64,000 bases of DNA, taken from contig NZ_CP100448.1 of the NCBI RefSeq assembly GCF_024227715.1, positions 2,873,655 through 2,937,654 on the forward strand, written 5' to 3'. The notes beneath the pieces were generated by a model. It was not told the DNA's origin. It saw nothing but the letters and a program-made list of their open reading frames with translations, and made no database searches. Positions within the stretch are counted from its first letter, which is position 1; every line of letters starts with the position of its first letter. Below, one piece after another: positions 1 through 64,000 of this stretch. The DNA is from Halomarina litorea (GTDB lineage: Archaea; Halobacteriota; Halobacteria; Halobacteriales; Haloarculaceae). The translations under genes were made by a program, and so were the position numbers.

Positions 1-669
1 GAGGACCGGGCCGCCCCGGAGGCCGTCGTCAACGGCGAACCCTCCGGATGGGACGGCATCACCCTCGGCTACCGGGGGCTGCTGGCGGGCACGTACGTCG
101 CCACGAGTGCCTCCGGGCACACCTCCCGCCCCGAGAACAACGCCATCCAGGACGGGATGGACTGGTGGAACGCGGTGACCGCCGCGTTCGCGGACGACGG
201 CGACGAGTGGACGCCAGTCTTCGAGCGCGTCACCCCGAAACCCATCGACGTGCAGGGCGGGACGAGCGACGACGGCCTCTCGGTGGAGGCGACGATGGAG
301 GTGCAGTTCCGCGTTCCCCCCTCGCTGACCGTCGACGAGGTGCGCGAGGTCGCCGACGGGGAACTGAACGGCGGGACCGTCCGCTGGCACGACTCGGTGC
401 CCCCCGTCATGCAGAGTCCCCGGACCGAGGTGGCCCGCGCGTTCCGCGTCGCCATCCGCGAGGCGGGCGGCGACCCCCGCCTCCTGCGCAAGACGGGCAC
501 CGCGGACATGAACCTCTACGCGAAGGCGTGGGACTGCCCGATGGTGACGTACGGGCCGGGCGACTCGGACCTCGACCACGCGCCCGACGAGCACCTCTCG
601 CTCGCGGCGTTCGACCGCTCGGTCGCCGTCCTCGAATCGGTCGCGCGCACGCTGCAGGGTGAGTCCTGA
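1..669 (+). CDS. lysK: [LysW]-lysine/ornithine hydrolase, C-terminal part (5' end outside window)
   Basis: Frame 1 is open from the first base and ends at TGA 667-669, leaving the last 222 residues of an M20-type metallo-carboxypeptidase. The stretch SGWDGITLGYRG near the start, followed by TSRPENNAIQ-like residues, is typical of the ArgE/LysK family that releases ornithine or lysine from the LysW carrier protein in archaeal arginine/lysine synthesis. The metal-binding N-terminal half is not in the window. The stop overlaps the argF start by one base, so the two genes are translationally coupled, which supports an arginine role. An ATG at 157 is internal to the domain and is not the start. 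ArgE versus LysK naming is a matter of convention in haloarchaea. Confidence 0.85.
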   Translation, partial: EDRAAPEAVVNGEPSGWDGITLGYRGLLAGTYVATSASGHTSRPENNAIQDGMDWWNAVTAAFADDGDEWTPVFERVTPKPIDVQGGTSDDGLSVEATMEVQFRVPPSLTVDEVREVADGELNGGTVRWHDSVPPVMQSPRTEVARAFRVAIREAGGDPRLLRKTGTADMNLYAKAWDCPMVTYGPGDSDLDHAPDEHLSLAAFDRSVAVLESVARTLQGES

Positions 670-1586
670 TGCGCGGGGACGGTACCCCGCGTCACCTCGT
701 CGACGTCGACGACCTCTCGCGGGAGGAACTGCTGGCGGTCCTCGACCGCGCGGCGGCGCTGAAGGGGTACGTCGAACGGGGCGACCCGCATCGCTACCTC
801 GACGGGCAGACCCTCGGGATGGTCTTCGAGAAGCCCTCGACGCGCACCCGCGTCTCCTTCGAGACAGGGATGACACAACTGGGCGGGCACGCTATCTTCC
901 TCGGGCCGGACGACATCGGCCTCGGGGGGCGCGAACCGGTGAAGGACATCGCGCGCACCCTCTCTCAGTACGTCGACTGCGTCATGGCGCGCGTGTTCGA
1001 CCACGACGACGTGGTGGAACTCGCGGAGTACGCGACGGTGCCCGTCGTCAACGGCCTGACCGACGACGCCCACCCCTGCCAGACGCTCGCCGACCTCCTC
1101 ACGGTCCGCGAGACGGTGGGTCTCGACGCCTCCGTCGCGTGGGTCGGCGACGGCAACAACGTCGCCCAGTCGTTCGTGCTGGGGGCGGCCCTCGCGGGCG
1201 TCGACCTCACCGTCGCCGCGCCCGACGGCTACGGCATCGACCCGGCGGTGCTCGACCGGGCCGCCGAACTCGGGACGGCCCCGGAGACGACCGACGACCC
1301 GGCGGCGGCCGTCGCGGACGCCGACGTGGTGTACACCGACGTCTGGGTCAGCATGGGTCAGGAGGGCGAACGCGAGGAGAAACTCGCCGTCTTCGAGGAC
1401 GGCGGCTTCCAAGTGAACGACGCCCTGCTCTCGGAGACGGACGCACAGGTCATGCACTGCCTGCCCGCTCACCGGGGCGAGGAGATAACCGACGCCGTCG
1501 TCGAGAGCGACCGGGCGCTGGTCTGGCAGCAGGCGGAGAACCGTCTGCACGCCCAGAAGGCGCTGTTGACCTGGCTGCTGGACTGA
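669..1586 (+). CDS. argF: Ornithine carbamoyltransferase
   Basis: This 305-aa protein makes citrulline from ornithine and carbamoyl phosphate in the cytoplasm. The carbamoyl-phosphate loop STRTR lies at about residues 57-61, HPCQTLADLLT follows in the middle, and the ornithine-binding HCLPAHRG begins near residue 263; length fits the family. The ATG at 669 overlaps the lysK stop (TGA 667-669), so no separate promoter is expected. It is the last gene of the operon seen here; the next gene is convergent after 46 nt. Haloarchaeal OTCase may act in synthesis or in the arginine deiminase pathway; the lysK neighbour argues for synthesis. Confidence 0.95.
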   Translation: MRGDGTPRHLVDVDDLSREELLAVLDRAAALKGYVERGDPHRYLDGQTLGMVFEKPSTRTRVSFETGMTQLGGHAIFLGPDDIGLGGREPVKDIARTLSQYVDCVMARVFDHDDVVELAEYATVPVVNGLTDDAHPCQTLADLLTVRETVGLDASVAWVGDGNNVAQSFVLGAALAGVDLTVAAPDGYGIDPAVLDRAAELGTAPETTDDPAAAVADADVVYTDVWVSMGQEGEREEKLAVFEDGGFQVNDALLSETDAQVMHCLPAHRGEEITDAVVESDRALVWQQAENRLHAQKALLTWLLD

Positions 1587-1632
1587 GACGGCGGGACGGC
1601 CCGCCGGGACCGGTCGAGCGGTGGGCCGGTGT

Positions 1633-2229
1633 TCAGTCCTCGCGGAGGAGTTCGAGCAGCCGTTCGTGGAGGTCGGCGAGACCCCGTTCGGACGGCATCC
1701 CGCGGCCGTACACGGAGAGGGTGTCGAACCCGGAGAGGCCGTGCTCGCCGGACTCGTCGCGCTCCCAGAACAGCCAGGCGGTGTCATCGTCCGGTTCGAG
1801 GCCGGTGTCCGCGACCGGGAACCGCAACTGGAGCGCCTCGACGGTCTCGGCGTTCTCACCGTGGCCGTGGGTCCGCTCGACGACCTCGCCACCGTCGACC
1901 GGGCGTGCGCCCTCGCCGTCGTCAAGCGCGCTCCGGGAGCCGAAGCGGTAACGGACGTCCTCCCCGGTCGGGTCGAACGTCGTCCGCTCCCCGTCGCTCA
2001 GGAACTCGGAGGGGAGGACGGTGGCGTGGTCGGGGTCGTCGAGGTCGACGAAGTTCTCGGCGTTCCCCGGCTGGAGGTCGACGTCGAGTTCAGCGGGGAA
2101 GTGCGCCGCGGCCACGCCGCTGAGGGCGGGAACGCCGACGACACCGGCGGCGACCGCGGCGGACCCGACTCACAGGAACCGGCGACGACTCGCGGACGGA
2201 ACGGGTGGATTCTGTCGGTCCACGTCCAT
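1633..2229 (-). pseudogene. Exported protein of unknown function with in-frame TGA in its Tat signal
   Basis: Reading leftward from ATG 2229 gives a normal Tat n-region ending SASRRRFL, then TGA (2170-2172), then in the same frame VGSAAVAAGVVGVPALSG, the hydrophobic core expected after SRRRFL, and a 160-residue acidic domain to the stop at 1633. One base change (CGA to TGA or TGG to TGA) would explain it, so this is either a recent nonsense mutation or a sequencing error. The longest uninterrupted frame starts at GTG 2115 but has lost the export signal. I do not recognise the mature domain; it is about 160 aa, rich in Asp/Glu, with WLFWERDESGEHG and LSVYGRGMPSERG stretches. It is convergent with argF. 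Confidence 0.7.
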
Positions 2230-2264
2230 CGCGTCCTGATTCGGCGGCGAACATCCGCGTTCTG

Positions 2265-2288
2265 GTCGAATCGTCGAATCGCCGAATC
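2265..2288. repeat. Three tandem 8-bp units upstream of the exported-protein gene
   Basis: GTCGAATC, GTCGAATC and GCCGAATC stand head to tail about 40 nt before ATG 2229 of the leftward gene. The placement suggests a possible regulator site, but no matching protein or second copy is known from this window. Confidence 0.4.
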
Positions 2289-2382
2289 GACATATCTGTT
2301 CTGAGACCCGTCACTCGGCGGTCGGGAACTCGCGGGCGCTCGCGGACCGGACGTGCGAAAAGCAGTCTTCGGGGTGGGTGCG

Positions 2383-2868
2383 TCAGTAGCCCCGCATCGA
2401 GGGGAACAGCGCGCCGAGCACCGCACCGTAGACGACGTGGCCGAGGAGCGACATCGTGTCGAACGTCGGGACGACAGTCTCCATGCCCATCGCGCCCAGC
2501 CAGGCGGGCATCACGATGCTCGCGGCGACGACCCAGAGGACGACGCCGTAGGCGACGCCGAGGGCCGTACTGGAGCCGATGTCGTCGGCGTAGCGCCCGA
2601 GGTTCCCGTAGCGGACGATGGCGGCGAACAGGACGCCGAACACGGCGGAGTGCGCGAGGTGGGCGGTGACGCCGGCCAGCGACCCCTCCAGACCGTAGAG
2701 GGCGGGGATGGCCGTCGAGAGCGTCTCGGGCATCGTGATGGCCATCAGCGCGCCCATCGCGACGCCGCCGGCGATGCCGGCACCGACCGGTCCGAGCCAC
2801 CCGGGCGTCTCCATCGCCGCGGCGGCCTCGGGACTGGTCGGTTGTGGGGTCCGCATCTCTGGAGTCAT
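2383..2868 (-). CDS. Small four-helix membrane protein, paralogue of next gene
   Basis: The 161-aa protein (ATG 2868 chosen; ATG 2856 is also possible) has a short Pro/Ala-rich N terminus and four hydrophobic segments at about residues 27-46, 67-85, 100-122 and 140-155. It shares the order and many residues with the protein at 2986-3465: GG-MG near the start, PALYGL, H-LAH-AVFG, STALG-AYG, M-P-WLGA and a final LL-HVV-GAVLGA-FP. The pair therefore arose by tandem duplication. No catalytic motif is visible and I assign no function. A longer frame runs upstream to 2976 but the extra residues are unlike the paralogue and are left out. Confidence 0.75.
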   Translation of the reverse strand: MTPEMRTPQPTSPEAAAAMETPGWLGPVGAGIAGGVAMGALMAITMPETLSTAIPALYGLEGSLAGVTAHLAHSAVFGVLFAAIVRYGNLGRYADDIGSSTALGVAYGVVLWVVAASIVMPAWLGAMGMETVVPTFDTMSLLGHVVYGAVLGALFPSMRGY

Positions 2869-2985
2869 GACCGAGAGTACTGAGACCGGACGGACGCATG
2901 AAGCTGACCCGTCACAGAACGGGTCGACCCCTCCGGCTCGCTGACCGTCCACCCGGACGTCCGGAGTCGCCGTCACGACGCCGGC

Positions 2986-3465
2986 TCAGAGCTCCCTGAG
3001 CCGGGGGAACGTCGCGCCGACGACGGCGCCGAAGACGACGTGCCAGAGGAGGCTCGTGGGGTCGAGGTTCGGCCACGGCAGGCCCGCTGCCACGGGCGAC
3101 CCGACCGCGCCCAGCCACAGGGGCATGGCGATGCCTGCCGCGAGGAGCCACGCGACCATCCCGTAGGCGAGACCGAGGGCGGTCGACTCCACGACGGACG
3201 TCTCGACGGCCGCGAGGTGGGCGACACCGGCGTAGAAGAGGCCGAACACCGCGGCGTGTGCGAGGTGGGCGACCCACCCGGCGACCGGGTTCGGCGGCGG
3301 CGCGAGGCCGTAGAGGCTCGGCACCGCCATCGAGAGGACCGCGGGGTTCATCGCGCTCATGACGACGCCCATCACGAGGCCGCCCGCGAGACCGGCGAGG
3401 AGACCCCCGCGCCACGCGGTCGTCTCGGGGTGAGTCGGAATCGTGGCGAAGGCCTCCTCGCGCAT
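2986..3465 (-). CDS. Small four-helix membrane protein, paralogue of previous gene
   Basis: This 159-aa integral membrane protein begins MREEAFATIP and carries the same four-helix pattern as the protein encoded 117 nt downstream, including PSLYGL, AHLAHAAVFGL, STALGLAYGM, MPLWLGA and LLWHVVFGAVVGATFP. The start is supported by a TATA-like GGGGTTATAC (3491-3500, read leftward) about 26-30 nt before the ATG. Conserved His residues inside the membrane segments (AHLAHA, WHVVFG) occur in both copies, which may point to a ligand or metal, but this is inference. Function unknown. Confidence 0.8.
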   Translation of the reverse strand: MREEAFATIPTHPETTAWRGGLLAGLAGGLVMGVVMSAMNPAVLSMAVPSLYGLAPPPNPVAGWVAHLAHAAVFGLFYAGVAHLAAVETSVVESTALGLAYGMVAWLLAAGIAMPLWLGAVGSPVAAGLPWPNLDPTSLLWHVVFGAVVGATFPRLREL

Positions 3466-3490
3466 GACGGGTGCGTCTACCTGCCGCGCG

Positions 3491-3500
3491 GTATAACCCC
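3491..3500 (-). promoter_or_regulatory. TATA box of the 2986-3465 membrane protein gene
   Basis: Read leftward the bases are GGGGTTATAC, centred about 30 nt before ATG 3465, the usual spacing for a haloarchaeal leaderless or short-leader transcript. Confidence 0.55.
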
Positions 3501-3636
3501 CTTTCGCGTGTGCAGTGCTAGCGCACGATCATCGGTCGGCCGCGAGTCGTTCTCCACGGGGACGTCTCGGCGGACACACGTACACGGGCGCGGAACCGAC
3601 TCACCGGAGTGTCAGCGGGGACGCGACGGCCGACGC

Positions 3637-3810
3637 TCAGACGGCGTCGGCAAGCGGGACCACCGCGTCGGACTGGACCCAGGCGCGGTGGTTCCTGCGG
3701 TCGTAGACGAGACCCTCGCCGGTCACCAGTTCGAGGAAAGCGTACAGTGCGCCCTCACCGTCGTGGTCTCGTCGCCGTACCGCGTCGCGGGAGTCGGTGG
3801 TCGGGGTCAT
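3637..3810 (-). CDS. 57-aa haloarchaeal small protein (DUF7331-like)
   Basis: Leftward from ATG 3810 to TGA 3637 is a 57-codon frame with strong haloarchaeal codon bias. The protein begins MTPTTDSRDAVRRR and ends with LVYDRRNHRAWVQSDAVV. The pattern Y-D-x-x-N-x-x-A-W-[IVL]-Q-[AS]-D near the C terminus is what I recall of the DUF7331 group of tiny haloarchaeal proteins; the assignment needs a profile search. It has no Cys and no membrane segment. It is divergent from the gene at 3997. Role unknown. Confidence 0.6.
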   Translation of the reverse strand: MTPTTDSRDAVRRRDHDGEGALYAFLELVTGEGLVYDRRNHRAWVQSDAVVPLADAV

Positions 3811-3996
3811 CTCGGGGCGTCGGTCGGGGGAGGTCCCTTTCTCGACGATAGGAGGTACCCTTCGGGAAGTGATAAACGTTAGCTATTGTCATGGTTACGC
3901 GGTAAGGCGGGGGATACCGTCGTCACGGGTGGGGAGGGTGAACCCGATTGACGGCAGACCAACAGTCTTAGTGCTCGGTGCCCAGAACACACGCGA

Positions 3997-4236
3997 ATGG
4001 GAACGCCGACTGTCGTGGAGGCGGGCGAGTACAGCACGGAGGAGCTGATAGACCTCCTCCAGTCGGGCGAGCGCGTCGTCGTCAAGACGGAGTTCCTCGG
4101 GTCCACCCACGAGGTAACCCTGCGCTGGGACGGCACGACGTACTACTGCGACACGCCGACGCGCCTCCACAAGCACGACGACGTCGAGGAGATGCGCTTC
4201 TGCCTCCAGAAGAACGGCTACGCCGCCGAGGAGTAG
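3997..4236 (+). CDS. Conserved 79-aa haloarchaeal protein
   Basis: The product begins MGTPTVVEAGEYS and contains TYYCDTPTRLHKH, then a helix ending NGYAAEE. I recognise it as a widespread small haloarchaeal protein of unknown function (I believe a DUF8001-type family, not verified). It is acidic, soluble and has two Cys residues too far apart for a simple zinc ribbon. A weak AT-rich GTCTTAGTG lies about 30 nt before the ATG, fitting a leaderless start. It is divergent from the 57-aa gene; the 186 nt between them holds GATAAACGTTAGC (3870-3882), possibly part of the leftward promoter, and nothing else I can name. Confidence 0.8.
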   Translation: MGTPTVVEAGEYSTEELIDLLQSGERVVVKTEFLGSTHEVTLRWDGTTYYCDTPTRLHKHDDVEEMRFCLQKNGYAAEE

Positions 4237-4289
4237 GGACCGACCCGGCGACGGCCGCGGTCGGGTCGCACACGGCGGGGGTAGGTTGA

Positions 4290-4294
4290 TTTAT
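4290..4294 (+). promoter_or_regulatory. TATA box of the winged-helix regulator
   Basis: TTTAT within GATTTATCCC lies 25 nt before ATG 4319. This spacing selects ATG 4319 over the in-frame upstream ATG 4286, which sits before the box. Confidence 0.6.
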
Positions 4295-4318
4295 CCCGCG
4301 AACCCCGCTAGCAGGCGT

Positions 4319-4699
4319 ATGGACGCCGACCCGAGCCCGGACCGGTTCCGGGCGCTGATGCTCGACGAGGAGCCACAGTTCGCGGACGTGCTCTCCTGTG
4401 TCTTCGACATCCAGCGACACGAGAGCAGCACCTACCTCGCACTACTCGACAATCAGGGGAGTACGGTTGCGGAACTCGCAGACGTGGTCGACCGCGACCG
4501 CTCGAACGTCAACCGCTCGCTCGCCACCCTCCGCGAGAAGGGCCTCGCCGAACGCCAGCGTCGCCTGCTCGACGGCGGCGGCCACGTCTACCAGTACACC
4601 GCCACCGAACTCCCCGACGCGAAGGAACTGATGCACGAGACGCTCGACGAGTGGGCCGCCTACGTCCACGACCGAATCGACGAGTTCGGCGACGCCTGA
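4319..4699 (+). CDS. Winged helix-turn-helix transcription regulator (TrmB/MarR type)
   Basis: A 126-aa DNA-binding protein. After about 30 residues it has YLALLDNQGSTVAELADVV, a first helix pair, then a recognition helix with DRSNVNRSLATLREKGLAE and a wing (RRLLDGGGHVYQYTA), followed by a C-terminal helix likely to dimerise. There is no ligand domain, as in one-domain haloarchaeal TrmB-like regulators. The TATA box at 4290 supports this start. It is convergent with the glycerophosphodiesterase gene, whose stop codon begins on the next base, so its target cannot be deduced from position. Confidence 0.85.
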   Translation: MDADPSPDRFRALMLDEEPQFADVLSCVFDIQRHESSTYLALLDNQGSTVAELADVVDRDRSNVNRSLATLREKGLAERQRRLLDGGGHVYQYTATELPDAKELMHETLDEWAAYVHDRIDEFGDA

Positions 4700-5725
4700 C
4701 TACGCGTCGGACCTCTCGCCGTCGACGGACAGCAGACCGGGGTAGTCGGCGATGATGCCGTCGACACCCGCCGCGGCCAGTCGCTCCGCCTGATACCACG
4801 TCCCGACGGTGTAGACGTTCACGGCCCGCCCCTCCTCGTGGGCGACTGCGAGGAGGTCCGTGTCCGACCAGTCCGACCCCTCCGTGTAGTACTCGTCGCC
4901 GTAGAACGGCGTCCCCTGCACCATGTTGTACGGCGGGTGGACCGCCTCGGCGTCGTACTTGCGGGCGATGGCGAGGCCGTCTTCGACGGAGTCCCACAGG
5001 AGAGGCGCGACGGGCACCGAGTCGTCCGTCTCGCGTACGGTGGCGAGGGCCGCCTCGTAGAACGACGAGGCGAGCACCGGGTTCTCGTAGCGCTCCGCGA
5101 CGTCCAGTACCCGTTTGGTGAACGGCCGCCAGACCGCCTTCTGCGCCTCCAGCGTCTCCCCCGAGAGGTGTTCCGCGAACCGGAGGTCACCCGAACCGGG
5201 GTTCTTGAACTCGATGTTGACCGCGTAGTCGTCCGGGATGGCGTTCATCACCTCCGTGAGCAGTGGGACGGTCCCGCCGCTGTGGAGCACTTCGGCGCTC
5301 AGGACGGTGTCGCGGGGCGTCTCCCAGACGAGTCCCTCGGTGTCGGTCAGGCCGCGTTCGCCGCCGTCGCGTTCGGCGAGGCCGTCGTCGTGGAAGACGA
5401 CCACCTCACCGCCCTCACAGGCCATCACGTCTATCTCCACCATGTCGGCCCCGTCACGAGCCGAGCGCACACACGCCTCGACGGTGTTCTCGGGGTATCG
5501 CCCGGCGAACCCGCGGTGGGCGACGACGGTCGTGTCGGCAGCGGTGTACTCGTCGTTCCCACCGGTATCGTCGTCCGCTCCTTCGTCCTCGTTCTCCGCT
5601 TCGTCTGCACTCCCGAGGCCGACGAGACCCGTCCCGACGGCGGCCGTCCCCACCCCGGTGACGAACTGGCGGCGGCGGACGGTCGATTCGCTGGACGGGT
5701 GTCGGCTGGAGTCGTCGTCGGACAT
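4700..5725 (-). CDS. Tat-exported glycerophosphodiester phosphodiesterase
   Basis: The 341-aa protein has a Tat signal (VRRRQFVTGVG, residues 17-25, then a hydrophobic stretch to about 40), an acidic linker, and a GDPD TIM barrel. Catalytic residues visible are H70-R71 in VVAHRGF, PENT at 78-81, E97 and D99 in VEIDV, and H112 in VVFHDD; later HPPYNMV and the final ADYPG fit the family. It should hydrolyse glycerophosphodiesters to glycerol phosphate outside the cell. A CTATAGGAT sequence (read leftward, about 5745-5753) lies about 25 nt before the ATG. Confidence 0.9.
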   Translation of the reverse strand: MSDDDSSRHPSSESTVRRRQFVTGVGTAAVGTGLVGLGSADEAENEDEGADDDTGGNDEYTAADTTVVAHRGFAGRYPENTVEACVRSARDGADMVEIDVMACEGGEVVVFHDDGLAERDGGERGLTDTEGLVWETPRDTVLSAEVLHSGGTVPLLTEVMNAIPDDYAVNIEFKNPGSGDLRFAEHLSGETLEAQKAVWRPFTKRVLDVAERYENPVLASSFYEAALATVRETDDSVPVAPLLWDSVEDGLAIARKYDAEAVHPPYNMVQGTPFYGDEYYTEGSDWSDTDLLAVAHEEGRAVNVYTVGTWYQAERLAAAGVDGIIADYPGLLSVDGERSDA

Positions 5726-5942
5726 CGAGTGTGTCCGCGCGAGGGATCCTATAGCGAGTTTATATTTCTACGATTGGTCACAAATTCATCCTCGTTCGTG
5801 TCGGTACGGCTATATTCCACACCGGAACCGGCGCCGGAGGAGACGTGACAGGGGGCACGACGGGGCACGTGACGGCACGCGTCGACCGGCAGGAAACACC
5901 CCGACCGACCCACTTTTGGCCGCCCCGTCCGGACGCCGGACA

Positions 5943-7295
5943 ATGGCTGACCTGGACCTCTCGACCCCCGTTCCCGATGAGGCGGACGACGGCGTCTGGC
6001 TGGCGTGCATCGAGTGCGGCGAGACGTTCGCCCCCTTCGACGAGGTGCGCTACACCTGCGACGACTGCGACGGCCTGCTGGAGGCGCGCTACGACCGCTA
6101 TCCTACCCTCGAGGAGTTCGCCGAGCCGCGCTCGGCGGCCAGCCGGGCGTCGTCCGGCGCTGTCGACGGACGAGGGGTGTGGCGCTACGCCGCCTCGCTG
6201 CCCTTCGAGGAGGGTGTCTCGCTGCCCGAGGGCGACACCCCACTCCACGAGGTACCCCGACTGGAAGAGAGCGTCGGCGTCCGCAACCTCCGCATCAAAC
6301 ACGAGGGGATGAACCCGACGGGGAGCTTCAAGGACCGCGGGATGACCGTCGGCGTCCGCGTCGCGCGCGAACTCGGCGTCGAGCGCCTCGCGTGCGCCTC
6401 GACGGGTAACACGAGCGCCACCCTCGCCGCCTACGGCGGCCGGGCGGACATGGAGACGCTCGTCCTCCTCCCGACGGGGAAGGTTGCCGCCGGAAAGGTG
6501 GCGCAGGCCGCCCTCCACGGCGCGCGCATCCTCGAAGTCGACGGCAACTTCGACGCCTGCCTCGACATCGTTCAGGACCTCGCCGACCGCGGGGAGGCGT
6601 ACCTGCTCAACTCGCTCAATCCGTTCAGACTGGAGGGCCAGAAGACCATCGGCTTCGAGATCCTCGAACGGTTCTACGAGGACGAGGGCCGCTTTCCCGA
6701 CCGAATCGTCCTCCCGGTGGGCAACGCGGGCAACACGGCGGCGCTCTACAAGGCCTTTCGCGAACTCGTCCAGTCCGGGTCGCTCGCGCCGGGCGACGTG
6801 CCCATGCTGACCGGCGTGCAGGCCGAGGGCGCGGCCCCGATGGTCGAGGCCATCGAGAACGGGAGCGACGAGGTCCAACGGTGGGAGGAGGTGGAGACGC
6901 GTGCGACGGCCATCCGCATCGGCAACCCGGTCAACGCGCCGAAGGCGCTCCCCGGCATCAGGGAGACGGGCGGCACCGCCGTCGCCGTCAGCGACGAGGA
7001 GATAACCCGCGCACAGCGTGCTCTCGCAGAGGAGGGCGTCGGCGTCGAACCCGCCTCCGCCGCCAGCGTCGCCGGCCTCCGCAAACTCCGGGAGGACGGA
7101 ACCGTCGACGCGGGCGAGGACGTGGTCTGTCTCACGACGGGGCACCTCCTCAAGGACCCCGAGGCGGCCGCCGAGGCCGGGACCGACCCCGAACCCGTCC
7201 CGAACGACACCGACGCGGTGCTCGCACATCTGGAGGGGCGAGCCACGTCGGGCGGGAAGGGTCTACTCGGCCGACTCCGCGGTCGGCTGCGCTGA
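5943..7295 (+). CDS. thrC: Threonine synthase
   Basis: This 450-aa PLP enzyme converts O-phosphohomoserine to threonine. The N terminus has a zinc-ribbon-like pair C22-x2-C25 and C39-x2-C42, usual in archaeal threonine synthases. The PLP lysine is K130 in NPTGSFKDRG, followed by STGNTSATLAAYGG and the phosphate-binding PVGNAGNTAALYKA. ATG 5943 is chosen because the zinc ribbon follows immediately; the open frame continues upstream to 5238 but there runs antisense to the diesterase gene. The last 40 residues are acidic then basic (LLGRLRGRLR). An ACTTTTGG sequence about 25 nt upstream is a weak TATA candidate. Confidence 0.93.
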   Translation: MADLDLSTPVPDEADDGVWLACIECGETFAPFDEVRYTCDDCDGLLEARYDRYPTLEEFAEPRSAASRASSGAVDGRGVWRYAASLPFEEGVSLPEGDTPLHEVPRLEESVGVRNLRIKHEGMNPTGSFKDRGMTVGVRVARELGVERLACASTGNTSATLAAYGGRADMETLVLLPTGKVAAGKVAQAALHGARILEVDGNFDACLDIVQDLADRGEAYLLNSLNPFRLEGQKTIGFEILERFYEDEGRFPDRIVLPVGNAGNTAALYKAFRELVQSGSLAPGDVPMLTGVQAEGAAPMVEAIENGSDEVQRWEEVETRATAIRIGNPVNAPKALPGIRETGGTAVAVSDEEITRAQRALAEEGVGVEPASAASVAGLRKLREDGTVDAGEDVVCLTTGHLLKDPEAAAEAGTDPEPVPNDTDAVLAHLEGRATSGGKGLLGRLRGRLR

Positions 7296-7373
7296 GTCGG
7301 CGACGGCACCGCGCTCCACCGACCCGTCGCCTGCGAGGCGCGGCGTTTTCTCCCGGGGCGGCCTACTCGGCGT

Positions 7374-7613
7374 ATGGCAACAGACACCTCGCAACAGGAC
7401 GCGCGGATGGAACTCGAACCCGACGCGTTCCACGAGGGCGACGAGGGCTTCTACGTCGACTGCCCCGAGTGTGGCTCCCCGGCGTACCTCACCGATGTCA
7501 TCGAGAAGGGTCGCTGTCGGGGCTACCTCGGCGACCCCGAGACGACCGAGAACGTCGACCAGGAACCGACGTGTTCGGCGGAACTCACCCTCGAACTCGT
7601 CTGGGAGTCCTGA
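7374..7613 (+). CDS. Small zinc-binding protein, 79 aa
   Basis: The protein has a classic knuckle CPECGSPAYL at about residues 30-39 and further Cys residues in GRCRGYL and TCSAEL, giving four possible zinc ligands. It is strongly acidic and soluble. Such short zinc proteins are abundant in haloarchaea and mostly uncharacterised. It follows thrC by 78 nt and its TGA directly abuts the convergent serA stop. Function unknown. Confidence 0.75.
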   Translation: MATDTSQQDARMELEPDAFHEGDEGFYVDCPECGSPAYLTDVIEKGRCRGYLGDPETTENVDQEPTCSAELTLELVWES

Positions 7614-9197
7614 TTACTCGTTGTTGAGCGCGAGGTACTGCGCGCGGATGATGCGCTCGTCCTCCTCCAGTTGCTCGATGAGTTCGTCGGGCACCTCGCT
7701 GTCCAGCGAGTACACCGTCAGAGCCTCCCCGCCGATGGTCTCGCGGCCGTTGTACATCCCCGCGATGTTCACGTTGTTCTCACCCAGCACCGTCCCGATG
7801 AAGCCGATGACGCCCGGCTTGTCGTGGTTGCGCGCGACGAGCATGTGGCCGTGGGGGATGGCGTCGACGCGGTAGCCGTCTATCTGGACGATGCGCGGGT
7901 CGTCACCCGCGAACAACGTCCCGCACACCCGGATGTCCTCCTCGCCGTCGCTGACGACGACGCTGACGCGCGACTGGAAGACGTCCGACTGGCTGGTCTT
8001 CGACTCGGTCACGTCGATGCCGCGTTCCTCGGCGACGCCGGGGGCGTTGACGGCGTTCACGCGCACTTCGAGCGGACGGAAGACCCCCTTGAGGGCGCTC
8101 GCGGTGACGATTTCGACCTCCTCCTCGGCGATGTCGCCCGCGTACTCCACCTCGACGCTGTTGACCCGGCCGTCGAACAGTTGGACGGCGATGCGTCCGG
8201 CCGTCTCCGCGAGGCCGATGTAGGGGCGGACGCGGGGGAAGGCGCTCCTGTCGACGGAGGGGGCGTTGAGCGCGTTCACGACGGGTTCGTCGTTGATGGC
8301 GGCGATGACCTGGTCGGCGGCGCTCGTCGCCACGTTCTCCTGTGCGGCCTCCGTCGACGCGCCGAGGTGTGGCGTGACGACAATCTCGTCCACGTCCAGC
8401 AGGGGGCTGTCGGGATCGAGCGGTTCGTCCGCGAACACGTCGAGGGCCGCCCCCGCGAGGGTGCCCTCCTCGACGGCGGCGGCGAGTGCCGCCTCGTCGA
8501 CGATGCCGCCGCGGGCGCAGTTCAGGACGAAGCCGTCGCCGAGGCGGGCGAGTTCCTCGCTCCCGATGAGACCCTCCGTCTCCGGGGTAAGGGGGGTGTG
8601 GATGGTGAGGAAGTCCGCCCGGTCGAGCACCTCGTCCAGTTCGGCGAGTTCCGCGCCCAACTGGTCGGCGCGGCTCTCGCTGATGTAGGGGTCGTAGGCG
8701 ACGAGGTCCATGCCGAGTGCGCCGAGGCGCTTCGCCACCTCCTGTCCGACCCGGCCGAGGCCGACGATACCGAGCGTCTTGTTGTTCACCTCGCGGCCGA
8801 GGTAGTCGCCCTTGGCCCACTCGCCGTCCTTGAGGCGGGCGTGGGCCTGCGGGATGGAGCGGGCGACGGCGAACGCCATCGCGACGGTGTGTTCGGCGGC
8901 GGCGCGGACGTTCCCCTCGGGGGCGTTGGCGACGATGACGCCGCGTTCGGTGGCGGCGTCGATGTCGATGTTGTCCACGCCGATGCCGGCCCGGCCGACG
9001 ATGACGAGTTCGGGCGCGGCGTCCAGCAACTCGGCGTCCACCTTGGTGCCCGAGCGGACGATGAGGCCCGCGGCGTCGCGAATCTGCTCGCGGAGGTCGG
9101 CGCCCTCTACGTCGTACGCGGTCACCACGTCGTGGCCCGCCTCGCGAAGCCGGTCCAGCCCGGCGTCCGCGATGGGGTCCGTGACGAGTATCTTCAT
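7614..9197 (-). CDS. serA: D-3-phosphoglycerate dehydrogenase
   Basis: This 527-aa enzyme oxidises 3-phosphoglycerate, the first step to serine. From the start MKILVTDPIADAGLDRL it shows the substrate domain, an NAD-binding fold with LGIVGLGRVGQEVAKRL, the NCARGGIVDE signature, and HLGASTEAAQENVA. The C-terminal 200 residues are the extra intervening domain and a final ACT domain (DKPGVIGFIGTVLGENNVNIA), so this is the long form open to serine feedback. ATG 9197 is chosen because homology begins there, although the frame extends to 9317. It is divergent from serB with 113 nt between. Confidence 0.95.
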   Translation of the reverse strand: MKILVTDPIADAGLDRLREAGHDVVTAYDVEGADLREQIRDAAGLIVRSGTKVDAELLDAAPELVIVGRAGIGVDNIDIDAATERGVIVANAPEGNVRAAAEHTVAMAFAVARSIPQAHARLKDGEWAKGDYLGREVNNKTLGIVGLGRVGQEVAKRLGALGMDLVAYDPYISESRADQLGAELAELDEVLDRADFLTIHTPLTPETEGLIGSEELARLGDGFVLNCARGGIVDEAALAAAVEEGTLAGAALDVFADEPLDPDSPLLDVDEIVVTPHLGASTEAAQENVATSAADQVIAAINDEPVVNALNAPSVDRSAFPRVRPYIGLAETAGRIAVQLFDGRVNSVEVEYAGDIAEEEVEIVTASALKGVFRPLEVRVNAVNAPGVAEERGIDVTESKTSQSDVFQSRVSVVVSDGEEDIRVCGTLFAGDDPRIVQIDGYRVDAIPHGHMLVARNHDKPGVIGFIGTVLGENNVNIAGMYNGRETIGGEALTVYSLDSEVPDELIEQLEEDERIIRAQYLALNNE

Positions 9198-9310
9198 ACC
9201 TCCCCCTGACGGCGGGCGTCGATAACCGTTTCCGACACCGGCCAACCTTGCACTCGCCCGGGCGAGCGCGAACCGGTGGCCTTGAAGCGCCCCACCTCCC
9301 AAGCGAGGGT

Positions 9311-9946
9311 ATGGCACTCGTCGCGTTCGACTTCGACGGAACGCTCTCAGACTCCGAGATGACCGTGCTGCTCGGCGACCAGAACGGCACCGCCGACGAC
9401 ATGGCCGCCATCACCGAGCGAGCGATGAACGACGAGATCGACTACGCCACCAGCCTCCGCGAGCGGGCGGCCCTGCTGGAGGGCCTGCCCGAGGCGGCCG
9501 CCGAACGCGCCTACGCGCAGGTCGAACTCCGCCCCGACGCCGCCCCCCTCGTCAGCGCCCTGCGCGCGGCGGGCCACCACGTCGCCATCCTCACCGGCGG
9601 GTTCGAGCGGGGGGTCGAACGCGCCCTCGAACGCGAGGGCGTCTCGGTGGACACCGTCGTCGCCAACCGCCTGCCCGTCGACGGGAGCGAACTCACCGGC
9701 GAGGTCAAGGGGCCACTCATCGAGGGGACGAAGGACGACGCCCTCGCGGACCTCGCGAGGGACGTCGGCGTCCCCATCGAGGACACCGTCGCCGTCGGAG
9801 ACGGGGCGAACGACCTCCCCATGCTGGAGGTGGCGGCCCTCGCGGTCGGCTACGACCCCAAGCCCGCCGTCGAACCCGTCTGCGACGCCGTCGTCACCTC
9901 GATGACGGACCTCCGGGCGCTGTTCGAGGAGCGCGGCCTGCTCTGA
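9311..9946 (+). CDS. serB: Phosphoserine phosphatase (HAD family)
   Basis: A 211-aa HAD hydrolase beginning MALVAFDFDGTLSD, with nucleophile D7 and acid D9, the second motif in ILTGGF, a motif-III Lys in EVKGPLIEGTKDD, and the metal motif VGDGANDLPML. The match to SerB and its position divergent from serA make phosphoserine the likely substrate, the last step of serine synthesis. The start at 9311 is set by the catalytic motif; an open frame to 9248 has no similarity to SerB. Confidence 0.9.
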   Translation: MALVAFDFDGTLSDSEMTVLLGDQNGTADDMAAITERAMNDEIDYATSLRERAALLEGLPEAAAERAYAQVELRPDAAPLVSALRAAGHHVAILTGGFERGVERALEREGVSVDTVVANRLPVDGSELTGEVKGPLIEGTKDDALADLARDVGVPIEDTVAVGDGANDLPMLEVAALAVGYDPKPAVEPVCDAVVTSMTDLRALFEERGLL

Positions 9947-9963
9947 GGCGGACGTCTGACACA

Positions 9964-9972
9964 CAGTTAAGA
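9964..9972 (+). promoter_or_regulatory. TATA-like element before the 88-aa membrane protein
   Basis: CAGTTAAGA lies about 27 nt before ATG 9996, which favours that codon over GTG 9981. Confidence 0.45.
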
Positions 9973-9995
9973 AGACGGACGTGTTCTCCCGCAGT

Positions 9996-10262
9996 ATGCT
10001 CTCGTGGCTCACCACACTGCCCCGCCTCGCCGTCGTCGGGGTGCTGGTGTGGGTCAGCGACAACCCCCTCCGCGTGTCGGCGCTCGTGATGGCGCTCGTC
10101 GCGGGGGGCGTCCTCGCGCGGGTCCTGCGGGCGGCGGCGCACGCGACGGGGACGACGCTCCGCGACCTGCCGGCGTCGCTGGCGGTCGAGGTGGCGCTCG
10201 GCTACCCGGCGTACGTCGTCGCCCTCGTGGTGGGCGTGGGCGCGTTCGTCGCGTGGCGATAG
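9996..10262 (+). CDS. Small membrane protein, 88 aa
   Basis: The protein has two clear hydrophobic stretches near the N terminus (LPRLAVVGVLVWVSD and VSALVMALVAGGVLARVL) and a third at the C terminus (GYPAYVVALVVGVGAFVAWR), separated by a short polar loop. No motif is recognised. It lies alone between serB and the convergent Tat protein gene. The start was chosen from the TATA-like element upstream. Confidence 0.65.
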   Translation: MLSWLTTLPRLAVVGVLVWVSDNPLRVSALVMALVAGGVLARVLRAAAHATGTTLRDLPASLAVEVALGYPAYVVALVVGVGAFVAWR

Positions 10263-10306
10263 AACAGCACGGTGTGTTCGGGCGGCCGTGTCGCCGCCCG
10301 GACGGT

Positions 10307-11233
10307 TCAGTCGTCGATTTCGACCGCGAACGGCGCGGACTGGGCGACGACGGTGTCGCCGTCGAACAGTTGTGCGACGATGACGTCGACGGCGTCGACG
10401 CCCTCGGAGTCGACGTTCCAGCTGTTGTCCTCGGGGGCGATGCCGACGGTCCCGACCCCCTCGATGGGTTCGTAGGTCGTCACGCCGCCGGACTCCTCGA
10501 CGCGGGCGAGGCCCACCTCGAGGTCAGAGTCGCTGGCGGCGCCGCGGGCGCGCAGTTCGTTCTTGTCGGGGCGGTACTCGGCGCGGGCGATAGAGACGTT
10601 GAAGTCGCCCGTCTCGCCGCTCCCGGCGACGAAGTCGAGTTCGGCTATGAAGATGTTCAGGACACCGCCGGCGTAGTAGCCCTCACCGGACACGATGGTC
10701 CCGAGGGGAACCTGGTCGGGGGTGAGCGACGCCCCGGCCGCGTCGGTGTAGCCCGGGAACGCCATCCGGGGGTCGTCGATGGGGTCGAACTGAACGCCGT
10801 TGACGTGGAGGACCCCGCCGGTGTTGTCGGTGACGACGCCGAAGACGACGTTCTCGGCGGGTTCGAGGACCGCGCTCCCGACGACGAGGGTCAGCGGGTC
10901 GGTGCTCTCGATGGTGCCCGACCCCTTGAACGTGCCGCCGACGAAGCCCTCGGGGCGGTTCGGGAGATTGCCGGCGGACGCCTGGTCCATGGAGAGGACC
11001 GCCCCGGACGGCGAGGTGAGGGTGGAACTCGCCCGGACGTCGAGGGTCATGCCCATCGCGACGATGGTCCCCGTGTTGCCGCTGCCGGAGATGGACGAGA
11101 TGGGACCCTCCACCTCGAACTCGGTGCCCGCCGGGACTTCCTGTGCCGCCGCCGTGAAGCCGAGACCGCTGGTGAGTGCCGCAGCGCCCGCGAGCTTCAG
11201 AACCGTTCGTCTGTTGAATTGAATGTCGCTCAT
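10307..11233 (-). CDS. Tat-exported protein of unknown function, 308 aa
   Basis: The Tat signal is NRRTVLKLAGAAALTSGLG with cleavage likely after AAA around residue 30. The mature part is Gly/Ser/Val-rich with many alternating hydrophobic residues (for example GSGNTGTIVAMGMTLDV and DPLTLVVGSAVLEP), which suggests an all-beta, possibly multi-domain secreted protein; two similar halves can be suspected from repeated GxI/VSGxG patterns but not proven. No Cys is present after the signal, so it is not a lipoprotein. The TATA box at 11258-11268 supports the start. Confidence 0.75.
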   Translation of the reverse strand: MSDIQFNRRTVLKLAGAAALTSGLGFTAAAQEVPAGTEFEVEGPISSISGSGNTGTIVAMGMTLDVRASSTLTSPSGAVLSMDQASAGNLPNRPEGFVGGTFKGSGTIESTDPLTLVVGSAVLEPAENVVFGVVTDNTGGVLHVNGVQFDPIDDPRMAFPGYTDAAGASLTPDQVPLGTIVSGEGYYAGGVLNIFIAELDFVAGSGETGDFNVSIARAEYRPDKNELRARGAASDSDLEVGLARVEESGGVTTYEPIEGVGTVGIAPEDNSWNVDSEGVDAVDVIVAQLFDGDTVVAQSAPFAVEIDD

Positions 11234-11257
11234 AATGACAGCCGTGTGTTCGGAGAT

Positions 11258-11268
11258 GGGTTCATAAA
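11258..11268 (-). promoter_or_regulatory. TATA box of the 308-aa Tat protein gene
   Basis: Read leftward the bases are CCCTTTATGAA, centred about 30 nt before ATG 11233. Confidence 0.55.
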
Positions 11269-11283
11269 GGGTGGACGAAGGAC

Positions 11284-11317
11284 GGGGGCGGTTGGGGAAG
11301 GATAGGGTGGGATAGGG
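11284..11317 (+). other. Canonical G-quadruplex motif in intergenic region
   Basis: G-runs of 5, 4, 3, 3 and 3 are separated by loops of 5, 7, 1 and 3 nt. The tract sits just upstream of the leftward 308-aa Tat gene promoter. About 20-50 nt further right a complementary-type run of C tracts (11336-11375) begins. The rest of the 280-nt gap 11234-11513 shows no gene. Confidence 0.4.
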
Positions 11318-11513
11318 AAGGAACGGGGTCGTTCGTCCCCCGAATGGCTAGGCTCGTACCCCCCGAAACCCCCCCGATTCGCGCCCGTGTTCGCATACCA
11401 GCACGACTCCCGCGACGGCGTGCCAGAGCGAATCCACTCCCGACGCGCGACTCACCACGGCACGCAGTTTGTTTCAGTTCGAAACCAGGGAAAGAGAGCC
11501 AGGGGGCGTCGAC

Positions 11514-12722
11514 TCACCCCCCGCCGAACAGGGAGGCGTGGACCGGCGCGAAGTCCGACTCGGACTCGTAGTTGCCCGCCGTGTCCCTGACGGCGGTGCC
11601 GCGGACGCCCTTGGCGAGGAAGTCGCGGAGTGGCGCGGCGAGTTTCCCCGGTTCGACGAGGAAGGCGTCGTGGCCGTGGTCGGACTCGACGACGTGGTGG
11701 GCGACGGGGGAGTCGCTGGCGCGAAAGGCCTCCGCCACCGTCTCGCTCTGCTCGACGGTGAAGTGCCAGTCGCCCGTGTAGGAGAGACAGAGCGCCTCGC
11801 CGTTGAACGCGGCCAGCGCCGCCTCGTCGCTGGCGTGGCCCGCCGCGAGGTCGTAGTCGTCCATCGCCCGCGTGAGGTAGAGGTAGGAGTTGGCGTCGAA
11901 TCGCTCGACGAACCGCTCGGCCTGGTAGTCGAGGTACGACTCCACGTCGCGGTACGGGAAGAACGCGGCGGCGGGGTCGGCAGGGAACGTGTCGCGTTCG
12001 CCGTCGCGGCCAGCGACGCGCCGCCCGAACTTCGCCTCCATCGAGTCCTTCGAGAGGTACATGACGTGCCCGAGTTGCCGGGCGAGGGCGAGGCCGTTCC
12101 GTGGACCCTCCTCCGAGTCGTAGTAGTCCCCGCCCTGCCAGTCGGGGTCGGAGGTGATGGCCCGGCGCGCGATGGCGTCGAGGGCGAGACACTGCGGGTC
12201 GAGGCGGGCCGCGCCCGCGACGCAGGCCACCCGCGAGGCGTGGTCGGGGTAGCGTTTCGCCCACTCCAGCGCGTTCATCCCGCCGACGCTCCCGCCGACG
12301 ACGGCGTGGAGCGTCTCGATGCCGAGGTGGTCGAGCAGGCGTCGCTGGGCGCGCGTCCAGTCCGCGACGGTGACCGCGGGGAAGTCCGTCCCGTACGGGT
12401 CGCCCGTCTCGGGGTGTTCGCTGGCGGGGCCCGACGAGCCGTAACACGACCCGGGGACGTTCGCGCAGACGACGAAGTACTCCGTGGTGTCGATGGGCTT
12501 CCCCGGCCCGACGACGGTGTCCCACCACGCGCGGGCCTGCCCGCTGGTGTTCTCCTCTCCCCGCCCCTTCCGGGCGACGTGGTGACTCCCCGTGAGCGCG
12601 TGGCAGACGAGGACGGCGTTCTCGCCGTCGAACTCGCCGTACGTCTCGTAGGTGAGTTCCAGTTCGGGGATGGACTCCCCGCACTCGAAGCGGAACTCGT
12701 CGAGTTCGACAGTCTGACTCAT
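11514..12722 (-). CDS. metX: Homoserine O-acetyltransferase
   Basis: The 402-aa alpha/beta-hydrolase transfers acetyl from acetyl-CoA to homoserine, activating it for methionine synthesis. The nucleophile elbow [12 protein letters not shown] places the serine at about residue 145; the oxyanion region ALTGSHH and the late catalytic His in [13 protein letters not shown] are present, and the length fits MetX. Its ATG overlaps the metY stop by four bases (12719-12722), so the two are co-translated. The strict acyl donor (acetyl or succinyl) cannot be read from sequence here. Confidence 0.92.
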
Positions 12723-14047
12723 CTGCTCTCACCCTCGATGGCCGCCGACAAGTCCGTGACGATGTCCGCGGGGTCCTCGATACCGACCGAGAGGCGCACG
12801 AGGTCCGGCGTCACCCCCGAGGCGCGCTGTTCGGCCTCGCTCAACTGGGCGTGGGTGGTGGAGGCGGGGTGGATGACCAGCGACTTCGCGTCCCCGATGT
12901 TGGCGAGGAAGCGGACCAGTTCCACGTCCTCGCAGAGGCGCTTGCCCGCCTCGAAGCCCCCTTCGAGTCCGAACGCGACGACGCCCCCGAAGCCGCCCTC
13001 CAGATACCGTCGGGCGGTCTCGTGCGTCTCGTGGGAGTCCAGTCCGGGGTAGGTGACCCACGCCACCTCGGGGTGGTCTGCCAGCCACTCCGCGACGTGG
13101 AGCGCGTTCGCACAGTGCCGTTCCATGCGCAGCGAGAGCGTCTCGATGCCCTGCAGGGTGACCCACGCGTCGAACGGCGACTGCTGGTCGCCGAGCGAGC
13201 GCAGGCCACGCTGGCGAACGGCCTCCGTGAACGCCCGGTCGCCGTAGCGTTCGGCGAAGTTGACGCCGTGAAACGCGGGGTTCTCGCCGCCCACCTCGGG
13301 GTACTTCTCCGGGTAGTCGGCCCACGGGAACGACCCGCCGTCGACGAGCGTCCCGCCCACCGTCGTGCCCGACCCGTGGAGCCACTTCGTCGTGGACTCC
13401 CAGACGAGGTCCGCGCCGTGTTCGAGCGGGCGACACAGGGCGGGGGTGGCGAACGTGTTGTCCACGAGCAGCGGCGTGTCGTGCTCGTGGGCCACCTCCG
13501 CGACGCGTTCGATGTCGGCGGTGACGAGCGAGGGGTTGCCGATGGTCTCGAGGTGGACGTACGCCGTGCGTTCGTCGATTGCCTCGGCGTAGGCGTCGTA
13601 GTCGAGGGTGTCGACGAAGCGCGCCTCGATGCCCCGACGGTGCGCGGTGTGCGAGAGGTAGGCGTGCGTACCGCCGTAGATGGACGACGCGGAGACGACG
13701 TTGTCGCCCGACGAGGCGAGGACGAGCGTCGCGGCGTCGAGGGCGGCCATCCCCGAGGCGGTACAGAGCGCCCCCGTCCCCGATTCGAGGTCCGCAAGGC
13801 GTCGTTCGAGCGTCGACACTGTCGGGTTGGAGATGCGCGAGTAGACGTCCCCCTCGTCCTGAAGGGCGTAGCGGTCGGCCGCGGTGTCGGCGTCCGGGAA
13901 CTCGTACGAGGAAGTCTGGTAGATGGCTGGGGCCGCCGCGCCCGTCGTCGGGTCCGCGCGCTGGCCCGCGTGGACGCAGCGCGTCCCGAACCCCCAACCG
14001 TCGGCGCGGCGGTGTGCCTCCGCCCGTGGTGTCTCGTCGCCGCTCAT
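12719..14047 (-). CDS. metY: O-acetylhomoserine sulfhydrylase
   Basis: A 442-aa PLP enzyme of the Cys/Met metabolism family that makes homocysteine from O-acetylhomoserine and sulfide. Visible are the N-terminal [23 protein letters not shown], the Tyr-rich SRISNPT, the pocket residues [10 protein letters not shown], and the Schiff-base lysine K221 in [11 protein letters not shown]; the long insert before residue 300 ([16 protein letters not shown]) is characteristic of MetY rather than MetB. It is first in a two-gene operon with metX. A TATA box lies at 14073-14081. Confidence 0.92.
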
Positions 14048-14072
14048 GTTTGTGGTGCATATAGCCCGAACA

Positions 14073-14081
14073 TCCTATAAC
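14073..14081 (-). promoter_or_regulatory. TATA box of metY-metX
   Basis: Read leftward GTTATAGGA-like bases lie about 30 nt before ATG 14047. A second AT-rich CTATATGC at 14057-14064 is too close to the start to act as the TATA box and might be a regulator site. Confidence 0.5.
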
Positions 14082-14158
14082 CACGAGTTACGGCAAGGCT
14101 TGCGGGGAGCGGCGGCTCACAGCGGGGAGAGCGAGGAAAGCGGGAGAGGAGTGCCGCG

Positions 14159-16894
14159 TCAGTCGGTGGTCGCCGTGGCGTCTGCCGGGCGCTGGCGTTC
14201 CCCTTCCGCGTTCCGGCGGTTGAAGAGCGTGAGCGCGCCGAACAGCACCCCACCGGCCACCCGCAGGACGAGGTCGAGGCCCGTGATGGCGGCCACGTCG
14301 CCGCCGAGGCCGAGACCGGTCACGTCACCGACGGCGCTCAGAAGGAGCGTCGGGGCCATGAGCAGGAGTGCGGCGAAGGCGAACAGGGCGCGCTCACCCC
14401 GGTCGGCCGTGCCGTAGAGGTAGCCGATGACCGTCGCGCCCAGTGCGACCACGCCGAGGAACACCCCCGCGACGGGGATGATCACCCCGAACAGGAGGAA
14501 CGCCGGGTCGCTGAACACGCTGAGTCCGACGACGCTGGCGTCGGCACCCGTCCCCTGGATGAGGAGGATACCGGGCGTGAGCGCGAACGCGAAGGGCACG
14601 ATGGCCTTGTTCAGCGAGAGCGAGAACGCCTGTACCCCCGTCTGGAACGGGTCGGACTTGGCGATACCACTCGCCGCGTACGCCGCGACGGCCACGGGCG
14701 GCGTGATGTCCGCGATGACCCCGAAGTAGAGGATGAACAGGTGGGCCGCTATCTCGGGGATGGCGCTCGACTCCACGATGGCCGGCGCGAGCAACGCCGA
14801 GAGGATGATGTACGTCACCGTCGTCGGCATCCCCATCCCGAGGATGATGGCCGACACCGCCGTGAACAGGAGCAACAGGACGATAGAGCCCGCCGACACC
14901 GCCTTGATGAGTGCGACGAGGTTCGGCCCGAGGCCCGTCACCGAGACGACGCCGGGGATGATGCCGGCGGCGGCGACGGCGATGACGACTTCGGTGGCGG
15001 TGCGCGCCCCCGAGTCCATCGACTTCAGGACGAACGTCCCGAACTTGTACGGGCTGTTCTCCGCGAGTCGTGGCCGCCCGAACGCCTCCGCGCTCCGTTC
15101 CGCCGCCAGGTCGACCTGGGCGTCGTAGTCCAGCAGGGGCGCTTCGAGGTACGGCCGGGCGAGCAACACGAGGACGCTCACGACGAACGTGATGGTCCCG
15201 AGGCTGCCGAGTGCGGCAGTCGCCGCCGCCATCGGCGGGAGCCCCGTCCCGCTCGCGCCACTGACCAGCCCCGTCAGTTTCGTCCCCGCGACGAGGTACG
15301 AGGCGAACTCGGCGACGGTGAGCAGGACGATACCGCCGAGCAGCGGGATGCGCGTCCGCTCGTTGTACGCCGCGACGAGTGCGACCAGCGCCATGATGGC
15401 CACGAGCGTGAACCACGCCGACCGCGAGACGGAGAGTTTCGCCACCAGCAGGTAGTACAGCAGGAGGACGATGGGGACGAGGTAGAACCACCCCTTCGAG
15501 AAGTGCGAGCGCAGTTCGACGATGTCCTCCTGCCGGAGACCGCCGATGCCCACCCGCGAGGCCTCGAGGTGGACCATCACCCACACGCCGAAGAAGAACA
15601 CGACGGCGGGGATGGCCGCCGCCGTGATGATGTCCGTGAACGGCACGCCGAGGAACCCGACCATGAGGAACGCCGCCGCCCCCATGACGGGCGGGAGAAT
15701 CTGCCCGCCCGACGAGGCCGAGGACTCCACCGCGCCCGCGAACTCCGCCCGGTAGCCAGAGCGTTTCATCAGCGGGATGGTGAACGCCCCCGTCGTCACC
15801 GTGTTCGCGATGGACGACCCGGAGATGGTGCCCATGAATCCGGAGGCGAGGATGGACGCCTTCGCGGGGCCGCCCTTCCGGGTGCCCGTCGCCGCGTAGG
15901 CGAGGTCGATGAACCACTTGCCCGCGCCGGACGTCTCGAGGAACGCCCCGAACAGGATGAAGATGTAGATGAACTGCACCGACACCGTGACGGGGATGCC
16001 GAACACCCCGTTCTCGGTGTTGTACCAGAGGTTCTGGACGATGGCCGGCCAGTTCGAACTGCTCTCGACGGTGGCGAGGACGCCGATGATGGGCGTGTCC
16101 GTCGAGATGAGGAAGCCGAAGCGGGCGTAGACGATGAACGCCGTCACGATGAGCATGAGATAGACGCCGAGCGTCCGCCGCGTCGCTTCGAGGACCAGCA
16201 GAACCCCGATGGCCCCCAGCACGAAAGCGTACGACAGGTCGCCGATTCCGGCGAGACTGGCGAGGGTGTCGAACGGTGGGAGGACCATCTCGGAGACGGG
16301 CCGCCCCGCCTCCAGTCCGAACACCCGCAGGTTCTGTATCTCCTTGAACTCGGTGACGATGTAGCCCGCCGAGAGTATCGAGAGGAGGATGAGCACGAGG
16401 TCGATGGGCGTCACCCGGTCGAACCCGTCGTCGACCATGAACCAGCGGACGCCGCGCCGGACGCCATCGGTCCCGCGGGTGACGGGGTGGCGTGCGCCGA
16501 GGCGACTGCGCAGGGCGGGTGCGACCCGGGCGAAGCGACTGGAGAAGAACCCGTCGCCGGCCGTCGCCGGGAACAGGAGGAACGCCAGTATCAGCGCGAA
16601 CATCACGTGGATGGCGTTCAACTGGAGCAACTGGAGGGAGCCAAAGTCCAGTTCGACCGGCCCGAGCGAGAGGCGGAATATCTGGCCGCGGGCGGCGAGC
16701 CACATCTGGAACGCCGAGAAGGAGATGCCGACGATCGCGACGGCGATGGCCGCAAAGCCCGTGAGCGACCGGCGGCGCTCTATCTCCTGCAGCAACTCCT
16801 CCTGTTCTTCCTCGCTGAGTGTCTCATCGTCCTGATCGACCCCGCCGTCCGGGCGGGGGATCGGTTCGTCTGGGGTGTGTCTGTCGTCGGTCAT
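14159..16894 (-). CDS. TRAP transporter fused permease (TAXI type)
   Basis: This 911-aa integral membrane protein joins the small (DctQ-like, first roughly 4-6 helices) and large (DctM-like) TRAP subunits in one chain. It begins with a 35-residue acidic cytosolic tail, and the DctM part shows FMGTISGSSIANTVTTGAF and LGMGMPTTVTYIILSALLAP, both characteristic of the sodium-coupled transport core. Length and fusion match permeases that work with TAXI binding proteins. The start overlaps the DUF1850 gene stop by four bases. The substrate is unknown; TAXI systems often take up dicarboxylates such as glutamate, so this is inference only. Confidence 0.92.
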   Translation of the reverse strand: MTDDRHTPDEPIPRPDGGVDQDDETLSEEEQEELLQEIERRRSLTGFAAIAVAIVGISFSAFQMWLAARGQIFRLSLGPVELDFGSLQLLQLNAIHVMFALILAFLLFPATAGDGFFSSRFARVAPALRSRLGARHPVTRGTDGVRRGVRWFMVDDGFDRVTPIDLVLILLSILSAGYIVTEFKEIQNLRVFGLEAGRPVSEMVLPPFDTLASLAGIGDLSYAFVLGAIGVLLVLEATRRTLGVYLMLIVTAFIVYARFGFLISTDTPIIGVLATVESSSNWPAIVQNLWYNTENGVFGIPVTVSVQFIYIFILFGAFLETSGAGKWFIDLAYAATGTRKGGPAKASILASGFMGTISGSSIANTVTTGAFTIPLMKRSGYRAEFAGAVESSASSGGQILPPVMGAAAFLMVGFLGVPFTDIITAAAIPAVVFFFGVWVMVHLEASRVGIGGLRQEDIVELRSHFSKGWFYLVPIVLLLYYLLVAKLSVSRSAWFTLVAIMALVALVAAYNERTRIPLLGGIVLLTVAEFASYLVAGTKLTGLVSGASGTGLPPMAAATAALGSLGTITFVVSVLVLLARPYLEAPLLDYDAQVDLAAERSAEAFGRPRLAENSPYKFGTFVLKSMDSGARTATEVVIAVAAAGIIPGVVSVTGLGPNLVALIKAVSAGSIVLLLLFTAVSAIILGMGMPTTVTYIILSALLAPAIVESSAIPEIAAHLFILYFGVIADITPPVAVAAYAASGIAKSDPFQTGVQAFSLSLNKAIVPFAFALTPGILLIQGTGADASVVGLSVFSDPAFLLFGVIIPVAGVFLGVVALGATVIGYLYGTADRGERALFAFAALLLMAPTLLLSAVGDVTGLGLGGDVAAITGLDLVLRVAGGVLFGALTLFNRRNAEGERQRPADATATTD

Positions 16895-17376
16895 GGTAGG
16901 CGAGAGAGGGCGACGTCGAGCGCGGAGCGGTCGACGACCGAGAGCCGGACGGACTGGCTGTCCGAGAGTTCGACGAGGTCGTACGTGTCGTCTCCGACGT
17001 GGAGTCGGTGGCCCGCGACCGGACCGGGCTTGACGTACAGTTCCTCGTAAGAGCCCTCGGGGTCGAAGACGAACGTCCCGTTCTCGATGGTGACGTTCGC
17101 GCGCGAGGGGAGACCGGCCCCGTACGACTCGAACTCCATGCGCGTCATGACGAGTTCGCCGTCGCGGACCGCGTAGGCGTCGAGGACACGTGTCTTCTCG
17201 ACGCTGTGGGTGTACTCGAGGGCGACGGTCGTGTTCTCCTCGACGGGGGTGACGAGCAGCCGTTCGCCGGTGTCGGCGTCGCTGACGACCAGCGCCTGCC
17301 CGACGGGAATGGCCGATGCGCCCCCCACCGCGAGCAGGCAGACGAGCACCAGCACGGCTCCCTGTGCGACGCGCAT
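16891..17376 (-). CDS. DUF1850 protein of TRAP-TAXI operon
   Basis: The 161-aa protein starts with a signal peptide or membrane anchor (MRVAQGAVLVLVCLLAVGG) and has the DUF1850 pattern: VALEYTHSVEKT, MEFESYGAGLP, and LSVVDRSALD near the end. DUF1850 proteins are found beside TAXI-type TRAP genes, so an extracytoplasmic accessory role in uptake is likely but unproven. ATG 17376 is chosen at the anchor; a longer frame upstream to 17535 overlaps the binding-protein gene and is not credible. It overlaps the permease by four bases. Confidence 0.85.
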   Translation of the reverse strand: MRVAQGAVLVLVCLLAVGGASAIPVGQALVVSDADTGERLLVTPVEENTTVALEYTHSVEKTRVLDAYAVRDGELVMTRMEFESYGAGLPSRANVTIENGTFVFDPEGSYEELYVKPGPVAGHRLHVGDDTYDLVELSDSQSVRLSVVDRSALDVALSRLP

Positions 17377-17434
17377 AGCTATCGAGGGAGAACGCCGCGT
17401 CGAAGCGCTTTCGCGACGTTCTGTCACGGGGATA

Positions 17435-18544
17435 TTAGCTGCTGTTCGAACCGTTGCCGGAGGCGTTACCGGAGCCGTTGCCGGAGGCGTTACCGGAGCC
17501 GGACCCGCCGCCGGCACCGAAGTATGCCTCCGCACCGGCGTGCAACGGGATGGACATGCCGTCCTGAGCGCTCTGCTTCGTGATGAACTCCTGCTTGATG
17601 GAGATCTGGTCGGTGTTGTCGAAGATGGCCTGCGAGACGGCCTCGACCGTGTCCGCGGGGACGCCCTCGCGTGTGGCGATCATCGCCTGCACGGACACCG
17701 TCGGGACGGCCTCGTCGAGCCCGTACGTTCCCGCGGGAATCTCGTCTTCGGCGTAGAACGCCGCGGCCTCGAGGACGTCCGTCCGATTCTGGCCCTCGAT
17801 GGGGACGATGCGGATGTCGTTGGTGGTCGCCAGTTCCTCGACGGCACCGACGGGCCACCCGCCGACGACGAACGCGGCCTCGATGTCGCCGTTCTTCAAC
17901 TGCTCGACGGCCTGGGAGAACCCGGTGTTCTGCTCGTCGTACTCGGTGATGCCGAGGGCCTCCAGAATCTGGACGGCGTCGACCTGCGTGCCCGACCCGA
18001 GGTCACCGGTGTTGATGGACGCACCCGAGAGGTCCGAGGGCTGTTCGATGCCCGTGTCGGCCAGCGTGACGATGTGGATGGTCTCGGGGTAGAGCGTCGC
18101 GACGCCGCGGAGGCTCTCGATGGCGTTGCCCTGGAACGCCTCGATGCCCTCGCCGTTGTACGCGAAGGAGGCGATGTCGTTCTGGATGAGGGCGAAGTCG
18201 GCGCTCCCCTGCGCGAGGCTGCCGACGTTCTCGACGGACGCGCCCGTCGACTGCACCTGCACGGTGAAGTCGGAGTTGCCCTCGATGATGTCCTTGAACT
18301 GGTTGGACAGCGGGAAGTACGTCCCGCCGGTGCCACCGGCGTGCCACGAGAGGCGGGAACTGCCACCGCCGCCGCCGTTGCCGCCCGAACCGTTGCCGGA
18401 GCCGTTGCCCCCGCCACCGCCGTTGCCGCCCGAACCGTTGTCGCCGCCGTCGCCGTTACCGTCACCTGTACAGCCAGCGAGGAGGGTCGCCCCTGCCGCA
18501 CCCGTCGCAACTAGGAACTGTCGTCGATTGGTCTGTCGAACCAT
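17435..18544 (-). CDS. TAXI-family TRAP solute-binding lipoprotein
   Basis: A 369-aa binding protein. It begins MVRQTNRRQFLVATGA with a Tat motif and lipobox LLAGC, so it is probably a Tat-exported lipoprotein. A long Gly/Asn/Ser linker (about residues 28-66) precedes the TAXI domain, which shows the hallmark GGTGGTYFP and later GLDEAVPTVSVQAM. The final 25 residues are again (GNASGNGS)-type repeats, an unusual second linker at the C terminus. ATG 18544 is selected from the TATA box at 18567; a TTG at 18553 is also in frame. It is the first gene of the TRAP operon. Confidence 0.93.
   Translation of the reverse strand: MVRQTNRRQFLVATGAAGATLLAGCTGDGNGDGGDNGSGGNGGGGGNGSGNGSGGNGGGGGSSRLSWHAGGTGGTYFPLSNQFKDIIEGNSDFTVQVQSTGASVENVGSLAQGSADFALIQNDIASFAYNGEGIEAFQGNAIESLRGVATLYPETIHIVTLADTGIEQPSDLSGASINTGDLGSGTQVDAVQILEALGITEYDEQNTGFSQAVEQLKNGDIEAAFVVGGWPVGAVEELATTNDIRIVPIEGQNRTDVLEAAAFYAEDEIPAGTYGLDEAVPTVSVQAMIATREGVPADTVEAVSQAIFDNTDQISIKQEFITKQSAQDGMSIPLHAGAEAYFGAGGGSGSGNASGNGSGNASGNGSNSS
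17453..17500. repeat. Two perfect 24-bp tandem repeats in the TAXI gene
   Basis: A 24-bp unit starting GTTGCCGGAGGCGTTACCGG occurs twice without change (17453-17476, 17477-17500). It encodes the Gly-Asn-Ala-Ser/Gly-Asn-Gly-Ser tail and so could vary in copy number by slippage. Confidence 0.8.
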
Positions 18545-18566
18545 TGTCGGCAATAGCGAGCTAAAG

Positions 18567-18576
18567 AGATATAACT
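18567..18576 (-). promoter_or_regulatory. TATA box of the TRAP-TAXI operon
   Basis: Read leftward AGTTATATCT lies about 27 nt before ATG 18544. The rest of the gap to 18781 is relatively AT-rich near 18600-18660 and holds no gene I can support. Confidence 0.6.
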
Positions 18577-18781
18577 ACATCGCAACAAGTCCCATTACTC
18601 GTCTATCAGGTATCTAGTGGGTATTGGGACGGTGTTCGAGAAGAACCTATCAAAAGTTCGTGGGTTGGACGCCGACGGTACGTCGACCGGCCGGGGCGAA
18701 ACTGGGTGCCGCCGCGTCCCGTCGGTGCGTAGCTCTCCGCTCACGGACGGCCTGAACCCCGATCGAGGAGTGCGCGGACGC

Positions 18782-19948
18782 TCAGTCGAGTTGGTCGCGT
18801 GCGGCCGCCACGCCGGCGTCCACGTCGCACTCGACGCCGACGTCGCCGAGTGCCTCGCCGACGGTCCGGACCCCGCGGACCACCTGCTCGGAGGTGAGGT
18901 TGCCCATGTTGCTGACGCGGAATATCTCCCCGCCGAGGTGGGCCTGCCCGCCGCTGATGGAGACGTTGCGCTCGTCGACGGCGTCGAAGAACGCCCCCGC
19001 GTCGCTCCGGATGGTCTCCGGAAGGGCGATGGCGGTGAGCGTGTTCGAGAGTTCGGTGGGACCATCCGCGTCGGGGAACCCCGCCAGTCCGAGCGCCGCG
19101 AACCCCTCGCGGAACGCCCGTGCCTGCTCGCGGTGCCGGGCGATGCGGTCGGGCATCCCCTCCGCTTCGATCTCCTCGACGGCCACCGCCAGCGCCCGGA
19201 ACAGCGGGACGGCGCTCGTGAAGGGCGTCTGGTGCTGGTCGGCCTTCCGAAGGTGCCAGTCCATGTCCTCGTAGAACGGGGCTGACTCGCCGTCGGCGCG
19301 TTCGACGGCCCGGTCGGTGACGAACAGCGCGCTGATGCCGGGCGGCGCGGCCAGCGCCTTCTGCCCGTCGGTGATGGCGACGTCGACGTTCCAGTCGTCG
19401 ATGCGGAACTCGTCGCCGCCGATGCTCGTGACGCCGTCGACGACGAACAGGGCGTCGTGCTCGCGGGCGATGTCGCCCACCTCGCGGACGGGGTTGAGCA
19501 GGCCCGTCGACGTCTCGTTGTGGACGACGGTGACGACGTCCGTCTCGTCGGTGATGGCGTCGTCGACGGCCTCCAGGTCGAACGACTGGCCCCACTCCAC
19601 CTCGACGGGCGTGACGCGTGCGTGACGGTCGGCGATGCGCTTGAAGCGCCGCCCGAACTTCCCGTTGACCAGCGCGACGACCTCGCTGTCGTCGTCGGTG
19701 AGGTTGGCGACGGCCATCTCCATCCCCATCGTGGCCGTCCCGTTGAGGACGAGGGGCGTCCCGGTACCCGTCGTCGACCCCTCGGGCGTCGACTGGGTGA
19801 AGACGTACGCCAGTCCGTCCTGTGCCCGTTCGTAGACGGCCTCGAAGGCGTCCGACCGGTGCGAGACCATCGGTTCGTCCATGGCGCGCCGGACGGCGTC
19901 CGAGAGCGGCACGGGACCGGGGTTCAACAGCAGGAAATCCTCCGACAT
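18782..19948 (-). CDS. PLP-dependent aminotransferase (serine-pyruvate/alanine-glyoxylate class V type)
   Basis: A 388-aa class V aminotransferase. It opens LLLNPGPVPLSDAV, has the NGTATMGMEMA turn, a PLP Asp in ALFVVDGVTSIGG, and the Schiff-base lysine K197 in TDGQKALAAPPG. The family uses alanine, serine or aspartate with glyoxylate or pyruvate. There is an insert STPEGSTTGTGTP at residues 53-65 compared with the usual short loop. It could also supply the phosphoserine transamination missing between serA and serB in haloarchaea, but that is speculation. It lies alone between the TRAP operon and ligA. Confidence 0.85.
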   Translation of the reverse strand: MSEDFLLLNPGPVPLSDAVRRAMDEPMVSHRSDAFEAVYERAQDGLAYVFTQSTPEGSTTGTGTPLVLNGTATMGMEMAVANLTDDDSEVVALVNGKFGRRFKRIADRHARVTPVEVEWGQSFDLEAVDDAITDETDVVTVVHNETSTGLLNPVREVGDIAREHDALFVVDGVTSIGGDEFRIDDWNVDVAITDGQKALAAPPGISALFVTDRAVERADGESAPFYEDMDWHLRKADQHQTPFTSAVPLFRALAVAVEEIEAEGMPDRIARHREQARAFREGFAALGLAGFPDADGPTELSNTLTAIALPETIRSDAGAFFDAVDERNVSISGGQAHLGGEIFRVSNMGNLTSEQVVRGVRTVGEALGDVGVECDVDAGVAAARDQLD

Positions 19949-20021
19949 AGCCGACCCTTACACGGAGCGGCCATAAGCCTCGTCCTCCTCACAAGCCTCG
20001 CCGCGGGACGGGAACGGCCGG

Positions 20022-20030
20022 TTTTTTAGC
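20022..20030 (+). promoter_or_regulatory. TATA box of ligA
   Basis: TTTTTTAGC lies about 26 nt before ATG 20052. Confidence 0.55.
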
Positions 20031-20042
20031 ACGTATCGGTAA

Positions 20043-22193
<2,151 letters not shown>

Positions 22194-22342
22194 GTCCGAG
22201 CGGGGGCGGGCAGGCGACGGATCACGTGGAGTCGTCGGCCGCGTCGTCGCGCACGCGTCGCTCGGGGGACGCGGTCGGGTGTGAACCCGCGGGACGGCCG
22301 ACGGTCGAAGTCAGGACACGGGGTCGCTGGTCCCGTTCTCCG

Positions 22343-22350
22343 TCAAAAAG
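22343..22350 (-). terminator. Possible oligo-T terminator after the ABC exporter genes
   Basis: Read leftward the bases are CTTTTTGA, about 25 nt past the permease stop at 22375. Five Ts suffice for termination in many archaea. The rest of the 181-nt gap 22194-22374 contains nothing else I recognise. Confidence 0.4.
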
Positions 22351-22374
22351 GTGTGGTCGTCTCGCCGGTCCGGT

Positions 22375-23214
22375 TCAGAGGTCGGCCTTGCGGAAGCGGA
22401 GGTAGCCGAGCGTGAGCGGGACGACGAGCCAGAACGCGAGGACGACGAAGCCGAACCAGTCGTTCAGCCAGAACGCCTCGTTGTTGGCGCCCATGGGGAC
22501 GCTCTCGTTCAGTTCCGTGAGCGCCGAGAACGCGAGCAGGTAGGCCTGTCGCGGGCTGAGGACGGCGAGGAACGTCGTGAGGTCCGCCCGGAACGCCTGG
22601 CTCCCGAGTTCGAAGTTGCTCATGATGGCCATCAGCGCGACCAGCAGCACCTGCCAGAGGAGCGTGAACAGCACCACGAGCGCGATGCCGATGGTGACGA
22701 CGAGGTTCTCGGACTTGATGCCGGCCGAGAGGCCGACGCCGACGCTGACGAACGTCGTCCCCAGCAGGATGGTCATGAGGGTGAACAGCACGTAGTCGAC
22801 GACCGAGAACGTACTCGCGAGGACGGCGAGGACGATGCCGCCGACGGCGAACCCGACGACGACGGCGAGCGTCACGACGACGCTCCGCCCGAGGAACTTC
22901 CCGAAGACGACGTCCTCGCGGCTGTGAGGCAGCGAGAGCAGTATCTTCAGGCTCCCCGTCTCGCGTTCGTTGCTCACCGCGCGGTAGCCCGTCAGCACGC
23001 CGATGGCCGGCAGGAGGATGGCCGTCGGGACGAGCAGCGACCCGATGAGGGCGAGGGCACCCTGCTCGGAGGAGCCGCCGCCCGAGCCGGCGATTTCGGC
23101 GAAGAAGTACGCCAGTCCGCCCACGAACAGGACGAAGACGGCGATGAGCGCCAGCAGGCGACGCGACCGGGCCGCGTCCTGAAAGTCCTTCTTGGCGACG
23201 GCGGTGAGACTCAC
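22375..23214 (-). CDS. ABC-2 type transporter permease
   Basis: A 279-aa membrane protein with six hydrophobic segments. It begins MSLTAVAKKDFQDAARSRRLL, the cytosolic amphipathic start usual for NosY/ABC-2 permeases, and contains RAVSNERETGSLKILLSLPHSREDVVFGKFLG, the conserved coupling stretch (given here by residues 96-127 approx.). It overlaps the ATPase gene by four bases and the two form an exporter pair of the NosF/NosY or CcmA kind. The cargo is unknown. Confidence 0.9.
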   Translation of the reverse strand: MSLTAVAKKDFQDAARSRRLLALIAVFVLFVGGLAYFFAEIAGSGGGSSEQGALALIGSLLVPTAILLPAIGVLTGYRAVSNERETGSLKILLSLPHSREDVVFGKFLGRSVVVTLAVVVGFAVGGIVLAVLASTFSVVDYVLFTLMTILLGTTFVSVGVGLSAGIKSENLVVTIGIALVVLFTLLWQVLLVALMAIMSNFELGSQAFRADLTTFLAVLSPRQAYLLAFSALTELNESVPMGANNEAFWLNDWFGFVVLAFWLVVPLTLGYLRFRKADL

Positions 23215-24167
23215 GTCCGCACCTCCCCCTCGAGGTCGGCACCGTCGCGCCGCCCGTCGCGGCCGCCCTCGGTGTAGGAGACGAAGAGGTCCTCGAGGGA
23301 GGCTTTCTCCGTCGTGAAGTCGCGCACCTCGACGCCGGTGTCCTCGATGGCCGAGAGCACGGTGGTCTTGGAGGCGTCCTGGATGCTCACGACGATGGCG
23401 TTCCCGTTCGTCGTGACGTTCGAGACGCCGGGTACGTCGCGGGCCGCGGCGACGGCGGCGTCGGTCGGTTCGTCCACGGTGACGGTGAGCGTCGCGCCGG
23501 AGCCGGCGGAGGCGCGGAGGCCCTCGACGGTGTCCTCGGCGACGATCTGACCCTCCCGGAGGATGCCGACGCGGTCACAGACGGCGTCGACCTGCTCGAG
23601 GATGTGACTGGAGAAGAACACCGTCGCGCCGCGGGCGTTCTCCTGGCGGATGAGTTCGCGCATCTCGCGGGCCCCGTTGGGGTCCAGCCCCGTCGAGGGT
23701 TCGTCGAGGATGAGCAGGTCGGGTTGGCCCACGAGGGCCATCGCGAGGACCATGCGCTGGGTCATCCCCTTCGAGAAGCCCCCGGCCTTCCGGTCGGCGG
23801 CGTCCGCGATGCCGGTTCGTTCGAGGAGTTCCATCGGGTCGTCGTCCGCGTTCTTCGAGTCGATGGCGAACTCCATGTGCTGGCGGGCGGTCAGCCGGTC
23901 GTAGGCGTGGAACCCGTCGGGGAGGACGCCCACGCGCTGGCGGACGGCCGTCGACTCGGCCTGCGCGTCCATCCCGAGGACGCGGGCCGACCCGCTGGTC
24001 GGCCTGATGAAGTCCAGCAGGACGTTGATGGTCGTCGACTTCCCGGCCCCGTTCGGGCCGAGGAAGCCGTATATCTCGCCTTCCTCGACGGTCAGGTCGA
24101 GGTTCTGGAGGGCGACGACGTCGTCGCCGAACCGTTTCGTGACGCCGTCTATCTGTATGGCGGGCAT
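23211..24167 (-). CDS. ABC transporter ATP-binding protein
   Basis: A 318-aa ATPase. The Walker A GPNGAGKSTT, Q-loop region, signature FSKGMTQRM, Walker B LLILDEPSTGLDPNG and switch His in FFSSHIL are all present. After the ATPase core the C-terminal 100 residues form the extra domain common in ABC-2 exporters of drug, sodium or copper type. The start MPAIQIDGVTKRFG is set by homology; the frame extends to 24227 without support. It is first in the operon and overlaps the permease by four bases. Confidence 0.93.
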   Translation of the reverse strand: MPAIQIDGVTKRFGDDVVALQNLDLTVEEGEIYGFLGPNGAGKSTTINVLLDFIRPTSGSARVLGMDAQAESTAVRQRVGVLPDGFHAYDRLTARQHMEFAIDSKNADDDPMELLERTGIADAADRKAGGFSKGMTQRMVLAMALVGQPDLLILDEPSTGLDPNGAREMRELIRQENARGATVFFSSHILEQVDAVCDRVGILREGQIVAEDTVEGLRASAGSGATLTVTVDEPTDAAVAAARDVPGVSNVTTNGNAIVVSIQDASKTTVLSAIEDTGVEVRDFTTEKASLEDLFVSYTEGGRDGRRDGADLEGEVRT

Positions 24168-24213
24168 AACGTACGCGCATTTCGATTCCCCCGTGAAAGA
24201 CCTTGCTACTCTG

Positions 24214-24486
24214 TCAGACAGTCTCATCCGGAGCGTGCCGGTCGCGCATCCGGTCGGCCTCGGCGGCGTAGCGCTCGCGGGTCTCCTCGTCGTCGACGAC
24301 GGTGAGGTCGCTCGGCGCGGTGTCGACGGCCGCCGTGACGCCGTCCTTGAGGAGGTGCGCCGAGCGCTCCTGCCGGAGGTACCGCTCGCCGTCAGGGGTG
24401 GCGTAGACGAGCGTGACGAGGTTCCGCGAGTCGTAGTCGCGTTCGACCAGCCACAGCCGCACCGTCCCGTCGCCGTTCTCGCTCAT
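24214..24486 (-). CDS. Conserved 90-aa haloarchaeal protein
   Basis: The protein begins MSENGDGTVRLWLVERDYDSRNLVTLVYATPD (residues 1-32) and ends with a charged helix (EETRERYAAEADRMRDRH). It reads like the small haloarchaeal proteins that follow the pattern WLVER-Y-D--NLV-LVYAT-DG, whose function is unknown. ATG 24486 is supported by a strong TATA box at 24516-24524. It is soluble and carries no Cys. Confidence 0.8.
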   Translation of the reverse strand: MSENGDGTVRLWLVERDYDSRNLVTLVYATPDGERYLRQERSAHLLKDGVTAAVDTAPSDLTVVDDEETRERYAAEADRMRDRHAPDETV

Positions 24487-24515
24487 GTGTTCCGATTTCG
24501 GGCACGACTGGGGAG

Positions 24516-24524
24516 TATTTAATC
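24516..24524 (-). promoter_or_regulatory. TATA box of the 90-aa protein gene
   Basis: Read leftward ATTAAATAC lies about 30 nt before ATG 24486, inside a locally AT-rich stretch. Confidence 0.6.
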
Positions 24525-24542
24525 GCATCGCGGCCCCTCGGT

Positions 24543-25115
24543 TCACCCTAGCACTCCCGCCTCCCGCGCGAGCAGGAGGGGCAGGAGCGTCCACCCGGTC
24601 GCCACGCCCTCGCGGGCCCGGTCGAGGGCGTCCTCGACCGGGACGAGTCGCACCGCGACGAACTCGTCGTCGTCGCGGTCCTGTGTCCCCGGTTCGAGGT
24701 CGTCCGCGACCACCACCCCGCGCGACTTCCGGAGCCACGCCACGGGGTAGTGCTCGCCGAGGGACTCGACGCGCCCCGCCTCGAACCCCGTCTCCTCTCG
24801 CAGTTCTCGCCGGCCCGCCGCCTCGATGGACTCGCCCGCCTCGACGCGCCCCATCGGGCAGGTGAGCACCGTCTCGCGCAGTCGCGGGCGGTACTCCTCG
24901 ACGAACACCACCTGCCCCTCGTACTTTGCGACGATAGCCACCGCCGGGCGGTCCTCGACCCATCCGGTGCCCCTCGATTCGCCGTCCGGTCGACGCAGGC
25001 GGTCGTAGCCGGCGCGGACGCCGCGCGCGCCGACCGAGCGTGACCACTCGCGTCGCCAGCCCGACCGGTCGACGGCCGCCTCGGGTCGGTCCGGTCGGTC
25101 GGTCCCCTCGTCCAT
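24543..25115 (-). CDS. NUDIX hydrolase (ADP-ribose pyrophosphatase-like)
   Basis: A 190-aa protein with a complete Nudix box at residues 89-111: G89, E95, R103-E104, E107-E108 and G110. The layout, with about 55 residues of N-terminal strand region and [16 protein letters not shown] before the box, is that of ADP-ribose or nucleoside-diphosphate-sugar pyrophosphatases. ATG 25115 is chosen; the frame continues open to 26405 only because it is antisense to uvrC. Its stop lies 56 nt before the start of the 90-aa protein gene on the same strand. The substrate is not certain. Confidence 0.85.
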
Positions 25116-25223
25116 ACCGGGGCGACACGCGGGGGCGACAAGTGCGTTGACCCCGTCGGGACCCGGCGGGGGCGGCCCGCGACGCGTCACTCTCATAACG
25201 ACTCGTCCCCTCTCTCGAAACGG

Positions 25224-26984
25224 ATGGACGGGACCGCGGTGCGCACTCGCGCGGGGGACCTCCCGCGCGAGCCAGGAGTCTACCAGTTCCTGAGTGACGA
25301 CGACGTCGTGTTGTACGTCGGGAAGGCCGTCGAGTTGCGCGACCGGGTGCGGTCGTACGCCGACCCGCGCTCGGCGCGCATCCGCCGGATGGTCGATCGG
25401 GCGACGACCGTCGACTACGCGGTCACCGACACGGAGACGCAGGCGCTCTTGCTGGAGGCGAACCTCATCAAGCGCCACCAGCCACGCTACAACGTCCGCC
25501 TGAAGGACGACAAGTCCTACCCGCTGGTCCAGTTGACCGACCACGAGTTCCCCCGCATCGAGATAACCCGCGACCCGAACGAGGCCGCCACGGTCTACGG
25601 TCCCTACACCGACAAGGGGCGGGTCGAAGTGGTCGTGAAGGCCCTGCGGGAGACCTACGGCGTGCGGGGCTGTTCGGACCACAAGTTCTCGAACCGCGAG
25701 CGCCCCTGTCTCGACTACGACATCGGCCTCTGTACCGCCCCCTGCACGGGCGAAATCGGCGAGGCGGGCTACCTCGCGGACGTGGAGTCGGTCGAACGCT
25801 TCTTCGAGGGCGAGACGGGCGTCCTCGCGGACCCGCTCCGCCGCGAGATGGAGGCGGCCAGTCAGGACCAGCAGTTCGAGCGGGCGGCGAACCTCCGGGA
25901 CCGACTGGCGGCCGTCGAGGCGTTCCACGGCGGGGCAAGCGCCGCGGTCAGCGACTCGGGCGGCGGGGGTGGCGAACGCGCGGTGGACGTCCTCGGTGTC
26001 GCCGTCGAGGGCGAACGGGCCACCGTCGCCCGCCTGCGGAGCGAGCGCGGGCAACTCGTCGACCGGGAGCGGCACACGATGGACGTACCGGACACCGACG
26101 AACCCGTCGCGGGCGTCCTGAGCGCGTTCGTCCCGCAGTACTACGCCGAGCGCGAACTCCCGGACGCCCTGCTCCTCCCCGAGCGACCCGAAGACGGAGA
26201 GGTGACGACGTGGCTCGAACGGGAGGGCGTCGCCGTCCGGGTGCCCGGCGCGGGCCGGGAGGCGACGCTGGTGGACCTCGCGCTGAAGAACGCGCGGCGC
26301 GCCGTCGGCGGACGCGACGAGGGCAGCGACCTCGCGGACGCCCTCTCCGTGACGTTTCCCGACCTCGGCCGGGTCGAACGCATCGAGGGGTTCGACGTGA
26401 GCCACGCGCAGGGGAAGGCCGTCGTCGGGTCGAACGTGGTCTTCGTCGGCGGCTCACCCGAGAAGGGCGACTACCGCCGGAAGAAGCTCACCGAGCGCAA
26501 CGACGACTACGCCAACATGCGCGAACTCGTCGGCTGGCGGGCTATCCGTGCCATCGAGGGGAGGGACGACCGACCCGACCCGGACCTCCTGCTCGTCGAC
26601 GGCGGGGAGGGCCAACTGGAGGCGGCCCGCGACGCCCTCGACGAGGTCGGGTGGGACGTCCCCGCAATCGGCCTCGCCAAGCGCGAGGAGCGGGTGATAA
26701 CCCACGACGGGGGGTTCGACTGGCCGAGCGACGCCCCGCACCTCCACCTCCTGCAGCGAGTGCGCGACGAGGCCCACCGGTTCGCGGTGCAGTACCACCA
26801 GCAGGTGCGCGACGAGGTGCGCACCGTCCTCGACGACGTGTCCGGTATCGGCCCGGAGACGCGCCGTCGGCTCCTGCGCCGGTTCGGGAGCGTCGAGAAC
26901 GTCCGGGCGGCGAGCGTCGAGGACCTCACGAGCGTCACGGGCGTCGGCGCGAAGACGGCGGAGACGCTCAAGCGACGGCTGTGA
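25224..26984 (+). CDS. uvrC: Excinuclease ABC subunit C
   Basis: The 586-aa nuclease makes both incisions in bacterial-type nucleotide excision repair with UvrA and UvrB (uvrB is at 32657-34711). Domains: GIY-YIG nuclease (GVY 18-20, YVGK 31-34), Cys-containing loop ([16 protein letters not shown]), a UVR motif near 208-232, an RNase H-like endonuclease with [28 protein letters not shown] and [10 protein letters not shown] giving the D-D-H triad, and two C-terminal helix-hairpin-helix motifs ([23 protein letters not shown]). ATG 25224 fits the domain. Its TGA overlaps the next start in GTGA. Confidence 0.96.
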
Positions 26985-27700
26985 CCCCGTCCGTGCGCGT
27001 CGACGCGACGGTCGACGACCGGGAACCGGCGGGCGTGGTCGAGGCGGTCCGCGAGCACCCTGACGTGACCGGCACGGGCGTCCGGCGCCTCGCCAGCGGC
27101 GACATCGTCCTCCGACCCGAGGCGACGGACGGGGGACGGAAGAGAACGGGGAACGGAAACGGGGAGCCTCCGACCACCGCCGTCGAGCGCAAGACTCCGC
27201 GCGACTTCGTCCAGTCGGCCGTGGGTCGTCACGGGAGCGACCTCCGGGACCAGCTAGCGCGCCTCGCCGCGGGCGCGGACCACGCCTACCTCCTCGTGGA
27301 GGGCGACGTCGCGGACGTAGAGCGGGCGACGGGCCTCGACGGGGCGGCCGTGACCGGAACCGTCGCCTCGCTCATGGCGCGCAGCGGCGTGCCCGTCGTC
27401 TTCTGTGGCTCGCGGGACCGGCTGGTCGACCTCGCGGTCCGCCTCGCCCGCAAGCACGCCGAGGCCCCCGGCCGGCGGGCGCTCCCGTCCGGTGCGGTGC
27501 CCTCGCGCGCCGAACCGACCGCCAAGCGGATGTACGGCACCGTCGACGGCATCGGTCCGGCGCTCGCGACGACACTCCACGAGGCGTACCCCACCGTCGA
27601 GTCGCTCCTCGGGGCGAGCGTCGAGGACCTCACCGAACTGGAGGGGTTCGGCGAGGGCCGGGCGCGAGCGGTGTACGAGGCGCTCCGCACCCCCGAGTAG
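26981..27700 (+). CDS. XPF/ERCC4-type nuclease without helicase domain
   Basis: A 239-aa protein started at GTG 26981, which overlaps the uvrC stop (GTGA). The N terminus has the nuclease motif with D12-D13-R14-E15 and, about 55 residues on, E69-R70-K71-T-P-R-D, the conserved V-E-R-K-x3-D of XPF/Mus81 enzymes. A Gly/Arg/Asn-rich insert (about 51-62) interrupts the fold. The C terminus is a tandem HhH ([31 protein letters not shown]). Without a helicase it resembles short crenarchaeal XPF, which cuts branched or flapped DNA with PCNA. Coupling to uvrC suggests a role in repair. Confidence 0.88.
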
Positions 27701-28039
27701 TCAGGGGACCTTCACGTAATGGTGGCCCTCTGCCTGCAGTTCGGCGAGGGTCCCCATCCCCGAACTGCCCGTCTCGACGCCGTCGAGCAGTCGGTCTGCG
27801 TCGATGTCCCGGCCCGCGAGCGAGTTCGAGCAGACGACGAACCGCACCTCGTCGACCAAGTCGCGGACCGTCCCGGCGACGTGCGACCCCTCGAGGAAGG
27901 CGCGGACGGCCTCGCCGTTGGCGACGAACGCCACCGCCTCGGTGTCGACGGTGTCGTCGGCCAGCAGGTTCCGGGCGTTCGACAGGGCGTGGTCCTGTGC
28001 GGTCGTGTCGGCGCTGGAGCAGTGGAAGACGACGTCCAT
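27701..28039 (-). CDS. DsrE-family protein, 112 aa
   Basis: The product starts MDVVFHCSSADTTAQDHALSN and continues with alternating strands and helices including VAFVANGEAVRAFLEGSHV and VRFVVCSNSLAGRDID, the DsrE/DsrF-like fold in which the Cys of CSNSL is the position used for sulfur relay. The C-terminal GMGTLAELQAEGHHYVKVP matches the family end. It may bind or move sulfur, but many such proteins have no known task. It is convergent with the nuclease gene with no gap. Confidence 0.8.
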   Translation of the reverse strand: MDVVFHCSSADTTAQDHALSNARNLLADDTVDTEAVAFVANGEAVRAFLEGSHVAGTVRDLVDEVRFVVCSNSLAGRDIDADRLLDGVETGSSGMGTLAELQAEGHHYVKVP

Positions 28040-28193
28040 GCGAGTCCCTGTCTCCCGTCGGACGCTTAGCTCCGTCGGCGGGGCCGACCGCCCGGTGGCC
28101 GGTCGCTCTCCGCCGTCGACCCCGAGGGCGTGACGGAACTCCCCGAACGCGGGCAGTACTCTCGCGTCGAGTAACCCGAGTCCCGCCGCGAGG

Positions 28194-28200
28194 GTTTATG
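28194..28200 (+). promoter_or_regulatory. TATA box of the band-7 gene
   Basis: GTTTATG lies about 27 nt before ATG 28224 and favours it over the in-frame GTG at 28200. Confidence 0.6.
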
Positions 28201-28223
28201 TGAACGCGACGACACCCCACGGT

Positions 28224-29537
28224 ATGAGCGGTTCCCGCGATAGCCTGTTCTACAAAGTCGGCAAGGCCCTCGCCGAGGCGGAGCGCGAGATGGAGGGCCG
28301 GTCGGGCTCCGGGTCGGGCGCACGAAACCGCCCCTCCTCGTCGGGCGCGGTCTCCCGCCCGCAACCCGGGTCCGGCGGCACCGGCATCGGTCCCGACTAC
28401 GACGATGGGGGCGACCGCCCCACGCCGCGGTGGAGTCGCGCGCTCCTCGGCGTCGCCGGTCTCGTCGCCGTCGTCGGTCTGCTTGGATTCCTCCCCCTCT
28501 CGCCCGCCGTCCTCGTCGGGACAGTCCTCTTCCTCGTCGGACTGGCCGCGCTGCTCGACAGCATCGAGATCGTACAGGCCTACGAGAAGCGCGCGCTGAC
28601 GGTGTTCGGCGCGAACCAGGGGCTCCTCTCGCCCGGCCTGCACTTCGTCCCGCCGTTCGTCTCGCGGACCTACCAGTTCGACATGCGCACGGAGACGATG
28701 GACGTGCCCCGGCAGGAGGCCATCACGCGGGACAACTCGCCGGTCACCGCCGACGCCGTCGTCTACATCCGCGTCGTGGACGCCGAGAAGGCGTTCCTCG
28801 GCGTGGACAACTACCGCCGCGCGACGTCCTACCTCGCCCAGACCAGCCTCCGTGCCGTCCTCGGCGACATGGAACTCGACGAGACGCTCTCGCGGCGCGA
28901 CGAGATCAACCGCCGCATTCGCGAGGAACTCGACGGCCCGACCGACGAGTGGGGCGTCCGCGTCGAGGCGGTCGAGGTCCGCGAGGTCAAACCCAGCCGC
29001 GAGGTGGAGAGCGCGATGGAACAGCAGACGTCGGCCGAGCGCCGTCGCCGCGCCATGATTCTGGAGGCGCAGGGTGAACGTCGCAGCGCCGTCGAGTCCG
29101 CCGAGGGGGCCAAGCAGTCGAACATCATCCGCGCGCAGGGCGAGAAGCAGAGCCAGATCCTCGAAGCGCAGGGGGACGCCATCTCGACGGTCCTGCGCGC
29201 CCGCGCGGCGGAGTCGATGGGCGAGCGCGCCATCATCGAGAAGGGCATGGAGACGCTGGCGGAGATCGGCCAGTCGCCCTCCACGACGTTCGTGATTCCG
29301 CAGGAACTCACCTCGCTGGTGGGTCGCTACGGCAAGCACCTCTCGGGGAGCGACGTGAGGCGCGAGGGCCGGTCACTGGAGGGCCAGCGCTTCGACGCGG
29401 AGACCCGCGAGATGCTCGGACTCGACGACATCGCCGAAATCCTCGGGGAGATAGAGGACGTGGGCGGGGAGCAGCGGCGTGCGACGACCATCGAAATCGC
29501 CGACCGCGAGGCCGAACCCGAACCGGACGCGGAGTGA
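28224..29537 (+). CDS. SPFH/band-7 (stomatin-like) membrane protein
   Basis: A 437-aa protein. Residues 1-70 are a Gly/Ser/Arg-rich cytosolic tail, then a double hydrophobic hairpin (ALLGVAGLVAVVGLLGFL and VLVGTVLFLVGLAALL), then the SPFH domain with IVQAYEKRALTVFG, the proline-rich GLHFVPPFV, MDVPRQEAITRDN and ATSYLAQTSLRAVLGDMELDE. A long helical coiled coil (EQQTSAERRRRAMILEAQG onward) follows. Such proteins form oligomeric membrane scaffolds, often with NfeD-type proteases, which are not seen here. The TATA box selects this start. Confidence 0.92.
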   Translation: MSGSRDSLFYKVGKALAEAEREMEGRSGSGSGARNRPSSSGAVSRPQPGSGGTGIGPDYDDGGDRPTPRWSRALLGVAGLVAVVGLLGFLPLSPAVLVGTVLFLVGLAALLDSIEIVQAYEKRALTVFGANQGLLSPGLHFVPPFVSRTYQFDMRTETMDVPRQEAITRDNSPVTADAVVYIRVVDAEKAFLGVDNYRRATSYLAQTSLRAVLGDMELDETLSRRDEINRRIREELDGPTDEWGVRVEAVEVREVKPSREVESAMEQQTSAERRRRAMILEAQGERRSAVESAEGAKQSNIIRAQGEKQSQILEAQGDAISTVLRARAAESMGERAIIEKGMETLAEIGQSPSTTFVIPQELTSLVGRYGKHLSGSDVRREGRSLEGQRFDAETREMLGLDDIAEILGEIEDVGGEQRRATTIEIADREAEPEPDAE

Positions 29538-29579
29538 GGCAGGGGCTACGGTTTTCCCGCTGGTGGGAGTTGCGGACCC

Positions 29580-30032
29580 ATGGGCGACTCCGACCACGAC
29601 GGCGAGAGCGTGATGGCCGACGGCGAGGAACCGTTCGACGCCGACGAACACCGGCGAATCGCCGTCGACTTCGACAGGACGCTGACGGCGGGCGAGGACT
29701 CCTACATCACCGAGGACCCCGAGGACCCGGACGAGGAGATGGTCGAGTGGGTGAACTACCAGTACCGGCAGGGCCACACCATCATCGTCTGGACGGCCCG
29801 CCCGTGGGAGGCCGCACAGGAGACGGTCGCCCGCCTCACCGAGTGGGGCGTCGACTGGCACGGTCTTCGCATGGAGAAGGGTCACGCCGACGTGTACGTC
29901 GACGACAAGGGCACCATGCCGAGCGAGGAACTCACCAAGGAGGGGTTCGACGGCGACGGCGAACTCGACGACGGCGAGGGGAAAGTCGACAAGGACAAGG
30001 ACGGCGACCCGGACGACGCGGGGACGCAGTAG
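29580..30032 (+). CDS. HAD-like hydrolase with acidic DxDxDG tail
   Basis: A 150-aa protein. After an acidic lead it has the HAD nucleophile motif VDFDRTLT (about residues 29-36), motif II in IIVWTARPWE, and a Lys in MEKGHADVYVDDKG, giving a small HAD phosphatase-like domain without cap, similar to those near sugar and phage genes. The last 30 residues are nearly all Asp, Gly, Glu and Lys, with DGDGELDDGE and DKDKDGDPDD, which look like EF-hand or dockerin-type calcium loops. The substrate is unknown. Confidence 0.75.
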   Translation: MGDSDHDGESVMADGEEPFDADEHRRIAVDFDRTLTAGEDSYITEDPEDPDEEMVEWVNYQYRQGHTIIVWTARPWEAAQETVARLTEWGVDWHGLRMEKGHADVYVDDKGTMPSEELTKEGFDGDGELDDGEGKVDKDKDGDPDDAGTQ

Positions 30033-30078
30033 GCGACCCGCTCGCAGTGGACGACGGACCCGACGGTCGGTGGCCCGC

Positions 30079-31188
30079 TCAGGTCGCCGCGCGCACGACG
30101 CGGGCGAACGCCTCGCGGAACTGGCGGGTCTTTCCCTCCTCGGAGTAGGGGTCGCTGGCCGCGCGACTCGCCCGCGAGAGTTCCTCACGGCGGTCGAGCG
30201 GGGCGTCGAAGTACTCACAGACCGCGTCCGCGAGCGCCCGCGGTGTCGGTGGGACGACGAGTGCGTCGTCGACGTTCGCGACCGCGGACCGGGCACCCGT
30301 CGTCTCGGTGACGACGGCGGGGAGGCCCGCCCGCATCGCCTCGACGACGCTCACGCCGAACGCCTCGATGTGGGCGGGGTGGACGTACAGCGACGCTCCC
30401 ACGAAGGCGTCGGCCAGCGACTCGACGTAGCCCCGGAGGGTGACGCCCGCCGTCTCGGTGTACGCGGCGGGGTGGCCCGGCCCGACGATGTGGAGTTCGG
30501 CTCCCGGGTGCCGGTCGCGGACGCGGGGCCACGCCTCCACGAGTAGTTCGACGCCCTTGTGGTCGCGCCACGCTCCGACCATCACCGCGACGGGCGCGTC
30601 GAGTTCGGGAGTCTCCTCGGCGAGCGACACGAACGGTCCGGGCTGGATGTACGGCGGGGCCACCCCGAGAGGGAACTCCGGGCCGACGACCGCCCGGAGG
30701 CGGTCGCGGGCGAACTCGGAGACGGCGATGGCCCCGTCGCAGTAGTGCCGGCAGATACGCTGGAGGACGGCGGTGTCGACGCGGGCGTTCCCCCGACGCT
30801 TCGTCGCCCGGAGGCGCGCGTCGTCCGGGCGCGGGACGTAGGTGTGGCCGAGCAAGCGGTCGGAGGCGGCGAGGTGGACGACGGTCGCGTCCGGGTAGCG
30901 CCGCTTGATGGCGGGCGCGGCGTAGAGGACCGCGTCGTTCTCGGTGATGTAGACGTCGCGCTCGGGGAGGGCGGCGACCGCCCCGGAGACGACGTCCGTG
31001 AGGAACGTCTCGCGGACGGGGGTGGGGAGCGACCGGAAGGTCACGACGTGGTCGTCGGCCCCCACGGCGTCGGCGAACCCACGGTGGGCGGGATGGCCGT
31101 AGTCGCACCGACGGCGCTGGGTCGGACCGTGGCCGGTCGAGGGGTAGACCATGCCGACCGTCCGGTTCGTCGGGTCTCGGGCGGGCAT
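30079..31188 (-). CDS. Family 4-type glycosyltransferase
   Basis: A 369-aa GT-B enzyme. The C-terminal half has AVMVGAWRDHKGVELLVEAW, ELHIVGPGHP, ADAFVGASLYVHPAHIEAFGVSVVEAMRAGLPAVVT, which holds the E-x7-E nucleotide-sugar motif. The N-terminal acceptor domain (MVYPSTGHGPTQRRRC) is divergent. It should transfer a sugar from an NDP-sugar to an unknown acceptor at the inner membrane face. No sugar genes are next to it, though a polyprenyl-sugar cluster lies at 58251-63180. Confidence 0.88.
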   Translation of the reverse strand: MPARDPTNRTVGMVYPSTGHGPTQRRRCDYGHPAHRGFADAVGADDHVVTFRSLPTPVRETFLTDVVSGAVAALPERDVYITENDAVLYAAPAIKRRYPDATVVHLAASDRLLGHTYVPRPDDARLRATKRRGNARVDTAVLQRICRHYCDGAIAVSEFARDRLRAVVGPEFPLGVAPPYIQPGPFVSLAEETPELDAPVAVMVGAWRDHKGVELLVEAWPRVRDRHPGAELHIVGPGHPAAYTETAGVTLRGYVESLADAFVGASLYVHPAHIEAFGVSVVEAMRAGLPAVVTETTGARSAVANVDDALVVPPTPRALADAVCEYFDAPLDRREELSRASRAASDPYSEEGKTRQFREAFARVVRAAT

Positions 31189-31263
31189 CGACTTTCAGGA
31201 GTGCGGGAGGCGGGATAAGGGGTGGGGGCCGCGTCGGGCCGGGCGCGTGGGATGCGGGCGCCC

Positions 31264-32343
31264 TCAGAACCCGCCGAGGGCCATCAGGAACAGCGCGACC
31301 GAGATGACGGCGAAGAGGACGCCGACGAAGTTCTTGATGGTGCTCGTGTCGAGTGCGTTCGAGACGTAGGGGGCGATCTGGCCGCCGAGGACCGTCGCCG
31401 GGACGGTGAACACGACCATGTTCCACGGCGTCGACGCCAGCGAGAGCGCGTGGCCACCGACGAGGCCGCCGCCGAAGACGTGGACCAGCGACGCGAGGAT
31501 GGCCGTGAGCGCGACGACGATGTGGTTCGTCCCGATGGCGACGCGGACGGGCACCTTCGTGTTCAGCATCGAGATGATGCCGAGTTCGCCGATACCGAAG
31601 CCGGCGAGTCCCTGGAACGTCCCGCCGATGCTGTAGTTGGCGAACCGGCGCAGATAGCCCACGCGGTCGTACTGGTAGTCGTCGCCGTCGCGGTCGACCC
31701 GGGTGACGGTCCCGTCGTCGTCGGTGCGGACGCCCGCTGGACCGAGTTTGTCGGCGTCGTTCGGCAGGGCGGCCCCGCCGTCGGCGGCGACGGCGTCGGC
31801 GTCGTCGGATTCGCTCGACCCGTCGTGGTCGAGGTCGATCTTGAACAGGAGGAACGCCGCCGACAGGAGGGCGACGCCCAGCAGCGTGTGGAACACCACC
31901 TCGGGGATGACGAACGAGAGCAGCGCTCCTGCGACGACGAACGGAATCGACCCACCGACGAGCGACAGCGCCAGTCGGCGGTCGACGAGACCGTACTGGA
32001 TGAACGCGATGGAGGAGCTCGACAGGCCGAACGCCTCGCTGATGAGCCCCACCTTCACGATGGTCTCGGGGGTGAGTGGCTGGGCGAACAGCGGGTAGAT
32101 GAAGATGAGGAAGGGAACGAAGATTGCCGACCCGCTAATGCCGACGGTGTTGACGATGGTCGCCCCGGCGAGGAACGCGGGGAAGAGCCACCAGTAGTTC
32201 AGCCAGTAATCCGCTCCCGTCTCCGCGGGCGTCGGTGCCGCGAAGAACACGCTCGCGACGAACAGGACGGGCGCGAGGCCGACGAGCAGGTGCTGGTGCT
32301 TCAGTAACGTCTTCTGGATGTGACTGTAGCGGTGAGAACTCAT
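31264..32343 (-). CDS. TSUP (TauE/SafE) family permease
   Basis: The 359-aa membrane protein has about eight hydrophobic segments in two halves separated by a cytosolic acidic loop (residues about 165-215, with GSSESDDADAVAADGGAAL). Each half carries the repeat signature (TVGISGSAIFVPFLIFI and GGTFQGLAGFGIGELGIIS). The family exports sulfite, sulfonates or related anions or takes up sulfur compounds; the substrate here is unknown. The start is the ATG at 32343, before a 313-nt gap to uvrB. Confidence 0.87.
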   Translation of the reverse strand: MSSHRYSHIQKTLLKHQHLLVGLAPVLFVASVFFAAPTPAETGADYWLNYWWLFPAFLAGATIVNTVGISGSAIFVPFLIFIYPLFAQPLTPETIVKVGLISEAFGLSSSSIAFIQYGLVDRRLALSLVGGSIPFVVAGALLSFVIPEVVFHTLLGVALLSAAFLLFKIDLDHDGSSESDDADAVAADGGAALPNDADKLGPAGVRTDDDGTVTRVDRDGDDYQYDRVGYLRRFANYSIGGTFQGLAGFGIGELGIISMLNTKVPVRVAIGTNHIVVALTAILASLVHVFGGGLVGGHALSLASTPWNMVVFTVPATVLGGQIAPYVSNALDTSTIKNFVGVLFAVISVALFLMALGGF

Positions 32344-32656
32344 GGTGTGTCGTGTGTCTCAGAGACTCTCTGCTCCGGTCGTCCGGAGCGAAGCGACTGA
32401 CCCGGCGCACGCCCACTCCGACCCCCCGGCGGCGACCGGGAACGGGGAACGCATACGGCACGAGAAGCGACGGCGGCCCGGACACTTGACGGGGCGACCG
32501 CCAACGAGTGTGGGGTCGCCCGCGCGTCCGGCGCACTCGGCCGCCGAGTCGCGGGTCACGGTGTCCGCCCAGTAGCGGCGACTGCCGGAAAGGGATTGGC
32601 CTTCAGGACACGTCTGCGGGCCTGAACACGGATTATCGACCGTGAGGGTTGCGCGG
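32344..32656. other. 313-nt intergenic gap between uvrB end and TSUP start
   Basis: The gap shows one perfect 6-bp hairpin, GCTCCG-GTCGTC-CGGAGC, at 32372-32389, about 30-45 nt upstream of the TSUP start, where it could be in a leader. No TATA box, RNA gene or convincing short reading frame was found. Confidence 0.5.
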
Positions 32657-34711
32657 TCAGAACTCCTCGGCGGGGGCCGGGACCCCCTCCTCGGCGGCGT
32701 CGAGTTCGTACGCCTCGCGGACCGCCCGCATCCGGTCGCGGATGTCGGCGGCGAGTTCGAACTCCAGGTTGGCGGCGGCCTCCTCCATTCGTTCGCGGAG
32801 GTCCTCGACGTACTGTTCTGCCTCCTCCGCGGAGTCGGGTTCGACGCCCGCGACGCCCCCGGTGTCCGTCTTGCTCCCCGGCAGGTTCGTCTCGCCGACT
32901 TCCTTCTCGATGGTCGTCGGCGTGAGGCCGTGTTCCTCGTTGAACGCCTGCTGAATCTCGCGACGACGGTTCGTCTCGTCGATGGCCGCCCGCATGGCGT
33001 CGGTGGTCTCGTCGGCGTAGAGAACGACCTCGCCGTTGACGTTCCGGGCCGCCCGGCCCATCGTCTGGACGAGGGTGGTCTCGCTCCTGAGGAACCCCTG
33101 CTGGTCGGCGTCGAGGATGGCGACGAGGCTCACCTCCGGGATGTCCAGTCCCTCGCGCAGGAGGTTGATGCCGACGAGGACGTCGAACTCTCCCAGCCTG
33201 AGGCCCCGGACGAGTTCGTGGCGTTCGAGCGTGTCCGTCTCGTCGTGCATGTACTCGACGGCGACGCCCGCCTCCTCCAGGTACTCGGTGAGGTCCTCGG
33301 CCATGCGCTTGGTCAGCGTCGTCACCAGCACGCGCTCGTCGCGCTCGATGCGCCCGTCGATGCGGTCCATCAGGTCGTCTATCTGCCCCTCGGCGGGCGA
33401 GATTTCGACGGCCGGGTCCACGAGGTGGGTGGGCCGGACGATCTGTTCGACGACCTGCTCGGAGTGCTCGCGCTCGTAGTCGCCGGGCGTCGCGCTCACG
33501 TAGAGCACGTCGTTGGTCTTCTCGACGAACTCCTCGAAGGTGAGCGGGCGGTTGTCGTACGCGGTCGGTAATCGAAAGCCGTTCCCGACGAGCGAGTCCT
33601 TCCGGGACTTGTCGCCGGCGAACTGGCCCGTTATCTGAGGGATGGTGACGTGCGACTCGTCGATGACCGTGAGGAAGTCCTCGGGGAAGTAGTCGAGGAG
33701 GGTGTAGGGGGCGTCCCCCGGTTCGCGGTCCGAGAGGTGGACCGAGTAGTTCTCGATGCCCGAACAGTAGCCCGTCTCGCGCATCATCTCGAGGTCGAAG
33801 GTGGTGCGTTCCTCGATGCGCTGGGCGGCCACGAGATCCCCCTGTCGCTCGAAGTACGACACCCGGTCGTGCATCAGGTCCTCGATCTCCTCGATGGCGT
33901 TCTCCAGACGCCCTTCGGGGATGGAGTAGTGCTCCGCCGGGTGGACGAGGACGGCCCCCTGTTCACCCTTCGACTCGCCTTCGAGGACGTCGACCTTCTG
34001 CATCCGGTCGATCTCGTCGCCCCAGAACTCGATGCGGACGGCGTAGCGACCGTACATCGGGAACACCTCGACGGTGTCGCCCCGGACGCGGAAGGTACCC
34101 TGCGTGAAGTCCACGTCGTTGCGCTCGTAGTTCAGGTCCACGAGCCCCTTCAGCAACTCGTCGCGGTCCATCTGCTGGCCCGTCTCCAGTCGCATCGCCA
34201 TGTCGACGTAGTTACGCGGGTCACCGAGGCCGTAGATGGCCGACACCGAGGCGACGACGATGACGTCGTCGCGGGTGAGCAGCGAGCGAGTGGCGGAGTG
34301 TCGGAGCCGGTCTATCTCGTCGTTGATGGAGGCGTCCTTGTCGATGTAGGTGTCCGACTGCTCGACGTACGCCTCGGGCTGGTAGTAGTCGTAGTACGAG
34401 ACGAAGTACTCCACCGCGTTGTCCGGGAAGAGGTTGCGGAACTCGTCGTACAGTTGGGCCGCGAGGGTCTTGTTGTGCGCGAGGACGAGCGTCGGCTGCT
34501 GTATCTCCTCGACGGTCCACGAGACAGTGTTGGTCTTGCCCGACCCCGTCACCCCGAGCAGGGTCTGTTCTCCCATCCCCTCGCGGTAGCCGCGGGCCAG
34601 TTGCTCGATGGCCTCCGGCTGGTCGCCGGCGGGGTCGAACGGCGCGTCGACCCGGAACGGCCGGTCGAGTCCGGGGCGGTCCGGCGAGAGCGGAGAGCCT
34701 GCGTCACTCAT
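32657..34711 (-). CDS. uvrB: Excinuclease ABC subunit B
   Basis: The 684-aa damage-verifying helicase of bacterial-type excision repair. It shows Walker [12 protein letters not shown], the beta-hairpin region [20 protein letters not shown] that clamps one strand, helicase motifs including [26 protein letters not shown] and QTMGRAARN, and a final UVR motif ([24 protein letters not shown]) for UvrC contact. ATG 34711 is chosen because UvrB similarity begins with [17 protein letters not shown] shortly after; a frame to 34807 lacks support. It is separate from uvrC in this genome and uvrA is not in the window. Confidence 0.97.
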
Positions 34712-34838
34712 TGGTCGAACGTCGGGCCGGGCGTACTTCAGGCGCTCGCCTGCGGGGTGAAAGTGAACTCGTCGGGAGGGCTCCGGCACGGTTCGCGCCG
34801 ATGGCAAGGCGTTACTGTCACCGGCTCACACGCCCGGT

Positions 34839-36143
34839 ATGGCCCCCTCGTCGGACGAGGCCGACTACGCCGCCCGCGCCCGCGACCACCTCGGGTTCTC
34901 GCGGTGGTGGCTGGTCGTCGCCGCCATCCTCGCCATGGCCGCCATCAGCCCCTATCAGTACGTCTGGTCGTCCATCGAGGGACCGCTGGCCGAGGACCTC
35001 GGCGTCCCGCTCCCCCAGCTAGGCGTCGTCTTCACCCTGTTCGTAATCGTACAGGCGGGGTCGCAGTTCCCCGTCGGGTGGTGGCGCGACGAACACGGCC
35101 CGCGCGCCCTGACGGTCCTCTCGGCGTTGCTCGCCGGGGGCGCGTACTTCCTGCTGTCGTACGCCACCGAAATCTGGCACCTCTACGCGCTCTACTCGCT
35201 GGGCGCGGTGGGCGTCGGCATCGCCTACACCGTCGCCGTCAACACTGCCATCAAGTGGTTCCCCGACCGCCGCGGCCTCACGACCGGACTCGGCACGATG
35301 GCGTACGCGGGCGGGGCGGCGCTGGTCGTCCCGTACGTCCGGGCGAACGCCACCGTCGCCGCCTACTCCGACGTGTTGCGGACGATGGGCGTCGGCATCG
35401 GTCTCTGCATCCTCGTCGCCGCGTTCGTCCTCCGGGACCCGCCCGCCTCGTGGTACGACCGGGTGGCGACGGACGGCGGCGAGGGCGAGGCCGAGAATAC
35501 CGCGTCGGCGGGCCGGAACGTCGGCCCCCGGACGATGCTCCGGACGTGGCAGTTCTGGCTCATGTACGGGATGTTCGTCGCCGGGAGCGGTGCGGGCCTG
35601 ATGCTCACCGCGAAGATCGTCTCGTTCGCCGGCGCGATGGAGTTGACCGCGGTGACGGCGACGCTCTCGGCGACGCTCCTCCCCATCGCGGGCGGCGTCG
35701 GTCGGGTCGTGATGGGCGGCCTCTCCGACCGGACGAGCCGCCGGACGGCGCTGGTCGCCTCCTTCGGCCTCACGGGCCTCGGACTCCTCGCAGTCGTAGA
35801 GTTCAGCCGGGTCGGGCCGACCGTCGCCTTCCTCCTCTCGGTGGTCGTCGCCACGTTCTTCTGGAGCGCCCAGTACACCCTCTTTCCCAGCATCGTGGCG
35901 GACTACTACGGCGAGCAGCGCTCCTCGGCCAACTACGCGCTGCTCTACTCGGGGAAGATGTGGGGCGGCGTCTTCGGCGGGGCGGTCACCGGGTGGCTGG
36001 TGACGGTCGTGGGATGGCCCACGACGTTTCAGGTCGGGGCAACGCTGGCGCTCGTGGCGGGCGTGGCAGCGGTGGCGCTGCGCCCGCCGACGGTCGATGG
36101 CGTCGGCCACGCGTCGGAGACGGCGGTCGGGAGCGAGGACTAG
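34839..36143 (+). CDS. MFS transporter, oxalate/formate antiporter-like
   Basis: A 434-aa carrier with 12 predicted helices. It begins with a soluble 25-residue tail and WWLVVAAILAMAAISPYQYVW, then the MFS loop (GWWRDEHGPRALTVL), the OFA-like NTAIKWFPDRRGLTTGLGTMAYAGGAA, and a C-terminal half with GRVVMGGLSDRTSRRTALV. The FPDRRGLTTG signature is frequent in the OFA and monocarboxylate families, suggesting a small organic acid substrate, but no partner enzyme is adjacent. It is divergent from uvrB. Confidence 0.85.
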   Translation: MAPSSDEADYAARARDHLGFSRWWLVVAAILAMAAISPYQYVWSSIEGPLAEDLGVPLPQLGVVFTLFVIVQAGSQFPVGWWRDEHGPRALTVLSALLAGGAYFLLSYATEIWHLYALYSLGAVGVGIAYTVAVNTAIKWFPDRRGLTTGLGTMAYAGGAALVVPYVRANATVAAYSDVLRTMGVGIGLCILVAAFVLRDPPASWYDRVATDGGEGEAENTASAGRNVGPRTMLRTWQFWLMYGMFVAGSGAGLMLTAKIVSFAGAMELTAVTATLSATLLPIAGGVGRVVMGGLSDRTSRRTALVASFGLTGLGLLAVVEFSRVGPTVAFLLSVVVATFFWSAQYTLFPSIVADYYGEQRSSANYALLYSGKMWGGVFGGAVTGWLVTVVGWPTTFQVGATLALVAGVAAVALRPPTVDGVGHASETAVGSED

Positions 36144-36234
36144 CCCGTTCGAGACGGCCGGGTCGCGCGTCGTCGGCCCGACGCCCGAGTGGACGGACGG
36201 GGACCGACGTGACTCCGGTCGGCCCGACGGGGAC

Positions 36235-36726
36235 TCACGACGGGTCCAGCGGTTCGCTGACCAGCAGGTACACGTCCTCGCCGCGCGCCACCGGCTTCCG
36301 GTAGAGCACCCCGCGGTCGACGAGCCAGGCCACCGCGCCCCCCGCCGCCTCCGGCGAGCAACCCAGCGCCTCCGCGAGTTCGGTGACCGTGAGCAGGGGT
36401 ACCTCCTGGGACCGGAAGACGGCGAGGACGGTGTCGAGGGACAGCAATCGCCCCCGCTCCAGCGGTTCGCCCACCTTGTCGTCCCTGAACGGGAGTCCCG
36501 TCTGCTCTACGATGAAGAACCGGCGGCAGTCGGGGAGGTGGTGCGGGCCCGCAACGAACGGCCGGACCCCGCAGTACCGACACTCGTGGCTCAGCGCCAG
36601 GTCGTTTCCCGTGGTCTGAGTCGGCTGGTGGCGGGCACAGGTGACGCTGTGGTGCGGCCCTTCGCTGAACGGTCTCACGCCGCAGAACAGACAGCGGCTC
36701 CGGTAGTTGTACCCGCGTCGGACCAT
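36235..36726 (-). CDS. Duplicated CxxC-GPHH-C zinc motif protein with winged helix
   Basis: The 163-aa protein has two near-identical metal motifs: C12-x2-C15-GVRPF-x2-GPHH-x3-C30 and C49-x2-C52-GVRPF-x2-GPHH-x3-C67. Each offers three Cys and two His, enough for one zinc. The C-terminal 90 residues look like a winged helix (VPLLTVTELAEALGCSPEAAGGAVAWLVDRGVLYRKP). A DNA-binding regulator is likely, but I do not recognise a named family. An AATTATCAG-like sequence (leftward, about 36782-36790) lies upstream, and a short hairpin (CTCGC-TAGGAG-GCGAG, 36738-36753) near the start could be an operator. Confidence 0.7.
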   Translation of the reverse strand: MVRRGYNYRSRCLFCGVRPFSEGPHHSVTCARHQPTQTTGNDLALSHECRYCGVRPFVAGPHHLPDCRRFFIVEQTGLPFRDDKVGEPLERGRLLSLDTVLAVFRSQEVPLLTVTELAEALGCSPEAAGGAVAWLVDRGVLYRKPVARGEDVYLLVSEPLDPS

Positions 36727-36918
36727 GACACCATCACTCGCTAGGAGGCGAGCGTCGTGAATAACCGTTGTGTACTACTGCTGATAATTTCCCGACGGCG
36801 TGGTCGTCAGGCCTCCGAGCGTCCCCGATTCCCTCGGGAGGACCCGGGACCCGGTGGTGACGCCACTCGTCGAGAGAGAAGGTCGTGGGGCCAGGTCGGC
36901 CCCGGTCCGGGAGCGAGT

Positions 36919-37068
36919 TCAGACCGCGCGGCGCTCTTTCGCCTTCGGGCGGAGCTTGCTGTAGCCGCACTTGCGGCAGTGCTCGGCACGCTGGGGGTTG
37001 CGGGCGTTACAGCGCATACAGATCATCTTCGAGAGGATTCGCGCCTCCGCTTCGTCGAAACTGGCCAT
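36919..37068 (-). CDS. rpl40e: Large-subunit ribosomal protein eL40 (L40e)
   Basis: A 49-codon frame leftward from ATG 37068 encodes [18 protein letters not shown] and continues with [20 protein letters not shown] and a basic end. It has the four zinc Cys (C-x2-C, C-x2-C) of archaeal L40e and the right length of about 49 residues. A TATA box at 37091-37100 lies about 27 nt before the ATG, so the mRNA is leaderless. It is divergent from the enolase-like gene. Confidence 0.95.
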
Positions 37069-37090
37069 GTCGGACCGTCAGGGCCCGCGC

Positions 37091-37100
37091 GGTTAAGGAT
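37091..37100 (-). promoter_or_regulatory. TATA box of rpl40e
   Basis: Read leftward ATCCTTAACC is centred about 27 nt before ATG 37068. Confidence 0.55.
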
Positions 37101-37123
37101 TGCGAGTCACCGAGCGGGCGCAC

Positions 37124-37132
37124 GAAATTAAG
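37124..37132 (+). promoter_or_regulatory. TATA box of the enolase-like gene
   Basis: GAAATTAAG lies about 28 nt before ATG 37156. Confidence 0.6.
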
Positions 37133-37155
37133 TGTGGTGGGTGCTAGCGCTCAGT

Positions 37156-38187
37156 ATGGGACTGTACGACCACCTCGCCGACCTGCCGCTGGTCGTCGAG
37201 GACCACGACCGTACGAGACAGTCGCGGGCCACCTCGTCGGGGTTCGAGCGCGTCTCGACGACGTTCGCCCTCCACGGCGCGGGCGAGACGGGGAAGGGCG
37301 AAGACGTGACGTACGACGCCGAGGACCACGAGGCGCTGACGGGGTGGCGCTTCTCCTTCGAGGGCGAGTACACCCTCGCCGGGTTCTCCGAGTTCCTCGA
37401 CGGTGTGGAACTGTTCCCCGGCCACCCACAGCGCGAGGACTCGCGACACTACCGGCGCTGGGCCGTCGAGAGCGCGGCCCTCGACCTGGCGCTCAGACAG
37501 GCCGACACCTCGCTGGCGGCGGCGTTGAACCGCGACCCCGCCCCCGTTAGATTCGTCGTGAGCACGCGTCTGGAGGGCGGGTCGACTGACCGCCTCGAGG
37601 CGTTACTGGACGCCTACCCCGACGTGGAGTTCAAACTCGACCCGACCGCGGAGTGGGACGAGGACCTGATAGCCGACGTCGCGGCGCTGGACCGGGTTCG
37701 CATCCTCGACCTGAAGGGCCAGTACCGGGGCACCGTCGTCGACGGCGACCCGGACCCGGACCTGTACGAACGGGTCGTCGACGGGTTCCCCGAGGCCGTC
37801 GTCGAGGACCCGGCGGTGACCGACGAGACGCGGGCGGTGGTCGAACGCGTGGCCGACCGGGTCTCCTGGGACGCACCCATCACGGGCGTCCAGAGCATCC
37901 GTGACCTCCCGTTCGACCCCCACTGGCTGAACGTCAAGCCCTCCCGGTTCGGCACCGTCGAGTCGCTGTTCGACAGCATCGAGTACGCCCGCAAGCGGGA
38001 CGTGACGCTCTACGGCGGCGGCCAGTTCGAACTCGACGTGGGTCGCGGGCAGATTCAGACCCTCGCCTCGCTGTGCTACCCAGACGGCCCCAACGACGTC
38101 GCCCCCGGCGGCTACAACGACCCGGACGTGTCTGGCGGCCTGCAGACGAGTCCCCTCCCCGCGCGGACCACCGAGGGGTTCCGGTAA
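37156..38187 (+). CDS. Enolase-superfamily-like protein
   Basis: A 343-aa protein with the capping-domain-plus-barrel layout of the mandelate racemase/muconate lactonizing group: WAVESAALDLALRQAD in the barrel entry, FKLDPTAEWDEDLIADVAAL, VRILDLKGQYRG (a D-x-K with the first metal-like Asp), AVVEDP for the second acidic ligand, and LNVKPSRFGTVESLF with a possible Lys. The C terminus (YGGGQFELDVGRGQIQTLASLCYPD) is typical of the haloarchaeal group. Some usual metal ligands are uncertain, so the reaction is not assigned. TATA at 37124 supports the start. Confidence 0.8.
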   Translation: MGLYDHLADLPLVVEDHDRTRQSRATSSGFERVSTTFALHGAGETGKGEDVTYDAEDHEALTGWRFSFEGEYTLAGFSEFLDGVELFPGHPQREDSRHYRRWAVESAALDLALRQADTSLAAALNRDPAPVRFVVSTRLEGGSTDRLEALLDAYPDVEFKLDPTAEWDEDLIADVAALDRVRILDLKGQYRGTVVDGDPDPDLYERVVDGFPEAVVEDPAVTDETRAVVERVADRVSWDAPITGVQSIRDLPFDPHWLNVKPSRFGTVESLFDSIEYARKRDVTLYGGGQFELDVGRGQIQTLASLCYPDGPNDVAPGGYNDPDVSGGLQTSPLPARTTEGFR

Positions 38188-38226
38188 CTCCGACGGAGCT
38201 ATAACTCAGTTGTTCTGTTTCCGCTG

Positions 38227-38236
38227 GCTTAATATC
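38227..38236 (+). promoter_or_regulatory. TATA box of the DUF5519 gene
   Basis: GCTTAATATC lies about 27 nt before ATG 38258. Confidence 0.6.
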
Positions 38237-38257
38237 TCGCGAGGTGTACGGAGAGGT

Positions 38258-38716
38258 ATGAGTATCGATACCGAGTCAGATGCGTCTTCGCGAATCGAGG
38301 CGGTCGTCGCGGCCGTCAGCGAGTGGCCGGGCATCAGCCTCGTCGAGGGGCGGTCGGGCGGCCGGACCGTCCGACTGGGGCCCCGCGAGATCGGCACCCT
38401 GCGGTACGCGGGCACGCTGACCATCACCTACCCGGTCGTCCTCCACGAGGCGCTCGTCGACGCCGGCTGGGCGGCCCCCGACCCGCTGGCTCCCGTCAGC
38501 GGCCGGACGGTCTTCCGCGTCCGGAGCGGGGCCGACATCGAGCGGGCGCTCTCGCTCCTGCGGGTCTCCTATCTCTTCCACGCCCTCCGGCGCTCCGACA
38601 CCCCCGAGGGTCGCGAGGCGCTGGACGCCGTCGACGTGCCCGCCGACCTCGACCACGTCGGGGCCCCCTACCCGGTCCGCGAGTTCCTCGTCAAACTCGC
38701 CGGCCGCCCGGCCTGA
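38258..38716 (+). CDS. DUF5519 (luciferase-like) family protein
   Basis: A 152-aa soluble protein. WPGISLVEGRSGGRTVRLG, EIGTLRYAGTLTITYP, VLHEALVDAGWA and SYLFHALRR follow in the order seen in DUF5519 proteins, a haloarchaeal family sometimes named luciferase-like for distant similarity without proof of light emission. ATG 38258 fits the TATA box. It ends five bases from the convergent tsr3 stop. Confidence 0.8.
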   Translation: MSIDTESDASSRIEAVVAAVSEWPGISLVEGRSGGRTVRLGPREIGTLRYAGTLTITYPVVLHEALVDAGWAAPDPLAPVSGRTVFRVRSGADIERALSLLRVSYLFHALRRSDTPEGREALDAVDVPADLDHVGAPYPVREFLVKLAGRPA

Positions 38717-38721
38717 CTCGG

Positions 38722-39255
38722 CTACCGTTCCCCGGGCGAATCTCCGTTCTCGTCGCTCTCTTCGTCCGCGAGGTAGTCCGACTGGACGGCGACCACCTCG
38801 CTCGAATCCGCACACGCCGCGTACCGGCGCAACGGTTCGTCGTTCAGTTCGAGGAACGTGTGACCCCACCGGAACTTCGAGAGGATGTCCTCGGCGTGCT
38901 CTCGCTCCCCGAGGATGCAGAGCGCTCCCGCGAACGCCTCGACGGTGTTCAGGCGGAACGGCGTCCCGTAGCTGACGGGGTTGCCCGCGACGAGGAACGG
39001 GAGCGCCCGGTGGTGGCCCCGCAGGTCGAACGCCTCCCGTTTGGCCGTCTCCCACGAGCAGTCGAGGGCGACGAGGGCGTCGAATCCGTCCTTGTCGGGC
39101 GGCGAGAGCGCCTGCTCCGCGAAGGGGTCGAGGACGATGCCCGTCGGCGTGGCTCGCGCCGAACGGTGTAACTCCGTGAGGTCGAACCGCGCCAGTTTCC
39201 GGGCGCTGCACTTCTTCGGGTCGTCGTCGCCCTCGTACCGCACGTGCAGTTCCAC
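38722..39255 (-). CDS. tsr3: 16S rRNA aminocarboxypropyltransferase Tsr3
   Basis: The 177-aa SPOUT-type enzyme moves the 3-amino-3-carboxypropyl group of S-adenosylmethionine to a hypermodified base of small-subunit rRNA. The hallmarks are seen: [63 protein letters not shown] and [11 protein letters not shown]. Length agrees with archaeal homologues. It is monocistronic, convergent with the DUF5519 gene. Confidence 0.93.
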
Positions 39256-39291
39256 ACCCGGGGTAGTCGGGAGGGGGCTAAAAGCGCCCCG

Positions 39292-40002
39292 TCACGCAGG
39301 CGTCCGGGCCAGCCACTCACCTACCGTCTCCAGTACCGACAGGACCGCGTCGGGGTCACGGACCTGCCCCCCGTCGACTCCCTCGGCGGCGTCCGCGACT
39401 CGCCGGGGAGTCGTCGCGTCCACCGTCGTCACCCGGACGGGCGTCAGGTCGGCGAGTGCCGCGAAGTACCGGCGCTGTGGTTCGGCGAACCGGAGGTGGT
39501 AGTCGAAGTTCCGGCGACGCCGGTCGGTGTCCCCTCGGCGACGCGCGCGGAGGTCCTCCTCTTGGACCCGCAGGAGGACGTAGGCGTCCGGGAAGGCGAT
39601 GCTCCCGGCCCGAGCCGCCGCCTCGTACCGACCGAGGACGCAGGGGACGGAGGGTGGTCGGGGGAGGTGGTGTTCGCAGTCGAGGGCCGCGGCGACCCAG
39701 TTGTACCAGAGTGGCTGGAACGGGTCCCCGTCGAGGACGGCGAGTCGGCTCTCCCGTTCGGCGGCGACGGCACGCGTCCACCGGTCGCACTGTCGGTCGG
39801 CGTACCAGCCCTCCGGGGCGTCGGCGGGCCGGTCGAACAGGTCGGTCACTTCCGGGACGTGGACGGCACCGCGGTCGGCCAGCAGCCGCGCGCCGGTGGT
39901 CTTCCCGGCGGCACTCGGCCCGGCGAGACAGACGACGGTCACGAACGGGGTACCCGACGGGCGGGGATGAGCGGTCCGGTCCGGCGCGACCACTTTTGTC
40001 AC
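39292..40002 (-). CDS. P-loop ATP-binding protein (kinase-like)
   Basis: A 236-aa protein with a Walker A GPSAAGKTT at residues 28-36 and a kinase-like layout: DLFDRP, a basic LID-like region RARRRGDTDRRRRNFDYHLR, and an early LAVLDGDPFQPLWYNW that may hold the acceptor site. The mononucleotide kinase style is clear, but the substrate is not; it resembles small haloarchaeal AAA/ATP-binding proteins of unknown role. The ATG is 20 nt from the divergent NTF2-like gene, so the two share a promoter region. Confidence 0.7.
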   Translation of the reverse strand: MTKVVAPDRTAHPRPSGTPFVTVVCLAGPSAAGKTTGARLLADRGAVHVPEVTDLFDRPADAPEGWYADRQCDRWTRAVAAERESRLAVLDGDPFQPLWYNWVAAALDCEHHLPRPPSVPCVLGRYEAAARAGSIAFPDAYVLLRVQEEDLRARRRGDTDRRRRNFDYHLRFAEPQRRYFAALADLTPVRVTTVDATTPRRVADAAEGVDGGQVRDPDAVLSVLETVGEWLARTPA

Positions 40003-40022
40003 CCGCCCGCCGACGGGAGGGT

Positions 40023-40349
40023 ATGGAGTCCCAGTCGCTCGCCCGCGAGTACTACCGCGCCATCGACGAGGGGGACTACGAGGCGCTCACGGACCTCCTC
40101 GCGCCCGACTTCGTCCACGACCGGCCCGACCGGAGCATCGAGGGCCGCGAGGCGTTCGTCCGGTTCATGCGCGAGGAACGCCCCGAGACGGACACCACCC
40201 ACGAGGTGGACGCCCTCTACCGGGGCGGGGACCGCGTGGCCGCCGAGGGACGACTCGTCCGGTCGACCGGCGAGGTGTGGTTCCGATTCGTCGACGTGTT
40301 CACCACCAGCGACGGGACCCTGACGGGCCTGACGACCTACACCCACTGA
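40023..40349 (+). CDS. NTF2-like (SnoaL/ketosteroid isomerase fold) protein
   Basis: A 108-aa single-domain protein. LAREYYRAIDEGDYEALTDLLAPDFVHDRP is the typical helix and first strand, followed by IEGREAFVRFMRE and RFVDVFTTSDGTLTGLTTYTH. Such folds serve as isomerases, dehydratases or binding domains. No catalytic pair can be assigned with confidence. It is divergent from the P-loop gene with 20 nt between, so the transcript must be leaderless or start inside. Confidence 0.82.
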   Translation: MESQSLAREYYRAIDEGDYEALTDLLAPDFVHDRPDRSIEGREAFVRFMREERPETDTTHEVDALYRGGDRVAAEGRLVRSTGEVWFRFVDVFTTSDGTLTGLTTYTH

Positions 40350-40499
40350 CTCCCCCGGTCTCGGTAGTGCTCACGAGGGATTCGGACGGGTACGTATCGA
40401 ACTGACGACAGAATTAAGGACGGTTCGGCGGCTATCGTCGCCCGGTACGCCGCCGCGGCGCGTCCGACACGACGCGTCGCGACGGTACCCCCACCACCA

Positions 40500-40922
40500 A
40501 TGTCGAAACCCGAAGACCGAGGTACGTCGGCGACTGGAGAACGGGTCCACCGCGAGTACATCCTCGACGTGCGCGTCGTCGAGTGTCCGACGGACGAGGG
40601 ACCCCGCTACCGCTTCGAGGCACCACACCACCGGGGCGTGACCTTCGAGCGCGCGGAGACGGCCGAACTGTACGCGGACGTCTACTTCGACGTCAACGGC
40701 TTCCAGGAGGAGGGGACGGGCGAACGGGGCGTCCCGCCCGAGGTGATACAGGCCGGGCGCGACACCCTCGCGGCGTACATGCTCACCCAGCCGTTCGCCG
40801 ACACGAACTGGGTCGCGTCGTTCTACGGCGTGAAACCCGAGCGAATCGACCGCTACGTCTCGTGGGTCCGCGAACGCGCCGAGGAGGTCCGGACCGGCGC
40901 GACCGAGATGGGAATGGAGTGA
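40500..40922 (+). CDS. Conserved haloarchaeal protein, 140 aa
   Basis: The protein begins MSKPEDRGTSATGERVHREY and has ILDVRVVECPTDEGPRYRF, ELYADVYFDVNGFQEEGTG, and a C-terminal helical part YGVKPERIDRYVSWVRERA. This last part could be a helix-turn-helix. A TATA-like GAATTAAGG at 40411-40419 is 80 nt upstream, leaving a leader of about 60 nt that contains the palindrome CGACGCGTCG (40470-40479). Function unknown. Confidence 0.65.
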   Translation: MSKPEDRGTSATGERVHREYILDVRVVECPTDEGPRYRFEAPHHRGVTFERAETAELYADVYFDVNGFQEEGTGERGVPPEVIQAGRDTLAAYMLTQPFADTNWVASFYGVKPERIDRYVSWVRERAEEVRTGATEMGME

Positions 40923-41143
40923 GTGGCCCGCACGCCCGTCGTCACTGGACTGTCGTGAGAGTCCCGTCTGCGAGACGAGCCACCCTCCGGAACCGCACGA
41001 CTGAACAGCCGAGAGAGTATCCGAAACCGACCAGTTGCACTCGGGAGCACTACGTTGTCACCCGTCACGAACGGTATTGAATCATCACTGTCCGTATCCG
41101 TATTACGAACCTACTTCCGTCGAAACTTCGGCACTTCGAGTGC

Positions 41144-43192
41144 ATGGTCGAGTTCACTCGGCGGAACCTGATGGAGACGTCCGTGGCGGCCGCACTCGGG
41201 GCGAGCGTGGCCGGAGAAGCGAGCGGGCAGGAGGAGGACGGAGACACCCCCGGCGCACCGATGGTGCGCGACGGAACGCTGGAGCGCTTCGCGTGGACGG
41301 CACTCGGCGCTGAGGTCACCGGCCCGGAGGTGACCCGGAGCGGGACGCTCTTCTTCAGCGTCCAGCACCCGAGCAGGGCGAACCCGGCACCGTTCAACAA
41401 GGGGAGCATCGGCTACGTGAAGGGCTACGACTTCACGGCCGGCAGCGAGGTCGGCACCGTCGGCATCCCGAAGACGAACGAACAGCAGGGTCGGGTGAAG
41501 GTGGGAAGCGGCGAGTTCACCGTCCTCGCACAGGAGGGCGACAACATCGGCGGCGGCCACGACCTGGGCTATCCGGTCACGCCCGACGGCCTGCCCGTCA
41601 GCGAACTGGAGGGGTCGCGCTACGGCAACTTCGGCTACAACCCGGACTGCAACCGGTTCGTCCGGACGAACGAGGCGGAGACGCGGGGCTACCTCTTCAC
41701 CAACTTCGAGCAGAGTCCCGGCGACGTCTCCCGGATACCCATCCAGCGCACCGGGGGCGGCGAGTGGCGGGCTGACATGGAGAACGCCCGGAACCTCTCG
41801 GACAGCGAGTCCCTCCGAGAGCAGGGTGGGACCCGCATCAACTGCTACGGCGACGTCAGCCCGTGGAACACGTACCTCTCCGCCGAGGAGGAGTACTCCC
41901 ACCCACGCACCGCCGGGAAGGCGAAGGTCAGTGACTTCACGGAGGGCGAGGGGCCGAACGAACGCGGCGCGGCGCAGTTCTACAACCGCCCGAACCCGAC
42001 GGGCATCGCGGAGGCCGTCTCCGAGTACTACGGCGAGGACGCCTGGTACCCGCAGGGCACCTTCGCGCTCGCCGGCCTCGAACTGCAGGCGTACTACCTC
42101 GGCGCGGACGTCGTCGGGCAGGGCGACGACGCGACGCCAATCGAGAGCCCCTACCCGAATCCCTACCGCTACGGCTACATCGTGGACTTCCGCGGGTCCG
42201 ACACCGAGGAACCCGAGGCCGTCAAGTACTACTGCATGGGTCGGGCCGCGTGGGAGTGCCCCGACGTGCAGGCCGACGAACGGACGGTCTACCTCTCCTC
42301 GGACGGCGCTGACAAGGGCTTCTACAAGTTCGTCGCCGACGAGGCGATTCCAAGCTACGACGACCCGATGGACGTCGAGGGGACGCTCTACGCCGCGAAG
42401 GTCACGAACGCCGAGGCGGCCGCCGACAGGCCGCCCGCGGAGGCCGACCTCGAACTGGAGTGGCTGGCGCTCGGCCACGCGACCAACGGCGAGGTCGCGG
42501 AGTGGGTCGCCGCCTACGACGACGTCGACCAGGTGGACTACCTCGCGCACGCCGAGACCGACTGGCGCGAGGACCTCGAAACGGCCATCGAGGAGGCCGA
42601 CCGCGAGGTCGTCGAGAGCGGCAACGCCGACTACGTCTCCGACGAGGAGATTCTCGAGTGGGCCGAACTGTGGAGCGAGGACCCCGAGTCGACGGTGGCC
42701 GACCGCGGCCGCCCCGAACTCCGGAAGGTCCCGTTCCTCGAGACGCGGGCCGCGGCGAAGGAGGTCGGCGCGACCGTCGAGTTCCGCAAGAGCGAGGGTA
42801 TCGACAGCAAGGACGGCGCCGGTCCCGGCGACTACGTCTACCTCGGCCTCTCGGAGGTCAACGCCGGCCTGAGCGACGACACCGGCGACGTGCGACTCGA
42901 CCGCGTCGACGGCGGCCTCGTCTACCGCGCCGAACTGGAGGCGGACTACGACATCTCCACGCTCGAACCGGTCATCGTCGGCCCCGACGCGACGGACACC
43001 GCCGACGTGGCCAACGGCGCCCTCGTCAACGTCGACAACCTGTTCGTCATGAACGACGGGCGCGTCCTCTGCTGTGAGGACGCCGACCAGTTCGGTCGGT
43101 CGTACCCCAACGACTGCCTGTACGTCTACACGCCCGACGACGCGGGCGAGGGAGAAGACGAGGACGAAACGGAGGGAGAAGACGACGAGTAG
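41144..43192 (+). CDS. Tat-exported PhoX-like protein (DUF839)
   Basis: A 682-aa exported protein. The Tat signal is EFTRRNLMETSVAAALG (residues 3-19) with cleavage after about 30. The remainder is a PhoX/DUF839 beta-propeller with VTRSGTLFFSVQHPS, NCYGDVSPWNTYLSAEE (the signature W-N-T-x-L-S-x-E-E of the family), GYIVDFRGSD, and LYVYTPD at the end. PhoX is a calcium/iron alkaline phosphatase, but not every DUF839 protein is a phosphatase, so the substrate is left open. The last 17 residues are Glu/Asp rich. No clear TATA is seen; CCGTATTACG (41098-41107) is a weak candidate. The 221-nt gap upstream shows no gene. Confidence 0.85.
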   Translation: MVEFTRRNLMETSVAAALGASVAGEASGQEEDGDTPGAPMVRDGTLERFAWTALGAEVTGPEVTRSGTLFFSVQHPSRANPAPFNKGSIGYVKGYDFTAGSEVGTVGIPKTNEQQGRVKVGSGEFTVLAQEGDNIGGGHDLGYPVTPDGLPVSELEGSRYGNFGYNPDCNRFVRTNEAETRGYLFTNFEQSPGDVSRIPIQRTGGGEWRADMENARNLSDSESLREQGGTRINCYGDVSPWNTYLSAEEEYSHPRTAGKAKVSDFTEGEGPNERGAAQFYNRPNPTGIAEAVSEYYGEDAWYPQGTFALAGLELQAYYLGADVVGQGDDATPIESPYPNPYRYGYIVDFRGSDTEEPEAVKYYCMGRAAWECPDVQADERTVYLSSDGADKGFYKFVADEAIPSYDDPMDVEGTLYAAKVTNAEAAADRPPAEADLELEWLALGHATNGEVAEWVAAYDDVDQVDYLAHAETDWREDLETAIEEADREVVESGNADYVSDEEILEWAELWSEDPESTVADRGRPELRKVPFLETRAAAKEVGATVEFRKSEGIDSKDGAGPGDYVYLGLSEVNAGLSDDTGDVRLDRVDGGLVYRAELEADYDISTLEPVIVGPDATDTADVANGALVNVDNLFVMNDGRVLCCEDADQFGRSYPNDCLYVYTPDDAGEGEDEDETEGEDDE

Positions 43193-43276
43193 GCGGCGCG
43201 GCCCTCACACGGTCGTTCCATCGTCCCCGATTCTCCGGTCTCGTACGCCGCGCGAGTCGGCGGGGCCGCCGAGGGG

Positions 43277-43459
43277 TTACGACGACCCCGCCAGCCCGTA
43301 GCGGCCCTCCTCGACCCACTCCGCCTTCTCCCAGCCACAGTGCGGGCAGGCGTCCTCCTGCCAGTCGAACTCCTCGCTACAGCGCTGACAGTCGACGCGG
43401 CGGGGGCCGACGTCGTCCGAGAGTGCCGCGTCTGACTCGGGTGCGTCCTGTTCTGACAT
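43277..43459 (-). CDS. Small zinc-ribbon protein, 60 aa
   Basis: The product has an acidic start (MSEQDAPESDAALSDD) and a zinc ribbon C-x2-C-x8-C-x2-C in RVDCQRCSEEFDWQEDACPHCGW. It resembles many haloarchaeal double-CxxC small proteins of unknown task. ATG 43459 is the first with that fold; the frame extends to 43534 but begins in unlikely sequence. Confidence 0.75.
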   Translation of the reverse strand: MSEQDAPESDAALSDDVGPRRVDCQRCSEEFDWQEDACPHCGWEKAEWVEEGRYGLAGSS

Positions 43460-43547
43460 GCACCCCGCACGTGGGGAGGGGAGGCACAAAAGTCCACGAC
43501 CAGCGGTGGCATGGCCCACGACTCCGGGACCCACGAGCCCGGTCGTC

Positions 43548-44330
43548 TCAGACCGTCGCCCGCCGCCCGAGCACGTAGTTCACCGTCGCGCCGAGGAGGA
43601 TGACGATGCCGGCGAAGTAGAGGTAGGTGACGAACAGCAGGACGGCCCCGAGGACGCCGTAGGCCTGATACTTCCCCGAGTTCGCGAGGTACGCCTGAAA
43701 GACGAACTGCATGACGAGCCAGCTAACCGCCGCCACGGCCGCGCCGGGGAGCGCCGCGCGGACGCTCATCTCGACCGGCGGCAGGACGTAGTACAGCGGG
43801 AGGAACGTCACCGTGAGGCCGGCGAGGAGCGCCAGCGCACCGACGACGTTCAGGTAGGGAATCGACCGGAGGAGTTCGGTACCGAGGACGGCCCCGACGG
43901 CGACCATCAGGGCGATACCGACGGCGATGGCTCCGAGGGCGACCAGTCCGTCGCGGACCTGCTGGGGGAGCGAGGGGTCGTCGCCCACCTCGTACACCTC
44001 CGCGAACGCGATGTCCAGCCCGCGGAACACCTTCAGGGCGCTCCAGACGAGCAAGAGGAAACTCACCGCCCCGGCCCCGGCCCGGCCCGCCCCCCCGGTG
44101 AGCGCGTTGCGGACGAGGTCAGCGCCGCTCTGTGAGAGCGCGGACTCCACCTGCCCGACGACGAACTGTGCGAACGCCTCGCCGCCGACCAGCGACCCGA
44201 CGACGAGGACCATCACCAGCAAGGGGATGATGGAGACGAAGGCGTAGTAGGCGAACCCCGCCGCGAGCAACGTGATGTTGCGGTCCCGGGCGACGTCGAC
44301 GACCGACCGCACGGTCCCTGTTGCGCTCAT
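43548..44330 (-). CDS. YihY/BrkB family membrane protein
   Basis: A 260-aa protein with six hydrophobic segments. The YihY hallmarks are present: LLAAGFAYYAFVSIIPLLVM near the N terminus, LSAL-like LKVFRGLDIAFAEVYEV, TFLPLYYVLPP with the paired prolines, ALPGAAVAAVSWLVMQFVFQAYLA, and YGVLGAVLLFVTYLYFAGIVILLGA. It was once called ribonuclease BN in error; its function is unresolved. It lies alone on the minus strand. Confidence 0.9.
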   Translation of the reverse strand: MSATGTVRSVVDVARDRNITLLAAGFAYYAFVSIIPLLVMVLVVGSLVGGEAFAQFVVGQVESALSQSGADLVRNALTGGAGRAGAGAVSFLLLVWSALKVFRGLDIAFAEVYEVGDDPSLPQQVRDGLVALGAIAVGIALMVAVGAVLGTELLRSIPYLNVVGALALLAGLTVTFLPLYYVLPPVEMSVRAALPGAAVAAVSWLVMQFVFQAYLANSGKYQAYGVLGAVLLFVTYLYFAGIVILLGATVNYVLGRRATV

Positions 44331-44403
44331 TACCGGCTAACCCACACGACCCGGCAGCAAAGGGCTGTTGCCTGACTACCGGAGAGACCCGGTCGCGGGG
44401 GCA

Positions 44404-44745
44404 TCACCCGGACCCGCCGAGCATCCGGCGGCGATGCTCGTACTCGTCGTCGTCCACCTCGCCGCGGGCGTAGGCCGTCCGGAGTTCGTCGAGGGCGCGG
44501 TCCCCGGGGGTGGTCGCCACCCGATAGAGCGCGTACACGAGGAGGAGGCCGGCGAGCAGACCCACCGCGCCGAGCGCCGGGACGACCCACCAGTTGGCGG
44601 TGGCCGCGCCGAACGGCGTCCCGCCCATCATCCACCACCCCATCATCGGCCCGCCGACGAACAGCATCATCAGGAACGGCACGAGCAGCAGCGCCGCGAC
44701 GAGGACGAGTGCGAGGCGTCCCAGCGAGTCGGTCGAGTCGCTCAT
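44404..44745 (-). CDS. SHOCT-domain membrane protein, 113 aa
   Basis: Two N-terminal hydrophobic segments (LGRLALVLVAALLLVPFLMM and VVPALGAVGLLAGLLLVYAL) flank a Met/Trp/Gly-rich bend (GGPMMGWWMMGG), and the C terminus has the short SHOCT helix-turn pattern ALDELRTAYARGEVDDDEYEHRRRML. SHOCT domains are thought to be oligomerisation units. It ends 73 nt downstream of the YihY gene start on the same strand. Confidence 0.82.
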   Translation of the reverse strand: MSDSTDSLGRLALVLVAALLLVPFLMMLFVGGPMMGWWMMGGTPFGAATANWWVVPALGAVGLLAGLLLVYALYRVATTPGDRALDELRTAYARGEVDDDEYEHRRRMLGGSG

Positions 44746-44798
44746 GGGACACCCTACGGGCGCGGCGAGCATCACGACCGACCGACGCACGTCGGGTC

Positions 44799-46181
44799 CT
44801 ACTCCCGGTCGCCCGACCCGAGGGCGCTCTCGCCGACCGGGTCGTGCCCCTCGATGGCCTCCTGTCCACCCATGTACGGGCGCAGGGCCTCGGGGACGGT
44901 GACGGTACCGTCGTCGTTCTGGTAGTACTCGAGGATGGCGACCATCACGCGCGGGAGCGCCAGCCCCGACCCGTTGAGCGTGTGGAGGTGCTCGGCGCTC
45001 TCGTGGCGTTCGGGCCGGTAGCGGATGCCCGCCCGGCGCGCCTGAAAGTCCTCGAAGTTCGACACCGACGAGACTTCGAGCCAGCGGCCGCCCTCCTCGG
45101 GACCGTCGTCCATGTCGTCGGCGGGGGCCCACACTTCGATGTCGTACTTCTTCGACTGGGTGAACCCGAGGTCGCCGGTACACATCTCGAGGATGCGGTA
45201 GGGCAAGCCGAGACGTCGGAGGACCTCCTCGGCCTCGTCGACGAGGCCCTCGAAGCGGTCGTAGCTCTCCTCGGGACGGACGAAGTTGACCATCTCCACC
45301 TTGTTGAACTGGTGGACGCGGACGATTCCCCGCGTTTCGGTGCCGTGTTCGCCCGCCTCCCGCCGGAAGTTCGGCGAGTACGCCTGATGCTTGACCGGGA
45401 GGTCCTCGTCGAGCAGAATCTCGTCGCGGTACATGTTCGTCACCGGCACCTCCGCGGTCGGCAGGAGCCACAGGTCGTCGTCGTCGTAGTCGGCGTCGTT
45501 CGACTCGCCGAGGCGGTAGGCGTCCTCGACGAACTTGGGGAACTGGCCGGTGCCGGTCATCGACCGCGAGTTGACGGGGATGGGTGGGAACACGTCGGTG
45601 TAGCCCTGTTCGCGGTGGACGTCGAGGAAGAACTGGACGAGGGCGTGTTCGAGGCGCGCGCCGTCGCCCTTCAGGAAGTAGAACCCCCCGCCCGAGACCT
45701 TCGCGCCGCGCTGGAAGTCGAGAATTTCGAGGTCCTCGCCGAGGTCGTAGTGGGGGACCACGTCCGCGGGCAGGTCGCGCAGGTCGTCGAACCCCTCGCG
45801 GCGGCGTTCGACGTTCTCCTCCTCGGTCTGGCCCACCGGGACCGACTCGTGGGGTATCTGGGGGAGTTCGAGGAGCGCTGCTTCGAGTTCCGCCTCCAGT
45901 TCGTCGGCGCGCTCCTCGACGGTCTCCAGTTCGTCTTTCAGTTCGCTCGACCGCTCGATGGCCTCCTGTGCGGCCTCCTCGTCGCCCTCGCGTTTGAGTT
46001 CGCCGATGCGCCCGCTGACCTCGTTTCGCTCGTGGCGGAGGTCGTCGCCGCGGGCTTTCAACTCGCGCCACTCGTCGTCCACCTCGAGGACGCGGTCGAG
46101 GTCCACGTCCGTGACCCCCTTCTTCTCGAGGGCGTCGCGAACCACCTCCGGGTTCTCCCTGACGAACTGCCTGCTGAGCAT
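44799..46181 (-). CDS. serS: Seryl-tRNA synthetase
   Basis: A 460-aa class IIa synthetase. The N-terminal MLSRQFVRENPEVVRDALEKKG leads into the tRNA-binding coiled-coil arm (about residues 30-110, rich in E, R and L). The catalytic core contains motif 2 (FRREAGEHGTETRGIVRVHQF), the serine-binding region with LLPTAEVPVTN, and motif 3 (NGSGLALPRVMVAILE). It is the common, not the methanogen-type, enzyme. The longer frame to 47090 upstream is antisense to the MBL gene. Confidence 0.97.
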   Translation of the reverse strand: MLSRQFVRENPEVVRDALEKKGVTDVDLDRVLEVDDEWRELKARGDDLRHERNEVSGRIGELKREGDEEAAQEAIERSSELKDELETVEERADELEAELEAALLELPQIPHESVPVGQTEEENVERRREGFDDLRDLPADVVPHYDLGEDLEILDFQRGAKVSGGGFYFLKGDGARLEHALVQFFLDVHREQGYTDVFPPIPVNSRSMTGTGQFPKFVEDAYRLGESNDADYDDDDLWLLPTAEVPVTNMYRDEILLDEDLPVKHQAYSPNFRREAGEHGTETRGIVRVHQFNKVEMVNFVRPEESYDRFEGLVDEAEEVLRRLGLPYRILEMCTGDLGFTQSKKYDIEVWAPADDMDDGPEEGGRWLEVSSVSNFEDFQARRAGIRYRPERHESAEHLHTLNGSGLALPRVMVAILEYYQNDDGTVTVPEALRPYMGGQEAIEGHDPVGESALGSGDRE

Positions 46182-46258
46182 GGTTCGGCTTTCCGGGGGC
46201 GCGGCAAAGGCGTGTCGCATCCGTGGTGAGACGTGCCAGTCACCCGTCGCCGGGGACC

Positions 46259-46267
46259 GATTTATGC
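46259..46267 (+). promoter_or_regulatory. TATA box of the metallo-beta-lactamase gene
   Basis: GATTTATGC lies about 27 nt before ATG 46290, selecting this start over GTG/ATG codons inside the divergent spacer. Confidence 0.6.
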
Positions 46268-46289
46268 TCGGCCGGGGAGACCCACGAGC

Positions 46290-47198
46290 ATGGCCATCGG
46301 TGACCTCCACCACGTCGAGTCGGGAAACTGCGAGGACCTCTACTACGTGGACGTCGGACTGTTCGACACCCCCGAGTACGGGTCGGTCTACCTGCTGGAC
46401 GCGGAGCGACCCGCCGTCGTCGACACCGGGACGGGCGCGAACTACGAGGTCGTCCTCGACGGTCTCGCGGAACTCGGCGTCGCCCCCGAGGACCTCGCGG
46501 CCATCGCCGTCACGCACGTCCACCTCGACCACGCCGGCGGCGCGGGCTACCTCGCCCGCGAGTGCGAGAACGCCTCGGTGGTCGTCTACGAACGCGGCGC
46601 GCGCCACCTCGCGGACCCCTCCCGGCTGGTCGCGGGGACGAAACAGGTCGTCGGGGACCGCTGGCGACACTACGCCGACCCCCTCCCCATCGACGAGGAC
46701 CGGATGACCGTCGTGGACGACGGCGACGTGGTCGACCTCGGCGACCACCAGCTGGAGGTCCACCGCGCGCCGGGCCACGCCCCCCACCAGGTCGTGTTCT
46801 TCGACCCGGCGAACGACGCCGTCTTCACGGCGGACGCGGCGGGCATCTACGTACCGAGCCAGGACACCGTCGAACCGACGACGCCGCCGGTCAACTTCGA
46901 CCTCGACCAGTCGCTCGCGGACGTGGAGATGCTCCGGAGTCTCGACCCGGAGGTCCTCCTCTACGGCCACTTCGGGGACGCGCCCGCCGCCGCCCGACTG
47001 ACGGAGTACGCCGAGACGCTCTCGGCGTGGGTCGAGGAGATTCGCGCGGTCCGCGAGCGACTCGGCGACGACGAGGCCGTCGTCGAGCACTTCGTCGAAC
47101 GGACGGAGATGGCCGACGCCTGGGGCGACGAACAGGCCCGCATCGAGGCCGAACTGAACGTCAGGGGCGTCCTCGTCGCCCTCGACCGCGAGAAGTGA
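46290..47198 (+). CDS. Metallo-beta-lactamase-fold hydrolase
   Basis: The 302-aa protein has the zinc motif H76-x-H78-x-D80-H81 in VTHVHLDHAGG, later HRAPGHAPHQVV (third zinc His), and an Asp in AVFTADAAG. A final LLYGHFGDAP gives another His. The C-terminal 90-residue helical extension (RLTEYAETLSAWVEEIR onward) is like that of the haloarchaeal group of MBL hydrolases. The substrate (glyoxalase II-like thioesters or others) is not known. Confidence 0.85.
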   Translation: MAIGDLHHVESGNCEDLYYVDVGLFDTPEYGSVYLLDAERPAVVDTGTGANYEVVLDGLAELGVAPEDLAAIAVTHVHLDHAGGAGYLARECENASVVVYERGARHLADPSRLVAGTKQVVGDRWRHYADPLPIDEDRMTVVDDGDVVDLGDHQLEVHRAPGHAPHQVVFFDPANDAVFTADAAGIYVPSQDTVEPTTPPVNFDLDQSLADVEMLRSLDPEVLLYGHFGDAPAAARLTEYAETLSAWVEEIRAVRERLGDDEAVVEHFVERTEMADAWGDEQARIEAELNVRGVLVALDREK

Positions 47199-47256
47199 CG
47201 TCGGTACAGCGACAGTATCCGCGGCGCGAATCTCACTAGTTCCCAGTCGTTACTGT

Positions 47257-47266
47257 AGTTATATCA
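47257..47266 (+). promoter_or_regulatory. TATA box before the exported cyclase-family gene
   Basis: AGTTATATCA is centred 24 nt before GTG 47285 and about 62 nt before ATG 47324. If transcripts are leaderless the GTG would be the start, adding 13 residues before MSEEHAHDD. Confidence 0.5.
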
Positions 47267-47323
47267 ATCGTCCCCGACAGTGTCGTGACAAGTGGTGTCG
47301 CATCACGCGAGCCACCGACACAG

Positions 47324-48751
47324 ATGTCAGAGGAACACGCGCACGACGACTGCGACTGTGCATCGACCGGAATCGACCGACGTGGCTTCGTCAAGGGGTG
47401 TGGCGCGGCGCTGGCGTTCGCCGCCGCGGGGACGAGTCTGGAGACGGTAGCGGCCCAGGAGAACTCCGCCGACGTCGCCGAACTGCTCGACCCCCTCCCC
47501 TCGAACTGGGGGCGCTGGGGCGAGGACGACGAACTCGGCGCGCTGAACCTGCTCGACGGCGAGACGGCCTACCGGGGGATGCTCGCCGCGGTGCAGGGCG
47601 GCCCGAAGAACGTGGGCCGGTTCACTCTCCAGCTCTCGATGACCGGCGAGGTCATCAACCCCGACCCGGACCAGCCGGACGTGCTGTTCCCGAACGCCGA
47701 CGGGAGCGGCCCGCAGTGGCCGAGTACGGACACGGGCGACCCGGCGTTCCCGCCGCGCACGCCCGCCCGACGGACCAACACCACCGGCGAGGGCGGATCG
47801 GAAGTCGCGGGCGGCATCGCGTTCGTCGACGACAAGTTCGCCGCCGACTTCTTCCTGCAGGGGACGACGCACGTCGACGCCCTCGGCCACGCGTGGTACG
47901 GCGACCAGATATACAACGGCTTCTCGACGGACACGACGAACGCGGTCAAGCAGTTCGACACCGCACTCGCAGGGACGACGAACGCGGACGCGGTTCCCGA
48001 CGACCCCGCCTCGACGCTGGAACCGTTCTCCGAGACGACGGGCCTGAGCAAGGCCGGAATCACCAACGCCGCCGAGGCGGGCATCGCCGGCCGCGGCGTC
48101 CTCCTCGACGTGGGCCGCCACCTCGACGTGAGCGACGAGAAGGGCCGCCTCCCGCTGGGATACGGCATCACGCTGGAGGACCTGCAGAGCACCGCCGAGG
48201 CGCAGGGCGTCGACGTCGAGGAACGCGACATCCTCCTCATCCGGACGGGGGCCGTCGAACGCACCCGTGACCCCGAGGCGGAGTGGGCACCGCTGCAGGA
48301 GCCCGGCCTCGCGTTCAGCGAGGAACTCGTCGAGTGGTTCGCCGAGAAGGACATCCCGTACGTCGGCGCGGACAACCTCGCCGTCGAGAAGGTCGCCCAG
48401 ACCATCGACGGGGAGACGTACGTCATCCCGCTGCACGGCGCGTTCCTGCGCAACCTCGGGGTCACCATCAACGAGATTCTCTGGCTGAAGGAGCTGGGAG
48501 CCGCCTGCGCCGAGGACGGCGTCTACGACTTCCTGTTCACCGCCGCGCCCCTGAAGGTCGAACGCGGGACCGGCGCGCCCGTCAACCCCGTCGTGCTGAA
48601 GGCCACCGGACGGGACGACGACGATTCGCCGGGGGACGACGACGGCGAGAACGAATCCGGCGACGACAATGGCGGCCAGCGAGACGACGACGAGTCGGAC
48701 GACCCGCCGGGCGACGACAACGGCGGGGACAACGACGACACTGACGACTGA
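47324..48751 (+). CDS. Tat-exported cyclase-family hydrolase with acidic tail
   Basis: A 475-aa protein (488 if GTG 47285 is used). It has a Tat signal (GIDRRGFVKGCGAAL, about residues 16-30) and the cyclase/kynurenine-formamidase-like fold in the large form: SNWGRWGEDDELGALNLL, GTTHVDALGHAWY with the metal His and Asp, RGVLLDVGRHLDV, and IPLHGAFLRNLG. The His that usually precedes G-T-H is a Gln in FLQGTTH. The last 45 residues are almost only D, G, E and N. The true substrate is unknown. A second cyclase-family gene lies at 50540-51181 across an acyl-CoA synthetase. Confidence 0.85.
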   Translation: MSEEHAHDDCDCASTGIDRRGFVKGCGAALAFAAAGTSLETVAAQENSADVAELLDPLPSNWGRWGEDDELGALNLLDGETAYRGMLAAVQGGPKNVGRFTLQLSMTGEVINPDPDQPDVLFPNADGSGPQWPSTDTGDPAFPPRTPARRTNTTGEGGSEVAGGIAFVDDKFAADFFLQGTTHVDALGHAWYGDQIYNGFSTDTTNAVKQFDTALAGTTNADAVPDDPASTLEPFSETTGLSKAGITNAAEAGIAGRGVLLDVGRHLDVSDEKGRLPLGYGITLEDLQSTAEAQGVDVEERDILLIRTGAVERTRDPEAEWAPLQEPGLAFSEELVEWFAEKDIPYVGADNLAVEKVAQTIDGETYVIPLHGAFLRNLGVTINEILWLKELGAACAEDGVYDFLFTAAPLKVERGTGAPVNPVVLKATGRDDDDSPGDDDGENESGDDNGGQRDDDESDDPPGDDNGGDNDDTDD

Positions 48752-48757
48752 CGGGGC

Positions 48758-50437
48758 CTACCTGAGTCCCTCTCGCTCCTCGAGTTCGACGCGGCGTACC
48801 TTCCCGCTGGTCGTCTTCGGGAGGTCGGCGACGAACTCGACCTCGCGGGGGTACTCGTATCTCGCCAGTCGGTCCTTCACGTGGTCGCGGAGGGCCGCCG
48901 CGAGGGCCTCGCTCGCCTCGAACCCGGACGAGAGGACGACGAACGCCTTCGGCACCTCGCCGCGTTCGTCGTCGGGGACGCCGATGACGCCCGCGTCCGC
49001 GACGGCCTCGTGGGTGGCGAGTGCCTCCTCTATCTCGACGGGACCGATGCGATACCCGGCGGAGATGATGACCGTGTCCGCCCGCCCGACGAACGTGACG
49101 TAGTCGTCTTCGTCCATCACGCCGAGGTCCTCGGTGAGCAACCAGCCCTCGCGGACCTTGTTTCGCGTCGCCTCCGGCTTGCCGAGGTACTCCACGAAGC
49201 AGACCGGATCGCCCTCGTAGCGGACGGCGATTTCGCCCGTCTCGCCCGGGGGGAGACGCTCCAGCGACTCGGGGTCGAGAATCGCCACCTCGTGGCCCGG
49301 CGCGGGCGGGCCGATGGCCCCCTCGCGGGACTCCGTGAGGGCGGTGCAGTCGCCGACGATCATGTTCGCCTCCGTCTGGCCGTACCCCTCGTGGACGGCC
49401 GCGCCGTCGAACGTCTCGGCGGCCCACTCGACGACGCTCTCGCCGAGCGACTCGCCGCCGCTCGGGACCACCCGGACCGACGAGAGGTCGTAGCCCGAGG
49501 TGCCCGCCTGCATCATCATCCGGAGGGCCGTCGGCGGCGCGAAGAAGTTCGTCACCCCGTGGCGCTCCACGAGGTCGAACGCCGTCTCCGGGTCGAACGG
49601 CCCGCCGTCGTACGCGAGGACCGGCTTGCCGTAGAACAGCCCCGGGAAGAGCACGTCGAACAGCGTGGCGACCCACGCCCACTCCGAGGGCGTCCAGTAC
49701 ACGTCGTCGTCGTGCATCTCCATGTCGCAGAAGGCCGTGACGAACAGCGGCAGGTTCCCCAGCAGGACCCGGTGGGCGTGGCGCACGCCCTTCGGGTCGC
49801 CCGTCGTCCCCGAGGTGTAGATGACGATGGCGTCCTCCTCGGCGTCGGTCTCGACGGCCTCGTCGACCGGGTCCGCCGACTCGACGGCGGTCCAGAAGTC
49901 CCGTTCCTCGCCCGCCAGTTCACCCTCGGGGACCCCGACGGTGAGCACCGACCGGAAGTCGAACTCCCCGACCACGTCCCGGAACGTCTCGACGTTCGAC
50001 TCGTGGACGACGCAGGCGACGGCGTCGGCGTCGTCCAGCCGGTATCGGAGGCCCTCGGTGCCGAACAGCGTCGAGAGGGGGACCGACACCGCCCCGAGCT
50101 TCCAGCAGGCGATGTGGGCGATGGCCGTCTCCGGGGTCTGCGGGGCGTTGACGCCGACCCGGTCGCCGCGACCGACCCCCTGCGCCCGGAGGTGACCCGC
50201 GAGTCCGTCGGTGAGGGTCGCGAGTTCGGCGAACGTGTAGGAGGCCCGTTCCCCGGTCTCGCGCTCCGAGAGGAGCGCCGTCCGGTCGCCGTCCTCTCCG
50301 TCGGCCCACCGGTCACAGACGTAGTGGGCCATGTTGAACCGCTCGGGGACCTCCCACTCGAAGGCCGCCAGCAGGTCGTCGTAGCTCTCCCACTCCCGTT
50401 CGTGGAACCAGTAGGCGTCGAGGCGTTCGCCGCGCAT
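48758..50437 (-). CDS. Acyl-CoA synthetase, AMP-forming
   Basis: The 559-aa ANL enzyme activates a carboxylic acid to acyl-AMP and then acyl-CoA. Motifs: P-loop YTSGTTGDPKGV, EGYGQTEAN, adenylate-hinge DLGVMDEDDYVTFVGR, and catalytic Lys in KTTSGKVRRVE. The early DRVGVNAPQTPETAIAHIACWKLGAV is typical of acetate/medium-chain synthetases of the haloarchaeal group. ATG 50437 is taken as start; the longer frame lacks support. Acyl specificity is not readable. It is divergent from the small cyclase gene. Confidence 0.92.
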   Translation of the reverse strand: MRGERLDAYWFHEREWESYDDLLAAFEWEVPERFNMAHYVCDRWADGEDGDRTALLSERETGERASYTFAELATLTDGLAGHLRAQGVGRGDRVGVNAPQTPETAIAHIACWKLGAVSVPLSTLFGTEGLRYRLDDADAVACVVHESNVETFRDVVGEFDFRSVLTVGVPEGELAGEERDFWTAVESADPVDEAVETDAEEDAIVIYTSGTTGDPKGVRHAHRVLLGNLPLFVTAFCDMEMHDDDVYWTPSEWAWVATLFDVLFPGLFYGKPVLAYDGGPFDPETAFDLVERHGVTNFFAPPTALRMMMQAGTSGYDLSSVRVVPSGGESLGESVVEWAAETFDGAAVHEGYGQTEANMIVGDCTALTESREGAIGPPAPGHEVAILDPESLERLPPGETGEIAVRYEGDPVCFVEYLGKPEATRNKVREGWLLTEDLGVMDEDDYVTFVGRADTVIISAGYRIGPVEIEEALATHEAVADAGVIGVPDDERGEVPKAFVVLSSGFEASEALAAALRDHVKDRLARYEYPREVEFVADLPKTTSGKVRRVELEEREGLR

Positions 50438-50539
50438 GTCCGAGACGTGTCCGGTGGTACCATACGGCTTGCGGTGGTGGCGAGTTCCCGGGGAACCGGG
50501 CGGCCGACGCTTATCCCCGCCCGCCGAGGACTGCCCACC

Positions 50540-51181
50540 ATGTGGCACGACCTCTCACAGCCGTTCGGCCCGGCGATGGACCACTCGACGGCGCTCGCGC
50601 CGCCGGAGTTCCGGACGGAACGGACCGTCGCCGAGGACGGGGCGAGGGTGACGCACTTCGACGCGCCGACACACGCCGGGACGCACGTCGACGCGCCCGC
50701 GCACGTCCTCGACGGGGGAGCGACGCTCGACGACCTCCCGCTCGACGCCTTCGCGGGCGAGGCCGTCGTCCTCGACGTGCCCTGCGAGTCGGCACGGGAA
50801 CTCGGGCCCGACGACCTGCGGGCGGGCGGCGAGGTCCGCGGGGGCGACGTCGTCCTCGTCCACACGGGGTGGGGCGAGAAGCAGGGCACGGAGGCCTACT
50901 ACGAGTACCCGTGGCTCTCGGCGAGCGCCGCCGAGTGGCTCGTAGAGCGGGGCGTGAAGCTACTCGGGACGGACACCCTCAGCCCGGACGAGCCCCGGTC
51001 GCTCCGGTCGGACGGGGGCGAGTCGTACCCGGTCCACCGGCGCCTCCTCGAAGCGGGCGTGCCCATCGCCGAGAACCTGCGGCTCTCGGCCGTGGCGGGT
51101 CGGCGCGTCGAGGTGGTCGGATTCCCCCTCCGAATCGAGGGCGGGGACGGCGCGCCGACGCGGTTCGTCGCGCGCACGTAG
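50540..51181 (+). CDS. Cyclase-family (kynurenine formamidase-like) hydrolase
   Basis: A 213-aa metal hydrolase. It opens MWHDLSQPFGPAMDHSTAL, has the full metal motif H-A-G-T-H-V-D-A-P-A-H in FDAPTHAGTHVDAPAHVLD, RGGDVVLVHTGW, and LGTDTLSPDEP. The fold fits kynurenine formamidase, isatin hydrolase or other cyclases; substrate unknown. It is divergent from the acyl-CoA synthetase and its stop is 221 nt before the antiporter start. Confidence 0.85.
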   Translation: MWHDLSQPFGPAMDHSTALAPPEFRTERTVAEDGARVTHFDAPTHAGTHVDAPAHVLDGGATLDDLPLDAFAGEAVVLDVPCESARELGPDDLRAGGEVRGGDVVLVHTGWGEKQGTEAYYEYPWLSASAAEWLVERGVKLLGTDTLSPDEPRSLRSDGGESYPVHRRLLEAGVPIAENLRLSAVAGRRVEVVGFPLRIEGGDGAPTRFVART

Positions 51182-51295
51182 TCCCGAGTCGAGGGAGTCG
51201 AGGAACTCGCCGTCGGGGGCGAGCACCGCCGAGAGGCCGGCGTCGAACGTCCGGTCGACGCGAACCGGCCCTGCTGTCGTGGCTGTGGCTATCAC
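50960..51295 (-). other. Doubtful minus-strand reading frame from a promoter-like spacer
   Basis: From GTG 51295 (inside the inverted repeat) a 111-codon frame runs left. The first 38 codons, in otherwise empty sequence, read VRVDRTFDAGLSAVLAPDGEFLD-like residues and show haloarchaeal third-position bias; the rest lies antisense to the cyclase gene and is Arg/Pro/Glu rich. It may be a remnant 5' end or chance. Confidence 0.2.
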
Positions 51296-51329
51296 CCGTA
51301 TGTCATAAATCCCCACACACGGGTGATAG
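51289..51329. promoter_or_regulatory. Perfect 11-bp inverted repeat with 19-nt spacer containing a leftward TATA
   Basis: CTATCACCCGT (51289-51299) and its exact complement ACGGGTGATAG (51319-51329) flank 19 nt which, read leftward, include GATTTATGAC, a TATA-like box. The repeat is about 28 nt left of the antiporter TATA (51357). It is a plausible operator for both directions. Confidence 0.55.
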
Positions 51330-51356
51330 GGGGACAACCGGACGACGAGTGGATGT

Positions 51357-51364
51357 TTTTATAC
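51357..51364 (+). promoter_or_regulatory. TATA box of the antiporter gene
   Basis: TTTTATAC lies about 42 nt before GTG 51403, leaving a short leader with GGTGGGAG (51391-51398) in Shine-Dalgarno position. Confidence 0.55.
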
Positions 51365-51402
51365 GATACGGGCGACACAACACGACCAGTGGTGGGAGAT
51401 TA

Positions 51403-53256
51403 GTGGCAGGTGAACTCATCCCGCTCGTGGCCGCCATCATCGGCCTCGGCGTCGTCGCCCAGATACTCGGAGACCGCTTCCAGATACCCAGTATCATCTT
51501 CCTCATCGCAGCCGGCATCGCCCTCGGCCCGGAGGGAATCGGGATAGTGACGACCGCGACGTTCGGCGACGCACTCCCGGCCATCGTCGGTCTCTCTGTC
51601 GCCATCATCGTCTTCGAGGGAGCCTTCCACCTCCGCATCGACAAGTTGCGCGAGGCGCCCGCCGAGACCATCCGACTGGTCACCGTCGGGGCCGCCATCG
51701 CCCTCGTGGCGACGGCGGTGGTCATCCGCTTCGCCCTCGGCGCCGACTGGGACGTCTCGTTTCTCATCGGCGCGTTGCTGGTGGCGACGGGACCGACGGT
51801 CATCGCGCCCATCATGGAGGTCGTCCCGGTGCGCGACCGCGTGGAGGCCGCACTGGAGACGGAGGGCATCGCCAACGACGTGAGCGCGGCCATCCTCGCC
51901 GTCGTCGTCTTCGAGGTCGTCGTCGGCCACGTCACGGAGGAGAACCTCCTCCCCGAGTTCGCCTCCCGACTCGGGACGGGACTGCTCGTGGGTGCCGCCG
52001 TCGCCGCCGTCGTCTGGTACGGCCTGCGCTACGTCGACCTCTCGCCGGGCAACGCCCCGCAGAACGCTCGCCTCCTCGTACTGGCGGGGGCGCTCGTCGC
52101 CTACGGAGGCGCGGAGTCGCTCGCGACGGAGTCGGGCATCGCCGCCGCCGCCACCGCAGGCGTCCTCCTCGGCAACCTCGACGTCCCCTACGAGGAGGAC
52201 ATCACCGACTTCAAGGGCGACGTGACGCTCATCGTCCTCTCGTTCGTGTTCATCGCGCTGGCGGCGCTCCTCCGATTCGAGGACATCGCCAGACTCGGTC
52301 TGGGTGGGGTGGCGGTGGTCGTCGCGGTGGCCCTCGTCATCCGCCCGGTACTCGTCTTCGTCTCGATGGTGGGCGACCGCTTCACCTTCGAGGAGAAGGT
52401 GTTCATGAGCCTCGTCGGCCCGCGCGGCATCATCCCGGCGTCCGTCGCGACGCTGTTCGCCGTCCAGTTACAGAACGCGGGCCAGACCGATGCCGCCGGT
52501 CTCCTCGTCGGCACCGTCTTCCTCGTCATCCTCACGACGGTGGTGTTCGAGGCCGGCCTCGCCCGCTACCTCGCGGAATACCTAGGTGTCATACCAATGC
52601 GCGTACTCGTCATCGGAGGCGGGACCGTGGGCCGAGCGCTCGCGGCCCGTCTCGAAGACCGTGGAGAGAACGTCGTCATCCTCGAGAACGACGAAACGAT
52701 AGTCGAACTGGCCCGCGACGAGGGCCACACCGTCCACATCGGCGACGGCACGGACACGGACGTCCTGACGTCGGCCGGGGCGGAGAACGCCAAGATACTC
52801 GTCACCGCGACGGGCGACGACGACGTGAACCTGCTGGCCGCCCAACTCGCGAACTCCCGGTTCGACATCGAGACGGTCATCGCGCGGGTGAACAACCCCA
52901 ACAACGTCGAGGCGTTCGAGGACCTCGGGGTGCGCGTCGTCTCGCCCACCGCGGCGACGGCACAGACCATCGACAACCTCATCGAACGCCCCGCGCTCGC
53001 CAACTGGATCTCGGGCCTCGGCGAGACGGGCGACGTCCAAGAGATCGAGGTCACCGCGGACGAACTCGTGGGACGCACGGTGCGGGAGGTCGGCCCGGAA
53101 CTCCCCGGCGGCGTCCTCATCGCCCTCGTCGCCCGCGACGGGGGGGCACAGGTGCCCAACGCCGACTTCACCCTCGAACGCGGCGACCGCATCACCCTGC
53201 TCGGCGGCCACGACGCCGTCCGCGAGGCGATGACGTTCTGTCACCCGGAGGACTAG
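51403..53256 (+). CDS. Cation/proton antiporter (CPA1-type, NhaP-like) with C-terminal TrkA domain
   Basis: A 617-aa two-part protein. Residues 1-390 hold about 12 hydrophobic segments with the exchanger core ATGPTVIAPI and EGIANDVSAAILAVVVFE (conserved N-D), then GPRGIIPASVATL. Residues 399-617 are a cytosolic RCK/TrkA module: RVLVIGGGTVGRALAARLEDRG (NAD-binding) and a TrkA-C part. It should exchange Na+ or K+ for protons under nucleotide control. GTG 51403 starts at MAGELIPLVAAI with a Shine-Dalgarno-like GGTGGGAG upstream. An internal ATG at 52597 begins exactly at the TrkA domain. Confidence 0.9.
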   Translation: MAGELIPLVAAIIGLGVVAQILGDRFQIPSIIFLIAAGIALGPEGIGIVTTATFGDALPAIVGLSVAIIVFEGAFHLRIDKLREAPAETIRLVTVGAAIALVATAVVIRFALGADWDVSFLIGALLVATGPTVIAPIMEVVPVRDRVEAALETEGIANDVSAAILAVVVFEVVVGHVTEENLLPEFASRLGTGLLVGAAVAAVVWYGLRYVDLSPGNAPQNARLLVLAGALVAYGGAESLATESGIAAAATAGVLLGNLDVPYEEDITDFKGDVTLIVLSFVFIALAALLRFEDIARLGLGGVAVVVAVALVIRPVLVFVSMVGDRFTFEEKVFMSLVGPRGIIPASVATLFAVQLQNAGQTDAAGLLVGTVFLVILTTVVFEAGLARYLAEYLGVIPMRVLVIGGGTVGRALAARLEDRGENVVILENDETIVELARDEGHTVHIGDGTDTDVLTSAGAENAKILVTATGDDDVNLLAAQLANSRFDIETVIARVNNPNNVEAFEDLGVRVVSPTAATAQTIDNLIERPALANWISGLGETGDVQEIEVTADELVGRTVREVGPELPGGVLIALVARDGGAQVPNADFTLERGDRITLLGGHDAVREAMTFCHPED

Positions 53257-53310
53257 GCGGGCGTCCCCGCGCAGTACCGCATTTCAACTCCCGGTGGGGG
53301 ACGTGAGAGT

Positions 53311-53319
53311 ACTTATGAG
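53311..53319 (+). promoter_or_regulatory. TATA box of the AOR-family gene
   Basis: ACTTATGAG lies about 26 nt before ATG 53341 and favours it over the in-frame GTG 53326. Confidence 0.55.
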
Positions 53320-53340
53320 TCGTGAGTGAAACGTCTCACC

Positions 53341-55035
53341 ATGATTCACGCGGACGGCCCGCTACTCACGGTAGACGTGGGCGAGCGCTCGACGGCGGAG
53401 ACCGATATCGACGCACTCCTCGAAGCGTACGTCGGCGGGCGCGGCGTCGGGACGCGCCTCGCCCACGAGCGCATCCCGTTCGACGCCGACCCGTTCGGCC
53501 CGGAGAACCGCCTGTACTTCGCGACGGGGCCGTTGCAGACCTCCCGAATGAGCTTCACCGGCCGGATGTCCTGTACCGGCCTCTCGCCGCTGACCGACGG
53601 CCTCTGCTCGTCGAACGCGGGTGGGTTCATGTCCCGGAACTTCCTCGCGACGGGCTACAGCGCCGTCGAACTCGTCGGCGCGAGCGACGAACTGGTGGGC
53701 GTGCACGTCACCGACGAGGGCGTGGAGTTCGAGGCGGTCCCCGACCTCGCGGGCGCGACCACCGAGGAGACACTCGAACACCTCGCCGAGCGCGGTCTGA
53801 CGGCCGATCACACCGCCATCGTCGGCCCCGCGGGCGAGAACCGCGTCCGGTTCGCCTCGATCATGACCAGCGAGTCGCGCGCGTTCGGACGCGGCGGCCT
53901 CGGGGCCGTCATGGGTGCGAAGAACGTCAAGTTCCTCACCTTCGAGGGCGACTCGGCTCCCGAGCCACAGGTCGAAGGCGAGGTCGTCCAGGAGATTCAC
54001 AAGGAAGCCTCCGAGTCCAGCAGTCCGATGAAGGACGCGGGCACCGTCTCCGTCACGGAGTACGCCAACAGCGTGGGCGCACTCCCGACGAAGTACTTCT
54101 CGGAGCTCTCCTACGAGCACGCAGAGGACATCGGGTCGGGCGCGGTCATCGACCACAAGTACAAGAAGGGCACCTGCTCGTCGTGCGCGTTCGCCTGCAA
54201 ACTCCCGACGAGAGACGAGGAGAGCGGGCTGGAGACCGAGGGTCCCGAGTACGAGACGGTGATGTCGTTCGGGTCGAACGCGCTGGTCGACGACTTCGTC
54301 TCCATCATGAAGTCGAACGAACTGTGCGACCAACTGGGGATGGACACCATCTCCTGTGGCGACGTGGTCTCCGCCTACCTCGCGGCCAACGACGCCTTCG
54401 GCGACTCCGAGTTGATCCACGACCTCGTCGAGAAAATCGCCTACCGCGAGGGCGACGGCGACCTGCTGGCGGAGGGCATCGCCCGCTGTGCCGACGACCT
54501 CGGCGTCGAGAACTGGTCGATGAAGGGCATGGAGTTCGCCGCCCACGACGGGCGCACCCTGAACGGGCAGGGCCTCTCGTTCGCCGTCTCCAACCGGGGG
54601 GCAGACCACATGTACGCCGAGATGTACCGCTTCGAGTACCCGCTGGTCGCGCCCGCACAGGCGCTGGACCGCGACGGACTGGCGGGGAAGGCGGAGCGAC
54701 TCGTCGAGGCCGAAGACGAGAACGCGCTGAAGGACTCGGCGGTCCTCTGTAAGTTCTCGTTCTCGCAGATGGACGAGGAGCGCTGGGAGGCCCTCCTCGA
54801 CGCCGACTTCGCAGAACTGGAGGCCGTGGGGAAACGCATCGTCACCCTCGAACGCCACTTCAACAACCAGCGCGGGATGGACCGGGCCGACGACGACGCC
54901 CTCCCCTACGAACTGGAGGGACTGGACGACGCCCTCGACGAGTACTACGGCCTGCGCGGATGGGACGACGACGGCACCGTCCCCGACAGCGCACTCCCCG
55001 ACGCGGGCGGGAGTCCGACTCCGGCGGACGACTGA
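53341..55035 (+). CDS. Aldehyde:ferredoxin oxidoreductase family protein
   Basis: A 564-aa tungsten/molybdenum pterin enzyme. The three AOR domains are seen: N-terminal GGRGVGTRLAHERIP and GFMSRNFLATGY (pterin-binding), AFGRGGLGAVMGAKNVK, and the iron-sulfur ligands C279-x2-C282-x3-C286 in GTCSSCAFAC with the fourth Cys near residue 470 (AVLCKFSF). It should oxidise an aldehyde to an acid with ferredoxin; the aldehyde is unknown and no ferredoxin is adjacent. A TATA box precedes the start. It has no signal peptide, so it is cytosolic. Confidence 0.92.
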   Translation: MIHADGPLLTVDVGERSTAETDIDALLEAYVGGRGVGTRLAHERIPFDADPFGPENRLYFATGPLQTSRMSFTGRMSCTGLSPLTDGLCSSNAGGFMSRNFLATGYSAVELVGASDELVGVHVTDEGVEFEAVPDLAGATTEETLEHLAERGLTADHTAIVGPAGENRVRFASIMTSESRAFGRGGLGAVMGAKNVKFLTFEGDSAPEPQVEGEVVQEIHKEASESSSPMKDAGTVSVTEYANSVGALPTKYFSELSYEHAEDIGSGAVIDHKYKKGTCSSCAFACKLPTRDEESGLETEGPEYETVMSFGSNALVDDFVSIMKSNELCDQLGMDTISCGDVVSAYLAANDAFGDSELIHDLVEKIAYREGDGDLLAEGIARCADDLGVENWSMKGMEFAAHDGRTLNGQGLSFAVSNRGADHMYAEMYRFEYPLVAPAQALDRDGLAGKAERLVEAEDENALKDSAVLCKFSFSQMDEERWEALLDADFAELEAVGKRIVTLERHFNNQRGMDRADDDALPYELEGLDDALDEYYGLRGWDDDGTVPDSALPDAGGSPTPADD

Positions 55036-55072
55036 ACCGGCCGGGACGTCCCTCTGCCCGCAGACCTGTGCG

Positions 55073-55081
55073 AAAAATTAA
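55073..55081 (+). promoter_or_regulatory. TATA box of the 47-aa protein gene
   Basis: AAAAATTAA lies about 28 nt before ATG 55106, one of the clearest boxes in the window. Confidence 0.6.
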
Positions 55082-55105
55082 CACGATGTGCGCGAACCGG
55101 CGTGC

Positions 55106-55249
55106 ATGGTCGTCAGCCTCGCCGCCTACGTCCACGCCTCCGTCTCGAACGACCGCCACGAGTTCAACCGGCAGGTCGCGTTCGTGTTCTTCCTCGCGGA
55201 TGTCTCTATCGCGGCCGCCGTCGTCCCACAGGCACCGTTCGTGACGTGA
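55106..55249 (+). CDS. Small membrane-like protein, 47 aa
   Basis: ATG 55106 to TGA 55249 encodes MVVSLAAYVHASVSNDRHEF, then NRQVAFVFFLADVSIAAAVV and PQAPFVT. The last 24 residues are hydrophobic enough for one membrane span. A strong TATA box precedes it at leaderless spacing and the codons are typical for the genome, so I take it as real despite its size. No family is recognised. It lies between the AOR gene and the thioesterase pseudogene. Confidence 0.55.
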   Translation: MVVSLAAYVHASVSNDRHEFNRQVAFVFFLADVSIAAAVVPQAPFVT

Positions 55250-55510
55250 GCGTGCGAGGTTCGTAAACCCCCCGCGTCGCGTTGCGCGTTCCGCTACGCC
55301 CTCGTCGGTCCACCGCGAGCGCCACGCATGGACATCGTCGACCGCTTCTCCGAGGCCATCCCCTTCGCCGACCACCTCGACATCGAACTGGACGAGGTGG
55401 GCGACGGGCGCGCGGTGGGCCACGTCGACCTGCGCGAGGAACACTCCTCGAACCCCGCGAGCATGGTCGCCCACGGTGAGGTGGCCTACTCGCTCGCCGA
55501 CACCGTCGGG

Positions 55511-55568
55511 GTTCACGAGAGCGGATCGCTCGTGCGCTAACCGAAACGCGTCGCGTTTCGGTGATGGG
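55511..55568 (+). mobile_element. 58-nt double-hairpin insertion 1 in the thioesterase gene
   Basis: The insert begins GTTC and holds a bulged stem CACGAGAGCG-GAT-CGCTCGTG (55514-55534), linker CGCTA, and a second stem ACCGAAACGCG-T-CGCGTTTCGGT (55540-55562), then GAT and a repeated GGG. Flanking GGG (55508-55510 and 55566-55568) may be a 3-nt target duplication. Confidence 0.65.
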
Positions 55569-55682
55569 GCGGCCGTCGTGGACCTGAACGAGACGGTCAC
55601 GCCCACCATCGACGTTCGCATCGACTACCTCGCGCCCGCGACGGGCGAGCGACTGGTCGCGGAAGCGGAGGTCACGCGGAAC

Positions 55683-55740
55683 GTTCGAAAATCGCTTCGC
55701 GATTTTCGCAGCCAACCAGAAATCTCCGATTTCTGGTGAC
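55683..55740 (+). mobile_element. 58-nt double-hairpin insertion 2 in the thioesterase gene
   Basis: The insert begins GTTC and holds stem CGAAAATCGC-TTC-GCGATTTTCG (55686-55708), linker CAGCCA, and stem ACCAGAAATC-TCC-GATTTCTGGT (55715-55737), then GAC. ACG occurs at both edges (55681-55683 and 55739-55741). Length, order and GTTC / GGTGA ends equal insertion 1 while the stems differ. Confidence 0.65.
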
Positions 55741-55874
55741 GGAAACAGCGTCGCTACCGTCGATATCGACGTCGAGGATGGCGAGGGCACGCACGTCGCC
55801 TGCGCGGGGTCTACAAGACGGGCGGGGTGGACGGGCGGACGCCGTGGACCGCCGGGACGGACGACCGGTAGTAC

Positions 55875-56870
55875 TCAGACGTCGGCGTCGAGAATCTCAC
55901 GGTAGAGCGCCGCCTCGCGGTCCGCGATGGTTCGGATGTCACCTGCGACCTCGTCCACCGTCTCGCGGTAGTCGGGCCCCTCGGACTCGCTGGCGTCCTT
56001 CAGCGTCTCGCCCACCGCGGTCCAGTCCTCGGCGATGGCGGCCATCTCCTCGGTGACCGACTCGCCGAACGGGTGCTCCACGGTTCGGAAGAAGTCGCGC
56101 TGGAGGCCGCGGAACGCGCCGCCACCGGTCCCCCGGCGCTCGACGTTCTGGTAGGCGAAGCGGGCCGTCCACTGCGGGTCGGGCAGGGTCGGCCACTCGG
56201 CCATGCTGGAGACGAGGCGCTGGATGCCGGCGAGACCCTGTACGCCGAGTGTGCCGGGGTCGAAGCGCCCCTCGTCCGGCGCGAACATGTACTCGGCCAT
56301 CGTCGTCGTCGCCGCCACGACGGCGTCTTCGACGGGCGTGGTAATCGAGGGGTCCGTGACCGCGAGGTAGCGACACTGCAGGGGGACCATCGCGTTCGAG
56401 GTCATCGCCCCCTGCAGGCGGTCGGTCGGAAGGTACTGGACCTCCTCGAACTCGCTGTCCGAGAGGTACACCCCCTCGTCGTCGTAGCCCACCGCGAGCA
56501 ACGAGTGCGGCGAGAAGTGCGTGTCCGTCCCGTAGTAGTCGAGGTAGTAGATGTCTGCGAACAGCATGACCGGGTGGCCGTCGTCGAGCAATTCCCTGAT
56601 GTCGGCCCACGCCTCGTCCCACGACTGCCCCTCGCGTTCGACGTGGTCGATACCGAGCGTGTGGAAGAAGGCGCGTTCGAGGTAGAGCGGGCGGCCGATG
56701 AACGCCTTGTGCGGCGGGTCGGGCAGTTCGAAGAAGGTGAAGCCCAGTCCCGAGGCGAGGCCGAAGCAGGTCGGTTCGTCGAACCCCCACCCGTAGTAGT
56801 CGGCGAGGTTGCGAAGCGAGGTGGACCCGCAGTGTCGGCCCGTCGCGTGGTCGTAGTCGGGGAGTCGCAT
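55875..56870 (-). CDS. BtrH/DUF4872-like protein
   Basis: A 331-aa protein. The N-terminal half matches the butirosin-biosynthesis BtrH domain, a papain-like acyltransferase fold: GRHCGSTSLRNLADYYG with likely nucleophile C14, DGHPVMLFADIYYLDY, and HFSPHSLLAVGYDDEGVYLSDSEF with the catalytic His. The C-terminal half is the DUF4872 helical domain (AIAEDWTAVGETLKDAS). In butirosin synthesis BtrH moves an acyl group from a carrier protein; a halophile counterpart has no known task. ATG 56870 is chosen; the frame to 56966 lacks homology. The SDR gene lies 44 nt upstream on the same strand. Confidence 0.8.
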   Translation of the reverse strand: MRLPDYDHATGRHCGSTSLRNLADYYGWGFDEPTCFGLASGLGFTFFELPDPPHKAFIGRPLYLERAFFHTLGIDHVEREGQSWDEAWADIRELLDDGHPVMLFADIYYLDYYGTDTHFSPHSLLAVGYDDEGVYLSDSEFEEVQYLPTDRLQGAMTSNAMVPLQCRYLAVTDPSITTPVEDAVVAATTTMAEYMFAPDEGRFDPGTLGVQGLAGIQRLVSSMAEWPTLPDPQWTARFAYQNVERRGTGGGAFRGLQRDFFRTVEHPFGESVTEEMAAIAEDWTAVGETLKDASESEGPDYRETVDEVAGDIRTIADREAALYREILDADV

Positions 56871-56914
56871 ACCGGCATCTGACCGCGCGCCGCCGTAAAC
56901 CGTTCGGGGCGCGC

Positions 56915-58015
56915 TCAGACGCGCTTGGAGAGCGCCTTGACGGCTTCGAGCGCCCCCTGGTCCCACGCGACGCGGTGGTCGAGGCCCGTCTCACCTTCCT
57001 GCTCCTCGTACTCCTCCAAGTACCACTGGTAGGTGTCGATGAGTGCCTCCCGGTTGGAGTACTCCGGCTCCCACCCCAGTTCGCGGAGTTTCTCGACGGA
57101 GACGTAGGAGTCCTCGTGGGCCGTCTCGTACACCCACGGGTACAGCGGCGAGAGGTCGAGGGCGTTCAGGACGCGGAGCGCCGCCACCGTCAGCGTGGCG
57201 GGCGTGCCGAGGACCCGCTTGCCGGTCTCGGCGTAGTCGACCAGTGCCTGGAAGTCCTCCTTCATCGTCGTGTACTCCGTCGCGCCGACGTTGAACGTCC
57301 CGTTGACGCGCTCCTCGTCGAGCGTGAACAGAACCTCTATCGCCCGCACGAGGTCGCGGACGTGGAGCAACTGGTACCGATTGTTCCCCCACCCGACGAG
57401 CGGGACGTTCGCGCCGTCTTCCACCCAGTCGAACAGCACCTGAAAGACGCCCAGTCGCTGCGGGCCGATGAACGTCTTCGGACGGACGACGGGGACACAC
57501 AGCCCGCGCCGCCGGAAGTCCGCACAGAGCTTCTCGGCTTCGACCTTCGCGGTGCCGTAGGGGCCGACGCCGTCGGTGGGTGAATCCTCGGTGATTGGGT
57601 GGTGGTCGTGGGTGCCGTAGACGGCCGTCGAGGAGACGTAGACGACCCGGTCGACGTCGGCCTCCGTCGCGGCCCACAGCACGGCGCGCGTGCCGTCAAC
57701 GGTGACCTCGCGGATGGTCTCGTCGTCCCAGAGCGGGAGCGCCGCCGCGGTGTGGACGACGACGTCGGCGTCGGCCTCCTCGAACGTCTCGCGGAGCGTG
57801 CTCTCGTCGCGCACATCCGCCTCGACGTACGAGACGCCCTCGACGGGGTCGGATTCGTCGAACGGCTTCAGGTCGACGGCCGTCACGTCGAGTCCCTGCT
57901 TAACGAAGTACTGGCACGTGTGGAGGCCGAGGAAGCCGGTCCCGCCGGTGACGACGACCGAGTCGTAGTCGAGCGCTTCCCCCGCCGCGTCGGTGGTTGC
58001 GACAGCGTCGCTCAT
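56915..58015 (-). CDS. NAD-dependent epimerase/dehydratase (extended SDR)
   Basis: A 366-aa extended SDR. The nucleotide loop is GGTGFLG (residues 24-30), the catalytic triad is S128/S129, Y153 and K157 (SSTAVYG, GPYGTAK), and RPKTFIGPQRLGVF follows. The C-terminal substrate part (SPLYPWVYETAHEDSYVS) resembles 3-beta-HSD-like and sugar epimerases. It could modify a sugar nucleotide or a polyprenyl-linked sugar, given the next cluster, but it is divergent from that cluster by 235 nt. The gene precedes the BtrH-like gene, 44 nt apart, probably one transcript. Confidence 0.87.
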   Translation of the reverse strand: MSDAVATTDAAGEALDYDSVVVTGGTGFLGLHTCQYFVKQGLDVTAVDLKPFDESDPVEGVSYVEADVRDESTLRETFEEADADVVVHTAAALPLWDDETIREVTVDGTRAVLWAATEADVDRVVYVSSTAVYGTHDHHPITEDSPTDGVGPYGTAKVEAEKLCADFRRRGLCVPVVRPKTFIGPQRLGVFQVLFDWVEDGANVPLVGWGNNRYQLLHVRDLVRAIEVLFTLDEERVNGTFNVGATEYTTMKEDFQALVDYAETGKRVLGTPATLTVAALRVLNALDLSPLYPWVYETAHEDSYVSVEKLRELGWEPEYSNREALIDTYQWYLEEYEEQEGETGLDHRVAWDQGALEAVKALSKRV

Positions 58016-58211
58016 CCGGCGGCAGGTGGCGGGCGTGCCACTTGAGTCGGGGGGACCCTCCCGACGCTCAACAGACGCGAACTCGGACTATTCCGAAGCT
58101 CGAACGATCCGGCCGAAATCGGGAGACGCAACGTCGGCTTACACCACTGTTCACACGAGTGTATCACACCCGGAGATGCAACAGTTCGAAACCCGGTGGA
58201 AGCACCGCCAC

Positions 58212-58220
58212 GTTATATGA
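58212..58220 (+). promoter_or_regulatory. TATA box of the polyprenyl-sugar cluster
   Basis: GTTATATGA lies about 34 nt before ATG 58251. The rest of the 235-nt divergent spacer 58016-58250 has a short ACAC-GA-GTGT palindrome near 58150-58161 but no gene. Confidence 0.55.
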
Positions 58221-58250
58221 GACTCTCCAGCCTCGGGTCCTCGACAGCCC

Positions 58251-59189
58251 ATGTCATACCCACACGCTGCACGGATGCGACTCGCGCTCGCGGGCCTCCT
58301 CCGCGAGATGCGGCCCCAGCAGTGGTACAAGCAGGGGGTCGTCCTGCTCGGGGTGGTGTTCTCGCGGCACCTGCTCGACCCTGCGGCGTGGGTGGGGGCG
58401 CTGGCGGCCGCCACGGCGTTCACCGCCGTCGCGGGCGCAGTGTACGTCTTCAACGACATCAGCGACGTCGAGGAGGACCGGCAGCACCCGACGAAGCGCA
58501 ACCGCCCCATCGCCAGCGGACAGGTGTCGATACCGCTCGCCGTCGCCTTCGGAACCCTCCTCGCCGTCGGGGGGCTCGCGCTGGCCTACGCCACGGACGT
58601 CCTCGTGTTGGGCGTGATACTGGCGTACGTCGGACAGAACGCCCTCTACACCCTGTTCCTGAAGGAGGTTGCCTTCGCCGACACCATCGTCATCGCCGTC
58701 GGGTTCGTCCTGCGAGCCATCGCGGGCGTCGTGGCCATCAGCGTCCGCCTCAGTCCGTGGCTCATCGTCTGTACGTTCTTGCTGGCACTGGTTCTCGCAC
58801 TGGGCAAGCGCCGCCACGAACTCGACGAGACCGGCGGACCCAAGGGAACCGACGAGAATGACGGCGAGAACACCCGTGAGTCCCTCGGGACCTACCGCGC
58901 CGGAGCCGTCGACCAGTTGCTCGTCGTCGCCGCCGCGACGCTCCTGATGGCCTACGCGCTGTACACGTTCACCGGCACCGACGACGCGATGATGCTCACG
59001 CTCCCCTTCGCCTTCTTCGGCGTCTTCCGGTACCACCACCTCGTCCACACCACCGACGTGGGCGGCAAGCCCGAGTACCTCCTGCTCGACCGGCCGCTGG
59101 CGTCCAACTGCGCGCTGTGGCTGGCCGTCGTCGTCGCAGTCCTCTACGACCTACCCGCCGTCGTTGGGTTTCCGGGGGTGATGCCGTGA
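58251..59189 (+). CDS. UbiA-family prenyltransferase, decaprenyl-phosphate phosphoribosyltransferase-like
   Basis: A 312-aa membrane protein of about nine helices. It begins with LLREMRPQQWYKQGVVLLG and has the two Asp motifs NDISDVEEDRQHPTKRNRPI and YTLFLKEVAFADTIVIAVGF, the order and spacing of the DPPR synthase group (mycobacterial Rv3806c) that joins PRPP to decaprenyl phosphate. The acidic loop near residues 196-210 (GGPKGTDENDGEN) is an extra. If it works in the same way it makes a polyprenyl-phospho-ribose phosphate. ATG 58251 fits the TATA box. Its TGA overlaps the next GTG by four bases. Confidence 0.85.
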   Translation: MSYPHAARMRLALAGLLREMRPQQWYKQGVVLLGVVFSRHLLDPAAWVGALAAATAFTAVAGAVYVFNDISDVEEDRQHPTKRNRPIASGQVSIPLAVAFGTLLAVGGLALAYATDVLVLGVILAYVGQNALYTLFLKEVAFADTIVIAVGFVLRAIAGVVAISVRLSPWLIVCTFLLALVLALGKRRHELDETGGPKGTDENDGENTRESLGTYRAGAVDQLLVVAAATLLMAYALYTFTGTDDAMMLTLPFAFFGVFRYHHLVHTTDVGGKPEYLLLDRPLASNCALWLAVVVAVLYDLPAVVGFPGVMP

Positions 59190-59821
59190 GCGAGCGACGG
59201 GCGTACGACCTGCAGACCCACACCGACGCCTCGCCGTGCTCGCGGACACCTCCCGACCGCGTCGCGCGGGCGGCAGTCGACGCCGGCCTCGACGGCATCG
59301 CCGTCACCGACCACGACACGACGGAGAACGTCGCCGCGGTCCGGGCCGCGGCCCCGCCCGGCCTGGAGGTCATCGCCGGCGTGGAGGTGACGACGACACA
59401 GGGCCACCTGCTCGCCCTCGGCGTCGAGCACCCGCCGCCGAAGACGGACCCGCAGACGGTCATCGAGGACGTCCACGACCAGGGCGGGGTCGCCGTCCTC
59501 TCGCACCCCTTCGACCGCCTCCGACAGTACTACGACCGGGACCTGTCGGCCATCGCGCGGCGCGTCGACGCCGTCGAGGTGTGCAACTCCCGGTGCGTGC
59601 GAAAGCGGTACAACGATCGCGCGCGCTCGTTCGCGGCCAAGCACGGCCTCGCCGCCACCGGTGGGTCCGACGCTCACTTTCCGATGGAGGTCGGGCGGGC
59701 GCGGACCGTCTGTACGGGCGACCCGCTGGCGGCGATTCGCGCCGGCGAGACGACGGCGGCGGGGCGTGCCCGCTACCTCTCGGGACACGTCGCGACCAAA
59801 CTCCACCAACTACTCCGATGA
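59186..59821 (+). CDS. PHP-domain phosphoesterase
   Basis: A 211-aa protein from GTG 59186 (GTGA overlap). It carries the four PHP motifs: DLQTHTD (residues 8-14), VTDHDTTEN, GVEVTT, LSHPFDR and GGSDAHFP, providing metal ligands. The usual first His of D-L-H-x-H is Gln here, as in some PHP enzymes. PHP proteins remove phosphate from histidinol phosphate or nucleotides. Placed directly after a DPPR-like synthase, it could remove the 5'-phosphate of the lipid-linked pentose, but this is inference. It overlaps the next gene by four bases. Confidence 0.85.
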   Translation: MSERRAYDLQTHTDASPCSRTPPDRVARAAVDAGLDGIAVTDHDTTENVAAVRAAAPPGLEVIAGVEVTTTQGHLLALGVEHPPPKTDPQTVIEDVHDQGGVAVLSHPFDRLRQYYDRDLSAIARRVDAVEVCNSRCVRKRYNDRARSFAAKHGLAATGGSDAHFPMEVGRARTVCTGDPLAAIRAGETTAAGRARYLSGHVATKLHQLLR

Positions 59822-60810
59822 CCGGAACGGACACCACCGGAGGGCTGTGGCGTCACTTGCGCCGGGGCGGCGGCCTGCTGCGCGAGCACGGCCTCTGGCT
59901 GACTGCCCTCCTATCGGTGGGGGTGTTCGCGGGGCTGTTCCTGCTGGCGGACGCCGAGGCCGTCACCCGGTCACTGCTGAGCGTCGACGGGTGGACGCTC
60001 GTGACCGTCCTCGCGCTGGTCGTCGTCAGCTACGCGGTGCGCTTCCTGAAGTGGGGGTTCTACCTCCGCGAACTGGACATCGACGTACCCCTCGGGTCGA
60101 GCCTCCTCACCTTCTTTTCGGGGCTGATGCTCGTCGTCACGCCCGGGAAACTGGGAGAGGTCTGGAAGGCGTGGTTCCTGCGAGACCGCGAGGGAATCCC
60201 CGCCAGTCGGACGACGGCCGTCGTCGGGGCCGAGCGGATCACCGACCTGCTGGCGCTCAGTGCGCTGGCGGTGCTCGGCGTCGTCGTCTACCGGCGCTCT
60301 CCGGCCGTCCTGCTGGCCGTCGGGGGGACCTTCCTCGCCGGCCTCGCGCTCCTCCAGTGGCGGACGGCCTGTCTCGCCGTGCTGGACCGACTGGCGACGC
60401 TCCCCGTCGTCGGCCCCCACGCCGCCTCGCTGGAGTCGTTCTACGAGGGGACCTACGCGCTGTTCCGCCCGCGCCCGCTGGCGGTGGCGATGGTCCTGAG
60501 CGTCCTCGCGTGGGGGCTGGAGGGGGCGGCGCTGTGGGTCATCCTCGCGGGGCTGGGGGCCGACGCGAGCCTCGTCGTCGGGCTGTTCGTCTTCGGGCTG
60601 GGGTCGGTCGTCGGCGCTGTGAGCCTCCTGCCCGGCGGGCTGGCGGCCACCGAGGCGAGCATGGTCGGCCTACTCGTCGCGCTGGGCGTCGCCCGGACCG
60701 TCGCCGTGAGTTCGACGCTGCTCGTCCGCGTCGGCACGCTCTGGTTCGGGGCGGCCCTCGGGACGGCCGTCTTCGGCCTCTCGCGGCTCTCCGGGAGGGC
60801 CGATCGGTGA
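59818..60810 (+). CDS. LPG synthase/AglD-type membrane protein (UPF0104)
   Basis: A 330-aa polytopic protein with eight or nine helices, in the lysylphosphatidylglycerol-synthase TM family. The signature is VVTPGKLGEVWKAWFLRD, followed by RTTAVVGAERITDLLAL and SLLPGGLAATEASMVGLL. In archaea this fold occurs in AglD-type enzymes and in possible flippases for polyprenyl sugars. Start ATG 59818 overlaps the PHP stop by four bases. Flippase or transfer role is inference from context. Confidence 0.85.
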   Translation: MTGTDTTGGLWRHLRRGGGLLREHGLWLTALLSVGVFAGLFLLADAEAVTRSLLSVDGWTLVTVLALVVVSYAVRFLKWGFYLRELDIDVPLGSSLLTFFSGLMLVVTPGKLGEVWKAWFLRDREGIPASRTTAVVGAERITDLLALSALAVLGVVVYRRSPAVLLAVGGTFLAGLALLQWRTACLAVLDRLATLPVVGPHAASLESFYEGTYALFRPRPLAVAMVLSVLAWGLEGAALWVILAGLGADASLVVGLFVFGLGSVVGAVSLLPGGLAATEASMVGLLVALGVARTVAVSSTLLVRVGTLWFGAALGTAVFGLSRLSGRADR

Positions 60811-61943
60811 GCACGACCCTCCTCCCGGAGCGCCACCGCGCCGGCCTCCGGACGTGGGTGCTGTTCGGCGACCCGACGCGAAGCGCGCTGTGCTGGCTGG
60901 CGCTGGCGCTCGTCGGGAGTGTGTTCCTCTTCGACGCCCCGCGCTACACCTTGCTCAGTACCTACACCGACCACATGCGCCACACCTACGCCGCGTGGTC
61001 GTTCCTCCACCTCGGGTTCGGCGTCTACACACAGCCAATGGGGACGTGGGACGTGGCCGCCGTCGAGCCGTTCGTCACGTGGCCGACCCTACCCCACATG
61101 TACCCGTTCGGGTCGCTCCTATTGTTCCTCCCGGCGGCACTGCTGGTGAACCTCTCGGTCCTCGCGCCGGCGACTACCTACGCGCTGCTGGTAGCGGCGT
61201 TCACCGGTGCGGGCACACTCGCGATGGCGCTCCTCTACCGGACGCTCCCCTACCCGCCGGGGCTCGCGGCGCTCGTCACGGCACTCGCCGCGATGCCCTA
61301 CCTCTTCTGGGGGCTGAACGGCTTCTTCGACACCGTCGCCGTCGCGCTCGCCCTCGTCGGCGTGGCCGCCCACCGGCGAGAGGGCGAACGGGTCTCGCTG
61401 TTCGCGCTGATCGGCGCGCTCTCCTTGCACTTCCGGCTGTGGTACCTCGGACCGCTCGCGCTTGCCACCGCCTGGCGTTACTGGCGCGAGCGGGGCGTCG
61501 ACGCCGCCTTCGTCGGCGCGCTGGCCCTCGGGGGTCTCTCGCTCGCCTCCTTCGCGCTGACCCTGCCCGCGGCGGGCCGTCTCGGCGAGACGGAGATGTT
61601 CACCGAGAACCCCGTCGCGCTGACGACGGGCGCGGGCATCACCCCCGAGACAGGGGTAGCGCTCGCGGGAGCTGCCGTCCTGCTGGGCGTGCTCTACACC
61701 CGCGAACGGGATCCGGTCGCGCTGGCGGCGCTGACGCTCGCCGTCGCGTCGGTGTTCGCCCTCTCGCAGTGGGTCGCGTGGTACCCCATCCTGCTGACAC
61801 CCGCGCTGGCGCTGGCCGACCGCCGGGCCAGTCAGGTCGCCCTCGTCGTCGCGTTCCTGCAGGTGAGCGTCTCGCTCGGCAACCCGCCGAACTGGTTTGC
61901 CTTCGCCGAGGCGGTCCTTCGGGCGACAGTGGGGTGGGGGTAG
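60807..61943 (+). CDS. Polytopic membrane protein, likely GT-C glycosyltransferase
   Basis: A 378-aa protein with about ten helices from GTG 60807, overlapping the previous stop by four bases. The second loop has TLLSTYTDHMRHTYAAWSF, in the position where GT-C enzymes carry an acidic pair; HMYPFGSLLLFLP and a late SVFALSQWVAWYPILLTPAL follow. No clear family name can be given, but the shape and position fit a glycosyltransferase that uses a lipid-linked sugar on the outer membrane face. The stop is two bases before the next start. Confidence 0.7.
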   Translation: MSTTLLPERHRAGLRTWVLFGDPTRSALCWLALALVGSVFLFDAPRYTLLSTYTDHMRHTYAAWSFLHLGFGVYTQPMGTWDVAAVEPFVTWPTLPHMYPFGSLLLFLPAALLVNLSVLAPATTYALLVAAFTGAGTLAMALLYRTLPYPPGLAALVTALAAMPYLFWGLNGFFDTVAVALALVGVAAHRREGERVSLFALIGALSLHFRLWYLGPLALATAWRYWRERGVDAAFVGALALGGLSLASFALTLPAAGRLGETEMFTENPVALTTGAGITPETGVALAGAAVLLGVLYTRERDPVALAALTLAVASVFALSQWVAWYPILLTPALALADRRASQVALVVAFLQVSVSLGNPPNWFAFAEAVLRATVGWG

Positions 61944-61944
61944 C

Positions 61945-63180
61945 GTGCGACTGTCCGGGCCCGTGACCCGCCGGCGAGCGCTGGCGGCTCTCGGTCTCGC
62001 GGTCGCCGCCGCACTCGCCGTCTACAGCACCAACTGGATATGGCACGTCGTCGGCGAGTGGAAACCGCTCACAGACTTCAACATCTACTTCGACGCCTAC
62101 CGGAGCGCACGCGCCGGCCGGAACCCCTACGACCCCGACGCCATCGGCACCGGCTTCCTCTACCACCCGTTCGTACTGACCCTCGTCGGTCTCGTCGCGT
62201 CGCTGGGCCGGGCGGGGGCGGCGACCGTCTGGGTGGGGGCGAGCGCGCTGGTGTGGGTCGGGGCGCTCGCTCTCGCCATCCGCCTCGTCGACCTGCTCGG
62301 AGGACACGTCCCCTCCGGGACCCGGTGGGCGCTGTTCGCGGGCGGCCTCCTGTTCGCCCCCGCATGGGACACGCTCTACGGTGGGCAGATAAACGGGTTC
62401 GTGGTCGTTTCGACGCTCCTCGCCGTCTATCTCGCTGAGACCGACCGCTCACTGCTGGGCGGGAGCGCCCTCGCCCTCGCCGTGACGCTCAAGACGTCGC
62501 CCGTCCTGCTGGCGGGCTACTTCGTCGGGACGCGCGACTGGCGGGCGCTTGCGGGCCTCGCCGGCGGTGTCGGCTTGTTCACGCTCCTTCCGGCGATGCA
62601 GTTCTCGCCCGATATCGTCGGCCAGTACGTCGCGGCCACCGCACAACTGAGCGGGACGGTTGACGCCTTTCCGGGGAACAAGAGCCTCGCGGCGGTGACG
62701 CTCCGACTCGCGGAGGCGTTCGGGTGGTCGGTAGGGACCGGGACGGCCCGACTCCTCCGGGAACTGCTCGTCGTCGGATCGGGTCTCGTACTTGGTGCGA
62801 CGGCGCTCGCCCGGCCGGTTCGAACGGCGACAGCGGGGCGGTGGTTCCTCGCCGGCCTCTCGACGGCCGTCGTCGCCCTCTCGCCGCTCGTCTGGTACCA
62901 CCACGGGACCCTCCTCCTGTTCCCGCTGGTCGCCCTCCTGACCGCCAGGGAGGGGTGGGTCCGCGCGGTGGGCCTGCTCGCCGCGTTCCTCGTGCAGGCC
63001 GACCGAATCGTCGAACAGGCGTTCATCGGCTGGGGCGTGCTCCCCCGGGTAGGGGTCCCGATGCTCGCCGCGCAGTTGCTCGTCCTCGTCGTCGCGTCGG
63101 GGCTGTACCTCCGGGCGTGGCGGGACGGACCGAGCGAATGGGCGTGGGCACGCTACCGTCGACTGCTGGCGCGCGAATAG
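61945..63180 (+). CDS. GT87-family glycosyltransferase
   Basis: A 411-aa membrane protein with about ten helices from GTG 61945. It has [19 protein letters not shown] with the Asp-Tyr acidic region, [13 protein letters not shown], the loop [26 protein letters not shown]-like [14 protein letters not shown], and [14 protein letters not shown], all typical of GT87 (mannosyl-/arabinofuranosyl-type GT-C enzymes that use polyprenyl phosphate sugars). It ends the cluster. The acceptor is unknown, perhaps a surface glycan or lipid. Confidence 0.85.
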
Positions 63181-63205
63181 CGGAAGAAGAAGGCGAGCGA
63201 ACTGC

Positions 63206-64000
63206 TTACCGACTGAACTCGATGGCCGCGCCCTGCCCGAAGCCGACGCACTCCGTGGCGATTCCCCGGTCGACGTCGCGCTTGATCATCTCGTGGATGA
63301 GCGTCACCGGCAGGCGGGCACCCGTCGCGCCGAGGGGGTGGCCGATGGCGATTGCGCCGCCGTTGACGTTGAACTTCTCGTCGTCGATGCCGAGTTGCTC
63401 CTGACAGTAGAGCGTCTGGGAGGCGAACGCCTCGTTCAGTTCCACGAGGTCGTAGTCGTCGATGTCGCGGCCCGTGCGTTCGAGGATGTCGCGGACGGCG
63501 GGGATGGGGCCGATGCCCATGACCTCGGGTTCGACGCCCTGCACGCTGTTGTTGCCGATTTCGGCCATGATCTCGAGGTCGTGCTCCTTCGCGAAGGCCT
63601 CGCTCGTGACGAGGAGGGCGCTCGCGCCGTCCGAGATCTGCGAGGCGTTGCCGGGCGTGACCGTCCCCTCGGACTTGAAGACTGTCGGGAGTTCGTCCAT
63701 CTTCTCGCGCGAGACGTCGTGGCGGATGCCCTCGTCCTCGGTGACCTGCTTCTCGCCGTTGTCGATGGGGACGATCTCGTCCTCGAAGCGCCCCGACTTC
63801 GTGGCCTCGCTGGCGCGCTGCTGGCTGCGGAAGGCGTAGTCGTCCTGCGCTTCCCGACTCACGTCGTAGCGCTCTGCGACCTCCTCGGCGGTCATCCCCA
63901 TCTGGAGGGCCGCGAGGTTGTAGTCCTCGTTCATGCGCGGGTGCATGGCGGTGTTCGCGCCCATCTTCACGCGGGACATGTTCTCGACGCCGCCCGCGAT
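63206..64000 (-). CDS. Acetyl-CoA C-acyltransferase (thiolase), C-terminal part
   Basis: The frame is open to the window edge, giving the last 264 residues of a thiolase. Visible are [10 protein letters not shown] at the left of the cut, [28 protein letters not shown], the catalytic His region [18 protein letters not shown] and the late Cys in [14 protein letters not shown]. The nucleophilic Cys of the N-terminal domain lies outside. It breaks or condenses acyl-CoA in beta-oxidation or acetoacetyl-CoA supply. No partner is seen in the window. Confidence 0.93.

Follow-up and report, generated by a model that had tools for sequence, protein, structure and literature searches.

Short double-hairpin elements form a multi-copy haloarchaeal family and are probably mobile

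A family of short elements, ~51-58 nt long and consisting of two hairpins with conserved single-stranded linkers, occurs in many copies in haloarchaeal genomes. It is likely that these are non-autonomous mobile elements, selected for the structure of their DNA at transposition and probably moved by a single-strand (HUH-type) mechanism. Two copies interrupt one gene in the window, that is, the whole analysed stretch of 64,000 nt (G000:C1:2873655-2937654) of the 3.88 Mb genome of Halomarina litorea (G000, referred to here as the own genome).

The interrupted gene belongs to the 4HBT-superfamily thioesterases, a family assigned from the uninterrupted orthologue in G001. Uninterrupted orthologues were found in the same genus (G001, with 84% amino acid identity, G005, G006, and G007) and in more than 30 other genomes. 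The features in the window are as follows:

55328..55871, + strand: host gene, 4HBT-superfamily thioesterase, now a pseudogene with two insertions and a third frame-shifting difference.
55508..55511, + strand: GGGG, the target tetramer to the left of copy 1 (GGTG in the G001 orthologue).
55512..55566, + strand: double-hairpin copy 1, 55 nt long, from the covariance match and the empty orthologue; hairpin 1 at 55514-55534, linker CGCTA at 55535-55539, hairpin 2 at 55540-55562, right end GATG at 55563-55566.
55680..55683, + strand: AACG, the target tetramer to the left of copy 2 (AATG in the G001 orthologue).
55684..55741, + strand: double-hairpin copy 2, 58 nt long, from the covariance match and the empty orthologue; hairpin 1 at 55686-55708, linker CAGCCA at 55709-55714, hairpin 2 at 55715-55737, right end GACG at 55738-55741.
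55798..55816, + strand: third lesion, approximate place, from comparison with G001; GCCTGCGCGGGGTCTAC here and GCCACCGCTCGGGGTGTCTAC in G001, with 14 nt instead of 18 after GCC.

Copy 1 has the layout TT + CACGAGAGCGGATCGCTCGTG + CGCTA + ACCGAAACGC-GTC-GCGTTTCGGT + GATG, and copy 2 the layout TT + CGAAAATCGC-TTC-GCGATTTTCG + CAGCCA + ACCAGAAATC-TCC-GATTTCTGGT + GACG. The presence of two double hairpins in one gene, which an earlier note had pointed out from the letters alone, is far beyond chance (model E ~8e-19 and ~5e-22). The covariance matches extend over 55508-55566 (E 7.8e-19) and 55680-55741 (E 5.1e-22) in a search of the own genome with a model to whose construction both copies had contributed; independent support comes from the covariation over 98 copies and from the near-absence of matches in non-haloarchaeal genomes. 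The same note had given both insertions as 58 nt long. This was incorrect, as comparison with the uninterrupted orthologue yields 55 nt and 58 nt, and both copies break the reading frame. The empty sites in this orthologue (G001, L133) read ATCGGTG|GGGCC for copy 1 and CGCAATG|GGAAC for copy 2. With both inserts removed, the thioesterase frame reaches ...THVACA and is then lost at the third difference. The idea that both copies had once been in frame and acquired indels later was dropped because 55 nt is the usual size for copies with short stems (L011 and many copies in G004 and G037), and the CAGCC linker occurs elsewhere too.

The region was used as a query for a DNA search of the own genome, which revealed seven more places of this layout, with stems that partly differ. 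Covariance model R1 was built from seven copies, two of which were smoothed by one base for alignment. With this model, 29 distinct full-length places were found in the own genome at E <1e-5, in agreement with the expectation that further copies should exist. Matches at the same threshold were present in 52 of 59 haloarchaeal relatives, with a maximum of 53 in a single genome; Halorarius litoreus, Haloferax prahovense, and Haloferax massiliensis are among the named carriers. In a sample of 197 genomes of the phylum, nearly all haloarchaea had matches and only one weak match fell outside the order, a large contrast, although the E-values of R1 are rough. Among plasmids, only haloarchaeal ones carried matches, and no exact match to the hairpin-2 pattern was found on viral contigs. 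Rfam contains no family for the element and returned one chance microRNA match, far under its threshold. No description of a double-hairpin family of this kind was found in the open-access literature, to which the search was confined.

The base pairing of the stems is conserved much more strongly than their sequence. In 98 distinct copies, all 20 base pairs were changed on both sides. Standard pairing was found in 95.1% of cells compared to 74.5% after shuffling, and the covariation score was 0.502 compared to 0.160 after shuffling and 0.04-0.10 with slid partners. Fitting of the alignment to the model raises these counts somewhat, but the slid controls, which use this very alignment, drop off. 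The proposal that pairing and layout, not sequence, are kept is therefore strongly supported. The stems comprise 9-10 bp and the loops mostly 3 nt. The unpaired parts are conserved as RRCG|TT, a middle AGCCA-like linker, and ...GAYG, with TT directly after the target in 85 of the 98 copies. Quasi-palindromes can arise by template switching, and the stems of some copies are unrelated to each other, as would be seen if these were ordinary coding sequence or local palindromes made independently and not a family. This explanation is extremely improbable and already contradicted by linkers, ends, and spacing that are conserved across the order, and by clean empty sites in orthologues, which do not carry the same bases as coding sequence.

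The very strong covariation could also be taken to indicate a structured RNA or mRNA element that works in place, as a terminator, stability element, or regulatory RNA, and is kept as useful to the host. Some intergenic copies indeed lie within a larger, conserved fold that is multibranched and has a paired outer stem. Against this reading, which we regard as unlikely, many copies are in frame inside unrelated enzymes whose orthologues are without them, there is no Rfam family, and the DUF460 site points the other way. At this site, the own genome and G001 share the hairpin-1 type, and the differences between them are mostly synonymous and non-compensating; G003 carries a wholly different stem, possibly due to an independent insertion at the same target. 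In this small sample, the peptide is kept after insertion and the pairing may drift. This suggests that the covariation has its origin among copies that are mobile, and that mobility, not a function in place, is what demands it. The earlier claim of selection for cruciform or RNA structure is partly supported: the data tend to favor a DNA structure needed for mobility over an RNA structure, because the few in-gene copies that could be followed by descent retain the peptide while their pairing drifts. A greater decay of pairing in the in-gene copies was considered, but no difference in pairing quality was seen between in-gene and other copies, within a set selected by model score and biased towards good pairing.

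Many intergenic copies form the core of a ~190-nt multibranched fold (L080, L083, L084, L088, and L090 in G037; L097 and L104 in G052; L073, L110, and L117 in G006). In order, it has a GACTGAAAGGGGC-like motif, an outer stem, and the double hairpin, followed by GACGACGCAAGCACCG, an imperfect hairpin (the third), and a GGGGCTTTC-like motif that closes it. Its outer stem of up to 19 bp differs between copies and yet pairs. Rfam has no family for the larger fold, and these copies could be a part of the family with an RNA role.

The ends of the element were defined from the same 98 copies. The left tetramer is GACG in 50 and GGCG in 26 of them, and the right tetramer is GACG in 84 and GATG in 8. 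The left tetramer is the target, an RRCG-type tetranucleotide that the element directly follows on the 3' side. The right one is part of the element itself, as it remains GACG next to GGCG targets. This right end, GACG or GATG, is also retained beside GGGG, AACG, or GAGA targets, and there is therefore no clear target duplication, although a very short one (2 nt, CG) would still be compatible with the ends. The 3-nt flanking repeats suspected earlier fared differently at the two window copies. ACG fits copy 2, while GGG at copy 1 is not a duplication because the orthologue has GGTG|GGGC there and this copy ends in GATG on the right.

Empty sites were compared directly for the thioesterase gene, the DUF460 gene, and the genes of L009, L010, L015, L020, and L021. 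The DUF460 gene reads TTCGACG|GCGAACAC in relatives, with exactly 57 nt extra in G000, G001, and G003. Comparison of empty and filled sites gave CGCGACG|GCGAGG for a Rieske-like gene, GAAG|ACGG for the gene of L015, GGACG|TCATC for the NikR-like gene of L009, and GGCG|GACAGG for the endonuclease III gene. The absence of a duplication together with a 5' tetramer target is the single-strand insertion pattern of the IS200/IS605 type, and the geometry of the element matches it. A classical MITE-like element, with a target-site duplication of 3-4 nt made by a DDE-type transposase or another duplicating integrase, would explain why GACG stands on both sides of many copies, for example at the DUF460 and universal stress protein (Usp) sites, and why the left and right triplets are identical in 52 of 98 copies. 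It is nevertheless quite improbable: no more than these 52 agree, the right end is constant next to differing targets, and there are no terminal inverted repeats beyond the hairpins. Integron attC-like recombination, with its G|TT boundary and structure-only sites, was also considered and found unsupported beyond resemblance.

Several copies lie inside the end palindromes of IS200/IS605 elements (L055, L056, L058, L018, L022, L116, L218, L222, and L230). For L218, L222, and L230, empty palindromes (L219, L226, and L231) are found beside the filled ones, as far as the IS ends can be read by eye, and L222 holds two double hairpins in tandem within such a palindrome. Separately, head-to-tail chains that share a GACG linker (hpA-AGCCA-hpB-TGACGTT-hpA...) were seen in G052 (L092, L089, and L093) and in G044 (L118, L127, and L130). 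These appear to result from insertion into the end of earlier copies.

Copies inside genes show a strong bias of orientation and phase. Host genes were recognized by a codon model from the window, which is blind to genes of unusual composition, and the following tally therefore holds for ordinary host genes only. Of 24 independent sites, 22 are in sense in one phase (GAC GTT ...) and 2 are antisense. Given that 34% of GACG on either strand of the window genes falls in that class, the probability is P ~6e-9, or P ~3e-8 if the antisense site in the TnpB tail is added as one more. The latter is a recurrent antisense, in-frame copy that occupies the corresponding place in the TnpB C-terminal tail across genomes (L306 on a Halorussus halophilus plasmid, L118, L124, and L212). 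The reading frame is kept by 17 of the 22 sense copies (57, 54, and 51 nt). For random lengths, the chance of this would be 3e-5, although the length of a copy also depends on its subfamily. The in-frame reading is hydrophilic and stop-free, e.g., DVRETRSDSRANQNAERSGDD. As judged from the frame, in-frame copies would add about 19 residues (VRESxxDSRANQNAERSGDG-like in the 57-nt form). The hosts include endonuclease III, the DUF460 protein, a universal stress protein, a Hef-like helicase, a P-type ATPase, and a carboxyltransferase. In G006, the only detected glycyl-tRNA synthetase locus carries a 57-nt copy in frame, which is absent from six congeners, the own genome included. Sense, in-frame placement is best explained by protein-level selection acting once a copy has inserted. 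Tolerance of the site would follow from its frequent Asp-Gly context (GAC GGN), which is often a surface turn.

Two further sites were noted. In two Usp genes of the own genome (L011 and L017), the codon of insertion is identical (LVPTD|GSD and LVLTD|GSD), with one copy in frame (54 nt) and the other frameshifted (55 nt). In a P-type metal ATPase, one site is filled in the own genome, in Halorarius, and in two Haloferax species (L033, L126, L070, and L072), and elsewhere (L263-L266) holds an unrelated insert of the same length (G001, G006, and G007) or none.

Mitochondrial double-hairpin elements and bypassing elements look alike, and one copy lies within a presumably essential synthetase. Both points would fit an insert that leaves gene products normal, being spliced out after transcription as a bulge-helix-bulge intron or skipped by the ribosome as a translational bypassing element. 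We consider this very unlikely because most copies in genes that look intact have a length divisible by three, lack stops, and can be read in one hydrophilic frame, all of which would be needless, and the frame-breaking window copies sit in a gene with further damage. The splicing endonuclease of H. volcanii strictly requires an hBHBh' motif (PMC7714728), which counts against an intron. General folds of copies with their flanks showed two hairpins and no evident motif of this kind across the junctions.

In the preferred reading, mobility by single-strand transposition, the element would move in the form of folded, single-stranded DNA, as IS200/IS605 (HUH) elements do. An HUH-type enzyme would read the hairpin shape and the terminal tetranucleotides, and since recognition would rest on these, the stems could drift while pairing holds. 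Sense copies would persist in working genes because RRCG in that phase typically specifies Asp/Asn/Gly followed by a G-codon, often in a surface turn, and the 57-nt form corresponds to 19 stop-free hydrophilic residues. The window thioesterase received two frame-breaking copies and, with its further lesion, is a decaying pseudogene.

A search for the Y1_Tnp family (PF01797) found no such gene in the own genome, which has about a dozen TnpB-type matches (PF07282) and no TnpA (Y1_Tnp) gene. Of 14 other genomes with many copies, PF01797 was present in seven and absent from seven (G001, G003, G005, G007, G011, G037, and G052). Therefore, no enzyme is assigned to the proposed HUH-type movement. It may be that the mover was lost, that it comes from elsewhere, or that it belongs to another family. 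The same puzzle of a missing transposase has been stated for bacterial CGTC-REPs (PMC3733652), and that of an unknown mover for the SMRs (PMC3119063).

Mitochondrial double-hairpin elements of fungi and algae are mobile and, like the haloarchaeal element, combine two hairpins with sequence-variable stems and conserved pairing; they belong to eukaryote organelle genomes and are likened here by layout, not sequence. REPINs also share paired hairpins and short end tags and are thought to move as single strands. However, they are defined by GTAG tags and by a RAYT (Y1) gene, whereas the element ends in RRCG and GAYG and no such gene is present in the own genome. The earlier statement that no haloarchaeal element of this form has been named needs to be qualified by closer analogues, namely, SMR-A and PATEs (PMC3119063) and the CGTC-tagged REP dimers and RPEs (PMC3733652).

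SMR-A of Haloquadratum walsbyi is likewise haloarchaeal and transposase-free, makes no target duplication, has an unknown mover, and is inserted in near-terminal palindromes of IS605-type elements (PMC3119063). In contrast to the element, with its 51-58 nt and no prominent terminal inverted repeats, SMR-A is ~110 bp long, has such repeats, and is known from one species. The PATEs of haloarchaea share palindromes near both ends and the lack of a target duplication and a transposase, and their terminal-only versions measure ~52 bp (PMC3119063). Their palindromes are related in sequence to IS605 ends and PATEs are usually longer, whereas the element is inserted into such ends, as read by eye. The CGTC-tagged REP dimers, described from bacteria and including Rickettsia RPE-4 and RPE-6 (PMC3733652), share the CGTC tag at the end (the right GACG of the element, in 84 of 98 copies, is CGTC on the other strand, with RRCG as the target on the left), short hairpin pairs in multiple copies with variable stems, and in-frame copies inside enzymes (17 of 22 sense sites for the element). 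They also share the lack of a dedicated transposase, for the element judged by the PF01797 search (absent in the own genome and in half of the relatives tested). They differ in stems of 8-9 bp, loops of 4-5 nt, and CCA tails, compared to 9-10 bp, mostly 3 nt, and the AGCCA-like linker; furthermore, the haloarchaeal stems diverge almost completely. Because loop size and tail differ, we treat the element as an archaeal variant rather than as a member of the CGTC-REPs. A 2025 survey of REPs covered archaea for intergenic palindromes only, and its text contains no word beginning with "Halo" (PMC12306157).

REP/RPE-type elements have been described mainly from bacteria, and a comparable family is now seen in nearly all haloarchaeal families sampled. 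It shows exceptional covariation of the stems, clean pairs of empty and filled sites, and in-frame copies in conserved enzymes. More tentatively, and with some doubt on our part, this may be an order-wide element whose heritable identity lies in shape and short linkers, whose stems are renewed with pairing retained, whose mover is a hairpin-reading enzyme outside the known RAYT/TnpA group, and whose protein-friendly unit adds in-frame segments time and again to conserved, even essential enzymes. With this family, tractable haloarchaea can be used to test which enzyme moves CGTC-type palindromes that have no transposase of their own, and by what route small repeats extend proteins with new segments.
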